NCBI RefSeq assembly: GCF_900116425.1
Contig: NZ_FPAS01000001.1
Location: 1,042,767-1,106,766 of the forward strand
From: Lishizhenia tianjinensis
Lineage (GTDB): Bacteria > Bacteroidota > Bacteroidia > Flavobacteriales_D > Crocinitomicaceae
Reading direction: 5' to 3'
Length of the DNA: 64,000 bases
Shown here: piece after piece, positions 1 through 64,000 of the stretch
Position numbering within the stretch: position 1 is the first letter of the stretch
Layout of the letters: each line of letters begins with the position of its first letter
Program-made: the position numbers and the translations under genes
The notes under the pieces: model-generated
Seen by the model: the letters and a program-made list of their open reading frames with translations, nothing else
Databases searched by the model: none
What the model was told of the DNA's origin: nothing

Positions 1-789
1 TAAGGCCGATTTAAAATCACTCCTGATATTTTCATCGCCAATAACATCCAAATCATCTTGCAATGAATTAGATAAACTTTTTACCGGAGAAATACCATTT
101 CTGATTTCATGGGCAACTACTTTTGCAAAATTCGCCCAAGCTTCAAATTCTTGAGCATTGGCTTGTTCTAAACTAAAGTGGAAGACCTTAAACTCTTGCC
201 GCCTGATCAACAGTTTCGTCATTTCAACTTTGATATCTTTTGGAAAGATAAATTCAAATTCTTTTGCCTCTAACACTACCTGATCATTGCTCTCCATAGA
301 TTTAAGTGTGGAATAAACCTTAAGACTGTATCCCTCCAATTCAGAGAAATTACTCACAACTTTATAAGAGAGAAGTTCAGAAACAGCATCACTTTGAAAA
401 ACCACTTCACCATTGCGGTTACAAATCAAAACAGCTTGTGCTTGCAACGCTACAAGACTTTGAAACAACACCAAATTATCCTCCAAAACGGCATCCTGAT
501 TCCAACGAATCTCCATGATCTCTTTCAAGGCTTCAAAAACTTCTGGAAAATCTGAACGAATAGGCACTTCGTTTTCATACTTATACTGGTGCAAAGTATT
601 ACTCAACTTTTTTTGAAAGCGAAATAAAAAACGAATTAATTCTAGGATGGAAAGTAGGATAAATCCTCCCAAAACAAAAGGAGTAACCACCCATTCTTTA
701 CTCCATAAAACAAAGCTAAAGCTCACCATCAAAACCAAGAGCATAACAACTCTAAGTCCCAAGAATATTGTAAATCTCTTGATTTTCAT
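1..789 (-). CDS. NtrB/NtrY-like sensor histidine kinase (partial)
   Basis: The first 263 codons of a membrane sensor kinase; the rest lies beyond the left edge. The ATG at 789 follows the stop codon of the response regulator gene by one base (TAGCATG), so the two are co-transcribed and probably translationally coupled. Two hydrophobic helices (about residues 5-25 and 30-50) precede a PAS-like segment (about 105-200). The HisKA dimerisation helix then carries the phospho-acceptor motif VVAHEIRNGISP with the H-E-x-x-N signature of NtrB-type kinases. The ATPase domain is missing from the window. Family knowledge: such kinases phosphorylate the partner NtrC-type regulator in response to an envelope or metabolic signal; the signal is unknown here. 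Confidence 0.85.
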   Translation of the reverse strand, partial: MKIKRFTIFLGLRVVMLLVLMVSFSFVLWSKEWVVTPFVLGGFILLSILELIRFLFRFQKKLSNTLHQYKYENEVPIRSDFPEVFEALKEIMEIRWNQDAVLEDNLVLFQSLVALQAQAVLICNRNGEVVFQSDAVSELLSYKVVSNFSELEGYSLKVYSTLKSMESNDQVVLEAKEFEFIFPKDIKVEMTKLLIRRQEFKVFHFSLEQANAQEFEAWANFAKVVAHEIRNGISPVKSLSNSLQDDLDVIGDENIRSDFKSAL

Positions 790-790
790 G

Positions 791-2176
791 CTACAGGTCG
801 TATTTTTCTAAACGTCTGTACAAAGCAGCTCTTGTTAAGCCTAAATCTTTTGCAGCTTTTGTCATATTTCCACGGTGTACTTTCAACGCTTCATTGATCA
901 AAGCTATTTCCATCTCCTGTAAATTCAGGTTGGCCAAAACACCGGGTCCGGCGTAAATTTCTTTCTTAGCCGCATTCACTAAATCACTGGCGTATATTAC
1001 ACCATCTTTGGCCAATACCACAGCGCGTTCAACCGCATGCTCTAATTCTCTAACGTTTCCAGGCCAACTGTAAGATCTCGCTTCATCTATGGCTTTCGGA
1101 CTAAACTCTATGGCTTCCTTCTTATATTTTCGTATAAACTTTTGCTTAAAAAAATGCAACAGATCATCTATATCTTCCCTTCTATTTCTTAAAGGGGGGA
1201 GAACAATCTCCACCGTATTTATCCTGTAGAGTAAATCCTGTCTAAACTTTCCTCCATCTAACAGCTCTTCCAAAGGCATGTTGGTTGCAGCTATCAAACG
1301 AACATCTATCTTTTTGGCTTTCGTGTCCCCTACGGCAATCACCTCTCTATTCTGAAGAACAGACAACATTTTCGCCTGTAGTGGTAAACTTAGATTTCCT
1401 ATTTCATCTAAAAACAAAGTTCCTTTATCGGCCAAAATCATTCTACCTTCCTTATCGGCATTAAGTCCTGTATACGCCCCTTTCTTTGCCCCAAAAAGTT
1501 CAGCTTCAAACAGCTGTTCGTGAACAGTTCCCAAATCAATTTTCACAAAGGCTTCTTCCTTACGCAAACTGGCTGCATGCAAGGCTTTGGCTACCAATTC
1601 TTTTCCCGTTCCGTTTTCGCCCAACACCAGAACATTGGCATCCGTTTCGGCCACCTGGGCTATGGTCGCTTTTAAATCGCGCATGACTTGAGAATCACCT
1701 ATCATCCCAAAGTCAAGCTCTGCAGCATTCTCCACAAAATCCATACGTTGTACGGCCTTCACCTTTTGTAACTCTTGAGTAGTTGATTTTAACTGAACAA
1801 CTTGCTCTAGAGTTTTTAACAAACGTGCATTCTCCCAAGGTTTTTTAACGAAATCCTTTGCACCCAACTTCATGGATTCTACTGCCAAATTAATTTCACT
1901 AAAAGCTGTCATTACGACTATGCTTAAGCTCGGAAACTTTGCAACCAATTCATTAAGAAAGCTCAAACCCTCTGCACCGCTCACCTCTCCCTTGGTATAA
2001 TTCATATCCATCATCAACACATCATACTCCTCCGCTTCAAGTGCTGCCAATAATTCTTCCTGAACACTGAACATGCTTACTTTCGAATAGTGTTTTTGCA
2101 CGACTAATTTCAACGCTATGAGTATATTCTCATCATCGTCAAACAAGGCAATTTTATTGGGATATTTCTGGGACAT
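791..2176 (-). CDS. Sigma-54-dependent NtrC-family response regulator
   Basis: Three domains in the classic order. Receiver (residues 1-125) has the acidic pocket DDD near 13-15, phospho-acceptor D57, T90 and K111. The AAA+ sigma-54 interaction domain (about 153-390) has Walker A GENGTGKE at 186-193 and Walker B TLFLDE at 253-258. The Fis-type helix-turn-helix lies at about 430-461. The sigma-54 contact loop, normally GAFTGA, reads GAYTGL at 233-238, a conservative F-to-Y change plus a less common last residue. Partner of the kinase that follows it. A 16-bp palindrome sits 18-33 bases before the start codon and recurs in front of the efflux operon, suggesting autoregulation and control of that pump (inference). 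Confidence 0.93.
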   Translation of the reverse strand: MSQKYPNKIALFDDDENILIALKLVVQKHYSKVSMFSVQEELLAALEAEEYDVLMMDMNYTKGEVSGAEGLSFLNELVAKFPSLSIVVMTAFSEINLAVESMKLGAKDFVKKPWENARLLKTLEQVVQLKSTTQELQKVKAVQRMDFVENAAELDFGMIGDSQVMRDLKATIAQVAETDANVLVLGENGTGKELVAKALHAASLRKEEAFVKIDLGTVHEQLFEAELFGAKKGAYTGLNADKEGRMILADKGTLFLDEIGNLSLPLQAKMLSVLQNREVIAVGDTKAKKIDVRLIAATNMPLEELLDGGKFRQDLLYRINTVEIVLPPLRNRREDIDDLLHFFKQKFIRKYKKEAIEFSPKAIDEARSYSWPGNVRELEHAVERAVVLAKDGVIYASDLVNAAKKEIYAGPGVLANLNLQEMEIALINEALKVHRGNMTKAAKDLGLTRAALYRRLEKYDL

Positions 2177-2193
2177 ACTTTAAAAATAAGGAT

Positions 2194-2209
2194 TGTTCGA
2201 TAATGAACA
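2194..2209. promoter_or_regulatory. Palindromic operator upstream of the NtrC-type regulator
   Basis: TGTTCGATAATGAACA: inverted repeat TGTTC-N6-GAACA, 18 bases upstream of the regulator ATG and just upstream of a possible -7 element (TATTTTTA on the minus strand, 2181-2188). The same 16 bases with one mismatch occur at 7343-7358 in front of the efflux operon. A site this close to the core promoter would suit negative autoregulation. Binding by the regulator encoded here is inferred. Confidence 0.6.
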
Positions 2210-2232
2210 CTTTTTTCGTTGTTTTATTTTTG

Positions 2233-2325
2233 CCCCCCCCACACCTAAAGGATGTGGGCCGCGTCTTCCGCTATAGTCCTCCCCCAATAAACTTGGGGTT
2301 GCGGGCTGCCGCTTCAACCGCTGGT
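2233..2325. repeat. GC-rich multi-hairpin intergenic repeat-like element
   Basis: A GC-rich island in AT-rich surroundings between the NTF2-like gene and the regulator gene. It contains a run of eight C, then three consecutive small hairpins: CCCACACC/GGaTGTGGG (about 2237-2258), CCCCAA/TTGGGG (about 2282-2298) and GCGG/CCGC (about 2301-2312). This architecture resembles the dispersed palindromic intergenic repeats of Bacteroidota genomes. Only one copy is in this window, so repetition is not shown. It lacks a U-tract in either direction and is not a classic terminator. Confidence 0.4.
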
Positions 2326-2328
2326 AGA

Positions 2329-2757
2329 TTAATCTTCTTCCAACAGTTCCCCCGTTGAAGATTTGGCGATGATCCACCATTTACCCTCCATTTGAATTAG
2401 GGTAATATAATCCGTCCATTCTACTATTCCTTCCAACCTCACAATTGCCTTTGCCTGTGCTATATTACCCGTAACACTCAATTCGCTATAGGTCCCAGAG
2501 ATATTCAATTCTTTCCAATGTGCATTGAAAAATCCAAACATCTCCGCTCTGTTCACCTTCTTATACGCCTTTGCTCCTTGCTCCCATGGACTTATATAGG
2601 TCAACTGAAAATCTTCATGAAAAACAGTTTTCAAACCCGTGGTGTCTCCAGCTTTATAATATTCTAAGTAAGACTCCACAGCCGTCTTCGGTGAATGCTG
2701 CTGAGCATTTAACAAGCCTGCTATTAACAACAATAATAAATTCAATATATGCTTCAT
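2329..2757 (-). CDS. Secreted NTF2-like (SnoaL/lumazine-binding-like fold) protein
   Basis: 142 residues with a clear signal peptide (MKHILNLLLLLIAGLLNAQ). The remainder matches the cystatin-like NTF2 fold: opening helix AVESYLEYYKAGDTTGL, a following F-H-E-D-F segment, and a C-terminal strand GKWWIIAKSS. Proteins of this type in Bacteroidota are usually annotated as nuclear transport factor 2 or DUF4440-like; some are enzymes and many only bind small ligands. No catalytic residues can be assigned. It is probably periplasmic. It lies alone between the efflux operon terminator and the palindromic repeat, on the same strand as the two-component genes. Its function is unknown. Confidence 0.7.
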   Translation of the reverse strand: MKHILNLLLLLIAGLLNAQQHSPKTAVESYLEYYKAGDTTGLKTVFHEDFQLTYISPWEQGAKAYKKVNRAEMFGFFNAHWKELNISGTYSELSVTGNIAQAKAIVRLEGIVEWTDYITLIQMEGKWWIIAKSSTGELLEED

Positions 2758-2785
2758 TTCACACTAATTTTAAAAGATAAAACTT

Positions 2786-2885
2786 AAAAAAGGGGAGCAA
2801 CAACCTATGTATAAACTACTTGTACCTTCAGGTCGATTTATATTGTACTGCTAAAACAAATTCAATCACTTTTAATGTGCTCCCC
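2786..2885 (-). terminator. Terminator-like long-loop inverted repeat after the efflux operon
   Basis: On the minus strand, GGGGAGCA (2878-2885) begins 8 bases after the permease stop codon and pairs perfectly with TGCTCCCC (2792-2799), followed by six T. The stem is 8 bp, but the loop is 78 bases, far longer than usual, and contains a small ACCT/AGGT hairpin. It could be a terminator, an mRNA 3' structure or a small RNA. Confidence 0.45.
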
Positions 2886-2892
2886 AATAACT

Positions 2893-5307
2893 TTACTCTA
2901 CTCGTATGGTATCTATAGGGTTTGATTTAGACACCTTGATTCCATGATATATCACCGTAATTAAAACAAGAACCAAAGCGATAAGCAAACTCAAGATTAG
3001 ACTTCCTATTTGCAAGTTTGTGTGGTAGGCAAAATCATCTAACCAACTGCTCCACAAGAAATAAACAACTGGAGTAGCTAAAACAAATGCACCTATCATG
3101 AGCCAAACAAAATCTTTGGCAATTATCCACATTACTTGAACATCTGTTGCACCCAACACCTTGCGTATCCCAATTTCTTTCGATCTGGCTTGTATGCTGT
3201 AGCTCAAAATGGAGAACAAACCAAAACTTGCCAAAATGATGGATACGGCTGAAAAAAACATGAATATGGTAAAGAGCTTATTTTCGTCTCTATAGTTTTC
3301 CGCTATATCTTGATCGTAAAAACTCAAATCAAAGGCATGCGTTTTTACGGTTTTATTCCATTCCTCTTCTAAATAACTCAAGGTCTTTGTGTAGTCACCT
3401 TCTTTGAACCGAATAGATACCGTAGTTCCTCCTTGCAAACTTGGGTTATAGAGCAGAATAAGCGGCTCTAGTTTATTGTGTAAACTCTGAAAATTAAAAT
3501 CATCAATCACCCCGATCACTTTTCCGTCATTTTCGGCTTGATTATCGGCCAGTAAGCCCCACTGTACACGTTTGTTCAAAGGTTCATCTTCCCAACCAAA
3601 TTCCTTAACGGCTGTCTGATTCACGATAAAACCTTGTTGTGCATCTGTAGGAAATTTAGACGAAAAGAACCTTCCTTGAGTGAGCTTTAAGCCCAATACT
3701 TCCGCAAAGTATTCGTCCACAAATAAGCACTTTACAGTTCTTTCTTGTAGCCTTTCCCCATCTTCTATTCTAAACATAATTTCAGGACTACCACCTGTGG
3801 GTAAATTACTGCGTGAATAACTTTTAATTCTATCATCATTCTTTAATAAATCTATCCAAGGCAAGGCATTCTTTCTGGCCGTAGTATCACTGGGCAGCGT
3901 AACTGTAACTAAGTTTTCTTTATCAAAACCTAAATTTTTAGAACGAATGTACTCCAGTTGATCTCCCACCAAAAAGGAACCTGTTATCATGAATATGGAA
4001 AACAGAAATTGTAGACCAATTAATAATTTTCTAAACAAGCCAACACTCCCCTCTTTCTGTTGTGTTCCCTTCAACACTGTAGTAGGTTTTAGATTTGATA
4101 ATATGAAGGCAGGATACGCCCCAGAAAGCAAAGCGATAAAAACAAATATCCCCAATTCAATAGCCAACACTTTCGGAGTAAACACATCCCATGCTACAAT
4201 ATATTTTCCAGAAACTTGATTAAATTGTTCTAGAAAGATTTCAGTCAACATGAGGCCAATAAGCATAGAAACGGCTGTGAGCAAACAACTCTCTAAAATG
4301 AATTGACGCATAATGCTCGAATTACTTGCTCCAAGGGTTTTTCTTACCCCTACTTCTTTAGACCTTTTTCTTTGCTGGGCTAAACTCAAATTAATGAAGT
4401 TAAAAGCAGCTATCAAAAGCAAGAAAAAGCCGAGTAAAACAAAGATATAAAGTGTACTTTTCTTCCCTTTCGGCAAATCGTATTCATGCCTATTATCAAA
4501 ATGAACATCTTTCAGTGCCGTAAGTCTAAAATCATGCGATGCCTCTGAACCATTGGCTTGTCCCCAAGGTAAAACATACTTCTCATTGACCTCATCCAAC
4601 TCATCCTCAAAGTCATAAGGATCTATAGTTTCCTTCATTAAAATAAAGGTAAAAACGCCTATTCTAAACCAGTCTTGCGTAAATACATCTCGTGTTTGCT
4701 GTGGTAGTGTAGACATGGACACAACGGCTTTGAATTGCATTTCTGAATTTGGCTTTACATCTTCAATGACCCCAGTCACCCGCAACATGGAGTTGTTCAT
4801 TTTCAATTGCTTGTTCAACACATCTGTAGCACCAAAAACTTTTAGGGCCAAAGTCTTGGTTAACACCACCGTATTTGGGGCCTTTAACGCGTCTTTCGGA
4901 TCACCTTGAATAAATTCGTAGGTAAACACATCAAACAAAGTACTATCTGTAAAGCGAATATTATCGGTTTTGTAAACGGTATTATCCACCGTTAATTCCA
5001 CTTCACCTCCACCACCAAAAAAGCGAACATAATTTTCAACCAAAGGGTAATCGCGTTTAAGGGTTGGACCCACCGCCATGTTGGTAACGGCCGCCTGCAT
5101 ATCTCCTCCTAAATCAAGGGTGGTAGTTAAACGATAAATCCTGTCCTTTTTTTCGTGATAATTATCGTAAGAGAGCTCGTCAATAACATATAAGCCAATT
5201 AAGGTACTGGCGGCTATACCAACGGCCAATCCAATGACATTCAACAAGGTGTACACCCTATTTCCAAGAAGATTTCTCCACAATACTTTTAACTGATTTC
5301 CTAGCAT
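2893..5307 (-). CDS. ABC transporter permease, duplicated MacB/FtsX type
   Basis: 804 residues, built from two tandem MacB_PCD-FtsX units. N-terminal helix at about 15-40, a periplasmic domain to about 280, three helices at about 286-410, another at 430-452 (start of the second unit), a second periplasmic domain, then three helices in the last 120 residues. Both membrane units carry the cytoplasmic motif R-S/A-K-E-(V/I)-G-(V/I)-R-K-x-L-G-A. This long architecture is typical of Bacteroidota. It follows the ATPase gene by 6 bases and forms a tripartite MacAB-like exporter with it and the adaptor. MacB-type systems use mechanotransmission to export peptides, lipoproteins or drugs from the periplasm; substrate unknown. 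No TolC-like gene is in the window. Confidence 0.92.
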   Translation of the reverse strand: MLGNQLKVLWRNLLGNRVYTLLNVIGLAVGIAASTLIGLYVIDELSYDNYHEKKDRIYRLTTTLDLGGDMQAAVTNMAVGPTLKRDYPLVENYVRFFGGGGEVELTVDNTVYKTDNIRFTDSTLFDVFTYEFIQGDPKDALKAPNTVVLTKTLALKVFGATDVLNKQLKMNNSMLRVTGVIEDVKPNSEMQFKAVVSMSTLPQQTRDVFTQDWFRIGVFTFILMKETIDPYDFEDELDEVNEKYVLPWGQANGSEASHDFRLTALKDVHFDNRHEYDLPKGKKSTLYIFVLLGFFLLLIAAFNFINLSLAQQRKRSKEVGVRKTLGASNSSIMRQFILESCLLTAVSMLIGLMLTEIFLEQFNQVSGKYIVAWDVFTPKVLAIELGIFVFIALLSGAYPAFILSNLKPTTVLKGTQQKEGSVGLFRKLLIGLQFLFSIFMITGSFLVGDQLEYIRSKNLGFDKENLVTVTLPSDTTARKNALPWIDLLKNDDRIKSYSRSNLPTGGSPEIMFRIEDGERLQERTVKCLFVDEYFAEVLGLKLTQGRFFSSKFPTDAQQGFIVNQTAVKEFGWEDEPLNKRVQWGLLADNQAENDGKVIGVIDDFNFQSLHNKLEPLILLYNPSLQGGTTVSIRFKEGDYTKTLSYLEEEWNKTVKTHAFDLSFYDQDIAENYRDENKLFTIFMFFSAVSIILASFGLFSILSYSIQARSKEIGIRKVLGATDVQVMWIIAKDFVWLMIGAFVLATPVVYFLWSSWLDDFAYHTNLQIGSLILSLLIALVLVLITVIYHGIKVSKSNPIDTIRVE

Positions 5308-5313
5308 CTTCTC

Positions 5314-6003
5314 TTATAATTGATTTACAGCTTCCACACGTTCAGTAAGTAATTTACCATCGCGTAATTCTATGATTCGTTGCGCAACTTTAGCGTCATT
5401 GGATGAATGCGTCACCATAACTATGGTAGTACCTGCAGCATTTAAGCCTTTTAAGATGTCAAGTACCTCATTTCCAAAATGACTATCCAAGTTTCCCGTA
5501 GGCTCATCGGCCAATACCAATTTAGGTTCTGTTACCACGGCTCTTGCCACGGCCACACGTTGTTGTTGTCCGCCCGACAACTGCGAAGGATAATGGTTCT
5601 TGCGGTGCGCTATCCCCATTTTCTCCAAAACCCTATCTACTTTCTGTTTGCGTTCACTTTTAGGAATATTTAAATATTGAAGCGGAAGCTCCACATTTTC
5701 TCCCACCGTTAATTCATCAATTAAGTTGAAGTTTTGAAACACAAAACCTATGGTGTTTTTTCTCACATCTGTTCTTTCATTCGCTTTTAAAGACGACACA
5801 TCTTTACCATCTAAAAAATAAGAACCGCTATCTGCATTATCCAACATCCCAATAATGTTCAATAAAGTTGACTTTCCACAACCTGAAGCCCCCATAATGG
5901 CTACAAATTCACCTTGATTAATAGTTATACTCAACCCATTCACGGCCAAAGTTTCAACCGCAGAGGTTCTGTATTTCTTTACAATATTTTCTAATTTCAA
6001 CAT
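5314..6003 (-). CDS. ABC transporter ATP-binding protein, MacB/LolD type
   Basis: 229 residues, normal length for a stand-alone MacB/LolD-type ATPase. It shows Walker A GASGCGKST (about 38-46), Q-loop in VFQNFNLI, signature LSGGQQQR (about 142-149), Walker B LVLADEPTGNLDS and H-loop VTHSS. The T-G-N-L-D-S D-loop is characteristic of the MacB/LolD/FtsE subfamily. The ATG lies one base after the adaptor stop codon, so it belongs to the same operon (adaptor, ATPase, permease). It would power the export cycle from the cytoplasmic face of the inner membrane. Confidence 0.95.
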   Translation of the reverse strand: MLKLENIVKKYRTSAVETLAVNGLSITINQGEFVAIMGASGCGKSTLLNIIGMLDNADSGSYFLDGKDVSSLKANERTDVRKNTIGFVFQNFNLIDELTVGENVELPLQYLNIPKSERKQKVDRVLEKMGIAHRKNHYPSQLSGGQQQRVAVARAVVTEPKLVLADEPTGNLDSHFGNEVLDILKGLNAAGTTIVMVTHSSNDAKVAQRIIELRDGKLLTERVEAVNQL

Positions 6004-6004
6004 A

Positions 6005-7246
6005 TTAGTTCTGTATTAATATCTCATCTTCTTTACTATAACCTTCGTAAGAACTCATTATAAATTCTTCTCCTTTTTCCACGCCTTCAATCACCTGGTA
6101 ATACTGTGGGTTTTGTTTGCCTAAAACTATTTTGCGTTTGTAGGCTCTACCTTCTTTTACAACGTATACAAATTTTCCTCCCGACGATGAAAAATAGGAT
6201 CCGCGGGGAATTTTAAGGGTTTCCTCTTTTCCACTAATTGCAATGGCCACTTGAAAACTTTGTCCTCTACCTAAATTCTCAGGAAGTTCATCCTCAAAAA
6301 ACAACTCAATTTCAAACTGACCATTCACCACATTTTGTTTCACACGAGTAATGGATAAATGAAAGCTTTTTCCCTGTACTTTAATCTCTGCTTTTTGTCC
6401 AACCACTACTCTATTTAAATAATGCTGATCTACTAAAGCCACAATTTTATAAGCTCCTGGAACATCCACACGGGCTACAATTTCATTAGCTGCTAAGACC
6501 TGACCTATTTCCACATCAAACGAAGTTAAACGACCACTCAAGGGAACTAAAACCTGCATTTCTTCAATTTTAGAGCGTATCATTTCAAGGTTTCTTTCCA
6601 TCAAAGCTATGGATGCTTTTATCCTATCATTCTGCACCTTCAAATAATGCTTATCCTCTTCTAAGCGCTGTTTCAAAACCTTTAAGCGATTTGTAGTATA
6701 GCTTTTTTCTTCTTTTTGCTTTTCATATTCCAATTGAGCCAAGCCTTTCATGACAAATACAGCAGAATCCCCTTTAAAACTTCTACTGATATTTTCTTTC
6801 TCTTTCAGCGTTAAAGCATAATCATCTTCTAACCTTCTCAAGTTTTGATGAAGTGTAATTTGTGTATTCCTCAAGTTATTCAATTGCTCCACTACTTGGG
6901 TTTCTCTTTGCATGTATTCTAAAACCAAAGCTTCATTTTGCAAGGCAAGTAAAACTTCACCTGCTTTTACGGTATCACCATCTTCTTTGTACTTATAAAG
7001 AACAGCTCCCCCCTCCTTGGCATCTATTAAAATAGTTCGTTTCGGTTGAACGGTACCATTGGCGATGACTATTTCCTGAAATTCGCCAAAACTCACTTTA
7101 CCTAATTTGATTTGTTTGAAAGGAACTTGTACAATATTATTATTAAGATAAACCGTCAACAACGCACCCAGCAAGAAAACACTACCCACCAAGTAGATTT
7201 TAACCTTATGTTTTTCCCAAAAACTTTTTTCAATTTCTATGTCCAC
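6005..7246 (-). CDS. Efflux periplasmic adaptor (HlyD/MacA-like membrane fusion protein)
   Basis: Membrane fusion protein of about 413 residues: one N-terminal helix (KIYLVGSVFLLGALLTVYL), a lipoyl-like half motif (GTVQPKRTILIDAKEGG), a long coiled-coil hairpin (about 110-230), second lipoyl half, beta-barrel, and membrane-proximal domain. It links the inner-membrane exporter to an outer-membrane channel. I place the start at the GTG at 7246: AAAGGAGG lies just upstream, the protein then begins VDIEIEKSF as expected for the family, and the sigma-54-like promoter at 7273-7289 would begin transcription downstream of the alternative in-frame TTG at 7312. First gene of the efflux operon. Confidence 0.9.
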   Translation of the reverse strand: MDIEIEKSFWEKHKVKIYLVGSVFLLGALLTVYLNNNIVQVPFKQIKLGKVSFGEFQEIVIANGTVQPKRTILIDAKEGGAVLYKYKEDGDTVKAGEVLLALQNEALVLEYMQRETQVVEQLNNLRNTQITLHQNLRRLEDDYALTLKEKENISRSFKGDSAVFVMKGLAQLEYEKQKEEKSYTTNRLKVLKQRLEEDKHYLKVQNDRIKASIALMERNLEMIRSKIEEMQVLVPLSGRLTSFDVEIGQVLAANEIVARVDVPGAYKIVALVDQHYLNRVVVGQKAEIKVQGKSFHLSITRVKQNVVNGQFEIELFFEDELPENLGRGQSFQVAIAISGKEETLKIPRGSYFSSSGGKFVYVVKEGRAYKRKIVLGKQNPQYYQVIEGVEKGEEFIMSSYEGYSKEDEILIQN

Positions 7247-7272
7247 AACCTCCTTTAATTTTACAAGAGCTA

Positions 7273-7289
7273 GCGAATGATTGTGCCAA
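7273..7289 (-). promoter_or_regulatory. Candidate sigma-54 promoter of the efflux operon
   Basis: Minus-strand sequence TTGGCACAATCATTCGC. The -24 box TTGGCAC is perfect; the -12 element reads TTCGC instead of TTGC, so the GC is shifted by one base. It lies 27 bases before the GTG start and about 55-90 bases downstream of tandem palindromic sites, the spacing expected for a sigma-54 activator. Together with the NtrC-type regulator encoded nearby this is a reasonable but not certain call. Confidence 0.45.
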
Positions 7290-7342
7290 AAAGTCAAACC
7301 CTTAAAAATCAAGACAAAACAAAATAAGAACTCTTCATTAAG

Positions 7343-7379
7343 TGTACGATAATGAACAGAACGCGTACGATATCGTACA
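7343..7379. promoter_or_regulatory. Tandem upstream activating sites for the NtrC-type regulator
   Basis: Two palindromes 21 bp apart, about two helical turns: TGTACGATAATGAACA at 7343-7358 and CGTACGATATCGTACA at 7364-7379 (inner GTACGATATCGTAC is a perfect 14-bp palindrome). The first differs by one base from the operator at 2194-2209 before the regulator gene; the second matches it at 11-12 of 16 positions. They fit upstream activating sequences for the sigma-54-like promoter at 7273-7289. Confidence 0.6.
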
Positions 7380-7480
7380 GAAAATAAAGCCCTTCAGAAA
7401 AAAAGAATCCCCCTCTAAGGTTGTAGTCCAAGGAATTACAATTAAAAACAACGCTTTCTTGAAAACTATCTCCAATAAAC

Positions 7481-7511
7481 TTTTTAAACAGAATAAAAGG
7501 TGCTAAATTTG
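7481..7511 (+). promoter_or_regulatory. Bacteroidota-type promoter of carB
   Basis: -33 box TTTT (7481-7484), 19-base spacer, -7 box TAAATTTG (7504-7511) matching TAnnTTTG exactly, about 50 bases before the carB ATG. The stretch 7247-7560 between the divergent efflux and carB genes otherwise holds the sigma-54-like promoter and the tandem operator sites. Confidence 0.6.
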
Positions 7512-7560
7512 CCCCCAATTTGGTTTAACATTTTTGGAAACAAAAAAAAATTAGTTCAGA

Positions 7561-10377
7561 ATGCCTAGAAATGAAAGCATTAAATCGATATTAATTATCG
7601 GTAGTGGCCCAATTGTTATCGGTCAAGCATGTGAGTTCGATTACTCAGGATCTCAAGCAGCACGTTCATTAAGAGAAGAAGGAATCGAAGTTACTTTGAT
7701 AAACTCGAACCCTGCTACAATTATGACAGATAAGGTTGTTGCAGACAACGTTTATCTAAAACCTCTTGAGCCAGAGAGCATTCTAGAAATCTTAGAAAAA
7801 CACAACATTGATGCAGTACTTCCAACAATGGGAGGTCAAACCGCATTAAACCTTGCCATCAAATGTGATGAAATGGGTATCTGGGAAGATCACGGAGTAG
7901 ATATCATCGGGGTTGACATCAACGCGATTGAAATTACTGAAAACCGTGAGGCATTCAGAAACTTAATGGAGGAAATTGATGTACCAATGGCTCCACAAAC
8001 AACAGCAAAATCTTTCTTAGAAGGTAAAAGCGTAATGCAAGAGTACGGACTTCCTGTTTGTATTAGAGCATCCTACACTTTAGGAGGAGCTGGTGCTGCT
8101 ATCGTACACGACGAAAAAGACTTTGACGACAACTTAAATAAAGGTTTACACGCCTCTCCTATTCACGAGGTGATGATAGACAAAGCTTTATTGGGTTGGA
8201 AAGAATACGAATTAGAGTTATTGAGAGATAAGAACGACAACGTTGTAATTATCTGTTCTATTGAGAACTTCGACCCTATGGGGATACACACAGGAGACTC
8301 AATTACAGTAGCTCCAGCAATGACCTTATCTGATACTACTTTCCAACGTATGAGAGACATGGCTATTAAAATGATGCGTTCTATCGGTAACTTTGCCGGA
8401 GGGTGTAACGTTCAGTTTGCCGTATCTCCAGACGAGAAAGAAGATATCATTGCAATTGAAATTAACCCACGTGTATCGCGTTCTTCTGCCTTGGCATCTA
8501 AAGCAACTGGTTACCCTATTGCGAAGATTGCTTCTAAGTTGGCGATTGGATACACATTGGATGAACTAGATAACCAAATTACAAAAACTACTTCTGCATT
8601 ATTTGAACCAACATTAGACTACGTTATCGTTAAGATTCCACGTTGGAACTTCAACAAATTCCCTGGTGCTGATCGCCAGTTAGGATTACAGATGAAGTCA
8701 GTTGGTGAAGTAATGGGAATCGGTAGATCTTTCCAAGAGGCTTTACAAAAAGCTTGTCAGTCACTAGAAATTAACCGTAACGGTTTAGGAGCAGACGGAA
8801 AAGAAGTTACCAACCAAGACGAAATTCTTCACTCTTTAGCACACCCAAGCTGGAACAGATTGTTCCACGTATACGACGCGATCAAATTAGGTATACCTTT
8901 CAAAACTATTTTTGAAAAGACTAAGATTGACGTATGGTTCTTGAAGCAAATTGAAGAGTTAATCAAATTAGAAAGAAAAATTGAGAAGTTCTCAATTGAC
9001 AATATCTCTAAAGACTTGTTATTCGAAGCTAAGCAAAAAGGATATGCTGACCGTCAATTAGGTCACTTATTAAGATGTTTAGAATCTGAAGTACACGAGA
9101 AAAGAGAAGAATTCGGTATCAAGAGAGTTTACAAATTAGTAGATACTTGTGCCGCTGAGTTCCCAGCACAAACGCCATACTACTACTCTACTTTCGAATA
9201 CGAAAACGAGAGTGAAGTATCTGACAAGAAAAAAGTAATTGTTTTAGGATCTGGACCTAACAGAATTGGTCAAGGTATTGAATTCGATTACTCTTGTGTA
9301 CACGGAGTATTGGCAGCCAAAGAATGTGGATACGAAACAATTATGATCAACTGTAACCCAGAGACAGTTTCTACTGACTTTGATACAGCTGACAAGTTAT
9401 ACTTCGAGCCTGTTTTCTGGGAGCACATTTACGACATCATCAAGCACGAGAAACCAGAAGGTGTTATCGTACAGTTAGGTGGTCAAACAGCATTAAAACT
9501 AGCTGAGAAATTAGAGCGTTACGGAATTAAAATTTTCGGAACAAGCTACGATGCTTTGGACTTAGCAGAAGATAGAGGTAGATTCTCTAAATTATTGAAA
9601 GAAAACAACATTCCTTACCCAGAGTTTGGTGTGGTAGAAAGTGCTGAGCAAGCAATAGAATTATCAAAAGATTTAGGTTTCCCATTGTTGGTTCGTCCAT
9701 CTTACGTATTGGGTGGTCAGAAAATGAAAATCGTTATCAACGAGGAGGAATTAGAGCACCACGTGGTAGATATCTTAAGAGATATGCCAGAGAACCAAAT
9801 CTTATTAGACCACTTCTTAGGAGGAGCAATTGAAGCAGAAGCTGATGCAATTTGTGACGGAGAAAACGTTCACATCATCGGTGTAATGCAACACATAGAG
9901 CCTGCAGGAATTCACTCAGGTGACTCTTACGCAGTATTGCCTCCATACAACTTAGGTGATTTCGTAATGCAACAAATCGAAGACATTACAAAGAAGATTG
10001 CCGTTGAGTTGAAGACAGTAGGTTTAATGAACATACAGTTTGCAATTAAAGATGAAATGGTTTACGTGATCGAGGCCAACCCAAGAGCTTCTAGAACAGT
10101 TCCTTTCATTGCAAAAGCTTACGACGAGCCGTATGTAAACTACGCTGCAAAAGTAATGTTAGGAGAAAAGAAAGTAACTGATTTCGAATTCAACCCGAAA
10201 AAAGAAGGGTATGCGATCAAGATTCCAGTATTCTCTTTCAACAAATTCCCTAACGTAAACAAAGAATTAGGACCAGAGATGAAATCTACAGGAGAGGCGA
10301 TCAGATTTATCAAAGATTTGAAAGACCCATTCTTTAGAAAAGTATTCTCTGAAAGAAACTTATACTTATCAAGATAA
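7561..10377 (+). CDS. carB: Carbamoyl-phosphate synthase large subunit
   Basis: 938 residues with the two homologous ATP-grasp halves of CarB. The N-terminal half begins SILIIGSGPIVIGQACEFDYSG and the second half begins KVIVLGSGPNRIGQGIEFDYS (about 559). The metal/ATP-binding segments EINPRVSRSSALASKATG and IEANPRASRTVPF are present. It makes carbamoyl phosphate from glutamine-derived ammonia, bicarbonate and two ATP for arginine and pyrimidine synthesis, with CarA, which is not in the window. The protein ends right after the second synthetase unit, so the roughly 130-residue allosteric MGS-like domain of the 1073-residue E. coli enzyme is absent. Short CarB forms are, to my knowledge, common in Flavobacteriia. 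Confidence 0.96.
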   Translation: MPRNESIKSILIIGSGPIVIGQACEFDYSGSQAARSLREEGIEVTLINSNPATIMTDKVVADNVYLKPLEPESILEILEKHNIDAVLPTMGGQTALNLAIKCDEMGIWEDHGVDIIGVDINAIEITENREAFRNLMEEIDVPMAPQTTAKSFLEGKSVMQEYGLPVCIRASYTLGGAGAAIVHDEKDFDDNLNKGLHASPIHEVMIDKALLGWKEYELELLRDKNDNVVIICSIENFDPMGIHTGDSITVAPAMTLSDTTFQRMRDMAIKMMRSIGNFAGGCNVQFAVSPDEKEDIIAIEINPRVSRSSALASKATGYPIAKIASKLAIGYTLDELDNQITKTTSALFEPTLDYVIVKIPRWNFNKFPGADRQLGLQMKSVGEVMGIGRSFQEALQKACQSLEINRNGLGADGKEVTNQDEILHSLAHPSWNRLFHVYDAIKLGIPFKTIFEKTKIDVWFLKQIEELIKLERKIEKFSIDNISKDLLFEAKQKGYADRQLGHLLRCLESEVHEKREEFGIKRVYKLVDTCAAEFPAQTPYYYSTFEYENESEVSDKKKVIVLGSGPNRIGQGIEFDYSCVHGVLAAKECGYETIMINCNPETVSTDFDTADKLYFEPVFWEHIYDIIKHEKPEGVIVQLGGQTALKLAEKLERYGIKIFGTSYDALDLAEDRGRFSKLLKENNIPYPEFGVVESAEQAIELSKDLGFPLLVRPSYVLGGQKMKIVINEEELEHHVVDILRDMPENQILLDHFLGGAIEAEADAICDGENVHIIGVMQHIEPAGIHSGDSYAVLPPYNLGDFVMQQIEDITKKIAVELKTVGLMNIQFAIKDEMVYVIEANPRASRTVPFIAKAYDEPYVNYAAKVMLGEKKVTDFEFNPKKEGYAIKIPVFSFNKFPNVNKELGPEMKSTGEAIRFIKDLKDPFFRKVFSERNLYLSR

Positions 10378-10378
10378 T

Positions 10379-10627
10379 ATGTTGTTCTTACTCTATGCAG
10401 CTAATTTTCTGAGAACAGTTTTAATTATTATCGCTGTTCTTGTAATTGTTCGCTTCATTGGCCGATTAATGAATGCCAAACGAAATATAAGTGAACAAGA
10501 GCGCTTTAATAAGCAAAAAGAAGCTTACCGCAAAGAGAAAGAAGATACACAACGTAATATCGGAAAAGTCTCCATACTCAGAGGCCGAAAGGAAGCTGAA
10601 GATGTAGATTACGAAGAAGTTGATTAA
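10379..10627 (+). CDS. DUF4834-family small membrane protein
   Basis: 82 residues, ATG one base after the carB stop codon. One N-terminal transmembrane helix (about 5-27, FLRTVLIIIAVLVIVRFIG), then a basic, charged tail rich in K, R and E ending in acidic residues. The length, the single helix and the R-F-I-G-R-L segment after it match the DUF4834 family of Bacteroidota. No function is known. It is co-transcribed with carB and followed by a strong terminator. Confidence 0.75.
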   Translation: MLFLLYAANFLRTVLIIIAVLVIVRFIGRLMNAKRNISEQERFNKQKEAYRKEKEDTQRNIGKVSILRGRKEAEDVDYEEVD

Positions 10628-10649
10628 ATCAGAAAAAGCACTAATTTAG
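10619..10649 (+). promoter_or_regulatory. Candidate promoter of the LytS-kinase operon, inside a terminator
   Basis: GTTG (10619-10622), 19-base spacer, TAATTTAG (10642-10649): each box is one mismatch from the -33 TTTG and -7 TAnnTTTG consensus, with ideal spacing. The -7 box spans the left arm and loop of the carB-operon terminator, and the kinase ATG is at 10672. Weak evidence, but no better promoter is visible. Confidence 0.3.
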
Positions 10650-10670
10650 CGATTAGTGCTTTTTTATTTT
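10633..10670 (+). terminator. Rho-independent terminator of carB-DUF4834
   Basis: AAAAAGCACTAAT and ATTAGTGCTTTTTT form a perfect 13-bp stem with a 6-base loop, followed by a T-rich run (TTTTTTATTTTT). The run ends directly at the start codon of the next gene (10672). Confidence 0.9.
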
Positions 10671-10671
10671 T

Positions 10672-13527
10672 ATGCGATTCACTCTACTTATTTACCTACT
10701 CTTTCTATGCCTCTTTGCACAAGGGCAACCCAACTTTGAAACCCAGGGTTTAAACGTGAGTGAACAACTTAACCTACCTAGTTTAGAGACCTACAAAATA
10801 AAACAAGATAGCAAGGGTAATATCTGGATATTATCTGATGCAGGTGTAATCCAATACGATGGAAACACTTCAAAAATATTCACCGCAAAAGATGGCTTAA
10901 CAAATTCCACCATATTTGACATGTATGAAGATCAATTCGGTAGAATTTGGTTTTTAGGAATGTCGCTTGAACTTTGTTACTTCCATGAGGGTAAAATTCA
11001 CTCCTATCGTTACAATCAATTGTTGAAACAACGCTTAAAAAACAAAGTTAGAATCTGGAAAGAGATTTATGTTGATTCCAATGATGCTGTGTATTACTCC
11101 ATCAACGGTGCGGGTTGTCATAAAATAACAAAAGAAGGAGACATAACTAAAATCAAGCAAAAAGACGGCATTGAAATTTTAGAAATTGAAGACCATTTAA
11201 TGATTTCCTGTAACATGCTTAAAGATAATTACAGGGTGGGTAAGAATCTCGACACCTTAAAACTTGATTTATATTTCAAGAATCAAGTGAAAGCATTGTT
11301 AACACCTCAAGTCAACTCGGCCATACAACCTTTTCAAAAAATAAAGGGATCAAATTTCAGTATTCTCTATAATACGGTATTTAAGGAAATGGAAGTTGTG
11401 GAAACAGAATCCAAAAGTGTTTATCTCACCCCTTACCACGATGACATTCTTGTTGCAACCGCCGGAGGCTTTTACATAGGTAAAGTAACGCAATCAGGCA
11501 TTACGCGTAGCTCACCAATGGTACTTCGCAATGATTACATCACCTCTATTTTGGTGGACAACCAAGGCGCAATTTGGGTATCTACTTTAGAGAATGGTAT
11601 CTTTTATTTCCAAGATCTGAACTTACAGTCCTCAACTTATATCGAAGAAGAAACGGATAAAAACATCCATAAAATCTTCACCTTCCAAAACAATCTTTAC
11701 GCCCTAAGCTACCATCATTTATTCAACCTATCAACATCTACATTTCTTTCAACAGAAGCGAATCAAGAGTATTGCAACTACGCTATTCTGGAAGATAAAT
11801 TGGTATTATCTAAGGGAGGAATACTCCATCCCTACAAAACTGAATTTGGCTACACACTTCCATTCTCCAGAGATCTAAAGGTAATAGACAATAAAATTTT
11901 TGTCTCTTCCTCAGACCGGGTTTACACAATAAAACCCGACCAATTAAAAATCACGCCTTTTTTCACCCCTTTCGATGATTCTAAAATTACATACTCAAAA
12001 AAAATTGCTCTTATTGATAGTAGCACTATACTCCACAGTAGTTTAGAAAAGATTAGAATTCTTAAGAAACACGCTACCCTGAAAGAGTTCTCAGATGCAT
12101 ACAATGTTCAACAAATGGAGAATATTGATCGTCAGCAAATACTCATTCTAGACAAAACCAAAGGACTGTTTTCTTTTAATATTGAAACCCAAGAAATTCA
12201 AGCACTCAACAACATCAATAGACTTTTACCCGAGGTAGAATTCAATTGCTTTTACTACGAAAAGAACAGAAATGAATACTATATAGCTTCTAATTCAGGT
12301 TTATTTATCTGTAGAGATAGTTCTATCAGAATTATTGATAAAAACAACGGTTTATCCTCCAATCAAATTAACAGTCTTTACTATGAAAACAACACCTTAT
12401 ACTTTGGAGTTAAAGGTAATGTATACCGTTATCACCTTAGTTCAAATCTTCCTCAACAACCTATTAAATCACAAAAAGCAAAAGCCACATTACTCACCTC
12501 TGACTCAAATAGTATAGCTATTTACGAGGAATCCAATTTTAGCTTCCCTTCTGGACTTAAGTTCTTAGAGTTTGACCTCAGTACCTACTCTTACTCCAAT
12601 TGGTTTCATAAACAATACCAATTTAGAACAGACACCAGTAATACTTGGATATCTACCAACACCCCCTCTTTTACATTAACCAACTTGAACGGCAAATATC
12701 AATTGGAGGCACGATACAAAATTGATGCGTTTACCTGGTCATCTCCCATTCAATTGGCACAAATCACCATTACCCCACCTTGGTACAAACACTGGATCAT
12801 GCTGGTGCTGTATTTAATCAGTTTAGGATTAATCATACTCTTACTTGTACGTTTTCGTTTGAATAGAAAAATGAAAAAGCTTCAGATTCAAAACAACCTA
12901 CTATCTTATCAGCAAAGGTTGAATAATGCGAGAATCAAACCTCACTTTATTTTCAATGTTTTGAACTCTATCAATAGTCATATCCTTTTCAATGAAAACC
13001 AGCAGGCTTCTAACTACCTCATCAAGTTTTCAAAACTGCTTCGAAACCTACTCGAAAAATCTGGCGATGACATCATTCTGATAGAACATGAGGTAGATTT
13101 AATTCAATCCTTTTTAAACCTCGAACAAATTCGAAACAATAATTTTGAATATACCATTGACCTGCCGTTAAACTTAAAAAGTCTTTACATTCCCTCTCTT
13201 ATGATACAACCCTTTGTTGAAAATGCGGTTGTACACGGACTTCATGCTGAAAAGGATCAAAATATCATCAGCATTAGCCTAAAAAAACAGGGTAGTAAGA
13301 CGATTCAAGTATCTATTAGCAACAATTCTCAGATGAGCCTGGAACAAATTGAGAAATGGCAAAAATCTAAAGAGGGACACGCGGTTCATATATCAAAAAG
13401 TAGAATTGTTAATTATAACAGACTTTTTAAACGAAAAGATTTATCTATTGAATTAGTTCCAAAAGATGACAACACGGAAATCATTTTAATATTACCCATC
13501 ATCCCTAACCAAAAAAAGAATCTATAG
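10672..13527 (+). CDS. Reg_prop/LytS-type sensor histidine kinase, paralogue 1
   Basis: 951 residues: signal peptide (ending about QGQ, 18-20), Reg_prop propeller blades (DSKGNIWILSDAGVIQYDG, DQFGRIWF, DNQGAIWVSTLENGIFYF), a Y_Y_Y-like beta domain before the membrane (about 620-700), one helix (about 708-730), and a His_kinase (LytS/YehU) domain with acceptor H758 in RIKPHFIFNVLNS and N-box PFVENAVVHGL. In the last glycine box the two paralogues have AVGIT; this one has AVHIS (H906 for G), so ATP binding may be weakened. It probably senses an extracellular polymer or other ligand in the periplasm. First of three tandem paralogues sharing one downstream LytTR regulator. Confidence 0.9.
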   Translation: MRFTLLIYLLFLCLFAQGQPNFETQGLNVSEQLNLPSLETYKIKQDSKGNIWILSDAGVIQYDGNTSKIFTAKDGLTNSTIFDMYEDQFGRIWFLGMSLELCYFHEGKIHSYRYNQLLKQRLKNKVRIWKEIYVDSNDAVYYSINGAGCHKITKEGDITKIKQKDGIEILEIEDHLMISCNMLKDNYRVGKNLDTLKLDLYFKNQVKALLTPQVNSAIQPFQKIKGSNFSILYNTVFKEMEVVETESKSVYLTPYHDDILVATAGGFYIGKVTQSGITRSSPMVLRNDYITSILVDNQGAIWVSTLENGIFYFQDLNLQSSTYIEEETDKNIHKIFTFQNNLYALSYHHLFNLSTSTFLSTEANQEYCNYAILEDKLVLSKGGILHPYKTEFGYTLPFSRDLKVIDNKIFVSSSDRVYTIKPDQLKITPFFTPFDDSKITYSKKIALIDSSTILHSSLEKIRILKKHATLKEFSDAYNVQQMENIDRQQILILDKTKGLFSFNIETQEIQALNNINRLLPEVEFNCFYYEKNRNEYYIASNSGLFICRDSSIRIIDKNNGLSSNQINSLYYENNTLYFGVKGNVYRYHLSSNLPQQPIKSQKAKATLLTSDSNSIAIYEESNFSFPSGLKFLEFDLSTYSYSNWFHKQYQFRTDTSNTWISTNTPSFTLTNLNGKYQLEARYKIDAFTWSSPIQLAQITITPPWYKHWIMLVLYLISLGLIILLLVRFRLNRKMKKLQIQNNLLSYQQRLNNARIKPHFIFNVLNSINSHILFNENQQASNYLIKFSKLLRNLLEKSGDDIILIEHEVDLIQSFLNLEQIRNNNFEYTIDLPLNLKSLYIPSLMIQPFVENAVVHGLHAEKDQNIISISLKKQGSKTIQVSISNNSQMSLEQIEKWQKSKEGHAVHISKSRIVNYNRLFKRKDLSIELVPKDDNTEIILILPIIPNQKKNL

Positions 13528-13534
13528 ATTAACA

Positions 13535-16456
13535 ATGCGAGTATTATTACTTAAATACCTATTTGCCTTTATCTGTGCCGCTGCATTCTCTTCAATGAGT
13601 TGGGGACAGAATTTTAATTTTGAATATTCCACGCTTTCCATTAATGAAGAATGTGGACTAAACAGCAGGGAGTGTTATTTTGTAACAAAAGATAGCAAAG
13701 ACAATCTTTGGATTTGTACAGACCTTGGGGTATACAAATATGATGGTTACAATACCATACACTATAGCATCAATGACGGTTTATTAAGTAACGTTGTTTT
13801 TGAAATATATGAAGATTACAAAGGAAGAATATGGTTTTTAACAAAATCTACTCTCTTATGCTATCTCGAAGGTGGAGTCATAAAGAGTTATGAATATAAC
13901 TCGGAAATCATCAAACATTGTATCTACCCTACCACTGATAGAAAAAAACTTATTGTAACACCAAATAACGTTTATTACTCAGTTGATTTATGTGGTTATT
14001 TCACCATTACCAATAAGGGGCAAATTATAGAAAACAACAATCCTGTGGGAAGACTTACCCTTGGAATATTAGAGGATAGTTTATGTACAATAGGATATAA
14101 AAGCACAAAAAGAACGCTTCAACAAATACTTAAGGATAAAGTAAAATATCGCCCTTTGTATATTAACAAAGAAGGGAACATCTATCAAACGAATGCAGAC
14201 TCTGTAGAACGACATAAAAAATTTGATATAAGACACCTAAACGTTAATGATAACGACCTCGAAGGATTTGCCATATTAGGAGGTGCTTTATACAAATTTC
14301 CTGAGATTCAATTTTTACTCAAAGATGTATCATGTTTTTACCCGGATCCACTTCTGGATAATGCATATTGGATAGGAACAAAAAATGGATTCTTCCATGC
14401 TAAATTCATAAACAAACGTTTAATTAAAACTAAGAATTCAGAAACATTAGCTGGTAACTTCATAACTTCTATTTACTGTGACGACCTCGGAAACACTTGG
14501 GTAACAAGTTTAGAAAAAGGACTTTGTTTTTTGCCAAAACAACGTATACACAAACTTGAAATAACTCCTTTTTTAGAAAATCAAGAGAATGTAAGGGACT
14601 TTGAAGTTTTTAAATCTCAACTGTATGTGTCAACAAAATTCCATCTGGTAAATACAAATACAAAAAGAGTGGTTACTGCAAATTATTCACTTCTTCAAAA
14701 TTACAAGGATTCCTTACTCATTGCAAGTAACTTAATCCGTAAACCACATGATTGGGGGGGAATGGAAAGTAATTTAATGAGTATTGATTTTACACGTGAT
14801 TTTTTGCAAAAAGACAATGATATATATCTACTTTCCAATTTAATAACGAAAACAAATGTTCCCTCAAAAAGATTAGAAGTTATCTACCAAAGTAACCTTA
14901 GTAAACTCAAAGACCATCATTTGATTCGTTTCTTAGCAACCGAAAATGAAATCTATTTTGCATCATCAACAGCACTTTTTCAGTTAAAAAAAAATACTGT
15001 TTATCTTCTCAAGAATTTGGAGGGTATGGAAATTTCAGACCTAGCTCACATACCAGCCATAGGTATTATTATTTCATCAAAAAGTCAAGGACTTTTTAGA
15101 TACCAAAATAGCACATTACAAGCCTTTCAACTTGAAGAAAACAACGATTTAACTCGAAACATATCTTGTATACACTATTCAGAAAAAACATCTTGCTTAT
15201 ACATCGGAGGTTATCAAGGACTAATTATCTACCACGTTCCAAGTGGTAGAAGCGTTCAGCTCAACAAAAACCACGGGTTTGTCAATTCAAAAATTAGTAT
15301 AATAAAAGAATTCAATGATGAAATCTTTGTGGCCAGTTTTGACAAAATCTATAAGGTAAAAAATGAAGAAATAGTAAATCTTTTCCAAACAAAAGCAGAA
15401 AATACCAGAATCGCATCTGGAATAACGGGGATTTTACAAGATGGAATAAAATCAAAATCGCTCAATCAACTTTCTTACTTCGCAGATTTCATCACACTTA
15501 ATTTTAATGTGAAGGATTACAGCGTTTGGAAAAACAAAAAATACCAATACCGCCTCGATAAAAAAGGAAATTGGAATACAATATTATCTCCAGAGATACT
15601 CTTGCCTAACCCTAGAAAAAACTTTAATGTAGAAGTAAGATATTTAAAAAGCAATGACACTTGGAGTGATGTAGTAATAAACCATACAGTAAATATTTCA
15701 CCACCTTTTTATAGAACTTTCTGGTTTTATGTCTTAATTGTACTTTTGGCGTTCATTTTCCTTTTTTCAATATTAAGATTCAGATTAAAAAGAAAAGTAG
15801 AACGGCTACAAATTGCAAACAACCTACTATCACACCAACAACGCTTGCAAAACGCTCGTATTAAGCCTCATTTCATATTCAATGTTTTAAACTCTATTAA
15901 TGGACACATACTTTTCAATGAAAACAAACAGGCCTCTAATTACCTTATTAAATTCTCGCAATTGATGCGTAATTTATTGGAGAAATCGAGCGATGATATT
16001 ATTTCTCTAGAAAGTGAGGTTGAGTTACTCCATGCGTACTTATCCCTAGAGCAAATTCGAAAAGAAAATAAGTTCAAATTTCAAATAGATCTTCCGAATG
16101 AATTAAAACATTTCAATATTCCTGCATTGATGACACAACCTTTTACTGAAAATGCGGTGATTCACGGTATTTCTGACATGGAAGATAGAGCAGAGATACG
16201 AATAGCATTTAGTAGAGTATCAGATCGCTCTGTGCGTGTTGAGATTTGTAACACCGGAATAATTCCTTCTGATCAACTAAGTAAGTGGAACAATTCATCC
16301 GTTAAAAATGCTGTAGGTATTACCCAAGAACGCATCAAAAACCTTAGGTTGTTACACAACAATGCAGAATTGTTCATGGAAATTGAAAGAAGAGACAACC
16401 TAACATGTGTTGTAATGGTACTACCAATAATTAAATCGGAAGGTAGAGAAGCTTAA
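13535..16456 (+). CDS. Reg_prop/LytS-type sensor histidine kinase, paralogue 2
   Basis: 973 residues, 7 bases after paralogue 1 and the same architecture: signal peptide ending near SWGQ, Reg_prop propeller (DSKDNLWICTDLGVYKYDGY, DYKGRIWF, DDLGNTWVTSLEKGLCF), a Y_Y_Y-like domain (about 640-725), a transmembrane helix (about 728-750), and a LytS His_kinase domain with acceptor H779 in RIKPHFIFNVLNS, N-box PFTENAVIHGI and glycine box AVGIT. The propeller has diverged far more than the kinase domain, so it probably recognises a different ligand from its neighbours. It has no regulator of its own. Confidence 0.9.
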   Translation: MRVLLLKYLFAFICAAAFSSMSWGQNFNFEYSTLSINEECGLNSRECYFVTKDSKDNLWICTDLGVYKYDGYNTIHYSINDGLLSNVVFEIYEDYKGRIWFLTKSTLLCYLEGGVIKSYEYNSEIIKHCIYPTTDRKKLIVTPNNVYYSVDLCGYFTITNKGQIIENNNPVGRLTLGILEDSLCTIGYKSTKRTLQQILKDKVKYRPLYINKEGNIYQTNADSVERHKKFDIRHLNVNDNDLEGFAILGGALYKFPEIQFLLKDVSCFYPDPLLDNAYWIGTKNGFFHAKFINKRLIKTKNSETLAGNFITSIYCDDLGNTWVTSLEKGLCFLPKQRIHKLEITPFLENQENVRDFEVFKSQLYVSTKFHLVNTNTKRVVTANYSLLQNYKDSLLIASNLIRKPHDWGGMESNLMSIDFTRDFLQKDNDIYLLSNLITKTNVPSKRLEVIYQSNLSKLKDHHLIRFLATENEIYFASSTALFQLKKNTVYLLKNLEGMEISDLAHIPAIGIIISSKSQGLFRYQNSTLQAFQLEENNDLTRNISCIHYSEKTSCLYIGGYQGLIIYHVPSGRSVQLNKNHGFVNSKISIIKEFNDEIFVASFDKIYKVKNEEIVNLFQTKAENTRIASGITGILQDGIKSKSLNQLSYFADFITLNFNVKDYSVWKNKKYQYRLDKKGNWNTILSPEILLPNPRKNFNVEVRYLKSNDTWSDVVINHTVNISPPFYRTFWFYVLIVLLAFIFLFSILRFRLKRKVERLQIANNLLSHQQRLQNARIKPHFIFNVLNSINGHILFNENKQASNYLIKFSQLMRNLLEKSSDDIISLESEVELLHAYLSLEQIRKENKFKFQIDLPNELKHFNIPALMTQPFTENAVIHGISDMEDRAEIRIAFSRVSDRSVRVEICNTGIIPSDQLSKWNNSSVKNAVGITQERIKNLRLLHNNAELFMEIERRDNLTCVVMVLPIIKSEGREA

Positions 16457-16465
16457 ATAATATAT

Positions 16466-16473
16466 TAATTTTG
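16466..16473 (+). promoter_or_regulatory. Possible internal promoter before kinase paralogue 3
   Basis: TAATTTTG matches the -7 consensus TAnnTTTG 11 bases before the ATG at 16485, in the only sizeable gap (28 bases) of the kinase operon. No -33 box is evident at 19 bases upstream. It could let the third kinase and the regulator be made independently of the first two. Confidence 0.3.
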
Positions 16474-16484
16474 GTAGCTGTTGC

Positions 16485-19349
16485 ATGAAAAAATTTAACC
16501 CTATAAGTTTTCCTTCTGTCATCACCTTAGTTCTATTGATGATGTGTTTGCCACTTCTAAGCTCGGGGCAGGCCAATTTTGCACAAGCCACCTATAAAAT
16601 TAATGAGCAATGTGGTCTAAAAAGTACAGAGGCTTATCATGTAATGAAGGACAGCAAAAACAACCTTTGGATTTGTTCAGACATGGGGTTGGTGCGCTAC
16701 GATGGATTCAACGCTACTTCCTTCACCACAAAAAATGGCTTGCCCAGCAATGTTGTTTTCCAATCCTACGAAGATCCTTTTGGAAGGATTTGGGCCTTAA
16801 GCATACGCAAAGAATTGTATTACATAGAAAATGACAGTATTCATCCCTACATCTATAATTCTTTACTTGACACCCTTTTAGACAATGATGAGTACTTATT
16901 TAAAAGAATATTAATCGACAAAGACAGTACCGTATACTTTAGTAATGCTTTTAATGGAACCTTTAGTATAGATAAAAACGGAAATTACCAAGTATACTCT
17001 GAAAGCATTTCGAAATTTGAGATTATCGAAATCGATGGTAAATTTTTACTTTCATGTTGGAACAAAAAAGGATTAGTTAATTTTAATATTCAATCGAAAA
17101 ATAATTATACCCATAATATCATTGATTCTTTAAGTTTAAACTTACCTTCTGATATATCCAACCTAAATATAGACCCTGAACTAAACACGTTAGAAGGTTT
17201 AATCTTAATTGGTGGAAAGGTAATTTCCTTACCGTCAACTACCATATTAGCTACAAACGTAACCGCCTTAGAGAAAATACCTTATACAACAGAGTATTGG
17301 ATTTCAAAAAACAATTATACATACAGGGCAGAATTTTCAAATAACAAACTCATACCTATTCTCAACTCGGACATTAACCAAAACCTATATGTAAGCTCTA
17401 TTTATGCCGATAAAGATGGTAATACATGGTTCTCTACTTTAGAAGAAGGTATTATTTACCTTCCCGAATACAAAGTTCATCACCTTAGCAATGCGTCGGG
17501 TAATAAAATAGAGGATGAAGTCTTGGATTTTTGCATCAATAAGGACCAAATCATTCTCTCGTTTAAAAACCACATTTTAGATGTTAACAGCAATCAGCGT
17601 TACCCTTCTGATCATTCTAAATTAGTTTTTAAAAACAATCACCTCTTCATTTCCAACCTTTGGAGAATAGACAACCATTTTGAATTAGAAAAATATCCAA
17701 AAAACACACAGTTTGTCAATCATGCTCGAGATATCTATGTAGATGGAAACGAGTTTTTTGCCACCACCTCTTACATACATCGAACAAATACCGTTAACCT
17801 CGAGTACGATACAGTTCTTTTCCGCCGAGACTTAATTCGCTTTATTTCTCAAGTGGCCCGTTACAGAAACGAACTCTACTGCTCCTCAAAGAATAAACTT
17901 TATAAGGTTATTAACGACAGCGTAGAACTCATTTACGATTTCAGTAACAAGGAAATTACAGACTTACTTGTTTACCAAGACAGGTTACTTATCTCTACCA
18001 AGAACTTTGGTATCTATCAATATGATGGCAGGCAAACAAAACACTTTTTAAACAAAAAGAACGGTCTCAACAATGAGAATGTAAATGTGATGGCTAAATC
18101 TGCCAACAACAGATATCTCTACATTGGATGTTTTAAAGGACTGGAGATCTACGATCATTTCACCAGTAAATGCATCAGTATTTCAAAAAATCAAGGGTTA
18201 ACGGATCTAAAAGTAAATAAACTAGAGGAAGCTGAGGGAATCTTATACATAGCCACGGAAAAAGGCTTTTATAAAATAAGTTATCACGACATAAGAAACT
18301 TGAGTAAAATCAACAGTTCCAACGAAATACATCCAGAAGTAACCAACTTAAGAGTAGATACAGAAAACTATAAAAACCTCATTTCGTTACCTACGGACGC
18401 GCAAGTATTAAGCATAAGCTTTCAAATAAAAGATCTAAAAAATTGGTTCAACAAACGCTATCAATACCAAATAAATGAGGGGGAATGGATAAATATTTTA
18501 TCGCCCGAAATTGTTTTAACCAACCCACAAAAAAGACTTAAAATCAACCTGAGGTATTACATGAGCAATAATACATGGAGTGATAGTGTGGTTTTAATAG
18601 AGGGAAGTATACGAGAACCTTTTTACACCTCTGTTTGGTTCTTTGTGATTCTACTCTTCTTTTTAGCATTTGCTGTTTTCCTTGTTATGAAAGGAATTAA
18701 CTCCAATAAGATAAGAAAACTCGAAAAAGAAAACGAAATGCTGTCTTATCAGCAACGTATGCAAAATGCGAGAATGAAGCCCCACTTTATCTTTAACGTA
18801 CTAAATTCTATATACAGCTTCATCCTTTTTAACGAAAACAAAAATGCAGCGAACTACCTCTTAAAATTCTCTGCCTTGATGCGCAGCGTTTTAGAAAACT
18901 CTAGCGATGAGAAAGTGAAGATAAGTGATGAAGTAAAACTCTTGGAGAATTACTTAGAACTCGAGAATTTAAGACATGACAATTCTTTTCAATACGATAT
19001 AAAAATCCACAATACAGATAAGTTTTTAGAAATTCCATCGTTAATGATACAACCCTTTGTGGAAAATGCCATTGTGCATGGGTTAAATCACGACGATAAG
19101 AACTCGCGCATACAAGTAGATATAGAAAAAATAAATGACCAAATCATCGAAGTAAAAATATTCAACACAGGAAAGATCTCCGCTGAAATAGCAGAAAAAC
19201 TGCATCAATCTACAGAGAAAAACGCCGTTGGTATTACCCGATCTCGATTAAAGAATTACAATAATTTAAACACCTATGAGCAGTACAAAATGGAAATAGA
19301 AAATGTTTACAATGGTACGCTCATTAAACTCTTCATCCCTATTTTATAA
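16485..19349 (+). CDS. Reg_prop/LytS-type sensor histidine kinase, paralogue 3
   Basis: 954 residues; signal peptide ending near SSGQ, Reg_prop blades (DSKNNLWICSDMGLVRYDGF, DPFGRIWAL, DKDGNTWFSTLEEGIIYL), a Y_Y_Y-like domain, a transmembrane helix (about 712-735), and a His_kinase domain with acceptor H767 in RMKPHFIFNVLNS, N-box PFVENAIVHGL and glycine box AVGIT. It ends 5 bases before the response regulator, so it is the most tightly coupled of the three kinases. A possible promoter lies just upstream. LytS-type kinases phosphorylate LytTR regulators. Confidence 0.9.
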   Translation: MKKFNPISFPSVITLVLLMMCLPLLSSGQANFAQATYKINEQCGLKSTEAYHVMKDSKNNLWICSDMGLVRYDGFNATSFTTKNGLPSNVVFQSYEDPFGRIWALSIRKELYYIENDSIHPYIYNSLLDTLLDNDEYLFKRILIDKDSTVYFSNAFNGTFSIDKNGNYQVYSESISKFEIIEIDGKFLLSCWNKKGLVNFNIQSKNNYTHNIIDSLSLNLPSDISNLNIDPELNTLEGLILIGGKVISLPSTTILATNVTALEKIPYTTEYWISKNNYTYRAEFSNNKLIPILNSDINQNLYVSSIYADKDGNTWFSTLEEGIIYLPEYKVHHLSNASGNKIEDEVLDFCINKDQIILSFKNHILDVNSNQRYPSDHSKLVFKNNHLFISNLWRIDNHFELEKYPKNTQFVNHARDIYVDGNEFFATTSYIHRTNTVNLEYDTVLFRRDLIRFISQVARYRNELYCSSKNKLYKVINDSVELIYDFSNKEITDLLVYQDRLLISTKNFGIYQYDGRQTKHFLNKKNGLNNENVNVMAKSANNRYLYIGCFKGLEIYDHFTSKCISISKNQGLTDLKVNKLEEAEGILYIATEKGFYKISYHDIRNLSKINSSNEIHPEVTNLRVDTENYKNLISLPTDAQVLSISFQIKDLKNWFNKRYQYQINEGEWINILSPEIVLTNPQKRLKINLRYYMSNNTWSDSVVLIEGSIREPFYTSVWFFVILLFFLAFAVFLVMKGINSNKIRKLEKENEMLSYQQRMQNARMKPHFIFNVLNSIYSFILFNENKNAANYLLKFSALMRSVLENSSDEKVKISDEVKLLENYLELENLRHDNSFQYDIKIHNTDKFLEIPSLMIQPFVENAIVHGLNHDDKNSRIQVDIEKINDQIIEVKIFNTGKISAEIAEKLHQSTEKNAVGITRSRLKNYNNLNTYEQYKMEIENVYNGTLIKLFIPIL

Positions 19350-19354
19350 CGTAT

Positions 19355-20056
19355 ATGAAAATACTAATTGTTGACGACGAACTTTTAGCCAGACGCATCA
19401 TCAGAAAAATAATATCAGAACACTTCCCAACTTTTGAATTTACGCGTGAAGCCTCTAATTTAAATGAAGCCATTACGATAATTAAGGAGGATAAACCAGA
19501 TTTAATCTTTTTAGATATACAGCTCAAAGACAAAAATAGCTTCGAAATATTTGAGCAACTCGATCATAATGAATTAAATATAATTTTTGTTACCGCTTAC
19601 GAGCAATACGGTATCAAAGCCTTTGAGGTTGGTGCCAAACACTACATTTTAAAACCGATAGAGGAAGAAAAATTGATAGATGCCACCGAGAAAGTAATGC
19701 GTATTATGCAGAACAAAAATGTGGAATTGGGTAAAATTTCTATTCCTTACAATTCAGATTACAAAATTCTAGAAACACAAAAAATCATTTTCGCCCAAGC
19801 AGATGGTGCATATTGTAAAATTTTCATGAAAGACAATGCCGAAGAGTACCTGAGTAAACCACTCAATTATATTGAGGAGAAGCTCAAGAACTTCAGCTCT
19901 TTCTTCCGTATACACAAAAGCTTTTTGGTTAATGGAGATTTTATAGAATCTATCGCTAGAGATAAAAGTAGTTTGTTACTCACAAGCGGAGAGACCTTGC
20001 CTATCGCTCGTTCTAGAAGAGACGATTTTAAAGCTTTCATTAGTGAGTACTTTTAA
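19355..20056 (+). CDS. LytTR-family response regulator
   Basis: 233 residues: receiver (1-118) with DDE at 7-9, phospho-acceptor D54 (LIFLDIQ), conserved T and K (VTAYEQYG, LKPIEEE), and a LytTR DNA-binding domain (about 135-233) with the segment FFRIHKSFLVN typical of the fold. LytTR proteins bind direct-repeat promoter sites as beta-sheet DNA readers. It is last in an operon of three paralogous LytS-type kinases and is their only regulator here, suggesting that several inputs converge on it. A strong terminator follows about 120 bases later. Confidence 0.93.
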   Translation: MKILIVDDELLARRIIRKIISEHFPTFEFTREASNLNEAITIIKEDKPDLIFLDIQLKDKNSFEIFEQLDHNELNIIFVTAYEQYGIKAFEVGAKHYILKPIEEEKLIDATEKVMRIMQNKNVELGKISIPYNSDYKILETQKIIFAQADGAYCKIFMKDNAEEYLSKPLNYIEEKLKNFSSFFRIHKSFLVNGDFIESIARDKSSLLLTSGETLPIARSRRDDFKAFISEYF

Positions 20057-20176
20057 TACCGTTTAGAAATTAATTCTCTCTTTATGAAAACTAACGTTTT
20101 AGTTAAATATATTTTATCTGTATCTTTAGATCATATATAACCATAGCATGGTGCTCCTGCACTAATCACCCTTATC

Positions 20177-20207
20177 AAAAAAAGTAACCCACGCGTTACT
20201 TTTTTTT
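20177..20207 (+). terminator. Terminator after the LytTR operon
   Basis: AAAAAAAGTAAC and GTTACTTTTTTTT form a perfect 12-bp stem around a 6-base loop with a run of eight T. The 120 bases between the regulator stop and this hairpin hold no convincing gene, only an 18-codon frame starting at 20084. Confidence 0.88.
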
Positions 20208-20357
20208 ATGTCTAAACTTTTTTCACCGATAAAAAATTGAACATTACCCTTAAGAAAAGAAAGTATGCATTATCGTATTTGATGAATTACATTTATCTCA
20301 GAAAATAAAATTAAAATATTTATAGAATTACTATTACAACACCCTCTAAATCACATT

Positions 20358-20386
20358 AAAGTAACCCTAACCGGTTACTTTTTTTT
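20358..20386 (+). terminator. Second plus-oriented terminator hairpin, bidirectional
   Basis: AAAGTAACC and GGTTACTTT pair over 9 bp with a 6-base loop; the T-run on the plus strand extends into the stop codon of the convergent gene at 20385. The stem repeats the AAAGTAAC/GTTACTTT core of the hairpin at 20177-20207. On the minus strand the tail TTTAAT is a weaker terminator. The AT-rich 150 bases between the two hairpins hold no recognisable gene. Confidence 0.75.
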
Positions 20387-21365
20387 ATTCATGTTCGTGA
20401 ACTCTGCTCGTATCTTGAATACCGGTAAATTGAAATTCTTCAGGTAAAAGAACGGCATTTGTGTCTGCCAACAATTCCATTACATCGGGCTGTCCCCCAT
20501 CTACCCATGCCGTGTACCAGAAACTTGCAACTGCAAGAATTGCTTCTCTCATTCTTCGTTCAACCATGCCGTTTAACCTGTTATGATAAGCTTCACTAAA
20601 AGCCTTACTGTAAACCCTCACGGTTTGATTTCCTCTTTTTTCAAAACTGTATTTTCTCTCTTCTCCAAATTCTTCAGTCAGCTGTTTTTCAAACAATAAA
20701 ACACTATCTAGCGCTAAATGTGAAGCTTCTATGGCTTCCCAGATAAACGCATTTGGATCATCAATGTATGTGGCTTGACCTACCCAAAAACTATAGTCAT
20801 CGGCAAAAAGTTCGGGTAGTCTACTTTCCCAAAAGGCATGTATCCCTTTTTGATTGGTTAACTGACCGTTATAATTCTCTGTTGTATGTAAAGGAACGTG
20901 AGCATCCGCGATGTAATGTCCTAAGTCGGCACTGAGTTTAATTATGCGAGGAAGTTCTTTTGCTAGAAAAGCCTTACTGAGCTTAGCCTTCATCGCTAGT
21001 ACATTCCAAGGTACAATTCCGTAGGCTTGAAGCGTATCTTCCGTGTATTTGGCTACTGCCTCATTCCAATGCCGAGGCATTAAAACAAAGGGAGAACTAT
21101 CTCCTTTCTGATAATGATCTATATCAATAAAATGCTTAGGCGCCTCACCTTCTACAGCATACCTTCTTTTATCAGGATCCACTGCATGTTCTGTGATAAA
21201 CTCTATGTTGTGTTTGTAGAGGTAAAAAAGGTCTTTGGGCAAACTAAATACCGCTAAACGGTTTATTTTTTTATGTCCGTAAAATCCCCAAGATGAAGTA
21301 TGGGCAAAGCTGAACAAGCAGCTCAACCCTAAGAAAACAAGGCTATATTTTAACCAATTTACCAT
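20385..21365 (-). CDS. Zinc-dependent phospholipase C / S1-P1 nuclease-like protein
   Basis: 326 residues. A signal peptide precedes W26 in SSWGFYGHKKINRLA; in this superfamily the N-terminal tryptophan of the mature protein and the following histidine bind zinc. Further likely ligands are in KHFIDIDHY and in LGHYIADAHVPLHTTENY, the H-x-x-x-D/H-x3-H core of the zinc-dependent phospholipase C and nuclease P1 family. So it is probably a periplasmic trinuclear-zinc hydrolase acting on phospholipid or nucleic acid phosphodiesters; the substrate cannot be decided from sequence. The start overlaps the end of comB by 23 bases, showing co-transcription. Confidence 0.75.
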   Translation of the reverse strand: MVNWLKYSLVFLGLSCLFSFAHTSSWGFYGHKKINRLAVFSLPKDLFYLYKHNIEFITEHAVDPDKRRYAVEGEAPKHFIDIDHYQKGDSSPFVLMPRHWNEAVAKYTEDTLQAYGIVPWNVLAMKAKLSKAFLAKELPRIIKLSADLGHYIADAHVPLHTTENYNGQLTNQKGIHAFWESRLPELFADDYSFWVGQATYIDDPNAFIWEAIEASHLALDSVLLFEKQLTEEFGEERKYSFEKRGNQTVRVYSKAFSEAYHNRLNGMVERRMREAILAVASFWYTAWVDGGQPDVMELLADTNAVLLPEEFQFTGIQDTSRVHEHE

Positions 21366-22065
21366 TCTTTAAAATAGGAATCACATCTGTTTGGTTGGGT
21401 GTTAAACAGTATTTGATATCCTCGTTGAGATTTAGGTTTTTTAATCTTCTACGGTGAGAACTTGACTTCAAGTACCCCATGTAGTTGTCTTTTGCAGAAA
21501 GATACAAATATTTTGCGGCGATACTAGAGTCTTCGTCAGAAGTATAATTACCCGTAGCAATTAATTGTTCCATAATAGCTCCTGCACAGATGGTATCTTC
21601 TAAATTGAATTTATCTTGCCATCCCGAACACAAACACAAGACATTCTTGTTTTGCTCAATTAACCATGCACACAAGGCGTCTAGGTTAGATAAAGCGCCA
21701 ATAACCACCGTATCGGCATCTTTGGCAATATTGATTGCTTTTGTTCCGTTGGTTGTAGATAACACGACTTCCTGACCTTTCAATTCTTCTTTCATGTAAC
21801 TATAAGGAGAGTTACCGAAATCAAAACCATCCACAATTTGTCCCTTACGTTCAGCTCCTACTAGATAACCTTTCGCTTGGTACTCCCTTGCTTCTTCTAT
21901 GGTGGGAACAGGAATTAAAGCACTAACACCATTATTAAACGCCGAACAAATTGCCGAGGTAGCCCTCAAGACATCAATTACCACTACTATTTCATATTCA
22001 TCTTTGAAATATTCGTATTCACCGGGTGTAAAACAAACTTCTATGTGCTTTCTAGTATCATCCAT
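21343..22065 (-). CDS. comB: 2-phosphosulfolactate phosphatase family protein
   Basis: 240 residues, normal for the ComB family. Family hallmarks: VVVIDVLRATSAICSAFNNG near the N-terminus, the G-x-E-R-x-G motif (VGAERKGQIVDGFDFGNSP) and STTNGTKAI. Archaeal ComB dephosphorylates 2-phosphosulfolactate in coenzyme M biosynthesis. Coenzyme M is not expected in Bacteroidota, so here the enzyme may make sulfolactate or act on another phosphate ester. It lies between the Nudix gene (50 bases upstream) and the zinc hydrolase (overlapping). A TATTTTCG box lies only 4 bases before the ATG, suggesting its own promoter and a leaderless mRNA. Confidence 0.85.
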   Translation of the reverse strand: MDDTRKHIEVCFTPGEYEYFKDEYEIVVVIDVLRATSAICSAFNNGVSALIPVPTIEEAREYQAKGYLVGAERKGQIVDGFDFGNSPYSYMKEELKGQEVVLSTTNGTKAINIAKDADTVVIGALSNLDALCAWLIEQNKNVLCLCSGWQDKFNLEDTICAGAIMEQLIATGNYTSDEDSSIAAKYLYLSAKDNYMGYLKSSSHRRRLKNLNLNEDIKYCLTPNQTDVIPILKNGKLVKI

Positions 22066-22069
22066 GTCG

Positions 22070-22077
22070 CGAAAATA
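22070..22077 (-). promoter_or_regulatory. Possible -7 box of comB
   Basis: Minus strand TATTTTCG, one mismatch from TAnnTTTG, 4 bases before the comB ATG. An identical octamer at identical spacing precedes the lipoprotein gene of the same cluster (23334-23341). If it is a promoter, transcription would start at or near the A of ATG. Confidence 0.35.
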
Positions 22078-22115
22078 AAATATTGTTGAATAAAAAACAG
22101 AAAGTTTAACTAAAA

Positions 22116-22748
22116 CTAGAAAGAAAGGTGTTGTAGAACAGCTCTAAACTCGGAAAGAATTATGGCTGTAGCTCCCCAAACGCGCTTGTCAGCTAAATCA
22201 AAGAAGGGAATATCCTTCAAGGTTAAACCTCCCCCCACTTTGAATTGTGAACTCTTAATTCTGTGCTCTTCCAATAAATCAGATAAAGGAACAATCAGTA
22301 TTTCATCTACTTCTCTTTCATCTGCTACAAAACTATAGCTGCCCTCCCACCAGAAAATAAAGGGACTCACCCTAAACTTACTTACTGGAATATAAATAGG
22401 GGTTAAAGCTCCAATTTCCTTTAAATCCTCTTCTCTCACACCAATTTCCTCTCTACTCTCTCGCTTAGCTGTGTGCCATAAAGACAAATCCGTTTTATCT
22501 TGTTTTCCACCGGGAAAGGCTACTTGTCCGCTGTGAGCACCATTGTAATCAGGGCGTTGAATAAGGGTGAAATGTAGTTTCCTTTCTTTTTCAAATAAAA
22601 TAATGGCAACGGCACTTTCCCTAAAATCATTGTCCTCCTTAAGTTGACGTACACTTTCTGCTCTGTTGCGAGGCAACATTAATGAATGCGCGTCTTCCCC
22701 GGGTAAATACTCCAGTGCATTTTTTAATTGATGAACAAATCTTTCCAT
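22116..22748 (-). CDS. Nudix hydrolase, probable CoA pyrophosphatase
   Basis: 210 residues. The Nudix box runs from GGKQDKTDLSLWHTAKRES to REEIGV (about 81-106, pattern G-x5-E-x7-R-E-x-x-E-E-x-G with small deviation). It is preceded by IQRPDYNGAHSGQVAFPGGK, the H-S-G-Q-V-A-F-P-G-G signature of the CoA-pyrophosphatase (NudL, UPF0035) group. Such enzymes cleave CoA or oxidised CoA to 3'-phosphoadenosine phosphate and phosphopantetheine. It is cytoplasmic. The ATG is 2 bases after the lipoprotein stop codon, so the two are co-transcribed. Confidence 0.85.
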   Translation of the reverse strand: MERFVHQLKNALEYLPGEDAHSLMLPRNRAESVRQLKEDNDFRESAVAIILFEKERKLHFTLIQRPDYNGAHSGQVAFPGGKQDKTDLSLWHTAKRESREEIGVREEDLKEIGALTPIYIPVSKFRVSPFIFWWEGSYSFVADEREVDEILIVPLSDLLEEHRIKSSQFKVGGGLTLKDIPFFDLADKRVWGATAIILSEFRAVLQHLSF

Positions 22749-22750
22749 TT

Positions 22751-23329
22751 TTAAAGCTGAATAGAAGATAAACTTTTAAGTAGCTCGGGGTAGTAGAAAG
22801 GCATATCTTTTTCATGACATACAAACTGAAATAATGCTACTTTACTCCCGTTTTGAAGCGTTGCATATAGAAAGCACAAATTATCATCGTAGTAACTCTC
22901 TTTGCCCCTGATTTGAATGGTGCGCAAATCATGACCATATTCCCCTTTTACAACATCTTCTATGCTAACCTGGTTGGAATACATATCTGTACGTTTTAAA
23001 TGAACAGCGAGGTTAAGGATGAACTGAGCATCATCTTTGCCTCCAATATTTACAAAGTTCTCCTTGTAATAATTCAAGTCATTGATCTTAAACTCGTCCG
23101 AAGAAAAGCTTATCCCTCTAACGTCATCTTTTAAATTCTCACCGCCGTTGAGAGATATGTCATTACCATTTCGTTTTAAATCCTTCCACAAGGTCATACT
23201 TACATTACCAAACTGCGTAACATAGGTCTCTCCCATTAATCCGGAATCCACTTTGGCTTTTGCTTTTTTATCTGAACAAGAAAAAAACAGAAAACAACTT
23301 AGGATAAAAAGGCTTAAAATTTTGTGCAT
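22751..23329 (-). CDS. Lipoprotein of unknown function
   Basis: 192 residues with a lipoprotein signal: MHKILSLFILSCFLFFSC, lipobox cysteine C18, then a lysine-rich linker (SDKKAKAKVD). The mature part has no domain I recognise. Its lysine-rich +2 region does not settle whether it sits in the inner or outer membrane. First gene of a four-gene minus-strand cluster (lipoprotein, Nudix, comB, zinc hydrolase). A TATTTTCG box lies 4 bases before the ATG. Confidence 0.75.
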   Translation of the reverse strand: MHKILSLFILSCFLFFSCSDKKAKAKVDSGLMGETYVTQFGNVSMTLWKDLKRNGNDISLNGGENLKDDVRGISFSSDEFKINDLNYYKENFVNIGGKDDAQFILNLAVHLKRTDMYSNQVSIEDVVKGEYGHDLRTIQIRGKESYYDDNLCFLYATLQNGSKVALFQFVCHEKDMPFYYPELLKSLSSIQL

Positions 23330-23333
23330 AAAA

Positions 23334-23341
23334 CGAAAATA
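23334..23341 (-). promoter_or_regulatory. Possible -7 box of the lipoprotein cluster
   Basis: Minus strand TATTTTCG followed by TTTT and the ATG at 23329. Same octamer and same 4-base spacing as before comB. No -33 box is obvious. Confidence 0.35.
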
Positions 23342-23542
23342 ACAAAATAAAAGTATAGAAATTCAACTTGCTAAAGAAAAGAAAATCACCACATTTTTCA
23401 TCTGACAATTCATCCGAAATATCCACGACTTAAAAATTAGCTCAAGCTTATATTTTACTGGGGGTTTAGAGAAATAAAGCTATCCACACGACAACGTGTA
23501 TAACCTTTGATAACTTCAGGTAGAAAAAGCCCTTCATTTCAT

Positions 23543-23550
23543 TATATTTG
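23543..23550 (+). promoter_or_regulatory. -7 box of the topoisomerase IV operon
   Basis: TATATTTG fits TAnnTTTG exactly and lies 25 bases before the ATG at 23576. It sits downstream of an alternative in-frame start at 23507, so it argues for the later start. The region 23330-23542 shows no gene; it has a small ACACG/CGTGT hairpin near 23487-23500. Confidence 0.5.
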
Positions 23551-23575
23551 TTTGTTACCCAGAATAAAGCAACAC

Positions 23576-25462
23576 ATGGAGGAAGAAAGCAAATATACCG
23601 AAGACAACATACGATCACTCGATTGGAAAGAACACATTAGACTAAGACCCGGAATGTACATTGGTAAGCTAGGAGATGGTTCTAGTGCAGACGATGGTAT
23701 TTACATTCTTGCCAAAGAGGTAATGGACAACTGTATTGATGAGTTCGTTATGGGGAATGGTAAGAAGATAGAAATCAAATTGAAAGACGGTTTGGTATCT
23801 GTGCGTGATTACGGTCGTGGTATTCCTTTGGGTAAAGTAGTTGACGTGGTTTCCAAAATGAATACTGGGGGGAAATACGACTCTAAAGCCTTTAAGAAAT
23901 CTGTTGGTTTGAACGGTGTGGGTACCAAGGCTGTGAATGCTTTGAGTAGTCACTTCATGGTCTATGCCGTTAGGGATGGAGAAAAAAAGGGAGCAACTTT
24001 CTCTCGTGGAGAATTGGTAGAAGAAACCAAGGTTGAAAAAACCGACGAAAGAAACGGTACTTACGTTGAGTTTTTACCCGATGAGAAGGTCTTCAAAAAA
24101 TACGCTTATAAAATTCCTTACCTGGAAAAAATGATCTGGAACTACTGTTACTTGAACAGAGGGTTGGCTATTCATTTTAATGGGAACAAATATCAATCTA
24201 AGAATGGTTTACAAGACTTGTTGGAAAACAACATGGATGGTGATCCACTCTACCCAATCATTCACTTAGAAGGAGATGATATAGAAGTTGCATTCACGCA
24301 CGGTAAAACCTACGGAGAGGATTATTATTCCTTCGTAAACGGTCAGCACACCACACAAGGTGGAACACACCAAAGTGCGTTTAGAGAAGCTGTGGCAAAG
24401 GTAATCAAGGACTTCTACGGGAAAAATTATGAATCTTCAGACATACGTCAATCTATCGTTGCAGCAATCTCTGTGAAGGTGATGGAACCTGTTTTCGAGT
24501 CACAAACGAAAACCAAATTGGGGTCTTTAGAAATAGAACCGGGTGGAAAAACCATGCGTACTTTTGTGAATGATTTCTTGAAGGTAAAGCTGGATAACTT
24601 CTTACACAAAAACCCACAAGTTGCAGACATACTTGAGAAAAAAATCAAGCAGTCAGAAAAAGAAAGAAAAGAACTTTCAGGTATACGTAAACTGGCGAGA
24701 GACCGTGCTAAAAAAGCTTCTTTACACAATAAAAAATTAAGAGACTGTAGGATACACCTTACTGATCTAAAAAAAGATAGACGAGAAGAAACAACCTTGT
24801 TCATTACCGAGGGTGACTCTGCATCTGGATCTATTACCAAATCGAGAGATGTTAACACGCAAGCCGTATTCAGTTTGCGAGGAAAACCATTAAACTCTTA
24901 TGGCCTAACCAAAAAGGTTGTATACGAAAACGAAGAGTTTAACCTTATACAAGCTGCTTTGGATATAGAGGATGACATGGACAACTTGCGTTACAATAAA
25001 ATCGTAATTGCAACCGATGCCGATGTGGATGGTATGCACATACGTATGTTGTTGTTGACCTTCTTCTTACAGTTCTTCCCAGATTTGGTGAAAAGAAATC
25101 ACGTATATGTGTTACAAACACCATTGTTTAGGGTAAGAAATAAAAAAGTAACCAAGTACTGTTACTCTGAAGAAGAAAGAAGAGATGCTATCTCCAAATT
25201 GGGTAAAAATGCCGAAATCACACGATTTAAAGGATTGGGAGAGATCTCACCCGATGAGTTTAAAAACTTCATTGGAGAGGATATTCGACTAGAGCCCGTA
25301 TTACTTACTAAAAAAGCTTCGATAGAAGAAACCTTGAGTTTCTACATGGGAAAAAACACTCCTACGCGTCAAGAATTTATCATGGACAACCTAAGAGTTG
25401 AAAAAGATTTAGAAGACGAAATCAAGGCCGATATTGAAGAAACCATAGAAAAAGCTTCGTAA
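23576..25462 (+). CDS. parE: DNA topoisomerase IV subunit B
   Basis: 628 residues from the ATG at 23576, chosen because a TATATTTG promoter box lies between it and the upstream in-frame start. GHKL ATPase domain with [10 protein letters not shown] and GRGIPLGK, transducer domain with the QTKTKLG lysine loop, and a TOPRIM domain with EGDSASG and [17 protein letters not shown]. It ends soon after TOPRIM, as in ParE-type subunits, without the long insert of many GyrB. It supplies ATP-driven strand passage for chromosome decatenation together with the A subunit encoded 4 bases downstream. ParE rather than GyrB is favoured by adjacency to a ParC-like A subunit. Confidence 0.92.
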
Positions 25463-25466
25463 AATT

Positions 25467-28160
25467 ATGTCAGAAGAAAACAGCAACCCATACGACGAAG
25501 AAGAAAACAAGGATATCAACCCTGAGGAGAATCCTGAACATGACGATAACACCAGAGAGCTTGACGATAAAATAGTTCCATTAAGTGGACTCTATGAGAA
25601 CTGGTTCTTAGATTACGCATCTTATGTAATTCTAGAAAGAGCCGTTCCAGGATTGTACGATGGGATGAAGCCTGTGCAACGTAGAATTTTGCACTCCATG
25701 AAAGAAATGGATGATGGTCGTTACAACAAAGTGGCCAACATCATTGGTAACACCATGAAATATCACCCCCATGGTGACGCTTCTATTGGTGATGCTTTGG
25801 TTCAATTGGGACAAAAAGATTTACTGATAGACTGTCAGGGAAACTGGGGAAATACACTAACGGGGGACTCCGCAGCGGCTGCCAGATATATAGAAGCTAG
25901 ACTTTCAAAATTTGCCAATCACGTTGTCTTTAACCCAAAGACTACAAATTGGTTGTCAAGTTACGATGGTCGTAACAAAGAACCCGAAAACCTTCCCATA
26001 AAGTTCCCTCTCTTATTAGCACAAGGTGCCGAGGGTATTGCTGTGGGTATGGCTTGTAAGATATTACCTCATAACTTCATTGAATTGATAGACAACTCTA
26101 TCAATCACTTAAGAGGTAGAAAAGTGGAATTTTATCCCGACTTCCCAAATGGAGGTATGGCAGATTTCACCAATTACAACGATGGTTTACGAGGTGGAAA
26201 AGTAAGGGTACGTGCTAAGATTGTTAAAGTTGATAAAAAGACTTTAGTCATTAACGAAATTCCTTACGGTACAACGACTACATCTTTGATTGAATCTATC
26301 CTTAAAGCCAACGATAAGGGAAAGATTAAAATCAAAAAAATAGAAGACAATACAGCACAAGATGCTGAAATTATGATTCACTTACCACCGGGTGTGAGTC
26401 CAGATAAACTTATAGATGCACTTTACGCCTTTACAGACTGTGAAGTATCTATTTCTCCAAACTCATCTGTAATTGATAAGGATACGCCTAAATTCTTAGG
26501 TGTTACACAAATCCTAAAAACCAATACAGACAATACTGTTCAGCTCTTAAAATTAGAGTTAGAAATTAAAAAAGGAGAACTAGAGGAACAATGGCATTTT
26601 AGTTCTTTGGAAAAAATCTTCATTGAAAAACGTATTTACCGTTTAATTGAAGAGGAAGAAACTTGGGAAGGAGTTATTAGCGCCATTGATACAGGATTAA
26701 AACCTCACATTACGCACTTGAAGCGCGAGGTTACAGAAGAAGACATCGCTCGATTAACTGAAATCAGAATTAAGCGTATTTCTAAATTCGACAGTTTCAA
26801 AGCAGATGAAATCATCAACCGTTTGGAAGATGAATTGAAAAACGTTGAATACAAATTAGACAACTTAATAGAACATGCAGTTGATTACTTCAAAGACCTG
26901 AAGAAAAAATTCTCTGCAGGAAAAGAACGTAAAACGGAAATTAAGGTATTTGATAACATCAATGCCTCTAAAGTAATTATAGCTAACCGTAAATTCTATG
27001 TAGACAAGAAGGAAGGATTTATTGGGTATAGTTTACGAAATGCTGAGTACATTCAAGATTGTTCTGAAATAGACGACATTATCATTTTCTTCGAATCAGG
27101 TAAAATGATGATTACTAAAATTGCCGACAAAAAATTCGTAGGAAAAGGAATTGTACACGCAGCAGTTTGGAAAAGAGGTGATAAACGTACTATTTACCAT
27201 CTCTTCTACAAGGATGGAACTGGTGGACCAACTATGATGAAGCGATTTAGCGTGAAATCTATCACCAGAGATAAAGAATATGATTTAACGAAAGGTACCA
27301 AAGGATCTAAAATGTTATACTTCTCTGTTCATCCAAATGGAGAACGTGAAGTGGTAACTGTACACTTAAGACCTCGTCCACACTTGAAACGTATACGTTG
27401 GGATTTGGATTTGGGAGAACTCCTAATCAAAGGTAGAAGTGCCGGTGGTAATATCGTAACTAAAGAAATCGTTTCTAAAATCACACAAAAAGAAGTGGGT
27501 GGTTCAACGCTTGCCGCACGTAAAATATGGTACGACGATGTAGTGGGTAGATTAAATGACGACCAAAGAGGTAAATTCTTAGGTAGCTTTAAAGGTGAAG
27601 ACAAAATCTTAACCCTTTACAGCAACGGAGAATACAGATTGTCGCACTTCGATTTATCTACACACTTTGACGAGGATATGATACACATAGAAAAATGGAA
27701 CCCTCACCATGCTCTATCTTGTGTATACTATGATGGTGAAAAAGACATCCATTTTGTGAAGCGTTTCGAATGTGAAGTTACAACAGACAAACGAGTATCA
27801 TTTATTAGCGATGCCGAAGGATCTTATTTAGACGTTGTATCTACAGCACATCAACCGCGTATAAAAATCATTTACAACAAACTACTTAAAGCAACCAAAA
27901 ACTTACCGGATAGAGAGGTGAATTTGGCAGATTTCATCGATGTAAAAGGAATGAAGTCTCAAGGGAATCAACTTACTAAATTAAAGGTAAAAGAGATTGT
28001 ATTAGATCATCCTATTGAGGGAGATGAACCTTGGCCGGATGAAGTAAAAAAAGAAGAGGTAAACAACAGCGCTGAAGACGATAACAACGAAGAAGGAAGT
28101 GTTGAAGTAGAATGGGATATGACCAAAAAAACAGACGATGGTAACCCAACTTTGTTTTAA
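25467..28160 (+). CDS. parC: DNA topoisomerase IV subunit A
   Basis: 897 residues: acidic N-terminal tail (1-35), winged-helix breakage-reunion domain with catalytic Y141 in AAAARYIEARLS, tower and coiled coil (to about 500), and a C-terminal beta-pinwheel with degenerate blades, ending in an acidic tail. The quinolone-determining region reads HPHGDASIGDAL (100-111): position 105, equal to Ser83 of E. coli GyrA, is alanine, while D109 matches Asp87. No GyrA-box (QRRGGKG-like) is evident, which supports ParC. It cuts and rejoins DNA in the ParC2ParE2 tetramer. Follows parE directly. Confidence 0.92.
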   Translation: MSEENSNPYDEEENKDINPEENPEHDDNTRELDDKIVPLSGLYENWFLDYASYVILERAVPGLYDGMKPVQRRILHSMKEMDDGRYNKVANIIGNTMKYHPHGDASIGDALVQLGQKDLLIDCQGNWGNTLTGDSAAAARYIEARLSKFANHVVFNPKTTNWLSSYDGRNKEPENLPIKFPLLLAQGAEGIAVGMACKILPHNFIELIDNSINHLRGRKVEFYPDFPNGGMADFTNYNDGLRGGKVRVRAKIVKVDKKTLVINEIPYGTTTTSLIESILKANDKGKIKIKKIEDNTAQDAEIMIHLPPGVSPDKLIDALYAFTDCEVSISPNSSVIDKDTPKFLGVTQILKTNTDNTVQLLKLELEIKKGELEEQWHFSSLEKIFIEKRIYRLIEEEETWEGVISAIDTGLKPHITHLKREVTEEDIARLTEIRIKRISKFDSFKADEIINRLEDELKNVEYKLDNLIEHAVDYFKDLKKKFSAGKERKTEIKVFDNINASKVIIANRKFYVDKKEGFIGYSLRNAEYIQDCSEIDDIIIFFESGKMMITKIADKKFVGKGIVHAAVWKRGDKRTIYHLFYKDGTGGPTMMKRFSVKSITRDKEYDLTKGTKGSKMLYFSVHPNGEREVVTVHLRPRPHLKRIRWDLDLGELLIKGRSAGGNIVTKEIVSKITQKEVGGSTLAARKIWYDDVVGRLNDDQRGKFLGSFKGEDKILTLYSNGEYRLSHFDLSTHFDEDMIHIEKWNPHHALSCVYYDGEKDIHFVKRFECEVTTDKRVSFISDAEGSYLDVVSTAHQPRIKIIYNKLLKATKNLPDREVNLADFIDVKGMKSQGNQLTKLKVKEIVLDHPIEGDEPWPDEVKKEEVNNSAEDDNNEEGSVEVEWDMTKKTDDGNPTLF

Positions 28161-28162
28161 AT

Positions 28163-28516
28163 ATGGAATACGTAAATAAATATAGAACGATACGTCAAGA
28201 AGAAATTACTCTCTTGCACCACATGTTAAATTTGGCTAATTTGAACATTGCCGATTTTCCACATACCGAAAGGGTCTTTGAATATGAAGGTGGAAAGATG
28301 GGGAGCATTAATTTCGACAATGACAATACAGATAATTATCTCGGCGATATTATGGCCATTGAATTTAAAGATGAAGACCACGTTCGCGTTGTTGTAACAC
28401 TTACTGTAGACAAAGATCAGAAGCTCTTGGATATGGATTTTTGGAAAGAAGACTTTTCTGCCCTTAAAAAATACCCAACACCCGATATAGTGAGCAAAGC
28501 GCAGCACATCATTTAA
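28163..28516 (+). CDS. Small protein of unknown function downstream of parC
   Basis: 117 residues, ATG 2 bases after the parC stop codon, so certainly co-transcribed. It opens with helices (YRTIRQEEITLLHHMLNLANL) and continues with beta strands (GGKMGSINFDND, HVRVVVTLTVDKDQKLLDMDFW), an alpha/beta single-domain layout without signal peptide or membrane segment. I do not recognise the family with confidence. A strong terminator follows at 28538. Confidence 0.7.
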   Translation: MEYVNKYRTIRQEEITLLHHMLNLANLNIADFPHTERVFEYEGGKMGSINFDNDNTDNYLGDIMAIEFKDEDHVRVVVTLTVDKDQKLLDMDFWKEDFSALKKYPTPDIVSKAQHII

Positions 28517-28537
28517 ATGATAAGGATGAAATTACTA

Positions 28538-28568
28538 AGCCGGCATATGAAAATATGTCGGCTTTTTT
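28538..28568 (+). terminator. Terminator of the parE-parC operon
   Basis: AGCCGGCATAT pairs with ATATGTCGGCT (11 bp, one G-U) around the tetraloop GAAA, followed by TTTTTT. Confidence 0.92.
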
Positions 28569-28600
28569 ATTGCACTCTATTTTAAGTAGATAAAATCATT

Positions 28601-28616
28601 TTTAGACTTATCTAAA
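28601..28616. promoter_or_regulatory. Palindromic operator overlapping the TonB-receptor promoter
   Basis: TTTAGACTTATCTAAA is an inverted repeat (TTTAGA-N4-TCTAAA) that covers the -33 position of the promoter whose -7 box is TATATTTG at 28621-28628. This placement fits a repressor. The shape resembles sites of DtxR/MntR-type metal regulators; the regulator is not in the window and this assignment is inference. Confidence 0.5.
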
Positions 28617-28620
28617 TTTA

Positions 28621-28628
28621 TATATTTG
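28621..28628 (+). promoter_or_regulatory. -7 box of the TonB-dependent receptor gene
   Basis: TATATTTG, an exact TAnnTTTG match, 26 bases before the ATG at 28655. The T-rich stretch at 28598-28603 is a plausible -33 region. Confidence 0.55.
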
Positions 28629-28654
28629 CAAAAGTAAATTTAGAAACACATACT

Positions 28655-30904
28655 ATGCGAATATTATTTTACATACTACTAACAATAAACAGTCTGCCTT
28701 TTCTTGCGCAAGAATTACAACTTGTCAATGAAAAAGAAGCTCCTTTGGCTTATGCAAAAGTTTATTTTCATCAAAAAGATACACTTTGTATTGCTGATGC
28801 ACATGGAAGCATAGACATGCAGTTTATTGAGCAAACCCCAACCAAACTCACCATTAGACACGCAGAAATAAAAGACACTACCCTCCTACTCACTCCACCT
28901 TACTCTCAACTAACCTTGAGCATCCCCAGAAAGCAACTTTTACAAGATTTCGATGAAGTGGTTGTAAGTGCAACACTTTCAAAACTCTCTAAAAAAAATA
29001 GTCCCGTAAACGTCGAAGTCTACAGCTCAGAATACTTTGAAGCCAACCCTACTCCTTCGCTCTTCGAATCCATGCAAAATGTGAATGGCGTTCGCCCTCA
29101 ATTGAATTGCAATGTTTGCAACACAGGAGATATACATATCAATGGTTTAGAAGGTCCTTACACTATGATACTCATAGATGGTATGCCTATAGTTAGCGGA
29201 CTTAGCACAGTTTACGGATTATCCGGAATTCCACAGTCTATGATAGAACGAATAGAAATCATCAAAGGTCCAGCCAGTACACTTTACGGTTCGGAGGCTG
29301 TAGGAGGTCTGATAAATGTGATCACAAAAGATCCATCATTAACCAAGGGAATTGTAATCAATAACATGCTCACTTCATGGGGAGAAAACAACTTAGATTT
29401 TTCTTCTGCCTATAAAATCGGTGCAAAAACAAAAGCCTTATTAGGGTTCAATTTTTTTAATTATTCCTTCCCTATAGATAACAACCATGACAACTTTACC
29501 GATGTAACCTTATCGAACAGACTGTCTCTTTTTAACACCTTCAACCATATCACTCCAAAGAATAAAGCTCACAGTCTCGCTTTCCGTGTTGTGCATGAAA
29601 ATAGATGGGGAGGAGAAATGAATTGGACCCCTGAATTTAGAGGAACCGATAGTATTTACGGCGAAAGCATTTTAACAAATAGATGGGAAATTTTTTCCAA
29701 ACATCAACTCGACAAAGCCAAACACCTTAACCTTCAATTCTCAGCCAATGGACATTACCAGGACTCCTATTATGGTACTACTTCTTTTAATGCACAGCAA
29801 CACGTTGTTTTTGGTCAATTAACCTACAATAAAACCTTGGGACAAAACCACAAACTATTAAGTGGTGTTGCAATGAGATATACCCATTATGACGATAACA
29901 CACCTGCCACTGAAGCTCTACAAAACTTGCACACCTTACTTCCGGGTGTATTTCTTCAAGATCAAATACAAATCGACGCTCAGAACAATCTTCTTATTGG
30001 TATTCGTTATGATTACAACAGCAAGCATGGAAACATCATCTCTCCTCGACTCAATTATAAATGGAATTCTAAAAAAACAAACACCATTCTTCGTCTTGGA
30101 CTAGGAAACGGATATAGAGTTGCCAATGTATTTACAGAAGATCACGCAGCTTTAACAGGCGCAAGAACGGTTGAATTTGTTGAAGCATTGTCGCCAGAAA
30201 CATCTTACAATGCCAATATCAATTTAGATCAAACCATCGTAAAATTTGACAAAGTACTTCTTACGTTAGACGCTAGTTTATTCTATACCTACTTCACCAA
30301 TAGAATTATAGCTGATTACGAAAGTGATCCCGATAAAATCATTTACGACAATTTAGATGGTTTTGCCGTTTCACAAGGGGCATCTATGAACGCTCAGGCA
30401 CATTTTACCAATGGCATCAACCTTAGGTTAGGATTCAACTTGCAGGACGTTTCCTTTACAGAAAATGGGCAACGTAAAACTCAAATACTAACCGAGAAAA
30501 TATCAGGAACTTGGTCTGTTTCTTTCCCTATAAATCCCTTGCATTTAAGTATAGATTACACCGGGAATTTGTATGGACCTATGCGACTTCCTCTTGTAAG
30601 TGATTTAGACAGCAGAGATGAATTTTCCCCTTACTGGAGCTTGCAGAACATTAAGATAAATTTCAATTACTTTAAACGCGTAGAGTTATATGCAGGTGTT
30701 AAAAACTTACTAAATTTCACACCGCCAGCCAACAGTATCGCAAGGGCTTTTGATCCCTTTGATAAAGAGGTCAGTTTTGATGCCGATGGAAACGCCTTGG
30801 CCACGCCGAACAATCCAGAAGCACTGACTTTTGATCCGTCTTATGTATATGCACCCAATCAGGGTATAAGAGTATTCATAGGCGTTAAATGGAATATTAA
30901 ATAG
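28655..30904 (+). CDS. TonB-dependent outer-membrane receptor
   Basis: 749 residues: signal peptide (1-18), a short carboxypeptidase-regulatory-like beta domain (about 20-95), plug domain (about 105-225, with DEVVVSAT as TonB-box-like start, DIHINGLEGPYTMILIDGMP and the GPASTLYGSEAVGGLINVITK plug end), then a 22-strand-type barrel ending in a beta strand (GIRVFIGVKWNIK). A CNVC pair lies in the plug. It imports an unknown ligand using TonB energy. The overlapping palindrome in its promoter suggests metal- or siderophore-related control (inference). Single-gene unit between two strong terminators. Confidence 0.93.
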   Translation: MRILFYILLTINSLPFLAQELQLVNEKEAPLAYAKVYFHQKDTLCIADAHGSIDMQFIEQTPTKLTIRHAEIKDTTLLLTPPYSQLTLSIPRKQLLQDFDEVVVSATLSKLSKKNSPVNVEVYSSEYFEANPTPSLFESMQNVNGVRPQLNCNVCNTGDIHINGLEGPYTMILIDGMPIVSGLSTVYGLSGIPQSMIERIEIIKGPASTLYGSEAVGGLINVITKDPSLTKGIVINNMLTSWGENNLDFSSAYKIGAKTKALLGFNFFNYSFPIDNNHDNFTDVTLSNRLSLFNTFNHITPKNKAHSLAFRVVHENRWGGEMNWTPEFRGTDSIYGESILTNRWEIFSKHQLDKAKHLNLQFSANGHYQDSYYGTTSFNAQQHVVFGQLTYNKTLGQNHKLLSGVAMRYTHYDDNTPATEALQNLHTLLPGVFLQDQIQIDAQNNLLIGIRYDYNSKHGNIISPRLNYKWNSKKTNTILRLGLGNGYRVANVFTEDHAALTGARTVEFVEALSPETSYNANINLDQTIVKFDKVLLTLDASLFYTYFTNRIIADYESDPDKIIYDNLDGFAVSQGASMNAQAHFTNGINLRLGFNLQDVSFTENGQRKTQILTEKISGTWSVSFPINPLHLSIDYTGNLYGPMRLPLVSDLDSRDEFSPYWSLQNIKINFNYFKRVELYAGVKNLLNFTPPANSIARAFDPFDKEVSFDADGNALATPNNPEALTFDPSYVYAPNQGIRVFIGVKWNIK

Positions 30905-30961
30905 GCCGTGATTATCTGGCTATACATTACTAGTTTTACAGCTGCATTCCTGTAAATACTT

Positions 30962-31003
30962 AAAACAAAGCTCAAACTTCTAAGGTCGTTTGGGCTTTGT
31001 TTG
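30962..31003 (+). terminator. Terminator of the TonB-receptor gene
   Basis: AAAACAAAGCTCAAAC pairs with GTTTGGGCTTTGTTT (about 14 bp, one T-G) around a 10-base loop, followed by a T-rich tail. Confidence 0.85.
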
Positions 31004-31109
31004 TATTTACGAGCTATCCATCAGCAAAAGCTATTCATTTCTATCCAGCACGGGAAGACGTTGAGATTGTGATGGAGTGAACAGTTGGAGATCTTAAGCT
31101 ATTTTTTAT

Positions 31110-31313
31110 TGATTAGTCGCATGTTTGCCAAAACACTTCTTCTTGTTATCCCTTGGTTTTATTAGCTTCTATAAACTCCTAGAGGTACTTCAAGAAATTA
31201 TTCCACCTAAAACTTAAAGAAAATCACAAAAACCTCGAGACGTTTATTAAGAAAAAGGCTCCAAACCTCAGTAAAATAGGGACATCAGCCTTTGGCAAAC
31301 ATGCGACTAATCA
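31110..31313. repeat. 204-bp element bounded by perfect 23-bp inverted repeats (MITE-like)
   Basis: The 23 bases at 31110-31132 (beginning TGATTAGTCGCATG) are the exact reverse complement of 31291-31313. Inside, ATAAACTCCTAGAGGTACTT on the plus strand and a similar 20-mer on the minus strand (ATAAACGTCTCGAGG...) agree at about 15 of 20 positions, so the element looks like a decayed longer inverted duplication. No transposase or full reading frame fits inside and no clear target-site duplication is seen. It could be a MITE, a collapsed insertion sequence or a stem-loop RNA locus. It fills most of the 541-base gene-free stretch 30905-31445. Confidence 0.55.
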
Positions 31314-31396
31314 GGTCTAATTTTTCATTCAACCATCACCTCTGTACCTCCACAAAATCTCAAACTCTTACTCCGAAACAAACTTTCATGCAACAA

Positions 31397-31426
31397 AAAA
31401 GTCCGACGCTTTCACGTCGGACTTTT
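31397..31426 (-). terminator. Terminator of the T9SS-secreted protein gene (bidirectional)
   Basis: AAAAGTCCGACG and CGTCGGACTTTT form a perfect 12-bp stem with a 6-base loop; T-runs flank both sides, so it can act on both strands. It lies 20 bases after the stop codon at 31446. Confidence 0.9.
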
Positions 31427-31445
31427 AAGGAAATAAATTATTGTA

Positions 31446-34400
31446 TTATAACTTCACAAACTTACCAGTTGCTGATTGACCAGCTACTTTGATAATGTAA
31501 GTACCGTTCGGTAAATTGCTTGCATCGAAGTTAACTTTGTTTTTACCTTTAACTAAACCTTTTGCATCAACCGTTTTCACAACAGTTCCAGCAAGGTTGT
31601 AGAAGTAAATCGTTGCGTTAGAAGCTTCAACATCATTCAATACTACAGCAGCATATCCAGATGAAGGATTTGGATAAATCGTTAATACTTCCTTCTCAAC
31701 TTTTTCATTCATTGGATTGTTAGAAGTAGTTTCTTCAACATTAACAGTAGATGTTGTTTTGAAGATACCTCTACCAAATGTTCCGATGTAGATTTCTCCG
31801 TAACCTGGGTTACCTCCTAAGTAGTTCTCATCTCTCCAGTTTTGCTCAACAGTGAAAGCTGGTGTTCCTTCAAACAAGTCTTTACCACCTGCTGCTACAG
31901 ACCATGTTGCACCACCATCTTCTGAAACCATAGCTCCATTGTATGTTGCTGCTACCAATAACTGACTGTTATTTCTTTCAATAACTACATCGTAAATTGG
32001 CATTGCTTCTGTTCCAACCTGAGTTAAAGTTGGTGTTGCAGAAGTACCATTTGTAGATTTAAATACACCATTGTTAACTCCTGCTTGAGTTACAACTAAT
32101 AAATCTGGGTTTTTGTGATCAATACCTAAAGCTCTTAAACTGTTTGCTCCTGAGAATTGTACCACAGATGTAGCAGTTGCTCCTTCATCTAAATCACATT
32201 TCAATTCGAAATCATCGTCAGATGAGTAAACTGAACCTAAACCATCGATTCTGTGTAATTGTCCACCAGCTACAACAAACATGTGATTTAAATCTTCAGA
32301 GAATTCTACATCCATACCTCTGTTGATAGAACCAGCACTAACAGAACCTAAGTTCTCAGCAATTCTAACCCATTTTGGGTTTTGCTCTGCAAATCTTAAG
32401 GCATCTCTAGTACCCCATAATTCACCACCATTATTCGTAGTAGCAATAACAAACCAAGATTGGAAAGGATCCTGAACAGTTAATGTATCCCATGCTACAC
32501 CTATAGCGATAGTATCCATTCCCATATCATAAATCTCAGAAGGGTTAATCGAGTTACTTCCGTAGTAGTGGTCGTATGCAGTTACACCTTCTACGATTAC
32601 TGTATCCATTCCTGCTGGTAAATCAATAACAATTGAATCTCCAACTGCTGGTGGGTAACCAGAACCTGTAATTGCTGTGTAAGGGTATTGACCTAAGTCA
32701 AACTGATTTCCTGCTGAATCTTCGACTAAATAATCAAGTCCTGTTAAAGACGGATTGTAGTATAAAGTATCATCATATCTTAAATCTATAGGAGTAATGT
32801 AATCAATTGTATCACCAGTTGAGGCAGAAGGCACTTTTAACGCATCACCTGCTGCGTAACTTTGTAACGGTACATACAAAACACTATCCTCAGAATTTTC
32901 ATCGTAGTATTCCGCCAATTCCATTTGAGTATGGAAGAAGTAGTGTGTACCTGTTCCTCCTAAACCATTTGTTCCGTAAATTGAAGCTGGTAATCCTAAA
33001 GGCATTGGACTAACTGATTCTCCTCTATCTGCTGATCTATAGATTACTTGGTAGTATAAAGAAGAGAATACAACATTAGGGTTGAAAGATGAAATGGCAC
33101 AATCAAAACCATCTCCTCCAGAAAACTCGATAAAGTCTTGGTAAGTTGCATTCGTGTGGTCATTATATAATGTACCGTTATCTTGTGCTCCACCGATTAC
33201 AGACATATCTAAACCGTAAGCGATATCGTAAAACTGGGTTGCATTAAAACCTCTATTTGCAGGTGTAAACGTAGTTCCTAAATCACTAGATCTACCAACA
33301 CCACCGTCGTTACCAACGTAAAGTGTATTTGAATTACTCCACTTTAATTCGTGGTTGTCCGCGTGAACATATAAAGGATCTTGAGGACTTCTAAACCATT
33401 CAGAAATTTTATCCCAAGAACCTGCGGCTGGTGAAGCTACTTGTTGTTGCCATTCCCATAAATCGATTCCACCGATAATTACTCTGTCCGCGTCAGTTGG
33501 ATCAAATGAAGCTGTTGAGTTGTAAACTCCTTGGTTGCTGTAAATATTTAATGGATCTGCAGCTGTTGGAGGAGTGTGTTGCTCCCATGTAATTCCATTA
33601 TCCACAGATAACCATTGTCCGGCATTAGTTCCTGAAGTTGGTGAACCTCCTGCAGGGTAAGTAAGTGCAGCGTAAACTTTGTACTTTCCATTTACTCTTT
33701 CATGAGAAATTGCATATTCAACTCTACCAAAAGATTGAATTATTTCTCCTGTTCCGTTACCAGCTCTATTCTCCCAAGTTGAACCTCCATCCGTAGAAAC
33801 ATGAGTTCTTGTTCCCACAGCTGCAACTATAACCATACCGTCATTAGACATTTTCAATGCAGAAATTGAACCTGGTGTTCCTAAGTCTACTGACTCTGTT
33901 TGAGTAGCTCCTGAAGTGTATTTTCTTAATCCTGTTTGAGTAGTAAAATAAATTGTGTTTGAATTTGCACAACCAACAACTTCAATAATTACATTGTAAC
34001 TATCAGTTCCAGGTACTAAACTCCATGTTGCTCCTTTATCTGGAGACATCCATAAACCGTTTCCTAATCCTTGTAAATCTTCACTGTATGCACTTCCTAA
34101 ACCAGTTGCTACGTAAATATTACCAGACTGGTCTTGTGCCATAGAAGAAATAAAATTCGTTCCAGGGAAGTTTTGAACTCTTGTCCAGTAGTTCGCCTTC
34201 CAAGGTGAATACCATAAACCTCCAGAAACTGAACCTGCCCAAACGTTATTTTCATCTTGGTGGTCAATTAAGATAGCTCTTGTTCTACCCCCAATGTTTG
34301 CAGGACCCTCTTCTTGCCATTTAATTACATTCGATTTTGCAGCATATTTATACTGCTCCATAATTTGGCCTATTTTTTCAGGAGTAGCTACTTCTCCTGT

Positions 34401-34586
34401 TTGATGGTCTATCAATCGAGCTTGGAACCACTCTTGTCTTTCAGACAAAGCAGAGTAAGACTCGAACGACTGTAAACTCTTCGGGGTATATTGACTCTCC
34501 TCCGAAGATGAAGGATACCAAACCATTGCAGCTGAAGCAATTGCAGCCACAGACAAGGTTCCTAATAACAATTTGTTACGCTTCAT
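31446..34586 (-). CDS. T9SS-secreted sortilin/VPS10-like propeller protein
   Basis: 1046 residues. N-terminal signal peptide (MKRNKLLLGTLSVAAIASA), then BNR/Asp-box-type beta-propeller repeats (S-x-D-x-G-x-T-W as in SPDKGATWSLV, STDGGSTWENR, SEDGGATWSVA), giving a sortilin-like fold. The C-terminus is a type A sorting domain: LTIYPNPSSGYAAV, an F-Y-N-L-A-G segment, G-T-Y-I-I-K-V and terminal GKFVKL, which targets the protein through the type IX secretion system to the cell surface. Codon choice is more uniform than in neighbours (recurrent GTAGAA, TCTCC-type optimal codons), suggesting an abundant protein. Substrate unknown; possibly adhesin or glycan-binding. Single gene with its own terminator. 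Confidence 0.88.
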   Translation of the reverse strand: MKRNKLLLGTLSVAAIASAAMVWYPSSSEESQYTPKSLQSFESYSALSERQEWFQARLIDHQTGEVATPEKIGQIMEQYKYAAKSNVIKWQEEGPANIGGRTRAILIDHQDENNVWAGSVSGGLWYSPWKANYWTRVQNFPGTNFISSMAQDQSGNIYVATGLGSAYSEDLQGLGNGLWMSPDKGATWSLVPGTDSYNVIIEVVGCANSNTIYFTTQTGLRKYTSGATQTESVDLGTPGSISALKMSNDGMVIVAAVGTRTHVSTDGGSTWENRAGNGTGEIIQSFGRVEYAISHERVNGKYKVYAALTYPAGGSPTSGTNAGQWLSVDNGITWEQHTPPTAADPLNIYSNQGVYNSTASFDPTDADRVIIGGIDLWEWQQQVASPAAGSWDKISEWFRSPQDPLYVHADNHELKWSNSNTLYVGNDGGVGRSSDLGTTFTPANRGFNATQFYDIAYGLDMSVIGGAQDNGTLYNDHTNATYQDFIEFSGGDGFDCAISSFNPNVVFSSLYYQVIYRSADRGESVSPMPLGLPASIYGTNGLGGTGTHYFFHTQMELAEYYDENSEDSVLYVPLQSYAAGDALKVPSASTGDTIDYITPIDLRYDDTLYYNPSLTGLDYLVEDSAGNQFDLGQYPYTAITGSGYPPAVGDSIVIDLPAGMDTVIVEGVTAYDHYYGSNSINPSEIYDMGMDTIAIGVAWDTLTVQDPFQSWFVIATTNNGGELWGTRDALRFAEQNPKWVRIAENLGSVSAGSINRGMDVEFSEDLNHMFVVAGGQLHRIDGLGSVYSSDDDFELKCDLDEGATATSVVQFSGANSLRALGIDHKNPDLLVVTQAGVNNGVFKSTNGTSATPTLTQVGTEAMPIYDVVIERNNSQLLVAATYNGAMVSEDGGATWSVAAGGKDLFEGTPAFTVEQNWRDENYLGGNPGYGEIYIGTFGRGIFKTTSTVNVEETTSNNPMNEKVEKEVLTIYPNPSSGYAAVVLNDVEASNATIYFYNLAGTVVKTVDAKGLVKGKNKVNFDASNLPNGTYIIKVAGQSATGKFVKL

Positions 34587-34756
34587 AAGTTATTTATTTC
34601 CTTTATTAATAGTTAAAGCAAGCGCCAAGTTACAAATAATTAATTTAACAGAAATTAAATTTTCGGATAACTTGACCGCATCATCATGTAAAATTAAAGA
34701 ATCACTTCTCCAATAAAAACAACAATCCCTTAAAGATTGTTCAATACTTTACATGT

Positions 34757-35647
34757 CTATTTTTCGTCTAAATCAAAAATGTGTTTTTCGGCGTGGTAAG
34801 AAGAACGAACAAGAGGTCCACTCTCTACATACCTGAATCCCATTTCCATTCCCAAATCAAAGTATTTTTGGAAACGTTCTGGGGTAACAAACTCAGCCAC
34901 TGGCAAATGCTTTGGTGTAGGTTGTAGGTATTGCCCTAATGTAAGTATGTCACAACCAACGCTTCTTAAATCTTGCATGGTTTCAATTACTTCTTCATCA
35001 GTTTCTCCCAAACCTAACATCACCCCCGACTTCGTTCTCATTCCTGCTTTCTTTAAGCGGAACAAAACTTCTAAACTTCTATCGTATTTGGCTTGAATTC
35101 TAACTTGTTTGGTTAAACGTCTTACCGTTTCTAAATTGTGTGAAACGATTTCAGGGGCTACATCTGTTACGATTTTTAAGTTCTCCCATTTACCCGCAAA
35201 GTCAGGAATTAGAGTTTCTAAGGTAGTACCTGGAGATTGGTGACGGATTGCTCTAACGGTTTGTGCCCAAATGTTTGCTCCTCCATCTGCCAAATCATCT
35301 CTATCTACAGAAGTCAATACGGCGTGTTTAACTCCCATCAACTTAACAGAGTTTGCCACTCTTCCTGGTTCAAATTCATCCACAGCATCAGGTCTACCTG
35401 TTTGCACTGCACAGAAACCACAAGAACGTGTACAGATATTCCCTAAAATCATAAAAGTAGCCGTTCCTTCTCCCCAACATTCTCCCATGTTCGGACAACT
35501 TCCACTTTCACATATAGTGTGTAACTTGTGCTCATCTACAAGTGATCTAACTTTTCTGTAGTTTTCTCCAGTCGGTAATTTAACACGTAACCATTTCGGT
35601 TTTTTAATACGTACTTTTTCTCCGTCTTCGGCCAATACTTCCGTCAT
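34757..35647 (-). CDS. lipA: Lipoyl synthase
   Basis: 296 residues with both iron-sulfur cluster motifs of LipA: auxiliary cluster [13 protein letters not shown] (C-x4-C-x5-C) and radical-SAM cluster CTRSCGFC (C-x3-C-x2-C), plus the C-terminal R-S-S-Y motif ([11 protein letters not shown]) that ligates the auxiliary cluster. It inserts two sulfur atoms into protein-bound octanoyl groups to make lipoyl cofactors for 2-oxoacid dehydrogenases and glycine cleavage. It is a single gene, divergent from osmC; the shared 126-base gap holds a small CTTTTAC/GTAAAAG palindrome at 35679-35699. Confidence 0.97.
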
Positions 35648-35773
35648 CTATCTTTTGTTACTTTATGGATAATTCTCGCTTTTACCTCAAAAGTAAAAGG
35701 GCTATCCGTTCAAAATAATATCTTTACCTCTTCGTAATAAACCACAAAATTAAGCATAATAAAAGTATAAACT

Positions 35774-36178
35774 ATGACAACTTCTAGAGTAAGTTATTTA
35801 GGTGACCTAAGAACGAAATGCACACATGTGAAATCGGGTACAGAAATTATTACCGATGCACCAGTGGATAACAACGGTAAGGGAAGCACGTTTTCACCTA
35901 CAGATTTAGCAGCAACTTCATACGCTTCTTGTATGCTTACTATAATAGGTATATTCTGTAACAATCATGATATTGAATTTAAACATGGTGAGGCAGAAAT
36001 TACAAAGATTATGGGCAGCGGTCCAAGAAGAATTTCAAAGTTGGTAATTGACCTAGATTTTTCTGGAAATAACTGGGATCATAAAACACAACTTAAGATT
36101 AAAAATGCAGGAGAAAATTGTCCTGTAGCAATTACGCTAAAGGATAATGTAGAAGTTGAATTAACGTATAACTTCTAG
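35774..36178 (+). CDS. OsmC/Ohr-family peroxide-related protein
   Basis: 134 residues, standard OsmC length. The two redox cysteines are in YASCMLTIIG (about 54) and ENCPVAITL (about 117), with the family pattern T-D-L-A-A-x-S-Y-A-S-C. OsmC/Ohr enzymes reduce organic hydroperoxides using thiols; some subgroup members have other roles. Cytoplasmic. It is followed after 3 bases by the YdjM-like gene, which may be co-transcribed. Confidence 0.88.
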   Translation: MTTSRVSYLGDLRTKCTHVKSGTEIITDAPVDNNGKGSTFSPTDLAATSYASCMLTIIGIFCNNHDIEFKHGEAEITKIMGSGPRRISKLVIDLDFSGNNWDHKTQLKIKNAGENCPVAITLKDNVEVELTYNF

Positions 36179-36181
36179 TTT

Positions 36182-37183
36182 TTGGATTCTTTAAGTCAAA
36201 TTGTATTAGGCGCTGCGGTTGGTGAGGCCGTTGCTGGAAAACAAATCGGCAGAAAAGCACCTTTAATAGGTGCTATTTTTGGCACCATTCCCGATCTGGA
36301 CGTATTTCTCAAATACGTTATAGATGGTGTGATAGACCAAGACTTAGCCCACAGAGGTTTTAGTCATTCCATTGTATTTGCCCTTTTACTCGCCTTGATT
36401 TCAACTCCCCTACTACTTAAAATATTCAATAGAAAAATTACGAAAGTCAGACTTTTTAGTTTAGCTTTTTTAAGTACCGTTACCCACCCCATGCTCGATG
36501 CATTTACAACATGGGGGACCCAATTCTTTTGGCCACTTCAGGATAGAATAGCTTTCAATTCTATTTTCGTAATCGATCCCATTTATACCCTCCCCTTCCT
36601 TATTCTTTGCCTTTGGGCCATATGTTTACCTAAAACTTCCAAAAAACGTAGACGATTAAATTACTTAGGTCTGGTACTTTCCTGTACCTATTTAATCATC
36701 ACTTTAGGGATAAAAGAGTCCTTATATAGGGATGTAGCAAATAACCCTGTACACGAGAATTTCATTCAACACGAAGTAAAACCCATGCCCTTGACTTCCT
36801 TATACTGGACTGCCATGTTAGAAGGAGAAAAAGGATTTGATATTGGTTATAGGAATTTGATAAAGGATAGCTCTTTTGTTTGGGAAGAATACATACCTAA
36901 AAATCATCACTTACTCGACAGGTATTTAAGTCCAAAACAAATTGAGAAAATAGCTTTTTTAACCAAGGGCTATTATGCTGCCGAAAAAAAGCACGATACC
37001 TTATTTGTATATGACTTAAAATTTGGAACCCTCAGTAAACTTTCTGCAGGTAAAAATTTAAGTCCCTTGATGGGCTACGGTTTTGTTCTTCAACAAGAAG
37101 GTGTGAGTAGTATGTTTAAACTTACCGACATACATAAGATAGGAGACGCTAATTTTAAGGCTTACAAGAATTATATTTTTTAA
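36182..37183 (+). CDS. YdjM-like membrane metal-dependent hydrolase
   Basis: 333 residues starting with TTG at 36182 (no ATG fits the conserved start MDSLSQIVLGAAVGEAVAG). Histidine/aspartate motifs of the YdjM/DUF457 family are visible: GTIPDLDVFL, HRGFSHSI and THPMLDAFTTWGT, probably metal ligands at the membrane surface. About four transmembrane helices lie in the first 180 residues, then a C-terminal non-membrane domain. E. coli YdjM is described as a LexA-controlled inner-membrane hydrolase; the true substrate is unknown. Sits between osmC and the GH3 gene with 2-3 base gaps. Confidence 0.82.
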   Translation: MDSLSQIVLGAAVGEAVAGKQIGRKAPLIGAIFGTIPDLDVFLKYVIDGVIDQDLAHRGFSHSIVFALLLALISTPLLLKIFNRKITKVRLFSLAFLSTVTHPMLDAFTTWGTQFFWPLQDRIAFNSIFVIDPIYTLPFLILCLWAICLPKTSKKRRRLNYLGLVLSCTYLIITLGIKESLYRDVANNPVHENFIQHEVKPMPLTSLYWTAMLEGEKGFDIGYRNLIKDSSFVWEEYIPKNHHLLDRYLSPKQIEKIAFLTKGYYAAEKKHDTLFVYDLKFGTLSKLSAGKNLSPLMGYGFVLQQEGVSSMFKLTDIHKIGDANFKAYKNYIF

Positions 37184-37185
37184 AC

Positions 37186-38337
37186 ATGAAAACGATAATA
37201 ACAGCGGTTACACTTGCAGCCACAGCATTTGCATTTGGTCAGCGAACAAAACCAGGAGAACAATTTATACCTGTAAACACCATCTTCAGTACAGAAACTA
37301 CTCCACTCACCTTTAAGTTAGGAGATTTTTTTGGGGAAAATGCAGTGCTAGACAGTTTAGTGGATATGCACTTTAACCAACTTTCATACGGTGAACGCGT
37401 GGGACAATTACTCATGCCTGCTGTGGGACGTTATGGTCAAGAATATTCTAAAATAGAACGTCTTACCCAAGAGGGAAAAATAGGTGGTGTATTGATGTTA
37501 AACGGTAGTAAAGTTCAATTTGCTAATTGGATCAAAGATTTAAACGCCATCAACGACAGTTTAAACTATTTACCTTTCTTATACAGCGCCGATGCAGAAC
37601 CCTCTCTAATCAACAGAAAAATTTCTGGTACACCCACCATACAAAAAGCAAATACACTTCAAACTAAGGCGGAAGTTATCAAGTGTGCACAAGAGATTTC
37701 TGATGAATTAACAGAGATAGGTATCAATTACAATTTCGCTCCGGTGGTGGATATGTCGCCCAACAAAACAGTTGGTTGGAGAAGTTTTGGACATGAACCA
37801 GATAGCGTTATTTCATGGTCATCTGAATTTATCCAACAAACACAAAGCAATAACATCATTGCTACAGCCAAACACTTCCCGGGGCACGGTTACGTTACCG
37901 GAGATACGCATAAACAATTGGTTTATATAGATGGAGAACTTAAGGAACTTCACAACTATCCAGGATTAATTGCTGACAGTGTATTAAGTATAATGGTTGC
38001 GCACATCGCTGTGAAAAACAACCCTACTTACAACACCAATGACATGCCAGCTACAACTTCTAAAAAGATAGTAACTGATCTTCTTAGAGACAGTTTAAAC
38101 TTTGAAGGTTTGATCGTAACAGACGCCATGAATATGGGAGGAGTTAGAAACGTAGACAAAGCTGAAGTATTGGCCGTTCAAGCTGGATGTGACATTTTAT
38201 TAATGCCATTAGACGCAGATTTGGCGCACCAACGATTATTAGGGTTGTACAGTTTAGACGAAGACTTTAGAAATCAAGTCAACACAGCCTGCAAGCGTAT
38301 AATTAGAGCAAAGATTGCTATGGGCTTAATGCACTAG
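37186..38337 (+). CDS. Glycoside hydrolase family 3, NagZ-like beta-N-acetylhexosaminidase
   Basis: 383 residues with a signal peptide (about 1-19), so exported, unlike cytoplasmic NagZ. The single GH3 barrel shows the NagZ-type catalytic loop KHFPGHGYVTGDTHK (Asp-His acid/base dyad) and the nucleophile aspartate in LIVTDAMNMGGV. The GH3 C-terminal sandwich domain is absent, as in NagZ. It likely removes terminal N-acetylglucosamine from muropeptides or other chitin-like sugars. Its 3' end overlaps the convergent ZIP gene by 12 bases. Confidence 0.88.
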   Translation: MKTIITAVTLAATAFAFGQRTKPGEQFIPVNTIFSTETTPLTFKLGDFFGENAVLDSLVDMHFNQLSYGERVGQLLMPAVGRYGQEYSKIERLTQEGKIGGVLMLNGSKVQFANWIKDLNAINDSLNYLPFLYSADAEPSLINRKISGTPTIQKANTLQTKAEVIKCAQEISDELTEIGINYNFAPVVDMSPNKTVGWRSFGHEPDSVISWSSEFIQQTQSNNIIATAKHFPGHGYVTGDTHKQLVYIDGELKELHNYPGLIADSVLSIMVAHIAVKNNPTYNTNDMPATTSKKIVTDLLRDSLNFEGLIVTDAMNMGGVRNVDKAEVLAVQAGCDILLMPLDADLAHQRLLGLYSLDEDFRNQVNTACKRIIRAKIAMGLMH

Positions 38338-39075
38338 AATAGAAAGCAGAACCCCTGCAATTAAACTAATTAGTTTAACAAAATTGAATTTGTGGTTTTC
38401 TGAAGATTCGAAGATGATGGTTGTTGAAATGTGTAAAAACATACCCACAACAACGGCAAGGATAATATCCAAATCTATTCCTATCTCCGGAAAACCATAA
38501 TTTCCAAACAACATCCCTAAAGGCGCCATTATTGAGAAAGCTGCCAACACAACCCAAGCTTTAGATTGCTTAAAACCTGAACTTAAGAGTAAGGTCATTA
38601 AAGCGATAGCTACAGGAATCTTGTGCAGAACTATCCCCATTAATAAAGTATTTAAACCTGTATGTGCGCCGTGGTAATGACCATGACCTTGGTGAAAAAA
38701 CTCTGCTGTATCACTGGCTTCAGCCGTAAGTGGAATACCTTCTATAAAAGAGTGTAAACTCAAAGAAATAAACAAGCCCCATTGCATGGCACCTCCCGCT
38801 TTGGCGTGTATATGTCCATGTTCTATACCTCCTGAGAAATACTCCAAAAACAGTTGAATAAGAAAACCTAACAAGATGTAATAACCTATCCCAAACTCAT
38901 GCTTTGAATAGATTTCTGGAATAAAATGGATAAAAGCGATAGACAATAAAAACCCTCCACTAAAGGAAAGAAATAGCTTTATGGTTTTATCCTGACTTTT
39001 GTTCTTTAAAAAAACAACAATAAACCCTCCAAAAAACACAGAGAGTATAAGGAATAATATATTAATTAGATCCAT
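38326..39075 (-). CDS. ZIP-family metal transporter
   Basis: 249 residues with about eight transmembrane helices. Metal-site helix motifs are present: SLHSFIEGIPL (helix IV) and VLHKIPVAIALMTLL (helix V), with a histidine-rich loop between (HQGHGHYHGAHTG) typical of ZIP proteins. It moves zinc, iron or manganese toward the cytoplasm. Its start overlaps the end of the methyltransferase gene by 14 bases, so they form an operon. Confidence 0.9.
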   Translation of the reverse strand: MDLINILFLILSVFFGGFIVVFLKNKSQDKTIKLFLSFSGGFLLSIAFIHFIPEIYSKHEFGIGYYILLGFLIQLFLEYFSGGIEHGHIHAKAGGAMQWGLFISLSLHSFIEGIPLTAEASDTAEFFHQGHGHYHGAHTGLNTLLMGIVLHKIPVAIALMTLLLSSGFKQSKAWVVLAAFSIMAPLGMLFGNYGFPEIGIDLDIILAVVVGMFLHISTTIIFESSENHKFNFVKLISLIAGVLLSILVH

Positions 39076-39802
39076 CTTGTTTATTCGCTACAATAATTAA
39101 CCTTTCAGAATTTTCTTCATCAAAGGCATTTAACTTAAAATCTCCAAAAGTGGCTTTCACCTCAAAACCAGCTTCGGTAAGTAGTCGTTTAAAATCATCA
39201 TAACTTACAGCTTGCACCCTTTCGGTAAAATCAAACTCCTTCTCTTCTGCTGTAAATTGAATATTTTTTAAAATATGTGTTCCGTTAAAACTTCTTTCGA
39301 TATGAAAAGAAATTCCATCCACTTCTTTCACTTCATCTTCTACCAAATTGGTAATCACGTGCTTTGCATTGAAAAAGTCTATCAAAAGCCTTCCTCCTGG
39401 TTTTAGCATCTGATGAACAGATTTTAGCACCTGTAAATTATCGGATTGATCATCAAAGTAGCCGAAACTTGTAAATAAATTGAATACAACATCAAATTTG
39501 GCTCCTTCATACACATCCCTCATATCATGGGTATCAAAATGAAGTTTTTCATTTTCATGTACTTTGGCTTGAGCTATACTCTGGACTGCTAAATCAAGCC
39601 CTACCACATCTAACCCCTTCTTATTTAAATAGATAGAATGACGTCCTTTTCCACAAGCTAAATCACAAACATGTTCGTTACTTAACCCCATGAAATTGTA
39701 CAGATTGTCTATAAATAATTCAGCTTCATCGAAATCCCTATTCTTGTATAGAATATGGTAGTATTTTGTGTTGAACCATTGCTCAAACCACGGTTTTGAC
39801 AT
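39062..39802 (-). CDS. Class I SAM-dependent methyltransferase
   Basis: 246 residues, Rossmann-type methyltransferase. The SAM-binding motif I is VCDLACGKGRHSIYL, motif II DVVGLDLA, and motif IV FDVVFNLFTSFGYF. The N-terminal helix pair (WFEQWFNTKYYHILYKNRD) is a common feature of a Bacteroidota clade of small-molecule methyltransferases. Substrate unknown. It precedes the ZIP transporter with a 14-base overlap. Confidence 0.85.
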   Translation of the reverse strand: MSKPWFEQWFNTKYYHILYKNRDFDEAELFIDNLYNFMGLSNEHVCDLACGKGRHSIYLNKKGLDVVGLDLAVQSIAQAKVHENEKLHFDTHDMRDVYEGAKFDVVFNLFTSFGYFDDQSDNLQVLKSVHQMLKPGGRLLIDFFNAKHVITNLVEDEVKEVDGISFHIERSFNGTHILKNIQFTAEEKEFDFTERVQAVSYDDFKRLLTEAGFEVKATFGDFKLNAFDEENSERLIIVANKQDGSN

Positions 39803-39828
39803 GTATGGGTACTTTTAATTACAGGGGC

Positions 39829-39859
39829 CAAAAATAATCAAAGTTCCGAGCTGTAAAAA
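39829..39859 (-). promoter_or_regulatory. Promoter of the methyltransferase-ZIP operon
   Basis: Minus strand TTTT (39856-39859), 19-base spacer, TATTTTTG (39829-39836), an exact TAnnTTTG match, 27 bases before the ATG. Confidence 0.55.
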
Positions 39860-39898
39860 ATTAAAAGCATCAGAAGAAAGTCTACTAAAAGATATTTT

Positions 39899-39906
39899 TA
39901 TATTTG
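39899..39906 (+). promoter_or_regulatory. -7 box of the siaB-siaC-coaE operon
   Basis: TATATTTG, exact TAnnTTTG match, 41 bases before the ATG at 39948. No clear -33 box. It is divergent from the methyltransferase promoter. Confidence 0.5.
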
Positions 39907-39947
39907 CTCAACTTGAGTATATAGACACTACGACTACAACACGTTTG

Positions 39948-40508
39948 ATGAACATAGACAATATAATTAACTACTACGAAGATTCTGAAAGGGATTATCT
40001 TCTCTTTTCTTACAAAGGAGAGATATCGCCTCAGGTCATTTCAGAGTTGATTACAAAGTCAGAAGATCTACTTAACAGCAGAAAAGAAAACAAACGCATA
40101 GTCAAACGCATCTGTAACATAGTTATAGAGAGTTTACAAAACCTCTATCACCATCAAATTGATCCTACGCAATATCCCAAGAGCATAAACGAGAAGCATA
40201 GAAATATGATTTTCATCATTACCTTCAAGGATGACAATTATCACGTACATACGGGTAACTTTATGAAGGCTAGTGAAACAGCTAGGATAAAACGTAAAAT
40301 TGAAGAGATTAACAATTTAAGTGAAACTGAAATAAAAGAAAGTTATCAAAGTAAATTGGCCACCCTTACGCAAAGCGAAAAAGGAACGGCAGGTTTAGGG
40401 TTTATTGATATGAGAAGAAAATCGGGTAATCCTTTACGCGTTAACTTTCACAAGCTTAATTCAGAACTAAGCTTTTTCTGTTTAGACATAACTATACACA
40501 CACTATAA
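39948..40508 (+). CDS. siaB: SiaB-family protein kinase (DUF6272)
   Basis: 186 residues from the ATG at 39948 (an adjacent TTG one codon earlier is possible). A GHKL-like kinase fold: N-box IVIESLQNLYHH (about 60-71) and glycine-rich GTAGLGFIDMRRKSG (about 150-164). In Pseudomonas aeruginosa, SiaB phosphorylates SiaC, which then cannot activate the diguanylate cyclase SiaD; SiaA reverses it. Here siaC follows by 12 bases, but no siaA or siaD is close. Soluble, cytoplasmic. Confidence 0.82.
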   Translation: MNIDNIINYYEDSERDYLLFSYKGEISPQVISELITKSEDLLNSRKENKRIVKRICNIVIESLQNLYHHQIDPTQYPKSINEKHRNMIFIITFKDDNYHVHTGNFMKASETARIKRKIEEINNLSETEIKESYQSKLATLTQSEKGTAGLGFIDMRRKSGNPLRVNFHKLNSELSFFCLDITIHTL

Positions 40509-40520
40509 ACAATTCGAATT

Positions 40521-40904
40521 ATGGAAAATTTAATCATAGAAGGGACACAAAAAACACCTAGCATACATTTTTCGAAAGAAACTGGAGTTTTGGAAATCAA
40601 AGGAAGATCCATTCCTGAAAACTCTATAGAGTTTTACAAACCAATTAATGAGTGGATAGCAAACTATGGTGAGCAGCCTAAAGGTAGCACCACGGTTGAC
40701 ATAAAATTAGAATATTTCAACACCTCTTCTTCCAAGTGTATATTAGACTTATTAAAAGCCCTAGAAGCTATTAACGGTAAGGGAACGGATATTAAGGTTA
40801 ATTGGTACTTCGAAGAAGACGACGAGGATATGGAAGAAGCTGGTGAGGATTACCAAGCCATTATCAAACTTCCTTTCACCATGGTTGAAGTAGACGAAAT
40901 CTAA
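40521..40904 (+). CDS. siaC: SiaC-family regulatory phosphoprotein (DUF1987)
   Basis: 127 residues, typical family length. The phosphorylated loop LEYFNTSSSK contains T68, the same number as the phospho-threonine of P. aeruginosa SiaC. The protein is expected to switch between SiaB-phosphorylated and free forms and to bind an effector when unphosphorylated. Acidic C-terminal part (EEDDEDMEEAGED). The coaE start codon follows directly after the stop codon. Confidence 0.85.
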   Translation: MENLIIEGTQKTPSIHFSKETGVLEIKGRSIPENSIEFYKPINEWIANYGEQPKGSTTVDIKLEYFNTSSSKCILDLLKALEAINGKGTDIKVNWYFEEDDEDMEEAGEDYQAIIKLPFTMVEVDEI

Positions 40905-41495
40905 ATGACAGCTTTAAAAGTTGGTATAACAGGTGGAATAGGCGCGGGAAAATCAATAGTTTCTCAGATTTTCGAGCACCTTGGCTACCCTGTTTTTAAT
41001 TCAGATCAAGTTGCCAAAGATTTAATGGTAAACAATTCAGAATTAAAACAGCAAATCATTGCTTTGTTTGGTGAACAAGCTTATGAAAACAACCAACTTA
41101 ACAGGGCACATCTTTCAGCCATCGTTTTTAAAGACAAGTCAAAGATAGAAGCGCTTAATCAAATTGTACATCCGGCGGTTCGCGCGGCCTTTGACCAAGC
41201 AGCTAAGAATAGCTCGGCTCCCATGATATTCAATGAAGCAGCAATCTTATACGAAACAGGAGCCTATAAAAACTTCGACCATATTATTCTCGTAACCGCC
41301 GATGAGGACATCAAAATTCAGCGAACGATGGCCAGAGATAAGGTTACAGAAGAAGCGGTTAAGGCGCGCTTAGCCAACCAAATGAGCGATGCGGAAAAAC
41401 GCTCCTTTGCTCCTTTCGAAATTATTAATGATGGAAGTCAACTAGTTCTTCCACAGGTTTTGAGTTTTATTGCGAATTATTCAACTTCTTCGTAG
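40905..41495 (+). CDS. coaE: Dephospho-CoA kinase
   Basis: 196 residues. P-loop GGIGAGKS (about 9-16) starts the protein, the D-x-D-x-V motif SDQVAKD follows, and HPAVR and the lid region RDKVTEEAVKARLANQ match CoaE. It phosphorylates the 3'-hydroxyl of dephospho-CoA, last step of CoA synthesis, in the cytoplasm. It starts immediately after the siaC stop codon and overlaps the convergent gene at 41477 by 19 bases. Confidence 0.93.
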   Translation: MTALKVGITGGIGAGKSIVSQIFEHLGYPVFNSDQVAKDLMVNNSELKQQIIALFGEQAYENNQLNRAHLSAIVFKDKSKIEALNQIVHPAVRAAFDQAAKNSSAPMIFNEAAILYETGAYKNFDHIILVTADEDIKIQRTMARDKVTEEAVKARLANQMSDAEKRSFAPFEIINDGSQLVLPQVLSFIANYSTSS

Positions 41496-42145
41496 TCGTC
41501 GAATTCATCCTCACCTTTATTCCCCAAACTATTGTGGTTAGAACCTTGAGGTCCCCCCGAATTATTTCTTGCGGGTACTCCTAAAAGCATTTGAATTCCA
41601 TTAACCAGTTTCAATATTATTGAAACCATGAAAAAGAATCCTACCACCTTAAAAATGAAACCAAAAATAGGTGTATCTTCTATGTTTAGAATGCTATCAT
41701 AAAACCAATTACTTACAGGGTTTTGCGACAAACTAGGTTCTACTACAAACAGCACAAAGAAAGCAAGGGCTAACAAGATCACTATTCCTTCAGTTCTTTT
41801 GTTAAACGTATCACCTACCCCTCTATTCATCAATCTTCCTTGTAATTGAACAAAGGCATTTCTTACTTCTGCGTTTTGATATTTCCCCAAGAAATACATC
41901 AACAAAACTCCTCCTGCAACCACCAATCGCGGGTAATTGATAAGTCCATCTTCTTGGTATATGCAAAACATAAAGGTCACATCCACCAAAAAGAAATAAC
42001 GAATGAGTTTCAAAATATAGGTCTCCACTTGAGATTTCGGAGCTGCTCCTCTTAGCAAGTTAATTCCTGCATTGATTATCCACCAGATAAAACCAAAGAT
42101 GGCAAACACCACCCCTAAACGAAATATAAAATTCAATGTATCCAC
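41477..42145 (-). CDS. Multi-pass membrane protein of unknown function
   Basis: About 222 residues from the GTG at 42145 (VDTLNFIFRLG...); an in-frame TTG 15 bases upstream is the alternative start. Five likely transmembrane helices (starting near LNFIFRLGVVFAIFGFIWW, YFFLVDVTFMFCIY, LVVAGGVLLMYFLG, ILLALAFFVLFVV, FIFKVVGFFFMVSIIL) precede a cytoplasmic acidic tail (GEDEFDDYEEVE). I do not recognise the family. It is convergent with coaE and divergent from the S46 peptidase gene. Confidence 0.7.
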   Translation of the reverse strand: MDTLNFIFRLGVVFAIFGFIWWIINAGINLLRGAAPKSQVETYILKLIRYFFLVDVTFMFCIYQEDGLINYPRLVVAGGVLLMYFLGKYQNAEVRNAFVQLQGRLMNRGVGDTFNKRTEGIVILLALAFFVLFVVEPSLSQNPVSNWFYDSILNIEDTPIFGFIFKVVGFFFMVSIILKLVNGIQMLLGVPARNNSGGPQGSNHNSLGNKGEDEFDDYEEVE

Positions 42146-42257
42146 ACTACAAAAATGCAATTTCTAAACCATTTACAAAGCAATTTTTAGGCTTTTCCTA
42201 GACACTTTGGTATATTTACCATGCGGAAAAATGAAGCACAACTATAATAACAATTAC

Positions 42258-44387
42258 ATGAAAAAATTACTCTTGATTTTATGTGTAGGTATCGGATTCT
42301 TCGGTAGATCTGAAGAAGGTATGATCATACCTACCCTACTTTCAGCTTTTGAATCGGACATGCAAGCCATGGGGATGAAATTAAGTGCTGAAGATATCTA
42401 TGACGCCAACAACGCGAGTATTAAAGACGCCGTTATGCATTTTGGAGGAGGTTGTACAGCTGAGATCGTTTCTGATCAAGGTTTAATGTTGACCAATCAC
42501 CACTGTGGATTTTCACAAATCAATGCCCACTCTACCTTAGAAAACAACTATTTAAAATACGGTTTCTGGGCCAAATCAAAGGAAGACGAATTAGCCAATC
42601 CTGGACTTACAGCTACGCGTATGGTTCGCATAGAAGATGTTACCCGAGCTACCCTTGCTGGTACCGAAGATTTATCAGGTAACGACTTGGCATTAAAAAT
42701 TAGAACTAACATTGCACTTCTAGTTTCTGAGGCTACAAAAGGAACACATTATACAGCGGAAATCAAGCCTTTTGATTACGGTAATAGTTACTACCTTTTG
42801 GTAAAAGAGGAGTTTTTAGACGTACGTTTGGTAGGTGCACCACCGTCAACAGTAGGTAAATTTGGAGGAGATACAGACAACTGGGTATGGCCACGTCATA
42901 CAGGAGATTTCTCTGTATTTAGAATTTACGCTGGTGAAAACAACGAGCCTGCAGAATACAGTACTAACAACAAGCCTTACCAGCCTTTACACTACCTTCC
43001 TGTATCTATCAAGGATAGAGCAGAGAATGATTTTACTATGGTGTTTGGTTTTCCAGGAAGAACTTACCAACACACAATCTCAAGCGAATTAGCTTTTATT
43101 ATTGATACACAAAGACCTGCTCAAATCAGAATGAGAGATCACTCATTGTCGGTTATCAAGCCTGCTATGAAAGCTTCTGAAGCTACCACTTTACAATACG
43201 CCTCTAAGCAATCTAGAATTGCGAACGCTTGGAAAAAATGGATAGGACAAATTGATGGTTTAAAGAGAAACGACGCCGTAGCTAAAAAATTAGCCTACGA
43301 AAAGCGTTACACTGAACAAGCCAACTTAAACAGAAACTGGAAAGAAAAATACGGTACAGTTGTTCAAGATTTAAATGCTTTGGCAACCAAATACAACAAC
43401 GCCAATTTTGCTTACGAGATGTTCATAGAATACATGTACTACGGTCCTGAAGCTATACGTACAGCTCGTAATCTTTACGGAAAACTTATAGATACGGCAA
43501 TCTTTCAAAATGCAGAGAAATTGGCTCAATTAAAAGCAGATTTAATCGCTGGAGCAGAAGGTCATTTTAAAAACTTCGACGCCAACATAGATAAAGAGAT
43601 TTTCAAATTACAAACGGCTGAATACATTAAGCATTTAGATGAAAGCATGATGCCTGAAATTTTAAAGGGCATGGATGTGAACTCATTTGCAGAAGAAGCT
43701 TACGAAAAATCAATTACTGCGAACAAGGAAAAATACATCAAGTTCATTGAAAAATTAAGCTTGAAATCAGCTAAAAAATTCATGAAAGACCCTATGTTCC
43801 AATTGTACCATGATGTAGACAACACTTTCAGATCTAAGGTCTTGAACGATGTAAGAATTTACAGCACGAAAAAGAACGAATTGATGAAAACTTACGTAGC
43901 GGGTAAATACGAAATGTTCCCAGACGATAAGCATTGGGCAGATGCCAACAGTACTTTACGTGTTACTTACGGTAAATTAGAAGGTAGCTACCCTACAGAT
44001 GGAATAAAATACACACCACATACTACTCTTAAAGGTTTGATAGAAAAACACAATACAGGAAATCCTGACTTTGAAGTATTGCCACGTATGATAGAATTAT
44101 ACGAAGCCAAAGACTACGGTCAGTACGCACAAGATGGTGAGTTATGGGTATGTTTTACAGGGTCTAACCACACTACAGGTGGTAACTCAGGTTCTCCAGT
44201 TTTAGATGCTGAAGGAAACTTAGTCGGATTAAACTTTGACAGAAGTTGGGAAAGCACCATGAGTGATTACATGTTTGATGCTTCTCGTTGTAGAAACATT
44301 ACCGTAGACGTTCGTTACGTCTTATGGATCATGGATACTTACGCCAATGCTGGTCACCTTGTTGATGAAATGACCTTAATAAAATAA
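42258..44387 (+). CDS. S46-family dipeptidyl-peptidase, DPP11-like
   Basis: About 709 residues from the ATG at 42258, which gives a clean signal peptide (MKKLLLILCVGIGFFG); an earlier in-frame ATG at 42231 would put KHNYNNNY in front of it. Catalytic triad of S46: histidine in LTNHHCGF, aspartate in HTGDFSVFR, serine in TGGNSGSPV. After the serine, GLNFDRSWE carries arginine where DPP7 has glycine; this arginine marks the DPP11 branch, which releases dipeptides ending in Asp or Glu. It is exported and feeds peptide use, next to an M28 peptidase. Confidence 0.88.
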   Translation: MKKLLLILCVGIGFFGRSEEGMIIPTLLSAFESDMQAMGMKLSAEDIYDANNASIKDAVMHFGGGCTAEIVSDQGLMLTNHHCGFSQINAHSTLENNYLKYGFWAKSKEDELANPGLTATRMVRIEDVTRATLAGTEDLSGNDLALKIRTNIALLVSEATKGTHYTAEIKPFDYGNSYYLLVKEEFLDVRLVGAPPSTVGKFGGDTDNWVWPRHTGDFSVFRIYAGENNEPAEYSTNNKPYQPLHYLPVSIKDRAENDFTMVFGFPGRTYQHTISSELAFIIDTQRPAQIRMRDHSLSVIKPAMKASEATTLQYASKQSRIANAWKKWIGQIDGLKRNDAVAKKLAYEKRYTEQANLNRNWKEKYGTVVQDLNALATKYNNANFAYEMFIEYMYYGPEAIRTARNLYGKLIDTAIFQNAEKLAQLKADLIAGAEGHFKNFDANIDKEIFKLQTAEYIKHLDESMMPEILKGMDVNSFAEEAYEKSITANKEKYIKFIEKLSLKSAKKFMKDPMFQLYHDVDNTFRSKVLNDVRIYSTKKNELMKTYVAGKYEMFPDDKHWADANSTLRVTYGKLEGSYPTDGIKYTPHTTLKGLIEKHNTGNPDFEVLPRMIELYEAKDYGQYAQDGELWVCFTGSNHTTGGNSGSPVLDAEGNLVGLNFDRSWESTMSDYMFDASRCRNITVDVRYVLWIMDTYANAGHLVDEMTLIK

Positions 44388-44389
44388 TT

Positions 44390-45754
44390 ATGAAGTACAT
44401 CAGTTTATTTGTTCTCCTTTTTTCATTGTCTATTGTCCAAGCGCAGCAAACAGACAGCGTTTTCATCAAATCACTATTCAATAGCGCCTTAACAGAAGGA
44501 AAAGCTTATGAAGATTTGAGAAGTCTGTGTAAAGATGTGGGCGCGCGCTTATCGGGTTCAGCCGAGGCAGATATGGCCATTAAATGGGGAATGAATAAAC
44601 TGATGTCTTACGATTTCGATACCGTTTACCTCCAAGAAATTGAAATCCCGCATTGGGAAAGAGGTTCTAAAGAGGCAGCATGGGTAGAAACGAGTAAGGG
44701 CGAAATTATTAAACTGGACATCTTAGCTTTGGGTGGTTCTGTACCTACTCAAGGACTCGTGCATCATGAACTTGTATACTTCAAAGATTTAGAAGCTTTA
44801 AAAGCAGCCAAAAAGAAAGAGGTAGAAGGAAAGATTGTTTTCATTAACCAAGCTATGGATGCCACGCAGATAACCACTTTTAATGCGTACGGCATGTGTT
44901 GGCCTATGCGCGGTTTAGGAGCTATAGAAGCTGCTAAAAAAGGAGCTCACGCAGTAGTCATTCGTTCTTTAGGACTCCCTCAGGATGATCATCCGCACAC
45001 GGGGTCTATGGTGTACAATGAGGATGTAGAAAAAATTCCAGCAGCTGCTCTTTCTACAAATTCAGCCAATTTACTTGCCGAAAGAATACAGGAAGAAAAA
45101 CTCACGCTTTCTCTTCAATTAAACTGCAGAACACTTCCCAATCGAAAATCATACAACGTAATAGCCGAGCTATGGGGAAGTGAAAAAAAGAATGAAATCA
45201 TCACCTTTGGGGGACATTTAGACAGTTGGGATGTAGGTGAAGGAGCACACGACGACGGAGCTGGTATTGTTCACTCTATGGAAGCTTTGCGCTTATTAAA
45301 AGCAGCTAACTATACACCCAAACATACCCTAAGATGTGTTTTCTTTATGAATGAAGAAAATGGAAACATGGGTGGAAAAACCTATGCCGACTGGACCTTA
45401 GAACGTGGGGATGTTCAAATTGCCGCCATTGAAAGTGATAGAGGAGGTTTTGCGCCTAGAGGTTTTTCTTGTGCTGGAACAGCTGAGCATGTTACTTGGT
45501 TAAAGACACTAGCACCTCTGCTAAAACCCTATGAGTTACATAAGTTTGAAAAAGGTTATGGTGGTGTGGATATCAATCCCTTAAAAGACAACTACCCTTC
45601 TATTGCCTTATTTGGATTTGTACCAGATTCTCAACGTTACTTTGATTTTCACCATACAGCGGATGATGTATTTGAGAATGTACACAAAAGAGAGTTGGAA
45701 TTAGGATGTGCAAGTATGGCCGCTTTAATCTACTTGATAGATCAACAATTTTAA
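44390..45754 (+). CDS. M28-family metallopeptidase (carboxypeptidase Q-like)
   Basis: 454 residues with a signal peptide (about 1-18, ending QAQQ). A PA-like insert (about 110-230) separates the N-terminus from the M28 catalytic core. The two-zinc ligands are readable: GGHLDSWD (H, D), HDDGAG (D), NEENG (catalytic E and E), ESDRGG and FHHTADD (H). Such enzymes are exopeptidases, for example plasma glutamate carboxypeptidase. It starts 2 bases after the S46 peptidase stop codon, giving an exported peptide-degradation operon. Confidence 0.9.
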   Translation: MKYISLFVLLFSLSIVQAQQTDSVFIKSLFNSALTEGKAYEDLRSLCKDVGARLSGSAEADMAIKWGMNKLMSYDFDTVYLQEIEIPHWERGSKEAAWVETSKGEIIKLDILALGGSVPTQGLVHHELVYFKDLEALKAAKKKEVEGKIVFINQAMDATQITTFNAYGMCWPMRGLGAIEAAKKGAHAVVIRSLGLPQDDHPHTGSMVYNEDVEKIPAAALSTNSANLLAERIQEEKLTLSLQLNCRTLPNRKSYNVIAELWGSEKKNEIITFGGHLDSWDVGEGAHDDGAGIVHSMEALRLLKAANYTPKHTLRCVFFMNEENGNMGGKTYADWTLERGDVQIAAIESDRGGFAPRGFSCAGTAEHVTWLKTLAPLLKPYELHKFEKGYGGVDINPLKDNYPSIALFGFVPDSQRYFDFHHTADDVFENVHKRELELGCASMAALIYLIDQQF

Positions 45755-45766
45755 TTGTATATCCCT

Positions 45767-46051
45767 TTATTCGTAGGTAATTACAAAGATGTCTTCATCT
45801 TCTTTTTTGAACATCTTTTTTTCGCGCGCAAACTTTTCTAATGCGTTAATATCACTCAATTCATCCAAAACCATTTTTGTTTGTTGCAATTGAATTTCCA
45901 TTTCATCTCTCTCCTCTTTCAATTCGCTTAATTTAGCTTTTTGGTGAAAAATGGTAATGATATCCACATCATCTAAAAACAAGATGTACACCAAGAAAAT
46001 ACTGAATGTTATTACGTATTTATTCCTGAAATATTTGAGTCGCTTAATCAC
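45767..46051 (-). CDS. DivIC/FtsB-like septum formation initiator
   Basis: 94 residues starting with GTG: short N-terminus, one transmembrane helix (YVITFSIFLVYILFL), a coiled coil (about 38-68) and a C-terminal segment ending FAREKKMFKKEDEDIFVITYE typical of FtsB/DivIC. Family members bridge FtsL, FtsQ and peptidoglycan synthases at the divisome. Convergent with the M28 peptidase gene. The 204 bases upstream (46052-46255) hold no gene, only a short TATATC-type tandem. Confidence 0.8.
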   Translation of the reverse strand: MIKRLKYFRNKYVITFSIFLVYILFLDDVDIITIFHQKAKLSELKEERDEMEIQLQQTKMVLDELSDINALEKFAREKKMFKKEDEDIFVITYE

Positions 46052-46255
46052 GGTATAAAGCTCTTAATTTCTCGGCTTCATCCAACCGGAAATACACTAA
46101 ACTTATAAACATAGCCTCCTTAGTATCTTCCCTTTAACTTCACCAACGATTCGACACGCTTTAAGGTGTTTTCAACAGATTAGATACGTCTATTCATCGA
46201 ATTAAAAGTTGAATGCCTATATCTATATCTATCTTCATTACATATTAGGTTCTCA

Positions 46256-47488
46256 ATGCGTTATAAAAACTACATCATTTATGTATTTATACTGTTTTTG
46301 GTCATCTACTCGAATGCGGAGTTCACCTCAAATCAGAATCAAATACACAACAAGTTCAGTACATGGACAAAACAGGCTCACGACCAAAAATTGCTGAGTG
46401 AAAGTATTCTTTCAGAGTATTACCACCCGCTGTATTCTGGTGGAGTAAAAATCAACCTTAAAAGCAATATTCTTGAGCTACAGCGCAGGAATGATACCTT
46501 CATGCAAAAGAATACCTGTCAAGAATATTTAACGTTTAAAGCGATACTAGACACGAGTATTCAGCAACTATTGGTTTTAAATGAAAAAGAGCAAAATAAT
46601 TTAACTCCCTACCTATTTGCCAATACCATTAATGGCATACAAGACAAGTTAGATATGATCATCGCCCACTTTGAAGAAGAGGAGGTAGATGATATTACAT
46701 CCATTCAAAATTGGCAACTAAGTTTTAACATCGCAATCTTTCTAGTAATTGGCTACCTCTTTTATGCCGGTATTTTTAGAACAAACCAAGAACTTTCGGA
46801 AGAAAACTTGAAAAAGCAGTCAACCATAGACGACTTAAAATCACAGCAAAGTAATTTAGGTGAAAACATCTACGTTCAAACCTTTGGTATAAAAGAGCAC
46901 TTAAGTAACCTTGAACAATTGCTGCCCAATTTAGAAAATGTTGACCAAGAAGCACAGGAGCTCATTGATGATAATCTCTACGAAATTAAACATGCCTTAA
47001 ACACTTTGAACTTGTACTTTCAATCTAGCGTGCAAGAGGCGGATGTTTCTACTAATTTATCTAAGCCTTTTCATCAAATAGCTGATTACTTTAATTTACA
47101 AGAAAACACTTTAATAGATTTACCTTCAGAATTAAGGGTGAAGTGCGAAAACCAAGACCTATTATTGTTCGCCAAATTCCTATTCAAAATCTGTAAGGAA
47201 AACCAAAAAGAAAATGAGGCGCTTAAAATTTCTATTCATCATGAAATAAAAGAAGGCTTTGTTCATATTTATGTGAAAGACAATGGAAAAGGAATACGTC
47301 CTGAAAACTTAGCTAAACTTTTTAAGCTTAGTTCTACTTTGGAGTATAACCCAGAAAAACAAGCTGTAAATGCTTTTCATTTTTCACTTCTAAAAAAGAT
47401 AATTAACGACTATCAAGGCGACTTTAAGGTTGAATCTGATGGTGAGCAGGGTACTTCATACAACTTTACTTTACCGATTCACACCTAA
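46256..47488 (+). CDS. Predicted histidine pseudokinase with two transmembrane helices
   Basis: 410 residues. An N-terminal helix (about 6-22), an extracytoplasmic segment whose first part resembles a PilJ-type sensor (TKQAHDQKLLSESIL), a second helix (about 156-175), a coiled coil (178-200), then a kinase-like region. The DNGKGI glycine box is kept (342-347), but there is no H-E/D box near 205-220 (FGIKEHLSNLEQLL), the N-box is replaced by KFLFKICKENQKEN and the second glycine box by NAFHFSLLKK. It therefore probably does not phosphorylate. It lies 12 bases before an intact paralogous kinase, so it may form heterodimers or regulate it (inference). Confidence 0.75.
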   Translation: MRYKNYIIYVFILFLVIYSNAEFTSNQNQIHNKFSTWTKQAHDQKLLSESILSEYYHPLYSGGVKINLKSNILELQRRNDTFMQKNTCQEYLTFKAILDTSIQQLLVLNEKEQNNLTPYLFANTINGIQDKLDMIIAHFEEEEVDDITSIQNWQLSFNIAIFLVIGYLFYAGIFRTNQELSEENLKKQSTIDDLKSQQSNLGENIYVQTFGIKEHLSNLEQLLPNLENVDQEAQELIDDNLYEIKHALNTLNLYFQSSVQEADVSTNLSKPFHQIADYFNLQENTLIDLPSELRVKCENQDLLLFAKFLFKICKENQKENEALKISIHHEIKEGFVHIYVKDNGKGIRPENLAKLFKLSSTLEYNPEKQAVNAFHFSLLKKIINDYQGDFKVESDGEQGTSYNFTLPIHT

Positions 47489-47500
47489 GTAAATCAAAGC

Positions 47501-48757
47501 ATGCACCAAAAGAAATACATATTGGCCATCGTACTTGCTGTACTTGTACTCGCTTTTAATCAAGGCTACATACAGTATTGTTTAAACTTAAAGAACCAAG
47601 ATGCAGTTTTGATTAATACAGCGGGGAAACAACGTATGTACAGTCAAAAGATTTTACATGAATACGAGCTGTGGTATATCAGTGGTACCCCTCCAGCAGA
47701 CCTTATGGATTTGTATAGGGAGTGGAAATTGAAAAATGAAGAGTTACTCGAACATTCCTTAGATAATAAAGAGGATGATTTTAGCACTTTACAAAATCTC
47801 AGTCACCTTATTGAAACGCAAGAACCCTTATTAAAAAGTTTTCCTACAAGAGCTAACATAGAACAATTAAACTCATCTATGCAGTACTTTTTAACAACCA
47901 TGGATGACTTGGTGTTGGAGTATCAGCACAAAGCAGATGAAAAATTGAGCAACATCAGACAGGTGGAATTCTTGCTCTTTGGATTATCACTACTCCTACT
48001 TTTCTTAGAATTCTATTTTGTTTTTGGTCCACTTATACGTGATCTTACCGCAAAGTCTAAAGCCCTGAAAAAAAGTTATGAAAGCCTAGCCCAAAGAAAA
48101 CACGAATTGGAGCAACTTACTTATGCCATTTCTCATGATATTCAGGAGCCTATAAGTATGTTTCAATCCCTACTCAATCGGTACCAAAAGAAGAAAAAGA
48201 AGGGTGAAATTATATTCAACGAAAAAATCATTGATCACTTAAACTTACGTATAAGTAAAGCCAACAAACTCTTGTCTGACCTTCTTGTTTACACGGGCAG
48301 TAGAGTTAAGCATACCAAAGAATCTTTTGATCTTAAAACACTTGTTGCGGAGGTAGCATCAAAGATAAATTGTCATGAAAAAATTGATACTTCGGAGATA
48401 CATAACTTAAAATTATATGGTTATAAATCAGATATTTCTTTAGTTCTAGAACATTTATTAATTAATGCAATTACCTATCAGTCAAAAGATAGATTATTAC
48501 AGGTTAAGATACACCAAGAAATTGAAGACAAACATTGCGTGATAAAAATTAAGGATAATGGAATTGGTATAGCAGAACACAAAATACATACGGTATTTAA
48601 CCTCTTCAAAAGTGGAGATAAGGAAAGTGCACAGCGCACAGGCTTTGGATTAGCTTTTTGCAAAAAAATTATCGAAGAACACGGAGGTAAAATTGGAGTT
48701 TCCTCCCAATTGGATGAGGGAACAGAGTTTTATTTTCGTCTGCCCCTAGTTTCCTAA
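47501..48757 (+). CDS. Histidine kinase with PilJ-type sensor domain
   Basis: 418 residues: helix 1 (about 5-22), extracytoplasmic PilJ/type IV pili-transducer-like domain with INTAGKQRMYSQKI (39-52), helix 2 (about 155-178), coiled coil, HisKA with H212 in AISHDIQEP, N-box EHLLINAITY, DNGIGI and GFGLAFCKKI glycine boxes, so an active kinase. PilJ-type sensors detect nitrate/nitrite or small ligands in some proteins; the ligand here is unknown. No response regulator is adjacent. It shares the operon with the pseudokinase upstream and overlaps the AAC(3)-like gene by 12 bases at the 3' end. Confidence 0.88.
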   Translation: MHQKKYILAIVLAVLVLAFNQGYIQYCLNLKNQDAVLINTAGKQRMYSQKILHEYELWYISGTPPADLMDLYREWKLKNEELLEHSLDNKEDDFSTLQNLSHLIETQEPLLKSFPTRANIEQLNSSMQYFLTTMDDLVLEYQHKADEKLSNIRQVEFLLFGLSLLLLFLEFYFVFGPLIRDLTAKSKALKKSYESLAQRKHELEQLTYAISHDIQEPISMFQSLLNRYQKKKKKGEIIFNEKIIDHLNLRISKANKLLSDLLVYTGSRVKHTKESFDLKTLVAEVASKINCHEKIDTSEIHNLKLYGYKSDISLVLEHLLINAITYQSKDRLLQVKIHQEIEDKHCVIKIKDNGIGIAEHKIHTVFNLFKSGDKESAQRTGFGLAFCKKIIEEHGGKIGVSSQLDEGTEFYFRLPLVS

Positions 48758-49657
48758 ACTTTCACCCTTCGGTGTATACATTGTTATCCCTTCCTTCTCG
48801 TAGTAATAAATCATGTGTTCGAGCATTTTTTCAGCATCAAACAAGTAGGTCTTTGCTTTCCCAACGCGTACCTCCTTGGCCACACCTTTCTCTATAAATA
48901 AAGGCAGCAATTCATCACATTTTCTCAAAGCCGAAAATTCTGGGTTATGCACCTTTGTTGTAATAGTGCTTAGGTTACCGTTCACATCTTTTAAATCAAC
49001 TGTAAATTCTTCTTTAAAGTAAACGGGATATTTAAAATCTGCCACCGCATCTTCCATACAGTGTAAACTTGTACCTGCATTGTCTAAACTAACGCCTATG
49101 TAGAGAATTTTCCCTCCCCTTTTTGCCAACTTATACCAGGGTGAATTTTGGGCATAAGGCGTATTATCCAATTGATGATCTTTGGTAAAATACTCGGCAT
49201 CTTTACCTATACAACTCACAGGTTCTGTAGGATGTAAGCTTCGAATGGCCTGGGGTAAATTTCTAAAATATTCAGTGATTGCCCCCAGCGCACTTTTATC
49301 ATTCACTACGTCAAAACACTTTAAATTTCTGATGTAATCCAATTGAAGTGATGCATTGGGAGAATTCGGCATCAATAAATTTCCATTTTCGCCAACACTT
49401 TGTAACAAAGCATCTACTACCGCTTGAGGTCCACCTTCAACAAAACCTATTTTAGACAAACTAGAATGTACCAAAAGGTTATCACCCTCTACTATGCCTA
49501 TGGCCTTAAAAGTTTGAATTAGATCTGCCGTTGTAAGTACATCCCCCTTTTGCTTTTGTTGCTCTAGGGCTGCATTCACCTTCTTTTTTTTGTATTTGCG
49601 GAATGCATTTAATAAGAACTGAGGAGTATTACTTCTCACAAAATCTTTGAGTGCCAT
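48746..49657 (-). CDS. AAC(3)/YokD-family N-acetyltransferase
   Basis: 303 residues matching the antibiotic NAT fold: DNLLVHSSLSKIGFVEGG (acetyl-CoA contact), LLMPNSP, RSLHPTEPVSCIGKDAE with the conserved histidine, and GGKILYIGVSLDNAGTSLHCMED. Members acetylate aminoglycosides at N3, but many chromosomal relatives in Bacteroidota act in glycan or secondary metabolism. Nothing here shows resistance activity. ATG and the stop codon of the gene upstream overlap by one base. Confidence 0.85.
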   Translation of the reverse strand: MALKDFVRSNTPQFLLNAFRKYKKKKVNAALEQQKQKGDVLTTADLIQTFKAIGIVEGDNLLVHSSLSKIGFVEGGPQAVVDALLQSVGENGNLLMPNSPNASLQLDYIRNLKCFDVVNDKSALGAITEYFRNLPQAIRSLHPTEPVSCIGKDAEYFTKDHQLDNTPYAQNSPWYKLAKRGGKILYIGVSLDNAGTSLHCMEDAVADFKYPVYFKEEFTVDLKDVNGNLSTITTKVHNPEFSALRKCDELLPLFIEKGVAKEVRVGKAKTYLFDAEKMLEHMIYYYEKEGITMYTPKGESLGN

Positions 49658-50445
49658 TATTGATAGATAAAGGTGTATTTAATGTAACCATTTTGGCTCC
49701 TTGGAGCACTTTCGGCATAATTGAAACGAGAAATTAACGCATATTCTTCTGCTTTGGCTATCATACAAGGACTTGCATTAGAACTTCTTTTCGGGTCGTA
49801 TTTGGCAGAAATCACCTTACCATTTTGTCCAACTTTTATATCCACAACCACTACTCCATCTACATTTCCACAGGTATAACCGGGATTTCTTACATACCAA
49901 TCGTTGTTGTTCAGCGGCGTTCTTTTAGACAATTGAAAGCTCACCATAGTCTCCGCTTTTATACCCGTAGAGCTAGAGGCCTGATTTTGCGTCTTCGTTT
50001 TGGTTTGCGGTTGAGGCTTGGGTTTACTTTCATTCTCCGTAACATCCATATTGCTTTCAGTAGGTTTACTTCCCTCTTTTTGTCCGGCAATCTCTTGTTT
50101 CATCGCCTCTTCTACATCATAGGCATTTTGAGAAGGATCTGTTACGGACGAAGTATAATTTTCTGGTTGCTCTACTTTTTCTCGGGTATCATCTACATTT
50201 TGAACCATGTTCTTTACGTCCTTTGTCATTTCGTAAAGTTCTTGTTCGGCTGGAGTTTCAATTTGATCGGGGGTAATTTCTATATCGTCCTTCTCATCGT
50301 ATCGACCTTCAAAATTCCATTTCTCGTAATCTACTTTCTCTTCATAGGTTGCGATTTGAAAATAAAAAAACAGGGCTACGTGTACTCCCAAAGTTGCGAG
50401 TATACCATATTTATGTTTCTCTATGAAGGCTGTAAACTTATACAC
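49657..50445 (-). CDS. TonB-like periplasm-spanning protein
   Basis: 262 residues starting with GTG directly after the WG-repeat gene stop codon. One N-terminal transmembrane helix (about 15-32), a long acidic, P/Q/K-rich spacer (about 60-150, with repeated K-P-x-P-Q), and a C-terminal globular part (GVVVVDIKVGQNGKVISAKY) with the strand pattern of TonB C-terminal or energy-transducer domains. So it probably spans the periplasm. It lacks neighbouring exbB/exbD, so it may be a non-TonB scaffold. Operon with the WG lipoprotein and AAC(3)-like gene. Confidence 0.72.
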   Translation of the reverse strand: MYKFTAFIEKHKYGILATLGVHVALFFYFQIATYEEKVDYEKWNFEGRYDEKDDIEITPDQIETPAEQELYEMTKDVKNMVQNVDDTREKVEQPENYTSSVTDPSQNAYDVEEAMKQEIAGQKEGSKPTESNMDVTENESKPKPQPQTKTKTQNQASSSTGIKAETMVSFQLSKRTPLNNNDWYVRNPGYTCGNVDGVVVVDIKVGQNGKVISAKYDPKRSSNASPCMIAKAEEYALISRFNYAESAPRSQNGYIKYTFIYQ

Positions 50446-52542
50446 TTATTGAATTGAAATAAAACGATTTGTACTGATTTGATAATAACTAAAAGTTTCT
50501 CCTGCGTAAAGGATAAACAAATCCTCATCTTGTTGTTTAATTCTATGATAAATCGGCGGAACAACTACCTCTCCTTTAACGTTAATGATTCCCATTCTAT
50601 TGTTTTGGTTAACCACCAACAATTCATCTGTTAAATAGCGGATATCCATGTATTCTGCAGGAATAACAAACTCGCCCATCTCGTTGATAGCACCGTATTT
50701 ACTATTTTGTTGCACAATACCTATGCCCGATCTAAAGCTCTCGGCATATTCGTATTGGTAAGGAATAATCAAACGTGTTGTTAAGTTGGTATAGCCCCAT
50801 CCATTTCCTTTGGTTATCGCTATTAGCTTTCCATAATCTCCTATGTAACTAAACACAGCTGGTATCACTACTTTCCCCAATGAATCTATCATTCCGTATT
50901 TTCCGGCCTGATTGATACGAGCATAGTTATTTCTAAACTCAGCCAATTCCTGTGCATTATCGAATACGTCAAAGGTTTGTGCATCAATAATCATATTTCC
51001 ACGTGCGTCTACATAACCTATTTTACCATTTTTCATGAATAAAATACGATTACTTGACAACACTCCTATTTCGTCCAAAGGTTCTAAGATAACCTCATCG
51101 TAGTTCACATCAACCAGTTTTTGATACCCATATTTTTTCGCCTTCAACACCTCATCAGAAAGCCAAATTAAATCTTCATATCTCGGTTGTAAATAATAAG
51201 TACCATCCTTGTATATGTAGCCTACTTTACCATTTTCTGTAACTTTTGCAACGCCATCATTGAAGGAATATGCTTCTTGGTAAATAGGATCTAACAAAGT
51301 ACTTCCAAAGGCATCGTAGTAACCGTAGAGTTGACCTTCTTTCTTACCGTAACACATACCTTCCATAAACGGACCTAAATCTTCAAAAATGGTAGGAATT
51401 ACCATCTCTCCTGTTCTGTCTATCATTCCCATTTTACCGTTCATTTCAACCACTGCTCTACCGTTCACAAAGTCATAAGCATCGTCAAAAACATAGTCGG
51501 CCACTTGCACTCCGGTTTTATCAATATAACCGTATAATCCATCCTTTTCTACTATGGCCATACCTTCTTTAAAGAAACCTGCAGATAAAAACTGCGCTTC
51601 CACCACTAAGCTTCCTTTAGAATCCATGTAACCATACTTCCCATCTATTTGTATCGGCAATAAATCTTCCTCTACCAAAGCCAACTCCTTTTCTACCTTA
51701 TCTCCAAAAGGAAAGGCAGGGTATTTCTTTTTGAACTTCTCTATACTTGTTTTGGAATAATCTACGGTAGAAAGTTTATACAACTTCATCCAAGCTTCAT
51801 TTACCCTTGGGTGATTAGAATACCTACTTACAAATTGCGCATATTCTTCTATAGAATGATTAGGAATACTTAATTCGTACACTTGATCTTGCGCATACTT
51901 TCTATACGGCGAGTTGGGATAACTCAAAGAAAACTTATGGAAAGCCTCTACTGTACCTTCTTTTGTGTTTTCTGAAAACTGAGTTCTGAAATAATCACGT
52001 TGAATTTCGTCGGCAAATACTGAGGTAGGATATTTACTTAAAAACTCTTGATATCCCTTATTACTGTCATCCGCCTTAGCAATAATATATGCCAATTGAT
52101 CGCGCAAAAAAACCGCACTATCTACATACTTGCTCTCTGTATGCGTATTGATGTAGTAATTGTAACGCGCTATGGTATTTTCTTCTTGAACTTTCAAGAA
52201 GTATTTCTCGTTAATGTCTGCCCTTAAACTTCTTAAAGAATCTATGGAATAATCATAGTTCTCTTTGTACTCCAATATGGTTTTGGGCTCTAAATCTACA
52301 TAAGCGTTTATCGCCGTATTCACCATTAGGTAGGCCTTATCTAAATCTGTGAAAGGATTGTCTCCCCTACTATACAAAGCAGCCAAAGCAAAACTTGCTA
52401 GCGTAGAATCTCTTTGAACTACTTTCTCTAACTTCTCTTTTGCTTCGAAGTAATTGTACGCTTGCATGGCTTCAAAACCTTTTTTCGTTGCACAGCCTGC
52501 AATCATTACAGTTCCTAGGAAAATATATAATGCTTTCTTCAT
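50446..52542 (-). CDS. WG-repeat lipoprotein with helical N-terminal repeats
   Basis: 698 residues from the ATG at 52542; an in-frame ATG at 52590 lies upstream of the likely -7 box, so it is excluded. Lipobox cysteine in MKKALYIFLGTVMIAGC, a TPR-like/YfiO-like helical half (about 20-280, repeated Y-P-x-S), then about eight to ten WG (KWG) repeats such as DGLYGYIDKTGVQV, NGKMGMIDRTGEMV and GKYGMIDSLGKVV to the end. Repeats of this kind usually mediate protein binding at the envelope. Unknown partner. First gene of the operon with the TonB-like and AAC(3)-like genes. Confidence 0.82.
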   Translation of the reverse strand: MKKALYIFLGTVMIAGCATKKGFEAMQAYNYFEAKEKLEKVVQRDSTLASFALAALYSRGDNPFTDLDKAYLMVNTAINAYVDLEPKTILEYKENYDYSIDSLRSLRADINEKYFLKVQEENTIARYNYYINTHTESKYVDSAVFLRDQLAYIIAKADDSNKGYQEFLSKYPTSVFADEIQRDYFRTQFSENTKEGTVEAFHKFSLSYPNSPYRKYAQDQVYELSIPNHSIEEYAQFVSRYSNHPRVNEAWMKLYKLSTVDYSKTSIEKFKKKYPAFPFGDKVEKELALVEEDLLPIQIDGKYGYMDSKGSLVVEAQFLSAGFFKEGMAIVEKDGLYGYIDKTGVQVADYVFDDAYDFVNGRAVVEMNGKMGMIDRTGEMVIPTIFEDLGPFMEGMCYGKKEGQLYGYYDAFGSTLLDPIYQEAYSFNDGVAKVTENGKVGYIYKDGTYYLQPRYEDLIWLSDEVLKAKKYGYQKLVDVNYDEVILEPLDEIGVLSSNRILFMKNGKIGYVDARGNMIIDAQTFDVFDNAQELAEFRNNYARINQAGKYGMIDSLGKVVIPAVFSYIGDYGKLIAITKGNGWGYTNLTTRLIIPYQYEYAESFRSGIGIVQQNSKYGAINEMGEFVIPAEYMDIRYLTDELLVVNQNNRMGIINVKGEVVVPPIYHRIKQQDEDLFILYAGETFSYYQISTNRFISIQ

Positions 52543-52553
52543 TTTAGTTGTCT

Positions 52554-52561
52554 CAAAAATA
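52554..52561 (-). promoter_or_regulatory. -7 box of the WG-lipoprotein operon
   Basis: Minus strand TATTTTTG, exact TAnnTTTG match, 11 bases before the ATG at 52542. It decides between this start and the one at 52590. No good -33 box. Confidence 0.45.
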
Positions 52562-52589
52562 TTAAGAAATGATTTTCTGATTAGGCCCA

Positions 52590-52624
52590 AAAATAAGAAA
52601 AGCAGATTGATTTATTATCTGCTT
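52590..52624 (-). terminator. Terminator of the lon-DEAD-box helicase operon
   Basis: Minus strand AAGCAGA/TCTGCTT stem (7 bp) with an 11-base loop and the tail TTCTTATTTTT, just after the helicase stop codon at 52633. Confidence 0.7.
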
Positions 52625-52632
52625 CTCTTCTT

Positions 52633-53862
52633 TTACCATTTATCTTTTGTGCCGAATTCTTCGTTGGCTTTGTTGAGTAGACTCTGCCAATCGTCTGAAC
52701 CGTCATCACTGTCATCTATTATCGATTTATACTCCATTTTTGAGATTTCGTAAACCTCTATCTCATTACCGGTGTATTCTTCTATAGCCTCTAGGTATTC
52801 TTTTTCTTGTGGACTACAAAAAGCGATGGCCCATCCCTTTTCTTTACCACGTCCTGTTCTACCTACACGGTGAACATAGTTTTCTGGTTCTTCTGGTAAA
52901 TCATAATTCACCACATAACCCACACCCGGAATATCTATTCCTCGCGCAGCAACATCTGTAGTGATCAACACCTTACATTCTCCAGATTTGAATTTAGAAA
53001 GAATGGAAAATCTATCTTTTTGTTCAACATCACCGTGAATCGTCTCTGCTTCAATAGCCACACGTTCCATCGCTTTTTTCACACGCTCGGCTCTCACCTT
53101 GGTACGTACAAAAACGATTAACTTTTGCTCTTCATTTTCTTTGATTAAATTTTCCAAGAAAAAGCGTTTGTCGTCCATCTCTACAAAGGCTACACTGTGC
53201 TCTATATTCTTGGCTACAGGATTCTTTGGAGAGATTTGTATACGAATGGCATTACGCACTAAGTCGTAGGCCAATTCTTTGATCTTTTTATTAATCGTTG
53301 CAGAAAAGAACAAAGTCTGACGTTTCTTAGGAATGTGACGCATCACATCTTTGATATCCTTGATAAAACCAAGGTCCAACATGTGATCGGCTTCATCCAA
53401 GACCAATACTTTAAGTCCAGAAATATCCAAGTGTTTTTGAGCGATTAAATCAAACATACGTCCTGGCGTAGAAATCACTACATCTACTCCATTGTTCAAC
53501 TGTGCAATTTGCTGATCTTGTTCTACACCACCGTAAATCGCAGCCACTTTCACCTTAATGTGTCTGGCCACATCTTTATACACTTCTTCAATTTGCTTGG
53601 CCAACTCACGGGTTGGAACCATAACCAAAGTATGTACAGTTTTTTTGGCGTATTTACTCTGTTTGTTTTGCAGTATCAACTCCAAAGTTGGAATTACAAA
53701 ACTTGCCGTTTTACCGGTACCCGTTTGCGCAATGGCCAACACATCTTCTCCATCCAAAATCGGTTTAATGGCTTTAAATTGTATGTCTGTAGGACGATTC
53801 CATCCTAAAGCCTCTAACCTTTCCTTAATTTCAGGAGCTATTTTGTAATCCTTAAACTTCAT
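52633..53862 (-). CDS. DEAD-box RNA helicase
   Basis: 409 residues, RhlE-like size. All core motifs are present: Q motif with PTDIQ, motif I AQTGTGKT, Ia PTRELA, Ib TPGR, II DEAD, III SAT, IV IVFVRT, V TDVAARGID, VI HRVGRTGRG. The C-terminal tail is short and acidic (DDSDDGSDDWQ), unlike the basic tails of many RhlE. It unwinds RNA duplexes in ribosome assembly or decay. It follows lon after one base, and is co-transcribed with it. Confidence 0.92.
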   Translation of the reverse strand: MKFKDYKIAPEIKERLEALGWNRPTDIQFKAIKPILDGEDVLAIAQTGTGKTASFVIPTLELILQNKQSKYAKKTVHTLVMVPTRELAKQIEEVYKDVARHIKVKVAAIYGGVEQDQQIAQLNNGVDVVISTPGRMFDLIAQKHLDISGLKVLVLDEADHMLDLGFIKDIKDVMRHIPKKRQTLFFSATINKKIKELAYDLVRNAIRIQISPKNPVAKNIEHSVAFVEMDDKRFFLENLIKENEEQKLIVFVRTKVRAERVKKAMERVAIEAETIHGDVEQKDRFSILSKFKSGECKVLITTDVAARGIDIPGVGYVVNYDLPEEPENYVHRVGRTGRGKEKGWAIAFCSPQEKEYLEAIEEYTGNEIEVYEISKMEYKSIIDDSDDGSDDWQSLLNKANEEFGTKDKW

Positions 53863-53863
53863 C

Positions 53864-56308
53864 TTAATCTATACTAACTGGATTTTTAACCTTCGTTTCT
53901 AATAACGCAATATCTAAAACTTCTTTCATATTCGTTACAAAATGGAAAGTTAATCCTTTTAGATAATCTTCTTTTATTTCTTCTATGTCTTGTCTGTTCT
54001 TTTCACACAAGATGATTTCTTTGATCTTCGCTCTTTTGGCTGCCAAGATTTTTTCCTTGATTCCTCCTACAGGCAATACTTCACCTCTTAAAGTAATCTC
54101 TCCGGTCATGGCCAAGTATTTCTTCACTTTACGTTGCGTGAACAAACTCGCCAAAGAAGTCAACATAGTAATACCCGCTGACGGACCATCTTTTGGTGTT
54201 GCACCCTCTGGCACGTGAATGTGAACATTGTGATTTTCGAATACCTCTTGCTTTAACCCAAACCAATCTGCGTGCGCTTTCAAGTATTCCAAGGCAATTA
54301 CAGCACTCTCTTTCATTACATCACCCAGGTTACCTGTAAGGGTTAGTTTTCCTTTCCCTTTCGTAATTAAGGATTCAATGAACAATATGTCTCCACCCAC
54401 AGAAGTCCAAGCCAAACCTGTAACTACACCTGCCGTTTCGTTGTTATCGTACTTGGTTCTTCCTCTACCTGGACCCAATACTTTTTTGATGTGTTCTAAA
54501 GAAAGTTTTGTTACGTATTCTTCTTCTAAAGCAATTTGCTTGGCTCGGTTACGTACCAACTTAGAAATGATTTTATCCAAACCACGTACACCACTTTCGG
54601 CTGTGTACTCCTCAACTACAAATTCTAATAGTTTTTTAGAGATACTGAATTGACCTTTCTTCACCCCATGATTCCCCAATTGTTTTGGAATCAAGTGTTG
54701 CTTAGCAATTTCTATTTTCTCTTCAACCGTATAACCATTCACCTCTATGATTTCCATACGGTCTCTCAACGGACCTTGAATGGTACTTAAATCATTCGCT
54801 GTGGCAATGAACAAAACATTAGACAAGTCGTATTCTGTTTCTACATAATTATCGTAGAACTCAGTATTTTGCTCTGGATCCAATACTTCTAGTAAAGCAG
54901 AAGATGGATCTCCGTGGTTGCTTCTACCCAACTTATCTATCTCATCCAATACAAAAACTGGATTAGAACTTTTGGCCTTTTTAATGTTTTGAATCACACG
55001 ACCTGGCATAGCCCCTATGTAGGTTTTTCTGTGACCACGAATCTCGCTTTCATCGTGTACACCCCCTAAGGACATACGTACATATTCTCTACCTAAAGAC
55101 TCTGCAATACTTTTTCCTAAAGAAGTTTTACCCACTCCTGGAGGTCCGTAAAAACAAAGTATAGGCGATTTCATATCTTTCTTCAATTTCAATACGGCAA
55201 GGTATTCTAAGATACGCTCTTTCACCTTTTCTAACCCGTAGTGATCTCTATCCAATATCTTCGCGGCACGCTTGATGTTCAAGTTGTCTTTCGAGTACTC
55301 ACCCCAAGGAAGTTCTAAAAGTAAATCCAAGTAGTTCATTTGAACGGTGTACTCAGCAGATTGTGGATTCATGCGTTCCACTTTTTGCAATTCTTTTAAA
55401 AAGATCTGCGCAACTTTTTTGTTCCACTTTTTCTTTTCAGCGCGTTCTTGCATGCGCTTGAATTCTTCCTCTTGCGGATTACCACCCAATTCATCTTGTA
55501 TGGTTCTCATTTGCTGGTGCAAGTAGTACTCACGCTGTTGCTTGTCCAAATCTTGCTTAACACGCGTTTGAATTTCATTACGCATTTCCAAGGCTTGCGC
55601 TTCGGCAGTTAAGTGTTCCAAGACTTTCATTGCACGTGCTTTCAAATCGCTTTCCTCTAACATTTCTTGCTTCTGGGTAACATCAGCATTCATGTTGGAA
55701 GAAATGAAATTCAATAAGAAAGTTGGACTCTCTATGTTTTTAATAGCGAATTGCGCTTCAGAAGGAATATTTGGAGAATCTTTGATGATGCGCAATGCCA
55801 AATCTTTCATGGTATCGATAATTGCATCAAACTCCTCATCTTCTTTCGGGAATTTAGCTTCTTTAAAGTAAGAAACCTTTGCCTTGAAATAAGGCTCTGA
55901 TTGAACAGGAGTTTCTAATTTGAAACGTCTTTTCCCTTGAATAATAACTGTGCTAGAACCGTCTGGCATCTTCAGCAAACGAACGATTTGTGCAACCGTT
56001 CCTACTTCGTGCATATCTGCGAACTCTGGTCTTTCCTCCGCTGAATTCTTTTGAGAAAGAACCCCTATGATTTTAGAACCATCATTTGCCTCTTGTATCA
56101 ATTTTAAAGACTTATCTCTTCCTACGGTGATAGGAATAACAACTCCTGGAAAAAGAACATTATTTCTCAAAGGCAGTATGGCTAACTCCTCTGGAAAATC
56201 TTGGTTGTTCATTGTTTCCTCCTCCTCTGGTGTGATTAACGGAATAAACTCTGCGTCGGCATCCATAGGACCATTAAAATTGAACATATCATCAAAAATT
56301 TTACTCAT
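53864..56308 (-). CDS. lon: ATP-dependent protease La (Lon)
   Basis: 814 residues: LON substrate-binding domain (about 40-235, PLRNNVLFPGVVIP), helical linker, AAA+ ATPase with Walker A GPPGVGKTS and Walker B FVLDEIDKLG, and the C-terminal serine-lysine protease with the dyad in DGPSAGIT (serine) and GGIKEKILAAKRA (lysine). A 40-residue N-terminal extension (MSKIFDDMFNFNG...) precedes the LON domain, common in Bacteroidota. It degrades damaged and regulatory proteins. Co-transcribed with the DEAD-box helicase. Confidence 0.96.
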   Translation of the reverse strand: MSKIFDDMFNFNGPMDADAEFIPLITPEEEETMNNQDFPEELAILPLRNNVLFPGVVIPITVGRDKSLKLIQEANDGSKIIGVLSQKNSAEERPEFADMHEVGTVAQIVRLLKMPDGSSTVIIQGKRRFKLETPVQSEPYFKAKVSYFKEAKFPKEDEEFDAIIDTMKDLALRIIKDSPNIPSEAQFAIKNIESPTFLLNFISSNMNADVTQKQEMLEESDLKARAMKVLEHLTAEAQALEMRNEIQTRVKQDLDKQQREYYLHQQMRTIQDELGGNPQEEEFKRMQERAEKKKWNKKVAQIFLKELQKVERMNPQSAEYTVQMNYLDLLLELPWGEYSKDNLNIKRAAKILDRDHYGLEKVKERILEYLAVLKLKKDMKSPILCFYGPPGVGKTSLGKSIAESLGREYVRMSLGGVHDESEIRGHRKTYIGAMPGRVIQNIKKAKSSNPVFVLDEIDKLGRSNHGDPSSALLEVLDPEQNTEFYDNYVETEYDLSNVLFIATANDLSTIQGPLRDRMEIIEVNGYTVEEKIEIAKQHLIPKQLGNHGVKKGQFSISKKLLEFVVEEYTAESGVRGLDKIISKLVRNRAKQIALEEEYVTKLSLEHIKKVLGPGRGRTKYDNNETAGVVTGLAWTSVGGDILFIESLITKGKGKLTLTGNLGDVMKESAVIALEYLKAHADWFGLKQEVFENHNVHIHVPEGATPKDGPSAGITMLTSLASLFTQRKVKKYLAMTGEITLRGEVLPVGGIKEKILAAKRAKIKEIILCEKNRQDIEEIKEDYLKGLTFHFVTNMKEVLDIALLETKVKNPVSID

Positions 56309-56344
56309 ATTATAAATAGGCTTGCGCCATTCTGTCAGTGTATA

Positions 56345-56396
56345 TAAAAAATATCCGCCTCATACACCTTAAAACGATGTATGTAAAAGCGGATAT
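56345..56396 (-). terminator. Terminator of the arginase-argS-GlmU-family operon
   Basis: Minus strand ATATCCGC/GCGGATAT stem (56351-56358 with 56389-56396) encloses a second pairing, CATACA/TGTATG, and is followed by TTTTTTATATA. It lies about 50 bases after the stop at 56447 and before lon. Confidence 0.75.
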
Positions 56397-56403
56397 ATAA
56401 TGT

Positions 56404-56420
56404 GGCAACTGCTGTGCCAA
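56404..56420 (-). promoter_or_regulatory. Consensus-like sigma-54 promoter sequence upstream of lon
   Basis: Minus strand TTGGCACAGCAGTTGCC. The -24 element TTGGCAC and the -12 element TTGC have exact sequence and spacing. It points toward lon, about 100 bases from its ATG, but the terminator at 56345-56396 lies between. Also an imperfect TGGCA/TGCCA palindrome, so a coincidence with the terminator region is possible. Confidence 0.35.
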
Positions 56421-56446
56421 GCAAATGTGTATGTAATATTGGCGTA

Positions 56447-57601
56447 TTAGTGACTAAAATTGTCAGCTACATACTTCAAAATATCTTTGTCTTCTTGCGT
56501 TAATGAAATTCCTCTTCTTCCCATCATGTTTTCGGCAACTTCAAAGGCTTTATCGATTTTAAAATTCACAAAACCATCACTACCTCCCCATGCAAAAGAT
56601 GGAATGTACTTAGGTGGAAAATCTCCCCCATAAACATTGGCTGAAACACCAACTACAGTAGCTGTATTAAACATAGTATTGATACCACATTTGCTGTGAT
56701 CTCCCATACAAACGCCCATGAACTGAACATTGGTAGCATCTATACTTTCGCTTTCATAGCTGTAGGCTTTTACCAAACCATAGTTGTTCTTCAAATTTGA
56801 AGAGTTGGTATCTGCACCTAAGTTACACCATTCACCAACTAAAGAGTTTCCTAAAAATCCGTCGTGACCTTTGTTTGAGTAAGCTTGGAAAACAACGTTA
56901 TTTACCTCTCCTCCTACTTTACAATGCTCACCTAAACTGGTTGCACCATACACTTTAGTTGCTAATTTCAAGGCACTGTGTTCGGCCATAGCCAAAGCTC
57001 CACGCACTACAGAACCTTCCATAATTTCAGCATCTTTACCTACGTAAATAGGTCCAGACTTCGTATTTAAAATACACGCTTCAACCACAGCACCTTCTTC
57101 TAAAAAGATTTGAGAAGCATCACCTATAACGGTGTTACTTTCAGAAAGTGGTTGACTGGTTTTCCCTTGGGTATAAGCTGCAAAATCTGCAGCCAATACT
57201 TCTGCGTTTTTCTGGTAGATATCCCAACGCTCTTCGAGAATAACCAAATCTTCTATCTGAACATGATTTGCTGTATCTAAGGATAAACTTTCACCTCTAA
57301 ATGCTATCCATTCTTCACCTTGAAAAATTGCTTCACCTGTTGCCAAGTTTTGCATTTTTGCAATTAAATCTGAAGAAGGAATAACAGCAGCATTCACAAA
57401 GAAATTATCCTCTGTAAGTACTGCTGGATATTTTTTACTCAAATACTCTTCGGTAACATAACTCACTTGTGCATCGGGTAGGTACATCTCCCAACGTTGA
57501 TTGTTGGTAAACATTCCCATACGCAAGTTCCCTACTGGCCTGGTTAAAGTCAGTGGAGCAAATTTTAAATGCTTTCCGTTATCGTGAAGAATAATATTCA
57601 T
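56447..57601 (-). CDS. GlmU-family sugar-nucleotidyltransferase-like protein
   Basis: 384 residues: an N-terminal nucleotidyltransferase-like domain (about 1-170) with NIILHDNGKHLKFAPLTLTRPVGNLR, then a left-handed beta-helix of hexapeptide repeats (about 175-330, e.g. GDASQIFLEEGAVVEACILN, HCKVGGEVNNVV). This is the Bacteroidota 'GlmU family protein'; the canonical L-A-A-G-x-G-T-R-M pyrophosphorylase motif of true GlmU is not present, so the substrate is uncertain. It ends the operon with argS and arginase, and its gene start lies 10 bases after the argS stop codon. Confidence 0.8.
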   Translation of the reverse strand: MNIILHDNGKHLKFAPLTLTRPVGNLRMGMFTNNQRWEMYLPDAQVSYVTEEYLSKKYPAVLTEDNFFVNAAVIPSSDLIAKMQNLATGEAIFQGEEWIAFRGESLSLDTANHVQIEDLVILEERWDIYQKNAEVLAADFAAYTQGKTSQPLSESNTVIGDASQIFLEEGAVVEACILNTKSGPIYVGKDAEIMEGSVVRGALAMAEHSALKLATKVYGATSLGEHCKVGGEVNNVVFQAYSNKGHDGFLGNSLVGEWCNLGADTNSSNLKNNYGLVKAYSYESESIDATNVQFMGVCMGDHSKCGINTMFNTATVVGVSANVYGGDFPPKYIPSFAWGGSDGFVNFKIDKAFEVAENMMGRRGISLTQEDKDILKYVADNFSH

Positions 57602-57611
57602 GGTGTCTTTT

Positions 57612-59513
57612 TTACATTCTATTCGGTACCTTAATACCCAATAATAACATGGCTTGTTTGATTACTTTGGCAACATTAGCACTTAAGGCCAATCTCAATT
57701 GCTTTAATTCTTCGTTTGGCTCATTTAAGATGTACACACTTTGGTAGAAGGTATTATACAATTTCACCAATTCGAAGGTATAGTTTGCAATTAATGCCGG
57801 ACTGTGATTCTTCCCTGCTTCAGCAACAGTTTCTGGGAAGCTGGCCAACAACTTGATCAACTCTTTTTCTTGCGCTCCGTATGCTGTTGTATTAAATGCT
57901 TTCAACTCACCTGCCTTGCTCAATAAGGATTGAATTCTAGCGTGTGCATATTGAATGAAGGGAGCTGTATTTCCATTTAAGTCTATCGACTCTTTAGGAT
58001 CGAACTTCATACGTTTTTGTGGATCTACTTTCAATAAGAAATATTTCAATCCACCTAAACCTATCATTTCATACAAGTCGTTACGCTCTTCTTCTGATAA
58101 TCCATCTAAGTGACCTCTTTCTTTGGTAGATTCCATGGCGTCGTGTACGACTTCTGCCATCAAATCATCCGCGTCTACTACTTTACCTTCACGTGATTTC
58201 ATTTTACCATCTGGTAAATCAACCATACCGTAAGACAAGTGGAAACAGCTATCTGCCCATGAGTATCCTAATTTCTTAAGTACCAAGAACAATACTTTAA
58301 AGTGGTAATCTTGTTCGTTACCCACTGTATAAACGATACCATTTAAGTCTGGATAATCTCTAAATCTATCGAAAGCAGTACCTAGATCCTGGGTCATGTA
58401 AACCGCAGTTCCATCTGCTCTTAACAATAATTTTTCATCTAAACCTTCGTCGGTAAGATCTACCCAAACACTACCATCTTCTTTTTTGAAGAACAATCCT
58501 TTTTCTAATCCTTCTAAGACAAGGTCTTTACCGATTAGGAAAGTATCCGATTCGTAGTACATTTTATCGAAGTCAACCCCCATACGTTCGTAAGTAGAAG
58601 CGAAACCTTCATACACCCAACCGTTCATGGTACTCCACAACAAGTATGTTTGCGGGTCTTTTGCTTCCCACTTCACCAACATCTCTTGCGCTTCTTGCAA
58701 CAAGCTGGTTTCATTCTTCGTGAACCCTGCCAATTTACTTCTCAAAGAGTTGTATTTTGACTTATCAGCTACTGCATCTGTTTCTGAAATTAAAGCAATT
58801 AACTTCTCCACATTTTCAGCTTCTTCAGCATCAAAACCTCCTTCAGCCAATTTTTCTTCTGCTAAAGCACAAGCTTCCTTGATCAACTGGTTTTCGAACT
58901 CCACGTAGTATTTACCTACAAAGTGATCTCCTTTAACACCTGTAGTTTGTGGCGTTTCTTTTTGTCCGTTGGCATCCTCTGGAGCAAACTTCTGCCACGC
59001 CAGCATACTCTTACAAATGTGTATACCTCTATCGTTAACAATTTGCGTTTTGATCACTTTATGACCGTTGGCTTTCAAGATTTCGGCAACACTGTAACCC
59101 AAGAAGTTATTTCTTAAGTGACCTAAGTGCAAAGGTTTGTTAGTATTTGGAGAAGAATATTCCACCATCAACGTGTCTCCACTATTTTCTGGCCTAAAAC
59201 CAAAGCGAGCATCAGCATCCATGTTTTTCAATTCTGCCAACCAGAATTCTTTGTTAATCACAAGGTTTAAAAACCCTTTAACCACATTGTACGCTTCTAA
59301 CTCTTCTACATGTTCAACAAGGTAAGCTCCAACTTTCTCCCCTACTTCTTCGGGTTTAGTTTTCAGCATTTTTACGAAAGGGAAAGTTACCAATGTAATA
59401 TCTCCTTCGAACTCTTTTCTTGTCTTCTGAAATTGAACCAGGTTTTCACTAATTTCCTGTCCAAAAATCTCTGTAGCAGCACCCAATAAAAGTGCTTTAA
59501 TTTTATTCTCCAT
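57612..59513 (-). CDS. argS: Arginyl-tRNA synthetase
   Basis: 633 residues, class I synthetase. N-terminal Add-1 domain (1-110), HIGH-type motif in SSPNTNKPLHLGHLRN, the KMSKS-type loop in DGKMKSREGKVV (KMKS form usual in one ArgRS class), and a C-terminal alpha-helical DALR anticodon domain with terminal KIKVPNRM-like end (LLGIKVPNRM). It charges tRNA-Arg. It lies between arginase and the GlmU-family gene on one transcript. Confidence 0.96.
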   Translation of the reverse strand: MENKIKALLLGAATEIFGQEISENLVQFQKTRKEFEGDITLVTFPFVKMLKTKPEEVGEKVGAYLVEHVEELEAYNVVKGFLNLVINKEFWLAELKNMDADARFGFRPENSGDTLMVEYSSPNTNKPLHLGHLRNNFLGYSVAEILKANGHKVIKTQIVNDRGIHICKSMLAWQKFAPEDANGQKETPQTTGVKGDHFVGKYYVEFENQLIKEACALAEEKLAEGGFDAEEAENVEKLIALISETDAVADKSKYNSLRSKLAGFTKNETSLLQEAQEMLVKWEAKDPQTYLLWSTMNGWVYEGFASTYERMGVDFDKMYYESDTFLIGKDLVLEGLEKGLFFKKEDGSVWVDLTDEGLDEKLLLRADGTAVYMTQDLGTAFDRFRDYPDLNGIVYTVGNEQDYHFKVLFLVLKKLGYSWADSCFHLSYGMVDLPDGKMKSREGKVVDADDLMAEVVHDAMESTKERGHLDGLSEEERNDLYEMIGLGGLKYFLLKVDPQKRMKFDPKESIDLNGNTAPFIQYAHARIQSLLSKAGELKAFNTTAYGAQEKELIKLLASFPETVAEAGKNHSPALIANYTFELVKLYNTFYQSVYILNEPNEELKQLRLALSANVAKVIKQAMLLLGIKVPNRM

Positions 59514-59532
59514 CTTCTATCTTCTCTAACGT

Positions 59533-60486
59533 CTATTTACTCACGACGTTAACAACCTTTTCTATAAAATCGAAGGCAACTTCTGCCATCTTATTTGTTT
59601 TCTCGTCTAAACAAGGATTTACTTCCACAAACTCTATACAGCTCACTTTTTCTTGGGCTGCAAAGTGTAACAAGATTTCTTCTGCCTCTTTCGGGTGTAA
59701 ACCATTATCTACAGGAGTTCCCGTTCCATGCGAAGTCTCTGCAGGATCCATAGAATCCACATCAAAAGAGATGTAAACTTCATCACAGGCTGCAAATTTG
59801 GCATCTAACTCCGCCAAAACTTTCTGCGTTGATTTCTCACGCAATTCGGCCACCGTGTAATTTTTAATTCCTACACGCTCCATGTATAAATCTTCTGGCT
59901 CTTCTGTATCGCGTAGGGCAATAAAAGCCAAATCTTCTGGAGAGATTTTAGGTGCAATTCCTCCTGTATTTTTCAACTTCTCCCACATAGCTGCAGTGTC
60001 TTCACTTACATCATTGATACGACATTCTAAATTATCTTCGTTCAAAGCTGTAGCCAAAGGCATACCGTGCATGTTACCTGTTGGAGTTGTATAGGGTGTG
60101 TGCATGTCGCCATGCGCATCTATCCACAAAACACCAATTCTCTTGTTTGGATTTGCCATTTTTAGTCCAGCAATTGTTCCCCCAGCAGAACCGTGGTCAC
60201 CCGCAATAACTAAAGCAAAATCATTTTTCTTTCTAATGTTTTTTACAACCGCAGATACGCGTTCGTAAATCTTCACCAAACCATCAATGCGTTTTCCAGA
60301 TCTGTATTTAACATCTGTATCTAACAAGTGGTTTTCTGTTTCTATGGTGTGAACCGGAAAACGGCCGAACATATCATTGTTCCTATTGCGTGCCGCTACT
60401 TGTATGGCACCTGGACCTAAAGAAGCTCCTCGTGTACCAGCAGTAATTTCTGATTCATTGATAACTATTGAAATATTTCTAGACAT
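59533..60486 (-). CDS. Arginase-family ureohydrolase
   Basis: 317 residues. Manganese ligands of the ureohydrolase superfamily: H in GDHGSAGGT, D-x-H-x-D in WIDAHGDMHTP, and D-x-D in SFDVDSMDP; the substrate loop has TGTPVDNGL. The signature favours arginase (arginine to ornithine and urea), although agmatinase or formimidoylglutamase cannot be fully excluded. It is first in the operon, followed after 19 bases by argS, so arginine breakdown and charging share a promoter (60512-60519). Confidence 0.88.
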   Translation of the reverse strand: MSRNISIVINESEITAGTRGASLGPGAIQVAARNRNNDMFGRFPVHTIETENHLLDTDVKYRSGKRIDGLVKIYERVSAVVKNIRKKNDFALVIAGDHGSAGGTIAGLKMANPNKRIGVLWIDAHGDMHTPYTTPTGNMHGMPLATALNEDNLECRINDVSEDTAAMWEKLKNTGGIAPKISPEDLAFIALRDTEEPEDLYMERVGIKNYTVAELREKSTQKVLAELDAKFAACDEVYISFDVDSMDPAETSHGTGTPVDNGLHPKEAEEILLHFAAQEKVSCIEFVEVNPCLDEKTNKMAEVAFDFIEKVVNVVSK

Positions 60487-60511
60487 ATAATTTTCTTAGT
60501 TTAAATCGCTT

Positions 60512-60519
60512 CAAAAGTA
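60512..60519 (-). promoter_or_regulatory. -7 box of the arginase operon
   Basis: Minus strand TACTTTTG, exact TAnnTTTG match, 25 bases before the ATG. The tetramer 19 bases upstream is TTGA, close to TTTG. Confidence 0.45.
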
Positions 60520-60678
60520 GCGTTAATAGCGGCTTAAATCAAGTAATTTTAAGCAAATTATACGACAAGAAATTTGGGGGACGTAACCAATACAGAAAAC
60601 ACCCGCTATGTGTGTAGCATACATCCTTAATTTTGTAGAAAATTTTGATTTTATTTGTACCAGAAAAATTCTTACAAT

Positions 60679-61338
60679 ATGCAGTTCAAAAATTTCTTTT
60701 ATGTTTTACTGGTTGCCAGTGTAATGCTTTCTTGTTCAGGTAAAAAAGAAAACACAAGCAACAGATTTGAAGGAAGATTAGTGTATAAAATCACCTCGAA
60801 TTTAAGAGAATTTGATCCCGCAGATAGCATGAGTTATCAAATCATTTATGCCAAAGACTCTTTGGTAAAAACAGACAATTTTACCCGACTCGGTAAACAA
60901 AGCTACCTCAAACACATCCTTAAAAACAGAGCCTACACCCTTATGAATTTTCAGGGAAATAAATTGGCCCTTCAATCTATACCTGACAGTACAAAAGTTG
61001 AGGCAGATAAATACACTTTTTTCGACAGAGATGAAAGCAAGGAAATAGCAGGACTTAAAGCTAATTTGGTGGAGGTCAAAATTAAGGGTCAAAAGGAACC
61101 GTATGAAATGTGGTACACATCAGAAATCTCTCACGATTACAGCGAAGCAATTCCGGGGATGAAGGGATTACCGGTTGTTTTTACCTTAGTTATTGGAGAA
61201 GAAGAACTGACCTACACACTCATCGAAGCGGAGCGTAAAACAATGGATAGAGACCATTTTGGATTACCCTCTGACTATAAAGTAATTACAACGCAAGAAT
61301 TTGAAGCGTACATTACTGCACCACAAGAAGAAATGTAA
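60679..61338 (+). CDS. Lipoprotein of unknown function (DUF4412-like)
   Basis: 219 residues from the ATG at 60679, chosen because it gives a lipoprotein signal (MQFKNFFYVLLVASVMLSC, cysteine 19). The mature part is beta-rich (FEGRLVYKITSN, YEMWYTSEIS, LPVVFTLVIGEEELTYTL), similar in layout to DUF4412 or GLPGLI-type envelope proteins of Bacteroidota. No enzymatic motif seen. It precedes ftsK on the same strand by 88 bases. Confidence 0.7.
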   Translation: MQFKNFFYVLLVASVMLSCSGKKENTSNRFEGRLVYKITSNLREFDPADSMSYQIIYAKDSLVKTDNFTRLGKQSYLKHILKNRAYTLMNFQGNKLALQSIPDSTKVEADKYTFFDRDESKEIAGLKANLVEVKIKGQKEPYEMWYTSEISHDYSEAIPGMKGLPVVFTLVIGEEELTYTLIEAERKTMDRDHFGLPSDYKVITTQEFEAYITAPQEEM

Positions 61339-61400
61339 AACTAACACCCCCCTGTTGATGCTTTAAAGCTTCTGACATTCACTTGTGTGCGGATTGATTG

Positions 61401-61408
61401 TATCTTCG
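61401..61408 (+). promoter_or_regulatory. Possible -7 box of ftsK
   Basis: TATCTTCG, one mismatch from TAnnTTTG, 18 bases before the ftsK ATG at 61427. Confidence 0.3.
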
Positions 61409-61426
61409 TAAGATATAGAAAAAATT

Positions 61427-63985
61427 ATGGCCAAAGGGAACGTACTTAAAAGCAGATCAACAGATACCAAAGAGAAGAAAAAGAAAGGAAATTCTAGCTC
61501 TTCCAAAGGACTGAATCCGTTTTCAAAGTTATCCACCAAACTAGATAAAAAGAAATCTAAGCGAATCACAGGAGGAATTTTACTCTTACTTTCTGTTTAC
61601 TGTTTTATTGCTTTTCTTTCTTACTTACTCACTTGGAAATTAGACCAAGATCAGGTGATGAATAAGAATTTATTCACCTACATGTTCGAAGACCTGAGTG
61701 AACCAACGGCCAATTGGCTCGGAAGATTTGGAGCGTGGATTTCTCACCTTTTCATTTACAAATGGTTTGGTTTAGCCTCTTTCGGATTCTGTTTTATGTT
61801 CTTCTTGTACAGTATGCGCCTACTTTTTAACGTGAGCCTTCTACCCCTTAAGAGAAGTACCATCATCACAACCGTCTCTATGGTTTGGTTTGCTATTTTC
61901 TTAGGTTTTTTCGCCAATAAGGTTAGTTATTTAGGTGGAGCTTTTGGTTACTTCATCAATTCTTGGCTAGATCAAAACTTTGGTGCTTTTGGTGCTTTCT
62001 TATTCATTACTCTTTTACTTTTCATTGCCGTTGTAGTCTTGTTCAACCCCGACTTCAATAAAATTATGCAAATGATAGGGCTGGATGAAATCTTGAAAGG
62101 AAGAAAAGACAAGGAAGAAAAAGTTCAAACCGCCAACAACGTTACACCAACAGATATTCATGCGGTAAACACCATTACAGACGAAGAAATTGAAAAGGAG
62201 CCAGAACCTCAAGAAGTAGATTTCTCAGAGGATGAGGATGAAGACGTCACAGAAGAAGATCTCAACTTCACAGTCAAAAAACAAGAGGAACAGGAATCTG
62301 AATCTACCTTCGAGGTAGACGACAGTTTTGAAATTGAAGAACCTCAAGAAGAATCCTCAACGGTTTCTGCTGCTTCCGATGAAAATGAAGAAGATGATGA
62401 ATTCTCTGTTGAAGTAGCCGAAGAGGAAGAAGAATTAAGTGATAAAGAATTAAATGATTTGGCTGAGAAATTTGGCGATTATGACCCAAAGCTAGATTTG
62501 TCGAATTACCAATTACCCTCTATCGATTTATTAAATGCATACGGTACAGGTAAAATCTCTGTAGACAAAGAGGAGTTGGAAGCCAACAAAAACAAAATTG
62601 TTGAAACACTTTCGCACTATAAAATTGAAATTTCGAAGATTAAGGCTACTATTGGTCCAACTGTAACCTTGTACGAAATTATACCCGCACCCGGTGTACG
62701 AATTTCCAAGATCAAAAACTTGGAGGATGATATTGCCTTGAGTTTGGCAGCCTTGGGTATACGTATTATTGCGCCTATTCCTGGTAAAGGAACCATAGGT
62801 ATAGAAGTTCCGAACTCTAAACCAGAAATGGTGAGTATGCGTTCATTAATTGCTTCTGAGAAATTCCAAAATTCAGATGCTGAACTTCCGGTAGTAATGG
62901 GGAAAACCATCACCAACGAAACCTATACTTTTGATTTGGCCAAAATGCCTCACTTATTGGTGGCAGGTGCTACAGGTCAGGGTAAATCAGTTGGATTGAA
63001 CGCCATCTTAGTATCTCTACTATACAAGAAACACCCTGCACAAGTAAAGTTTGTTTTGGTGGATCCTAAAAAAGTGGAATTAACCCTTTACAACAAAATT
63101 GAGCGTCACTTCTTAGCCAAATTACCAGGAGAAGAGGAACCGATCATTACGGATACCTCTAAAGTGGTAAACACATTGAATTCTCTTTGTATAGAGATGG
63201 ATGACAGGTATGAATTATTGAAAGACGCACAAGTAAGAAATATAAAAGAATACAACGCTAAATTCATAAAGCGTAAGTTGAACCCTGAAAAGGGACACCG
63301 TTACTTGCCTTACATCGTTGTATTAATAGATGAGTTTGCCGACTTAATTATGACAGCTGGTAAAGAAGTGGAGCATCCAATTGCGCGTATTGCTCAGTTA
63401 GCCCGTGCCATAGGTATACACTTAATTGTGGCTACTCAGCGTCCGTCAGTAAACGTAATTACGGGTATGATCAAGGCCAACTTCCCGGCACGTATTGCCT
63501 TTAGAGTACTTTCTAAAATTGACTCGAGAACGATACTTGATGGATCGGGGGCTGATCAATTGATTGGTAAAGGAGATATGTTGATCTCAACTGGTTCTGA
63601 TACTTTCCGTTTACAATGTGGATTCGTAGACACTCCGGAAGTAGAAGATATTTGTGACTTCATTGGTAACCAACGTGCGTATCCGGAAGCTTTACTTTTA
63701 CCAGAATACGAAGGTGAAGGTAGTGAAGGAGGTAGTGATGCCGACTTAGATGATTTAGATGCCAATTTCGTTGAAGCTGCGCGTATCGTTGTGATTCACC
63801 AGCAAGGTTCGGCGAGTTTGTTACAACGTAAGCTAAAACTCGGTTACAACAGAGCTGGAAGGTTGGTAGATCAATTGGAGGCACACAACATTGTTGGTCC
63901 GTTTAAAGGATCTAAAGCACGTGAGGTAATGTATTCTGATGAGGCTTCTTTAGAAGAATATTTGTCAACCAAAGGATTATTATAA
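61427..63985 (+). CDS. ftsK: DNA translocase FtsK
   Basis: 852 residues: basic N-terminus, four to five transmembrane helices (about 45-210), a highly acidic linker (about 250-350, rich in D and E), then the alpha, beta and gamma motor domains. Walker A is GATGQGKSV (about 510), Walker B VLIDEFADLIM, and the C-terminal gamma winged helix includes ASLLQRKLKLGYNRAGRLVDQLE. It pumps DNA at the septum, coordinates dimer resolution via XerCD and division. The stop is 15 bases from the right edge. Confidence 0.96.
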   Translation: MAKGNVLKSRSTDTKEKKKKGNSSSSKGLNPFSKLSTKLDKKKSKRITGGILLLLSVYCFIAFLSYLLTWKLDQDQVMNKNLFTYMFEDLSEPTANWLGRFGAWISHLFIYKWFGLASFGFCFMFFLYSMRLLFNVSLLPLKRSTIITTVSMVWFAIFLGFFANKVSYLGGAFGYFINSWLDQNFGAFGAFLFITLLLFIAVVVLFNPDFNKIMQMIGLDEILKGRKDKEEKVQTANNVTPTDIHAVNTITDEEIEKEPEPQEVDFSEDEDEDVTEEDLNFTVKKQEEQESESTFEVDDSFEIEEPQEESSTVSAASDENEEDDEFSVEVAEEEEELSDKELNDLAEKFGDYDPKLDLSNYQLPSIDLLNAYGTGKISVDKEELEANKNKIVETLSHYKIEISKIKATIGPTVTLYEIIPAPGVRISKIKNLEDDIALSLAALGIRIIAPIPGKGTIGIEVPNSKPEMVSMRSLIASEKFQNSDAELPVVMGKTITNETYTFDLAKMPHLLVAGATGQGKSVGLNAILVSLLYKKHPAQVKFVLVDPKKVELTLYNKIERHFLAKLPGEEEPIITDTSKVVNTLNSLCIEMDDRYELLKDAQVRNIKEYNAKFIKRKLNPEKGHRYLPYIVVLIDEFADLIMTAGKEVEHPIARIAQLARAIGIHLIVATQRPSVNVITGMIKANFPARIAFRVLSKIDSRTILDGSGADQLIGKGDMLISTGSDTFRLQCGFVDTPEVEDICDFIGNQRAYPEALLLPEYEGEGSEGGSDADLDDLDANFVEAARIVVIHQQGSASLLQRKLKLGYNRAGRLVDQLEAHNIVGPFKGSKAREVMYSDEASLEEYLSTKGLL

Positions 63986-64000
63986 TCTTGGCATAGCCTT

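Follow-up and report, generated by a model that had tools for sequence, protein, structure and literature searches.

Three propeller sensor kinases followed by one LytTR regulator

The window analysed here, the whole stretch of 64,000 nucleotides from the genome of Lishizhenia tianjinensis, contains a row of four open reading frames on the forward strand, separated by gaps of 7, 28 and 5 nt in the window's list of open reading frames (Table 1). The first three encode propeller histidine kinases of 951, 973 and 954 amino acids, here called K1, K2 and K3, and the fourth encodes a single REC-LytTR regulator of 233 amino acids. The four genes lie in a single run and may be co-transcribed.

Table 1. 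Features of the kinase array and their positions in the window.
Feature	Position	Strand	Basis or remark
Putative terminator-like hairpin, 15 pairs	10632..10665	+	Consensus match only; T-rich tail reaches the K1 start codon
K1 propeller sensor kinase, 951 aa, phospho-His H758	10672..13527	+	ORF, Pfam, model
K1 DHp segment around KPHFIFN, cut here at aa 728-832	12853..13167	+	Alignment
K1 ATPase G1 box, N-N-S, aa 884-886	13321..13329	+	Alignment with relatives
K2 propeller sensor kinase, 973 aa, phospho-His H779	13535..16456	+	ORF, Pfam
K2 DHp segment, aa 749-853	15779..16093	+	Alignment
K3 propeller sensor kinase, 954 aa, phospho-His H767	16485..19349	+	ORF, Pfam, model
K3 DHp segment, aa 737-841	18693..19007	+	Alignment
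REC-LytTR response regulator, 233 aa, receiver Asp D54	19355..20056	+	ORF, Pfam, tree

In the Pfam search, Reg_prop and His_kinase (PF06580) scored above the curated cut-offs in all three kinases, and they were the only domains to do so; no receiver or DNA-binding domain was found above cut-off in these chains. The Y_Y_Y domain was seen below threshold in K1 only (E = 0.0026), with no match listed for K2 and K3 at E values up to 1. The phospho-His and the N box are present in all three, and the regulator matched Response_reg with 80.8 bits and LytTR with 61.2 bits. The sensor profile matched the Reg_prop double propeller 4a2l (E = 5.5e-94), which was also found with the K1 model by Foldseek (E = 9.9e-32, TM about 0.47 by query). 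The models of K1 and K3 are alike and run from an N-terminal helix through propeller strands and a beta domain to a long helix and the kinase core. Reading frames, gaps and Pfam domains thus bear out the original prediction of three paralogues of the same layout with a single regulator.

Uneven conservation along the three kinases

The DHp segment is the part of a histidine kinase that dimerises, carries the phospho-His and docks the regulator. The kinase domains of K1-K3 had been described as closely similar, which holds for the DHp segment (75% identity for K1-K2, 56% for K1-K3 and 55% for K2-K3) but not for the ATPase domain (34, 41 and 38%, respectively). The latter exceeds the propellers (28, 29 and 31%) in identity only slightly, and the divergence of the propellers had been correctly predicted. 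The excess of DHp over ATPase identity in K1-K2 ranks 1 of 2556 pairs, and the motif KPHFIFN was read by K1-K3 alone among 82 kinases. Silent sites are saturated between the three genes (pS 0.72-0.90), and the dN of the DHp segments is just 0.17-0.41.

The likeness of K1, K2 and K3 is beyond chance: the kinase tree unites them in a single clade (100/97), and the tree of propeller plus linker does so with weaker support (SH-aLRT 85). The comparison of propeller and kinase phylogenies, suggested as a check of the original prediction, is thus in agreement on the clade, but the branching orders within it conflict, as the DHp tree places K1 with K2 (100/98) and the propeller tree K2 with K3. An old conversion of the K1-K2 DHp segment would account for this conflict. 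Recent gene conversion is rejected as the source of the match, since the silent sites of the K1-K2 DHp segment are saturated (pS 0.81); any copying must therefore be old, with the protein kept since.

The G1 box of the ATPase domain reads N-N-S in K1 and N-T-G in K2 and K3, and the relatives have Asp in 72/80 and Gly in 77/80 at this box. The altered box of K1 is no proof of inactivity, because the kinase of locus L037, the sole kinase beside its regulator, reads N-N-Q. Furthermore, the ATPase branch of K1 is not longer than that of K2 (2.00 vs 1.99), and on these two grounds we do not accept K1 as a plain pseudokinase.

The near-shared DHp segment of K1 and K2, its top rank, the DHp tree that unites them against the propeller tree and the altered G1 box of K1 could also mean that a mixed K1-K2 dimer is the main or sole working form of the two, with K3 either joining it or acting alone, so that the array would be one compound receptor. 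A precedent is FasB and FasC, which heterodimerise and of which FasC has a dispensable kinase domain, according to the parts of PMC12675982 cited here. We consider a compound receptor somewhat unlikely. The G1 box is altered in the lone kinase of L037 as well, and the ATPase branch of K1 does not exceed that of K2. Docking of one regulator by homodimers would also yield shared DHp segments, and DHp identity does not in itself demonstrate dimerisation.

LytTR regulators without a kinase neighbour

The survey of possible partners covered LytTR regulators. Five LytTR proteins in the genome lack a LytS neighbour. One of them, C7:227514, is in the trees the sister of the L077 regulator, which adjoins the sister of the C9 orphan kinase. 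Three more, C6:74648, C8:410404 and C6:247838, belong to different clades of regulators, and C8:94206 has no receiver on reading the sequence by eye. The regulator in the window is the sole member of its clade in the genome. By trees and orthology, then, K1 and K2 have no spare LytTR regulator in this genome; the orphans are rejected as their partners, and the predicted sharing of one regulator, which such a pairing had been named to refute, is supported.

Clade-specific searches were carried out in 16 genomes, with listed matches that reach far below clade scores. One strong match to the clade regulator (358-382 bits) was found in each of 11 of the 16 genomes, the next-best match having 216 bits, and no second clade regulator was present in these 11 genomes among the matches listed. 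The same 11 genomes hold 29 clade kinases, with two to five in nine of them, again among the matches listed. In genome G067 a 216-bit regulator does not adjoin its kinase and has no supported placement in the tree.

A one-to-one pairing might nevertheless be hidden, with K1, K2 or both using regulators encoded elsewhere and only K3 using the adjacent one. The five LytTR proteins without LytS neighbour would allow for this, marine bacteria often carry orphan kinases (PMC6365647), and gene order is no proof of pairing, because the C9/C7 kinase-regulator pair is split in this very genome. We regard it as quite unlikely all the same. Orthology ties the C7 orphan to the C9 kinase, the three further orphans with a receiver belong to different clades, all three DHp segments share the clade-specific KPHFIFN, and the genomes with a strong match offer no second clade regulator among the matches listed.

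Many kinases and one regulator in relatives

The nearest relatives of K1-K3, at L112, L113 and L037, are loci with a single kinase and its regulator, and this, together with the single clade of K1-K3, supports the predicted local duplication. Regulators and kinases branch alike in their trees: the regulator of the window groups with those of L112, L037 and L113 (99/99), followed by the Fluviicola-type L118/L114 (99/91). Three kinases in tandem were found in 0 of 53 kinase clusters in a sample of 80 loci, and one other case is known from genome G009. The 3:1 ratio had been called unusual; this applies to three kinases in tandem, but the many-to-one relation is habitual in this clade of the family.

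Full lists of propeller-size kinases were made for three Fluviicola-type genomes, G009, G058 and G088. Outside the clade there are 21 of them, every one with a LytTR gene within 4.5 kb, whereas none of the 11 clade kinases has one within that distance, and each genome has one clade regulator. Orphan regulators occur in all three genomes. Of their 13 orphan REC-LytTR rows in the tree, which leaves out L127, L135 and L138 (matched in the LytTR part only) and L134 (a merged near-copy), 12 belong to two other groups with support and L125 from G009 has no supported placement.

Among within-genome pairs with an ATPase identity of at most 45%, DHp identity is 50-75% where the assigned regulator is the same (n = 21) and 33-52% where it is different (n = 32), a comparison that is partly confounded because pairs sharing a regulator are also closer kin. 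Kinase halves have been homogenised recently in the G009 trio (ATPase dS 0.15-0.18) and in a G088 pair, whose ATPase domains are 100% identical. The second kinase of genome G091 is split across two frames.

The altered G1 box of K1, the varying copy number in relatives and the split kinase of G091 might be taken to mean that one or two of K1-K3 are non-signalling duplicates on their way to being lost. This is very improbable, as three intact frames of about 950 amino acids have lasted despite the saturated silent sites, and the dN of the DHp segments is low. That the K1-K2 DHp match is a recent conversion accident without functional meaning is, in spite of the recent homogenisation in G009 and G088, extremely improbable in view of its own saturated silent sites and the protein kept since.

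Comparison with known systems

ComE-like regulators carry LytTR, and to our knowledge the kinases of the FasBCA system have no propellers, unlike K1-K3. FasBCA of group A Streptococcus combines two sensor-kinase-like proteins and a ComE-like regulator in one locus; heterodimers of FasB and FasC were found by two-hybrid, and both kinases act on FasA (PMC12675982, in the parts cited). Like it, the array combines several kinases with a single regulator in one run of genes, but it has three kinases instead of two, and its possible heterodimers have only indirect signs in the DHp match and the tree conflict. Where the ATPase domain of one Fas kinase is described in those parts as dispensable, K1 has an altered G1 box, as has L037.

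Multikinase networks, of which GacS/RetS is an example, use several kinases to tune a single pathway, and paralogous kinases may act on each other, as outlined in PMC5992135 and PMC8175716. As described there, these networks involve other kinase types, several of them hybrids, and not near-equal tandem paralogues with one LytTR regulator.

The Fluviicola-type arrays (L114, L118, L136 and unlinked tandem pairs) are also similar, with a neighbouring kinase clade and a sister regulator clade. They have one clade regulator and two to five kinases per genome, but the kinases occupy up to two unlinked loci and lie about 6 kb from the regulator in several genomes. The recent homogenisation of G009 and G088 is also not found in K1-K3.

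The HTCS proteins of Bacteroides carry large periplasmic Reg_prop propellers and a Y_Y_Y-type domain followed by the kinase (PMC3243724, as far as cited here). Of these, the sensor structures BT4663 (4a2l), BT3049 (3v9f) and BT4673 (3ott) were compared. K1-K3 likewise have a Reg_prop double-propeller sensor ahead of the kinase, but HTCS proteins hold receiver and DNA-binding domain in the kinase chain and K1-K3 lack both, with a separate regulator instead. No such array was found described in the literature searched, namely titles and abstract openings, with most subscription papers outside it.

A probable fan-in by kinase duplication

Three intact genes form one clade beside a single regulator of matching lineage, relatives have many-to-one sets, and the DHp segment is conserved. 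The kinase gene alone has probably been duplicated, so that several sensors feed one LytTR regulator; the sharing itself we infer from gene counts and trees. An ancestral one-to-one pair of propeller LytS and LytTR would have become a fan-in array without duplication of the regulator. K1, K2 and K3 would be double-propeller sensors outside the inner membrane, perhaps for different ligands, as originally suggested, and their signal would cross via the membrane helix to the DHp domain. All three may then phosphorylate or dephosphorylate the one regulator, whose LytTR domain would act on DNA. With the sensor and ATPase parts free to diverge, the DHp segment, as the site of dimerisation and regulator docking, would be held alike or exchanged between paralogues.

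Because K1 and K2 nearly share their DHp segment, mixed K1-K2 dimers are plausible, though we put them forward only tentatively. K1, with its altered G1 box, may be chiefly a sensing and phospho-accepting partner. A wider speculation joins concerted evolution of the output module, subunit mixing and K1 as a partner impaired in ATP binding; taken together, this is unlikely. Sensors and even ATPase domains would diversify, and the DHp segment would repeatedly be held or copied alike. Possible instances are an old exchange of the DHp segment alone between K1 and K2 and the recent kinase-half homogenisation in G009 and G088. If subunits of K1-K3 do mix, up to six receptor dimers would converge on one LytTR switch.

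Two-component systems are commonly regarded as insulated pairs of one kinase and one regulator. Multikinase networks and FasBCA are known, and K1-K3 with one LytTR regulator would be a variant of that kind. Among the matches listed, the kinase clade has one to five copies per genome and the regulator a single one, in contrast to the one-to-one neighbourhood with LytTR of all other propeller-size kinases in the three genomes listed in full. The clade may thus show, as a natural experiment, how many-to-one wiring comes about and persists, with a docking and dimer segment preserved or copied while the sensors change as the proposed route of its upkeep. The array would be a good natural case of many inputs and one output, and a simple three-gene set in which mixed sensor dimers become testable.

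Organisation of the array

The three tandem LytS-type histidine kinases with propeller sensors (K1, K2 and K3) are followed by a single REC-LytTR regulator. Y_Y_Y was matched below the cut-off in K1, and no such match was found in K2 or K3 at E values up to 1. Modelled with AlphaFold, K1 (mean pLDDT 76.6) and K3 (78.0) have a helix at the N terminus, the strands of the propellers, a beta domain, one long helix (residues 708-754 in K1, 717-762 in K3) and a kinase core. The closest solved structures are periplasmic sensors of the hybrid two-component systems (HTCS) of Bacteroides: the profile of alignment A6 best matched 4a2l and 3v9f, and a fold search with the K1 model returned 4a2l and 4a2m first, then 3ott and 3v9f. 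By analogy with these relatives, as an excerpt on HTCS describes them (PMC3243724), the signal might be guessed to be oligosaccharides.

Features of the array in the window
Feature	Position	Strand	Product	Pfam matches or remarks
Terminator-like hairpin	10632-10671			immediately 5' of K1
K1	10672-13527	same as K2, K3	951 aa	Reg_prop, His_kinase
K2	13535-16456	same as K1, K3	973 aa	Reg_prop, His_kinase
K3	16485-19349	same as K1, K2	954 aa	Reg_prop, His_kinase
Regulator	19355-20056		233 aa	Response_reg, LytTR; starts 5 nt past K3

The T-rich tail of this strong hairpin extends into the K1 start codon and only 44 nt separate K1 from a short upstream ORF, so the array promoter is not obvious; read-through or attenuation at the hairpin is possible. 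Further upstream lies a 938-aa ORF, presumably the large subunit of carbamoyl-phosphate synthase. Downstream, one ORF matches phospholipase C as well as S1-P1 nuclease, both below the cut-off, and a second strongly matches 2-phosphosulpholactate phosphatase. These flanking ORFs look unrelated to the array.

Other kinases and LytTR regulators of the genome

The genome (3.56 Mb) encodes eight LytS-type kinases and nine LytTR proteins. Outside the array, the kinases at C2:104560, C2:974875 and C8:254590 (contig:position) each have one LytTR neighbour, and those at C9:170664 (996 aa, with a propeller) and C2:841601 (TPR-like, judged by eye) have none; as regards propeller-size kinases outside the array, this genome has one paired (C8) and one unpaired (C9). 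Five LytTR proteins lack a LytS neighbour. The regulator C7:227514 is sister to that of locus L077 (branch supports 100/97), and the orphan kinase C9:170664 is sister (97/92) to the L077 kinase adjoining that regulator; the two are therefore read as a split pair. The two (loci L001 and L004) lie on separate contigs, their L077 counterparts side by side. C6:74648 groups with C8:410404 and C6:247838 (95/90), whose adjoining kinases we take to be of the HisKA_2 type, and in a wider quick tree C6:74648 falls with Fluviicola-type orphans (support 98). C8:94206, read from its sequence, has membrane helices and LytTR without a receiver.

By trees and orthology, no orphan LytTR regulator of this genome is left over to pair with K1 or K2. 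The original inference that three kinases share one regulator survives the refutation proposed for it, and we consider the three-kinase, one-regulator arrangement real.

Kinases per regulator in the family

When 240 family genomes were searched with K3, 16 of them, our own included, had relatives with E values no higher than 1e-60. Our own is the sole bearer of its genus code among 60 family genomes listed; NCBI places Fluviicola in Crocinitomicaceae. With a profile of the clade regulator (A2), 11 of the 16 genomes each had a single match scoring 358-382 bits, and among the matches listed for the 16 no other fell between that range and 216 bits. Of the remaining five, G139 has a diverged regulator (215 bits) adjoining its kinase; in G099 and G091 the regulator match beside the kinase is itself truncated by the contig end; in G067 and G068 the kinase is at a contig end, and a regulator scoring 216 bits lies elsewhere in G067. 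With the kinase profile (A3), 34 of the matches listed reached at least 620 bits and a further gene, in G091, is split; the best whole match below the clade had 514 bits. Both profiles include some of the scored sequences, which raises their own scores, and the gap is also seen for sequences not included.

The 11 genomes hold 29 clade kinases versus 11 clade regulators, with more than one kinase in nine: five in G009, four in G088, three each in G000 (our own), G089, G093 and G095, two each in G058, G094 and G097, and one each in G135 and G151.

For G009, G058 and G088 all LytS and LytTR proteins were listed, and the 32 open frames of at least 900 aa, length serving as proxy, were taken as propeller kinases. 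A LytTR gene lies within 4.5 kb of all 21 non-clade kinases and of none of the 11 clade kinases. The clade regulator is about 6 kb from the nearest clade kinase, and the remaining clade kinases are at an unlinked locus. Opposite-strand genes resembling an efflux-pump operon lie between regulator and kinases at L118, L136 and L137, as also at L143 and L144; at L114 the two are adjacent.

We classed 53 kinase clusters from 80 loci, taken from one scan of named genomes, selected for similarity to K1-K3 and overlapping with the family genomes. One kinase with one regulator was found in 36, one kinase without regulator in 11 (six with a short flank), two kinases without regulator in four (L032, L034, L038, L043, which in the kinase tree belong without exception to the Fluviicola clade), two kinases with one regulator in one (L050) and one kinase with two regulators in one (L064). 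No three-kinase cluster occurs in this similarity-picked sample; a second tandem trio is present in G009 (L118). The 3:1 ratio had been called unusual, which holds for the tandem trio but not for many kinases per regulator. The array is one instance of a lineage habit and no unique oddity.

L064 (3471-8088), a propeller kinase next to two LytTR regulators, is the inverse of the array. L072 (10001-12607) encodes an 869-aa single chain with Reg_prop, sub-threshold Y_Y_Y and LytTR, in which no kinase match was found, a putative one-component propeller-to-LytTR regulator. CP034120.1 (L043), named Glaciecola amylolytica, is probably a misnamed genome; its kinases group with Fluviicola.

Divergence of the kinase segments

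The kinase domains had been described as closely similar, which is true of DHp, the dimerisation, phospho-His and regulator-docking segment, but not of the ATPase.

Identity (%) between the array kinases by segment
Pair	Propeller	Linker	DHp	ATPase
K1-K2	28	25	75	34
K1-K3	29	25	56	41
K2-K3	31	36	55	38

Ranked by excess of DHp over ATPase identity in 2556 non-independent pairs, K1-K2 comes first, K2-K3 127th and K1-K3 203rd; the ranking used 72 of 82 kinases, the other 10 having been dropped because the cutting rule failed on them, they were too short, or their size was not that of a propeller kinase. In DHp, dN is 0.17 for K1-K2 against 0.39-0.41 for the two pairs with K3. Silent sites are saturated in all segments (pS 0.72-0.90), which rules out recent copying as the source of the K1-K2 match. 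The His motif KPHFIFN is exclusive to K1-K3 among the 82 kinases. All three retain the phospho-His and the N box. The G1 box reads N-N-S in K1, as opposed to N-T-G in the other two; among 80 kinases with data, Asp is present in 72 and Gly in 77. This putative loss of an ATP-binding box in K1 is suggestive only, because L037, a lone kinase with its regulator, reads N-N-Q.

The suggested comparison of propeller and kinase-domain phylogenies was run on 14 chosen rows, with groupings seen before testing and K1 a long branch in the propeller tree. The propeller joins K2 with K3 (100/99; K1+K2 rejected, p 0.008), and linker (91/89) and ATPase (73/66) lean the same way without rejecting K1+K2 (p 0.09 for the linker, 0.36 for the ATPase). 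DHp joins K1 with K2 (100/98; K2+K3 rejected, p 0.009). Aligned from 60 residues before His to 80 after, with six outgroup rows, 31 columns are shared by K1 and K2 only, 13 by K2 and K3 only and 8 by K1 and K3 only, the residue being absent in outgroups in 17, 3 and 2. The simplest reading is that K1 and K2 either underwent an old exchange of DHp alone or retained derived residues under one constraint.

Within-genome pairs with ATPase identity of at most 45% show DHp identities of 50-75% (mean 56, n=21) when assigned to a common clade regulator and 33-52% (mean 40.5, n=32) when assigned to different ones. The comparison covers a sample of the non-clade kinases and leaves out G088 o1 for its differing His motif; the pairs with a common regulator are also the more closely related. 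In the G009 trio (L118:8813-17610) the ATPases are 95-99% identical (dS 0.15-0.18) and the propellers 50-53%; identity climbs within about 25 codons before His, then stays at 90-100% up to the stop. The G088 pair (L136:9930-15992) is 100% identical in the ATPase, 91% in DHp and 58% in the propeller, near-identical DNA starting about 65 codons past His. Such patterns indicate that part of the kinase half has recently been homogenised beneath differing sensors.

A probable many-to-one pathway

The best-supported interpretation of these comparisons is that duplication of the sensor gene alone would have produced a many-to-one LytTR pathway. Mixed dimers among K1-K3, K1-K2 above all, would be a reasonable extension, since in group A Streptococcus the kinases FasB and FasC reportedly heterodimerise and both act on one regulator, the kinase domain of one of them being dispensable (PMC12675982), and since native ChrS and HrrS heterodimerised in two-hybrid tests, in which the truncated pseudokinase form gave no heterodimers (PMC9491836). 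The new element is that DHp alone stays alike, with signs of exchange among paralogues.
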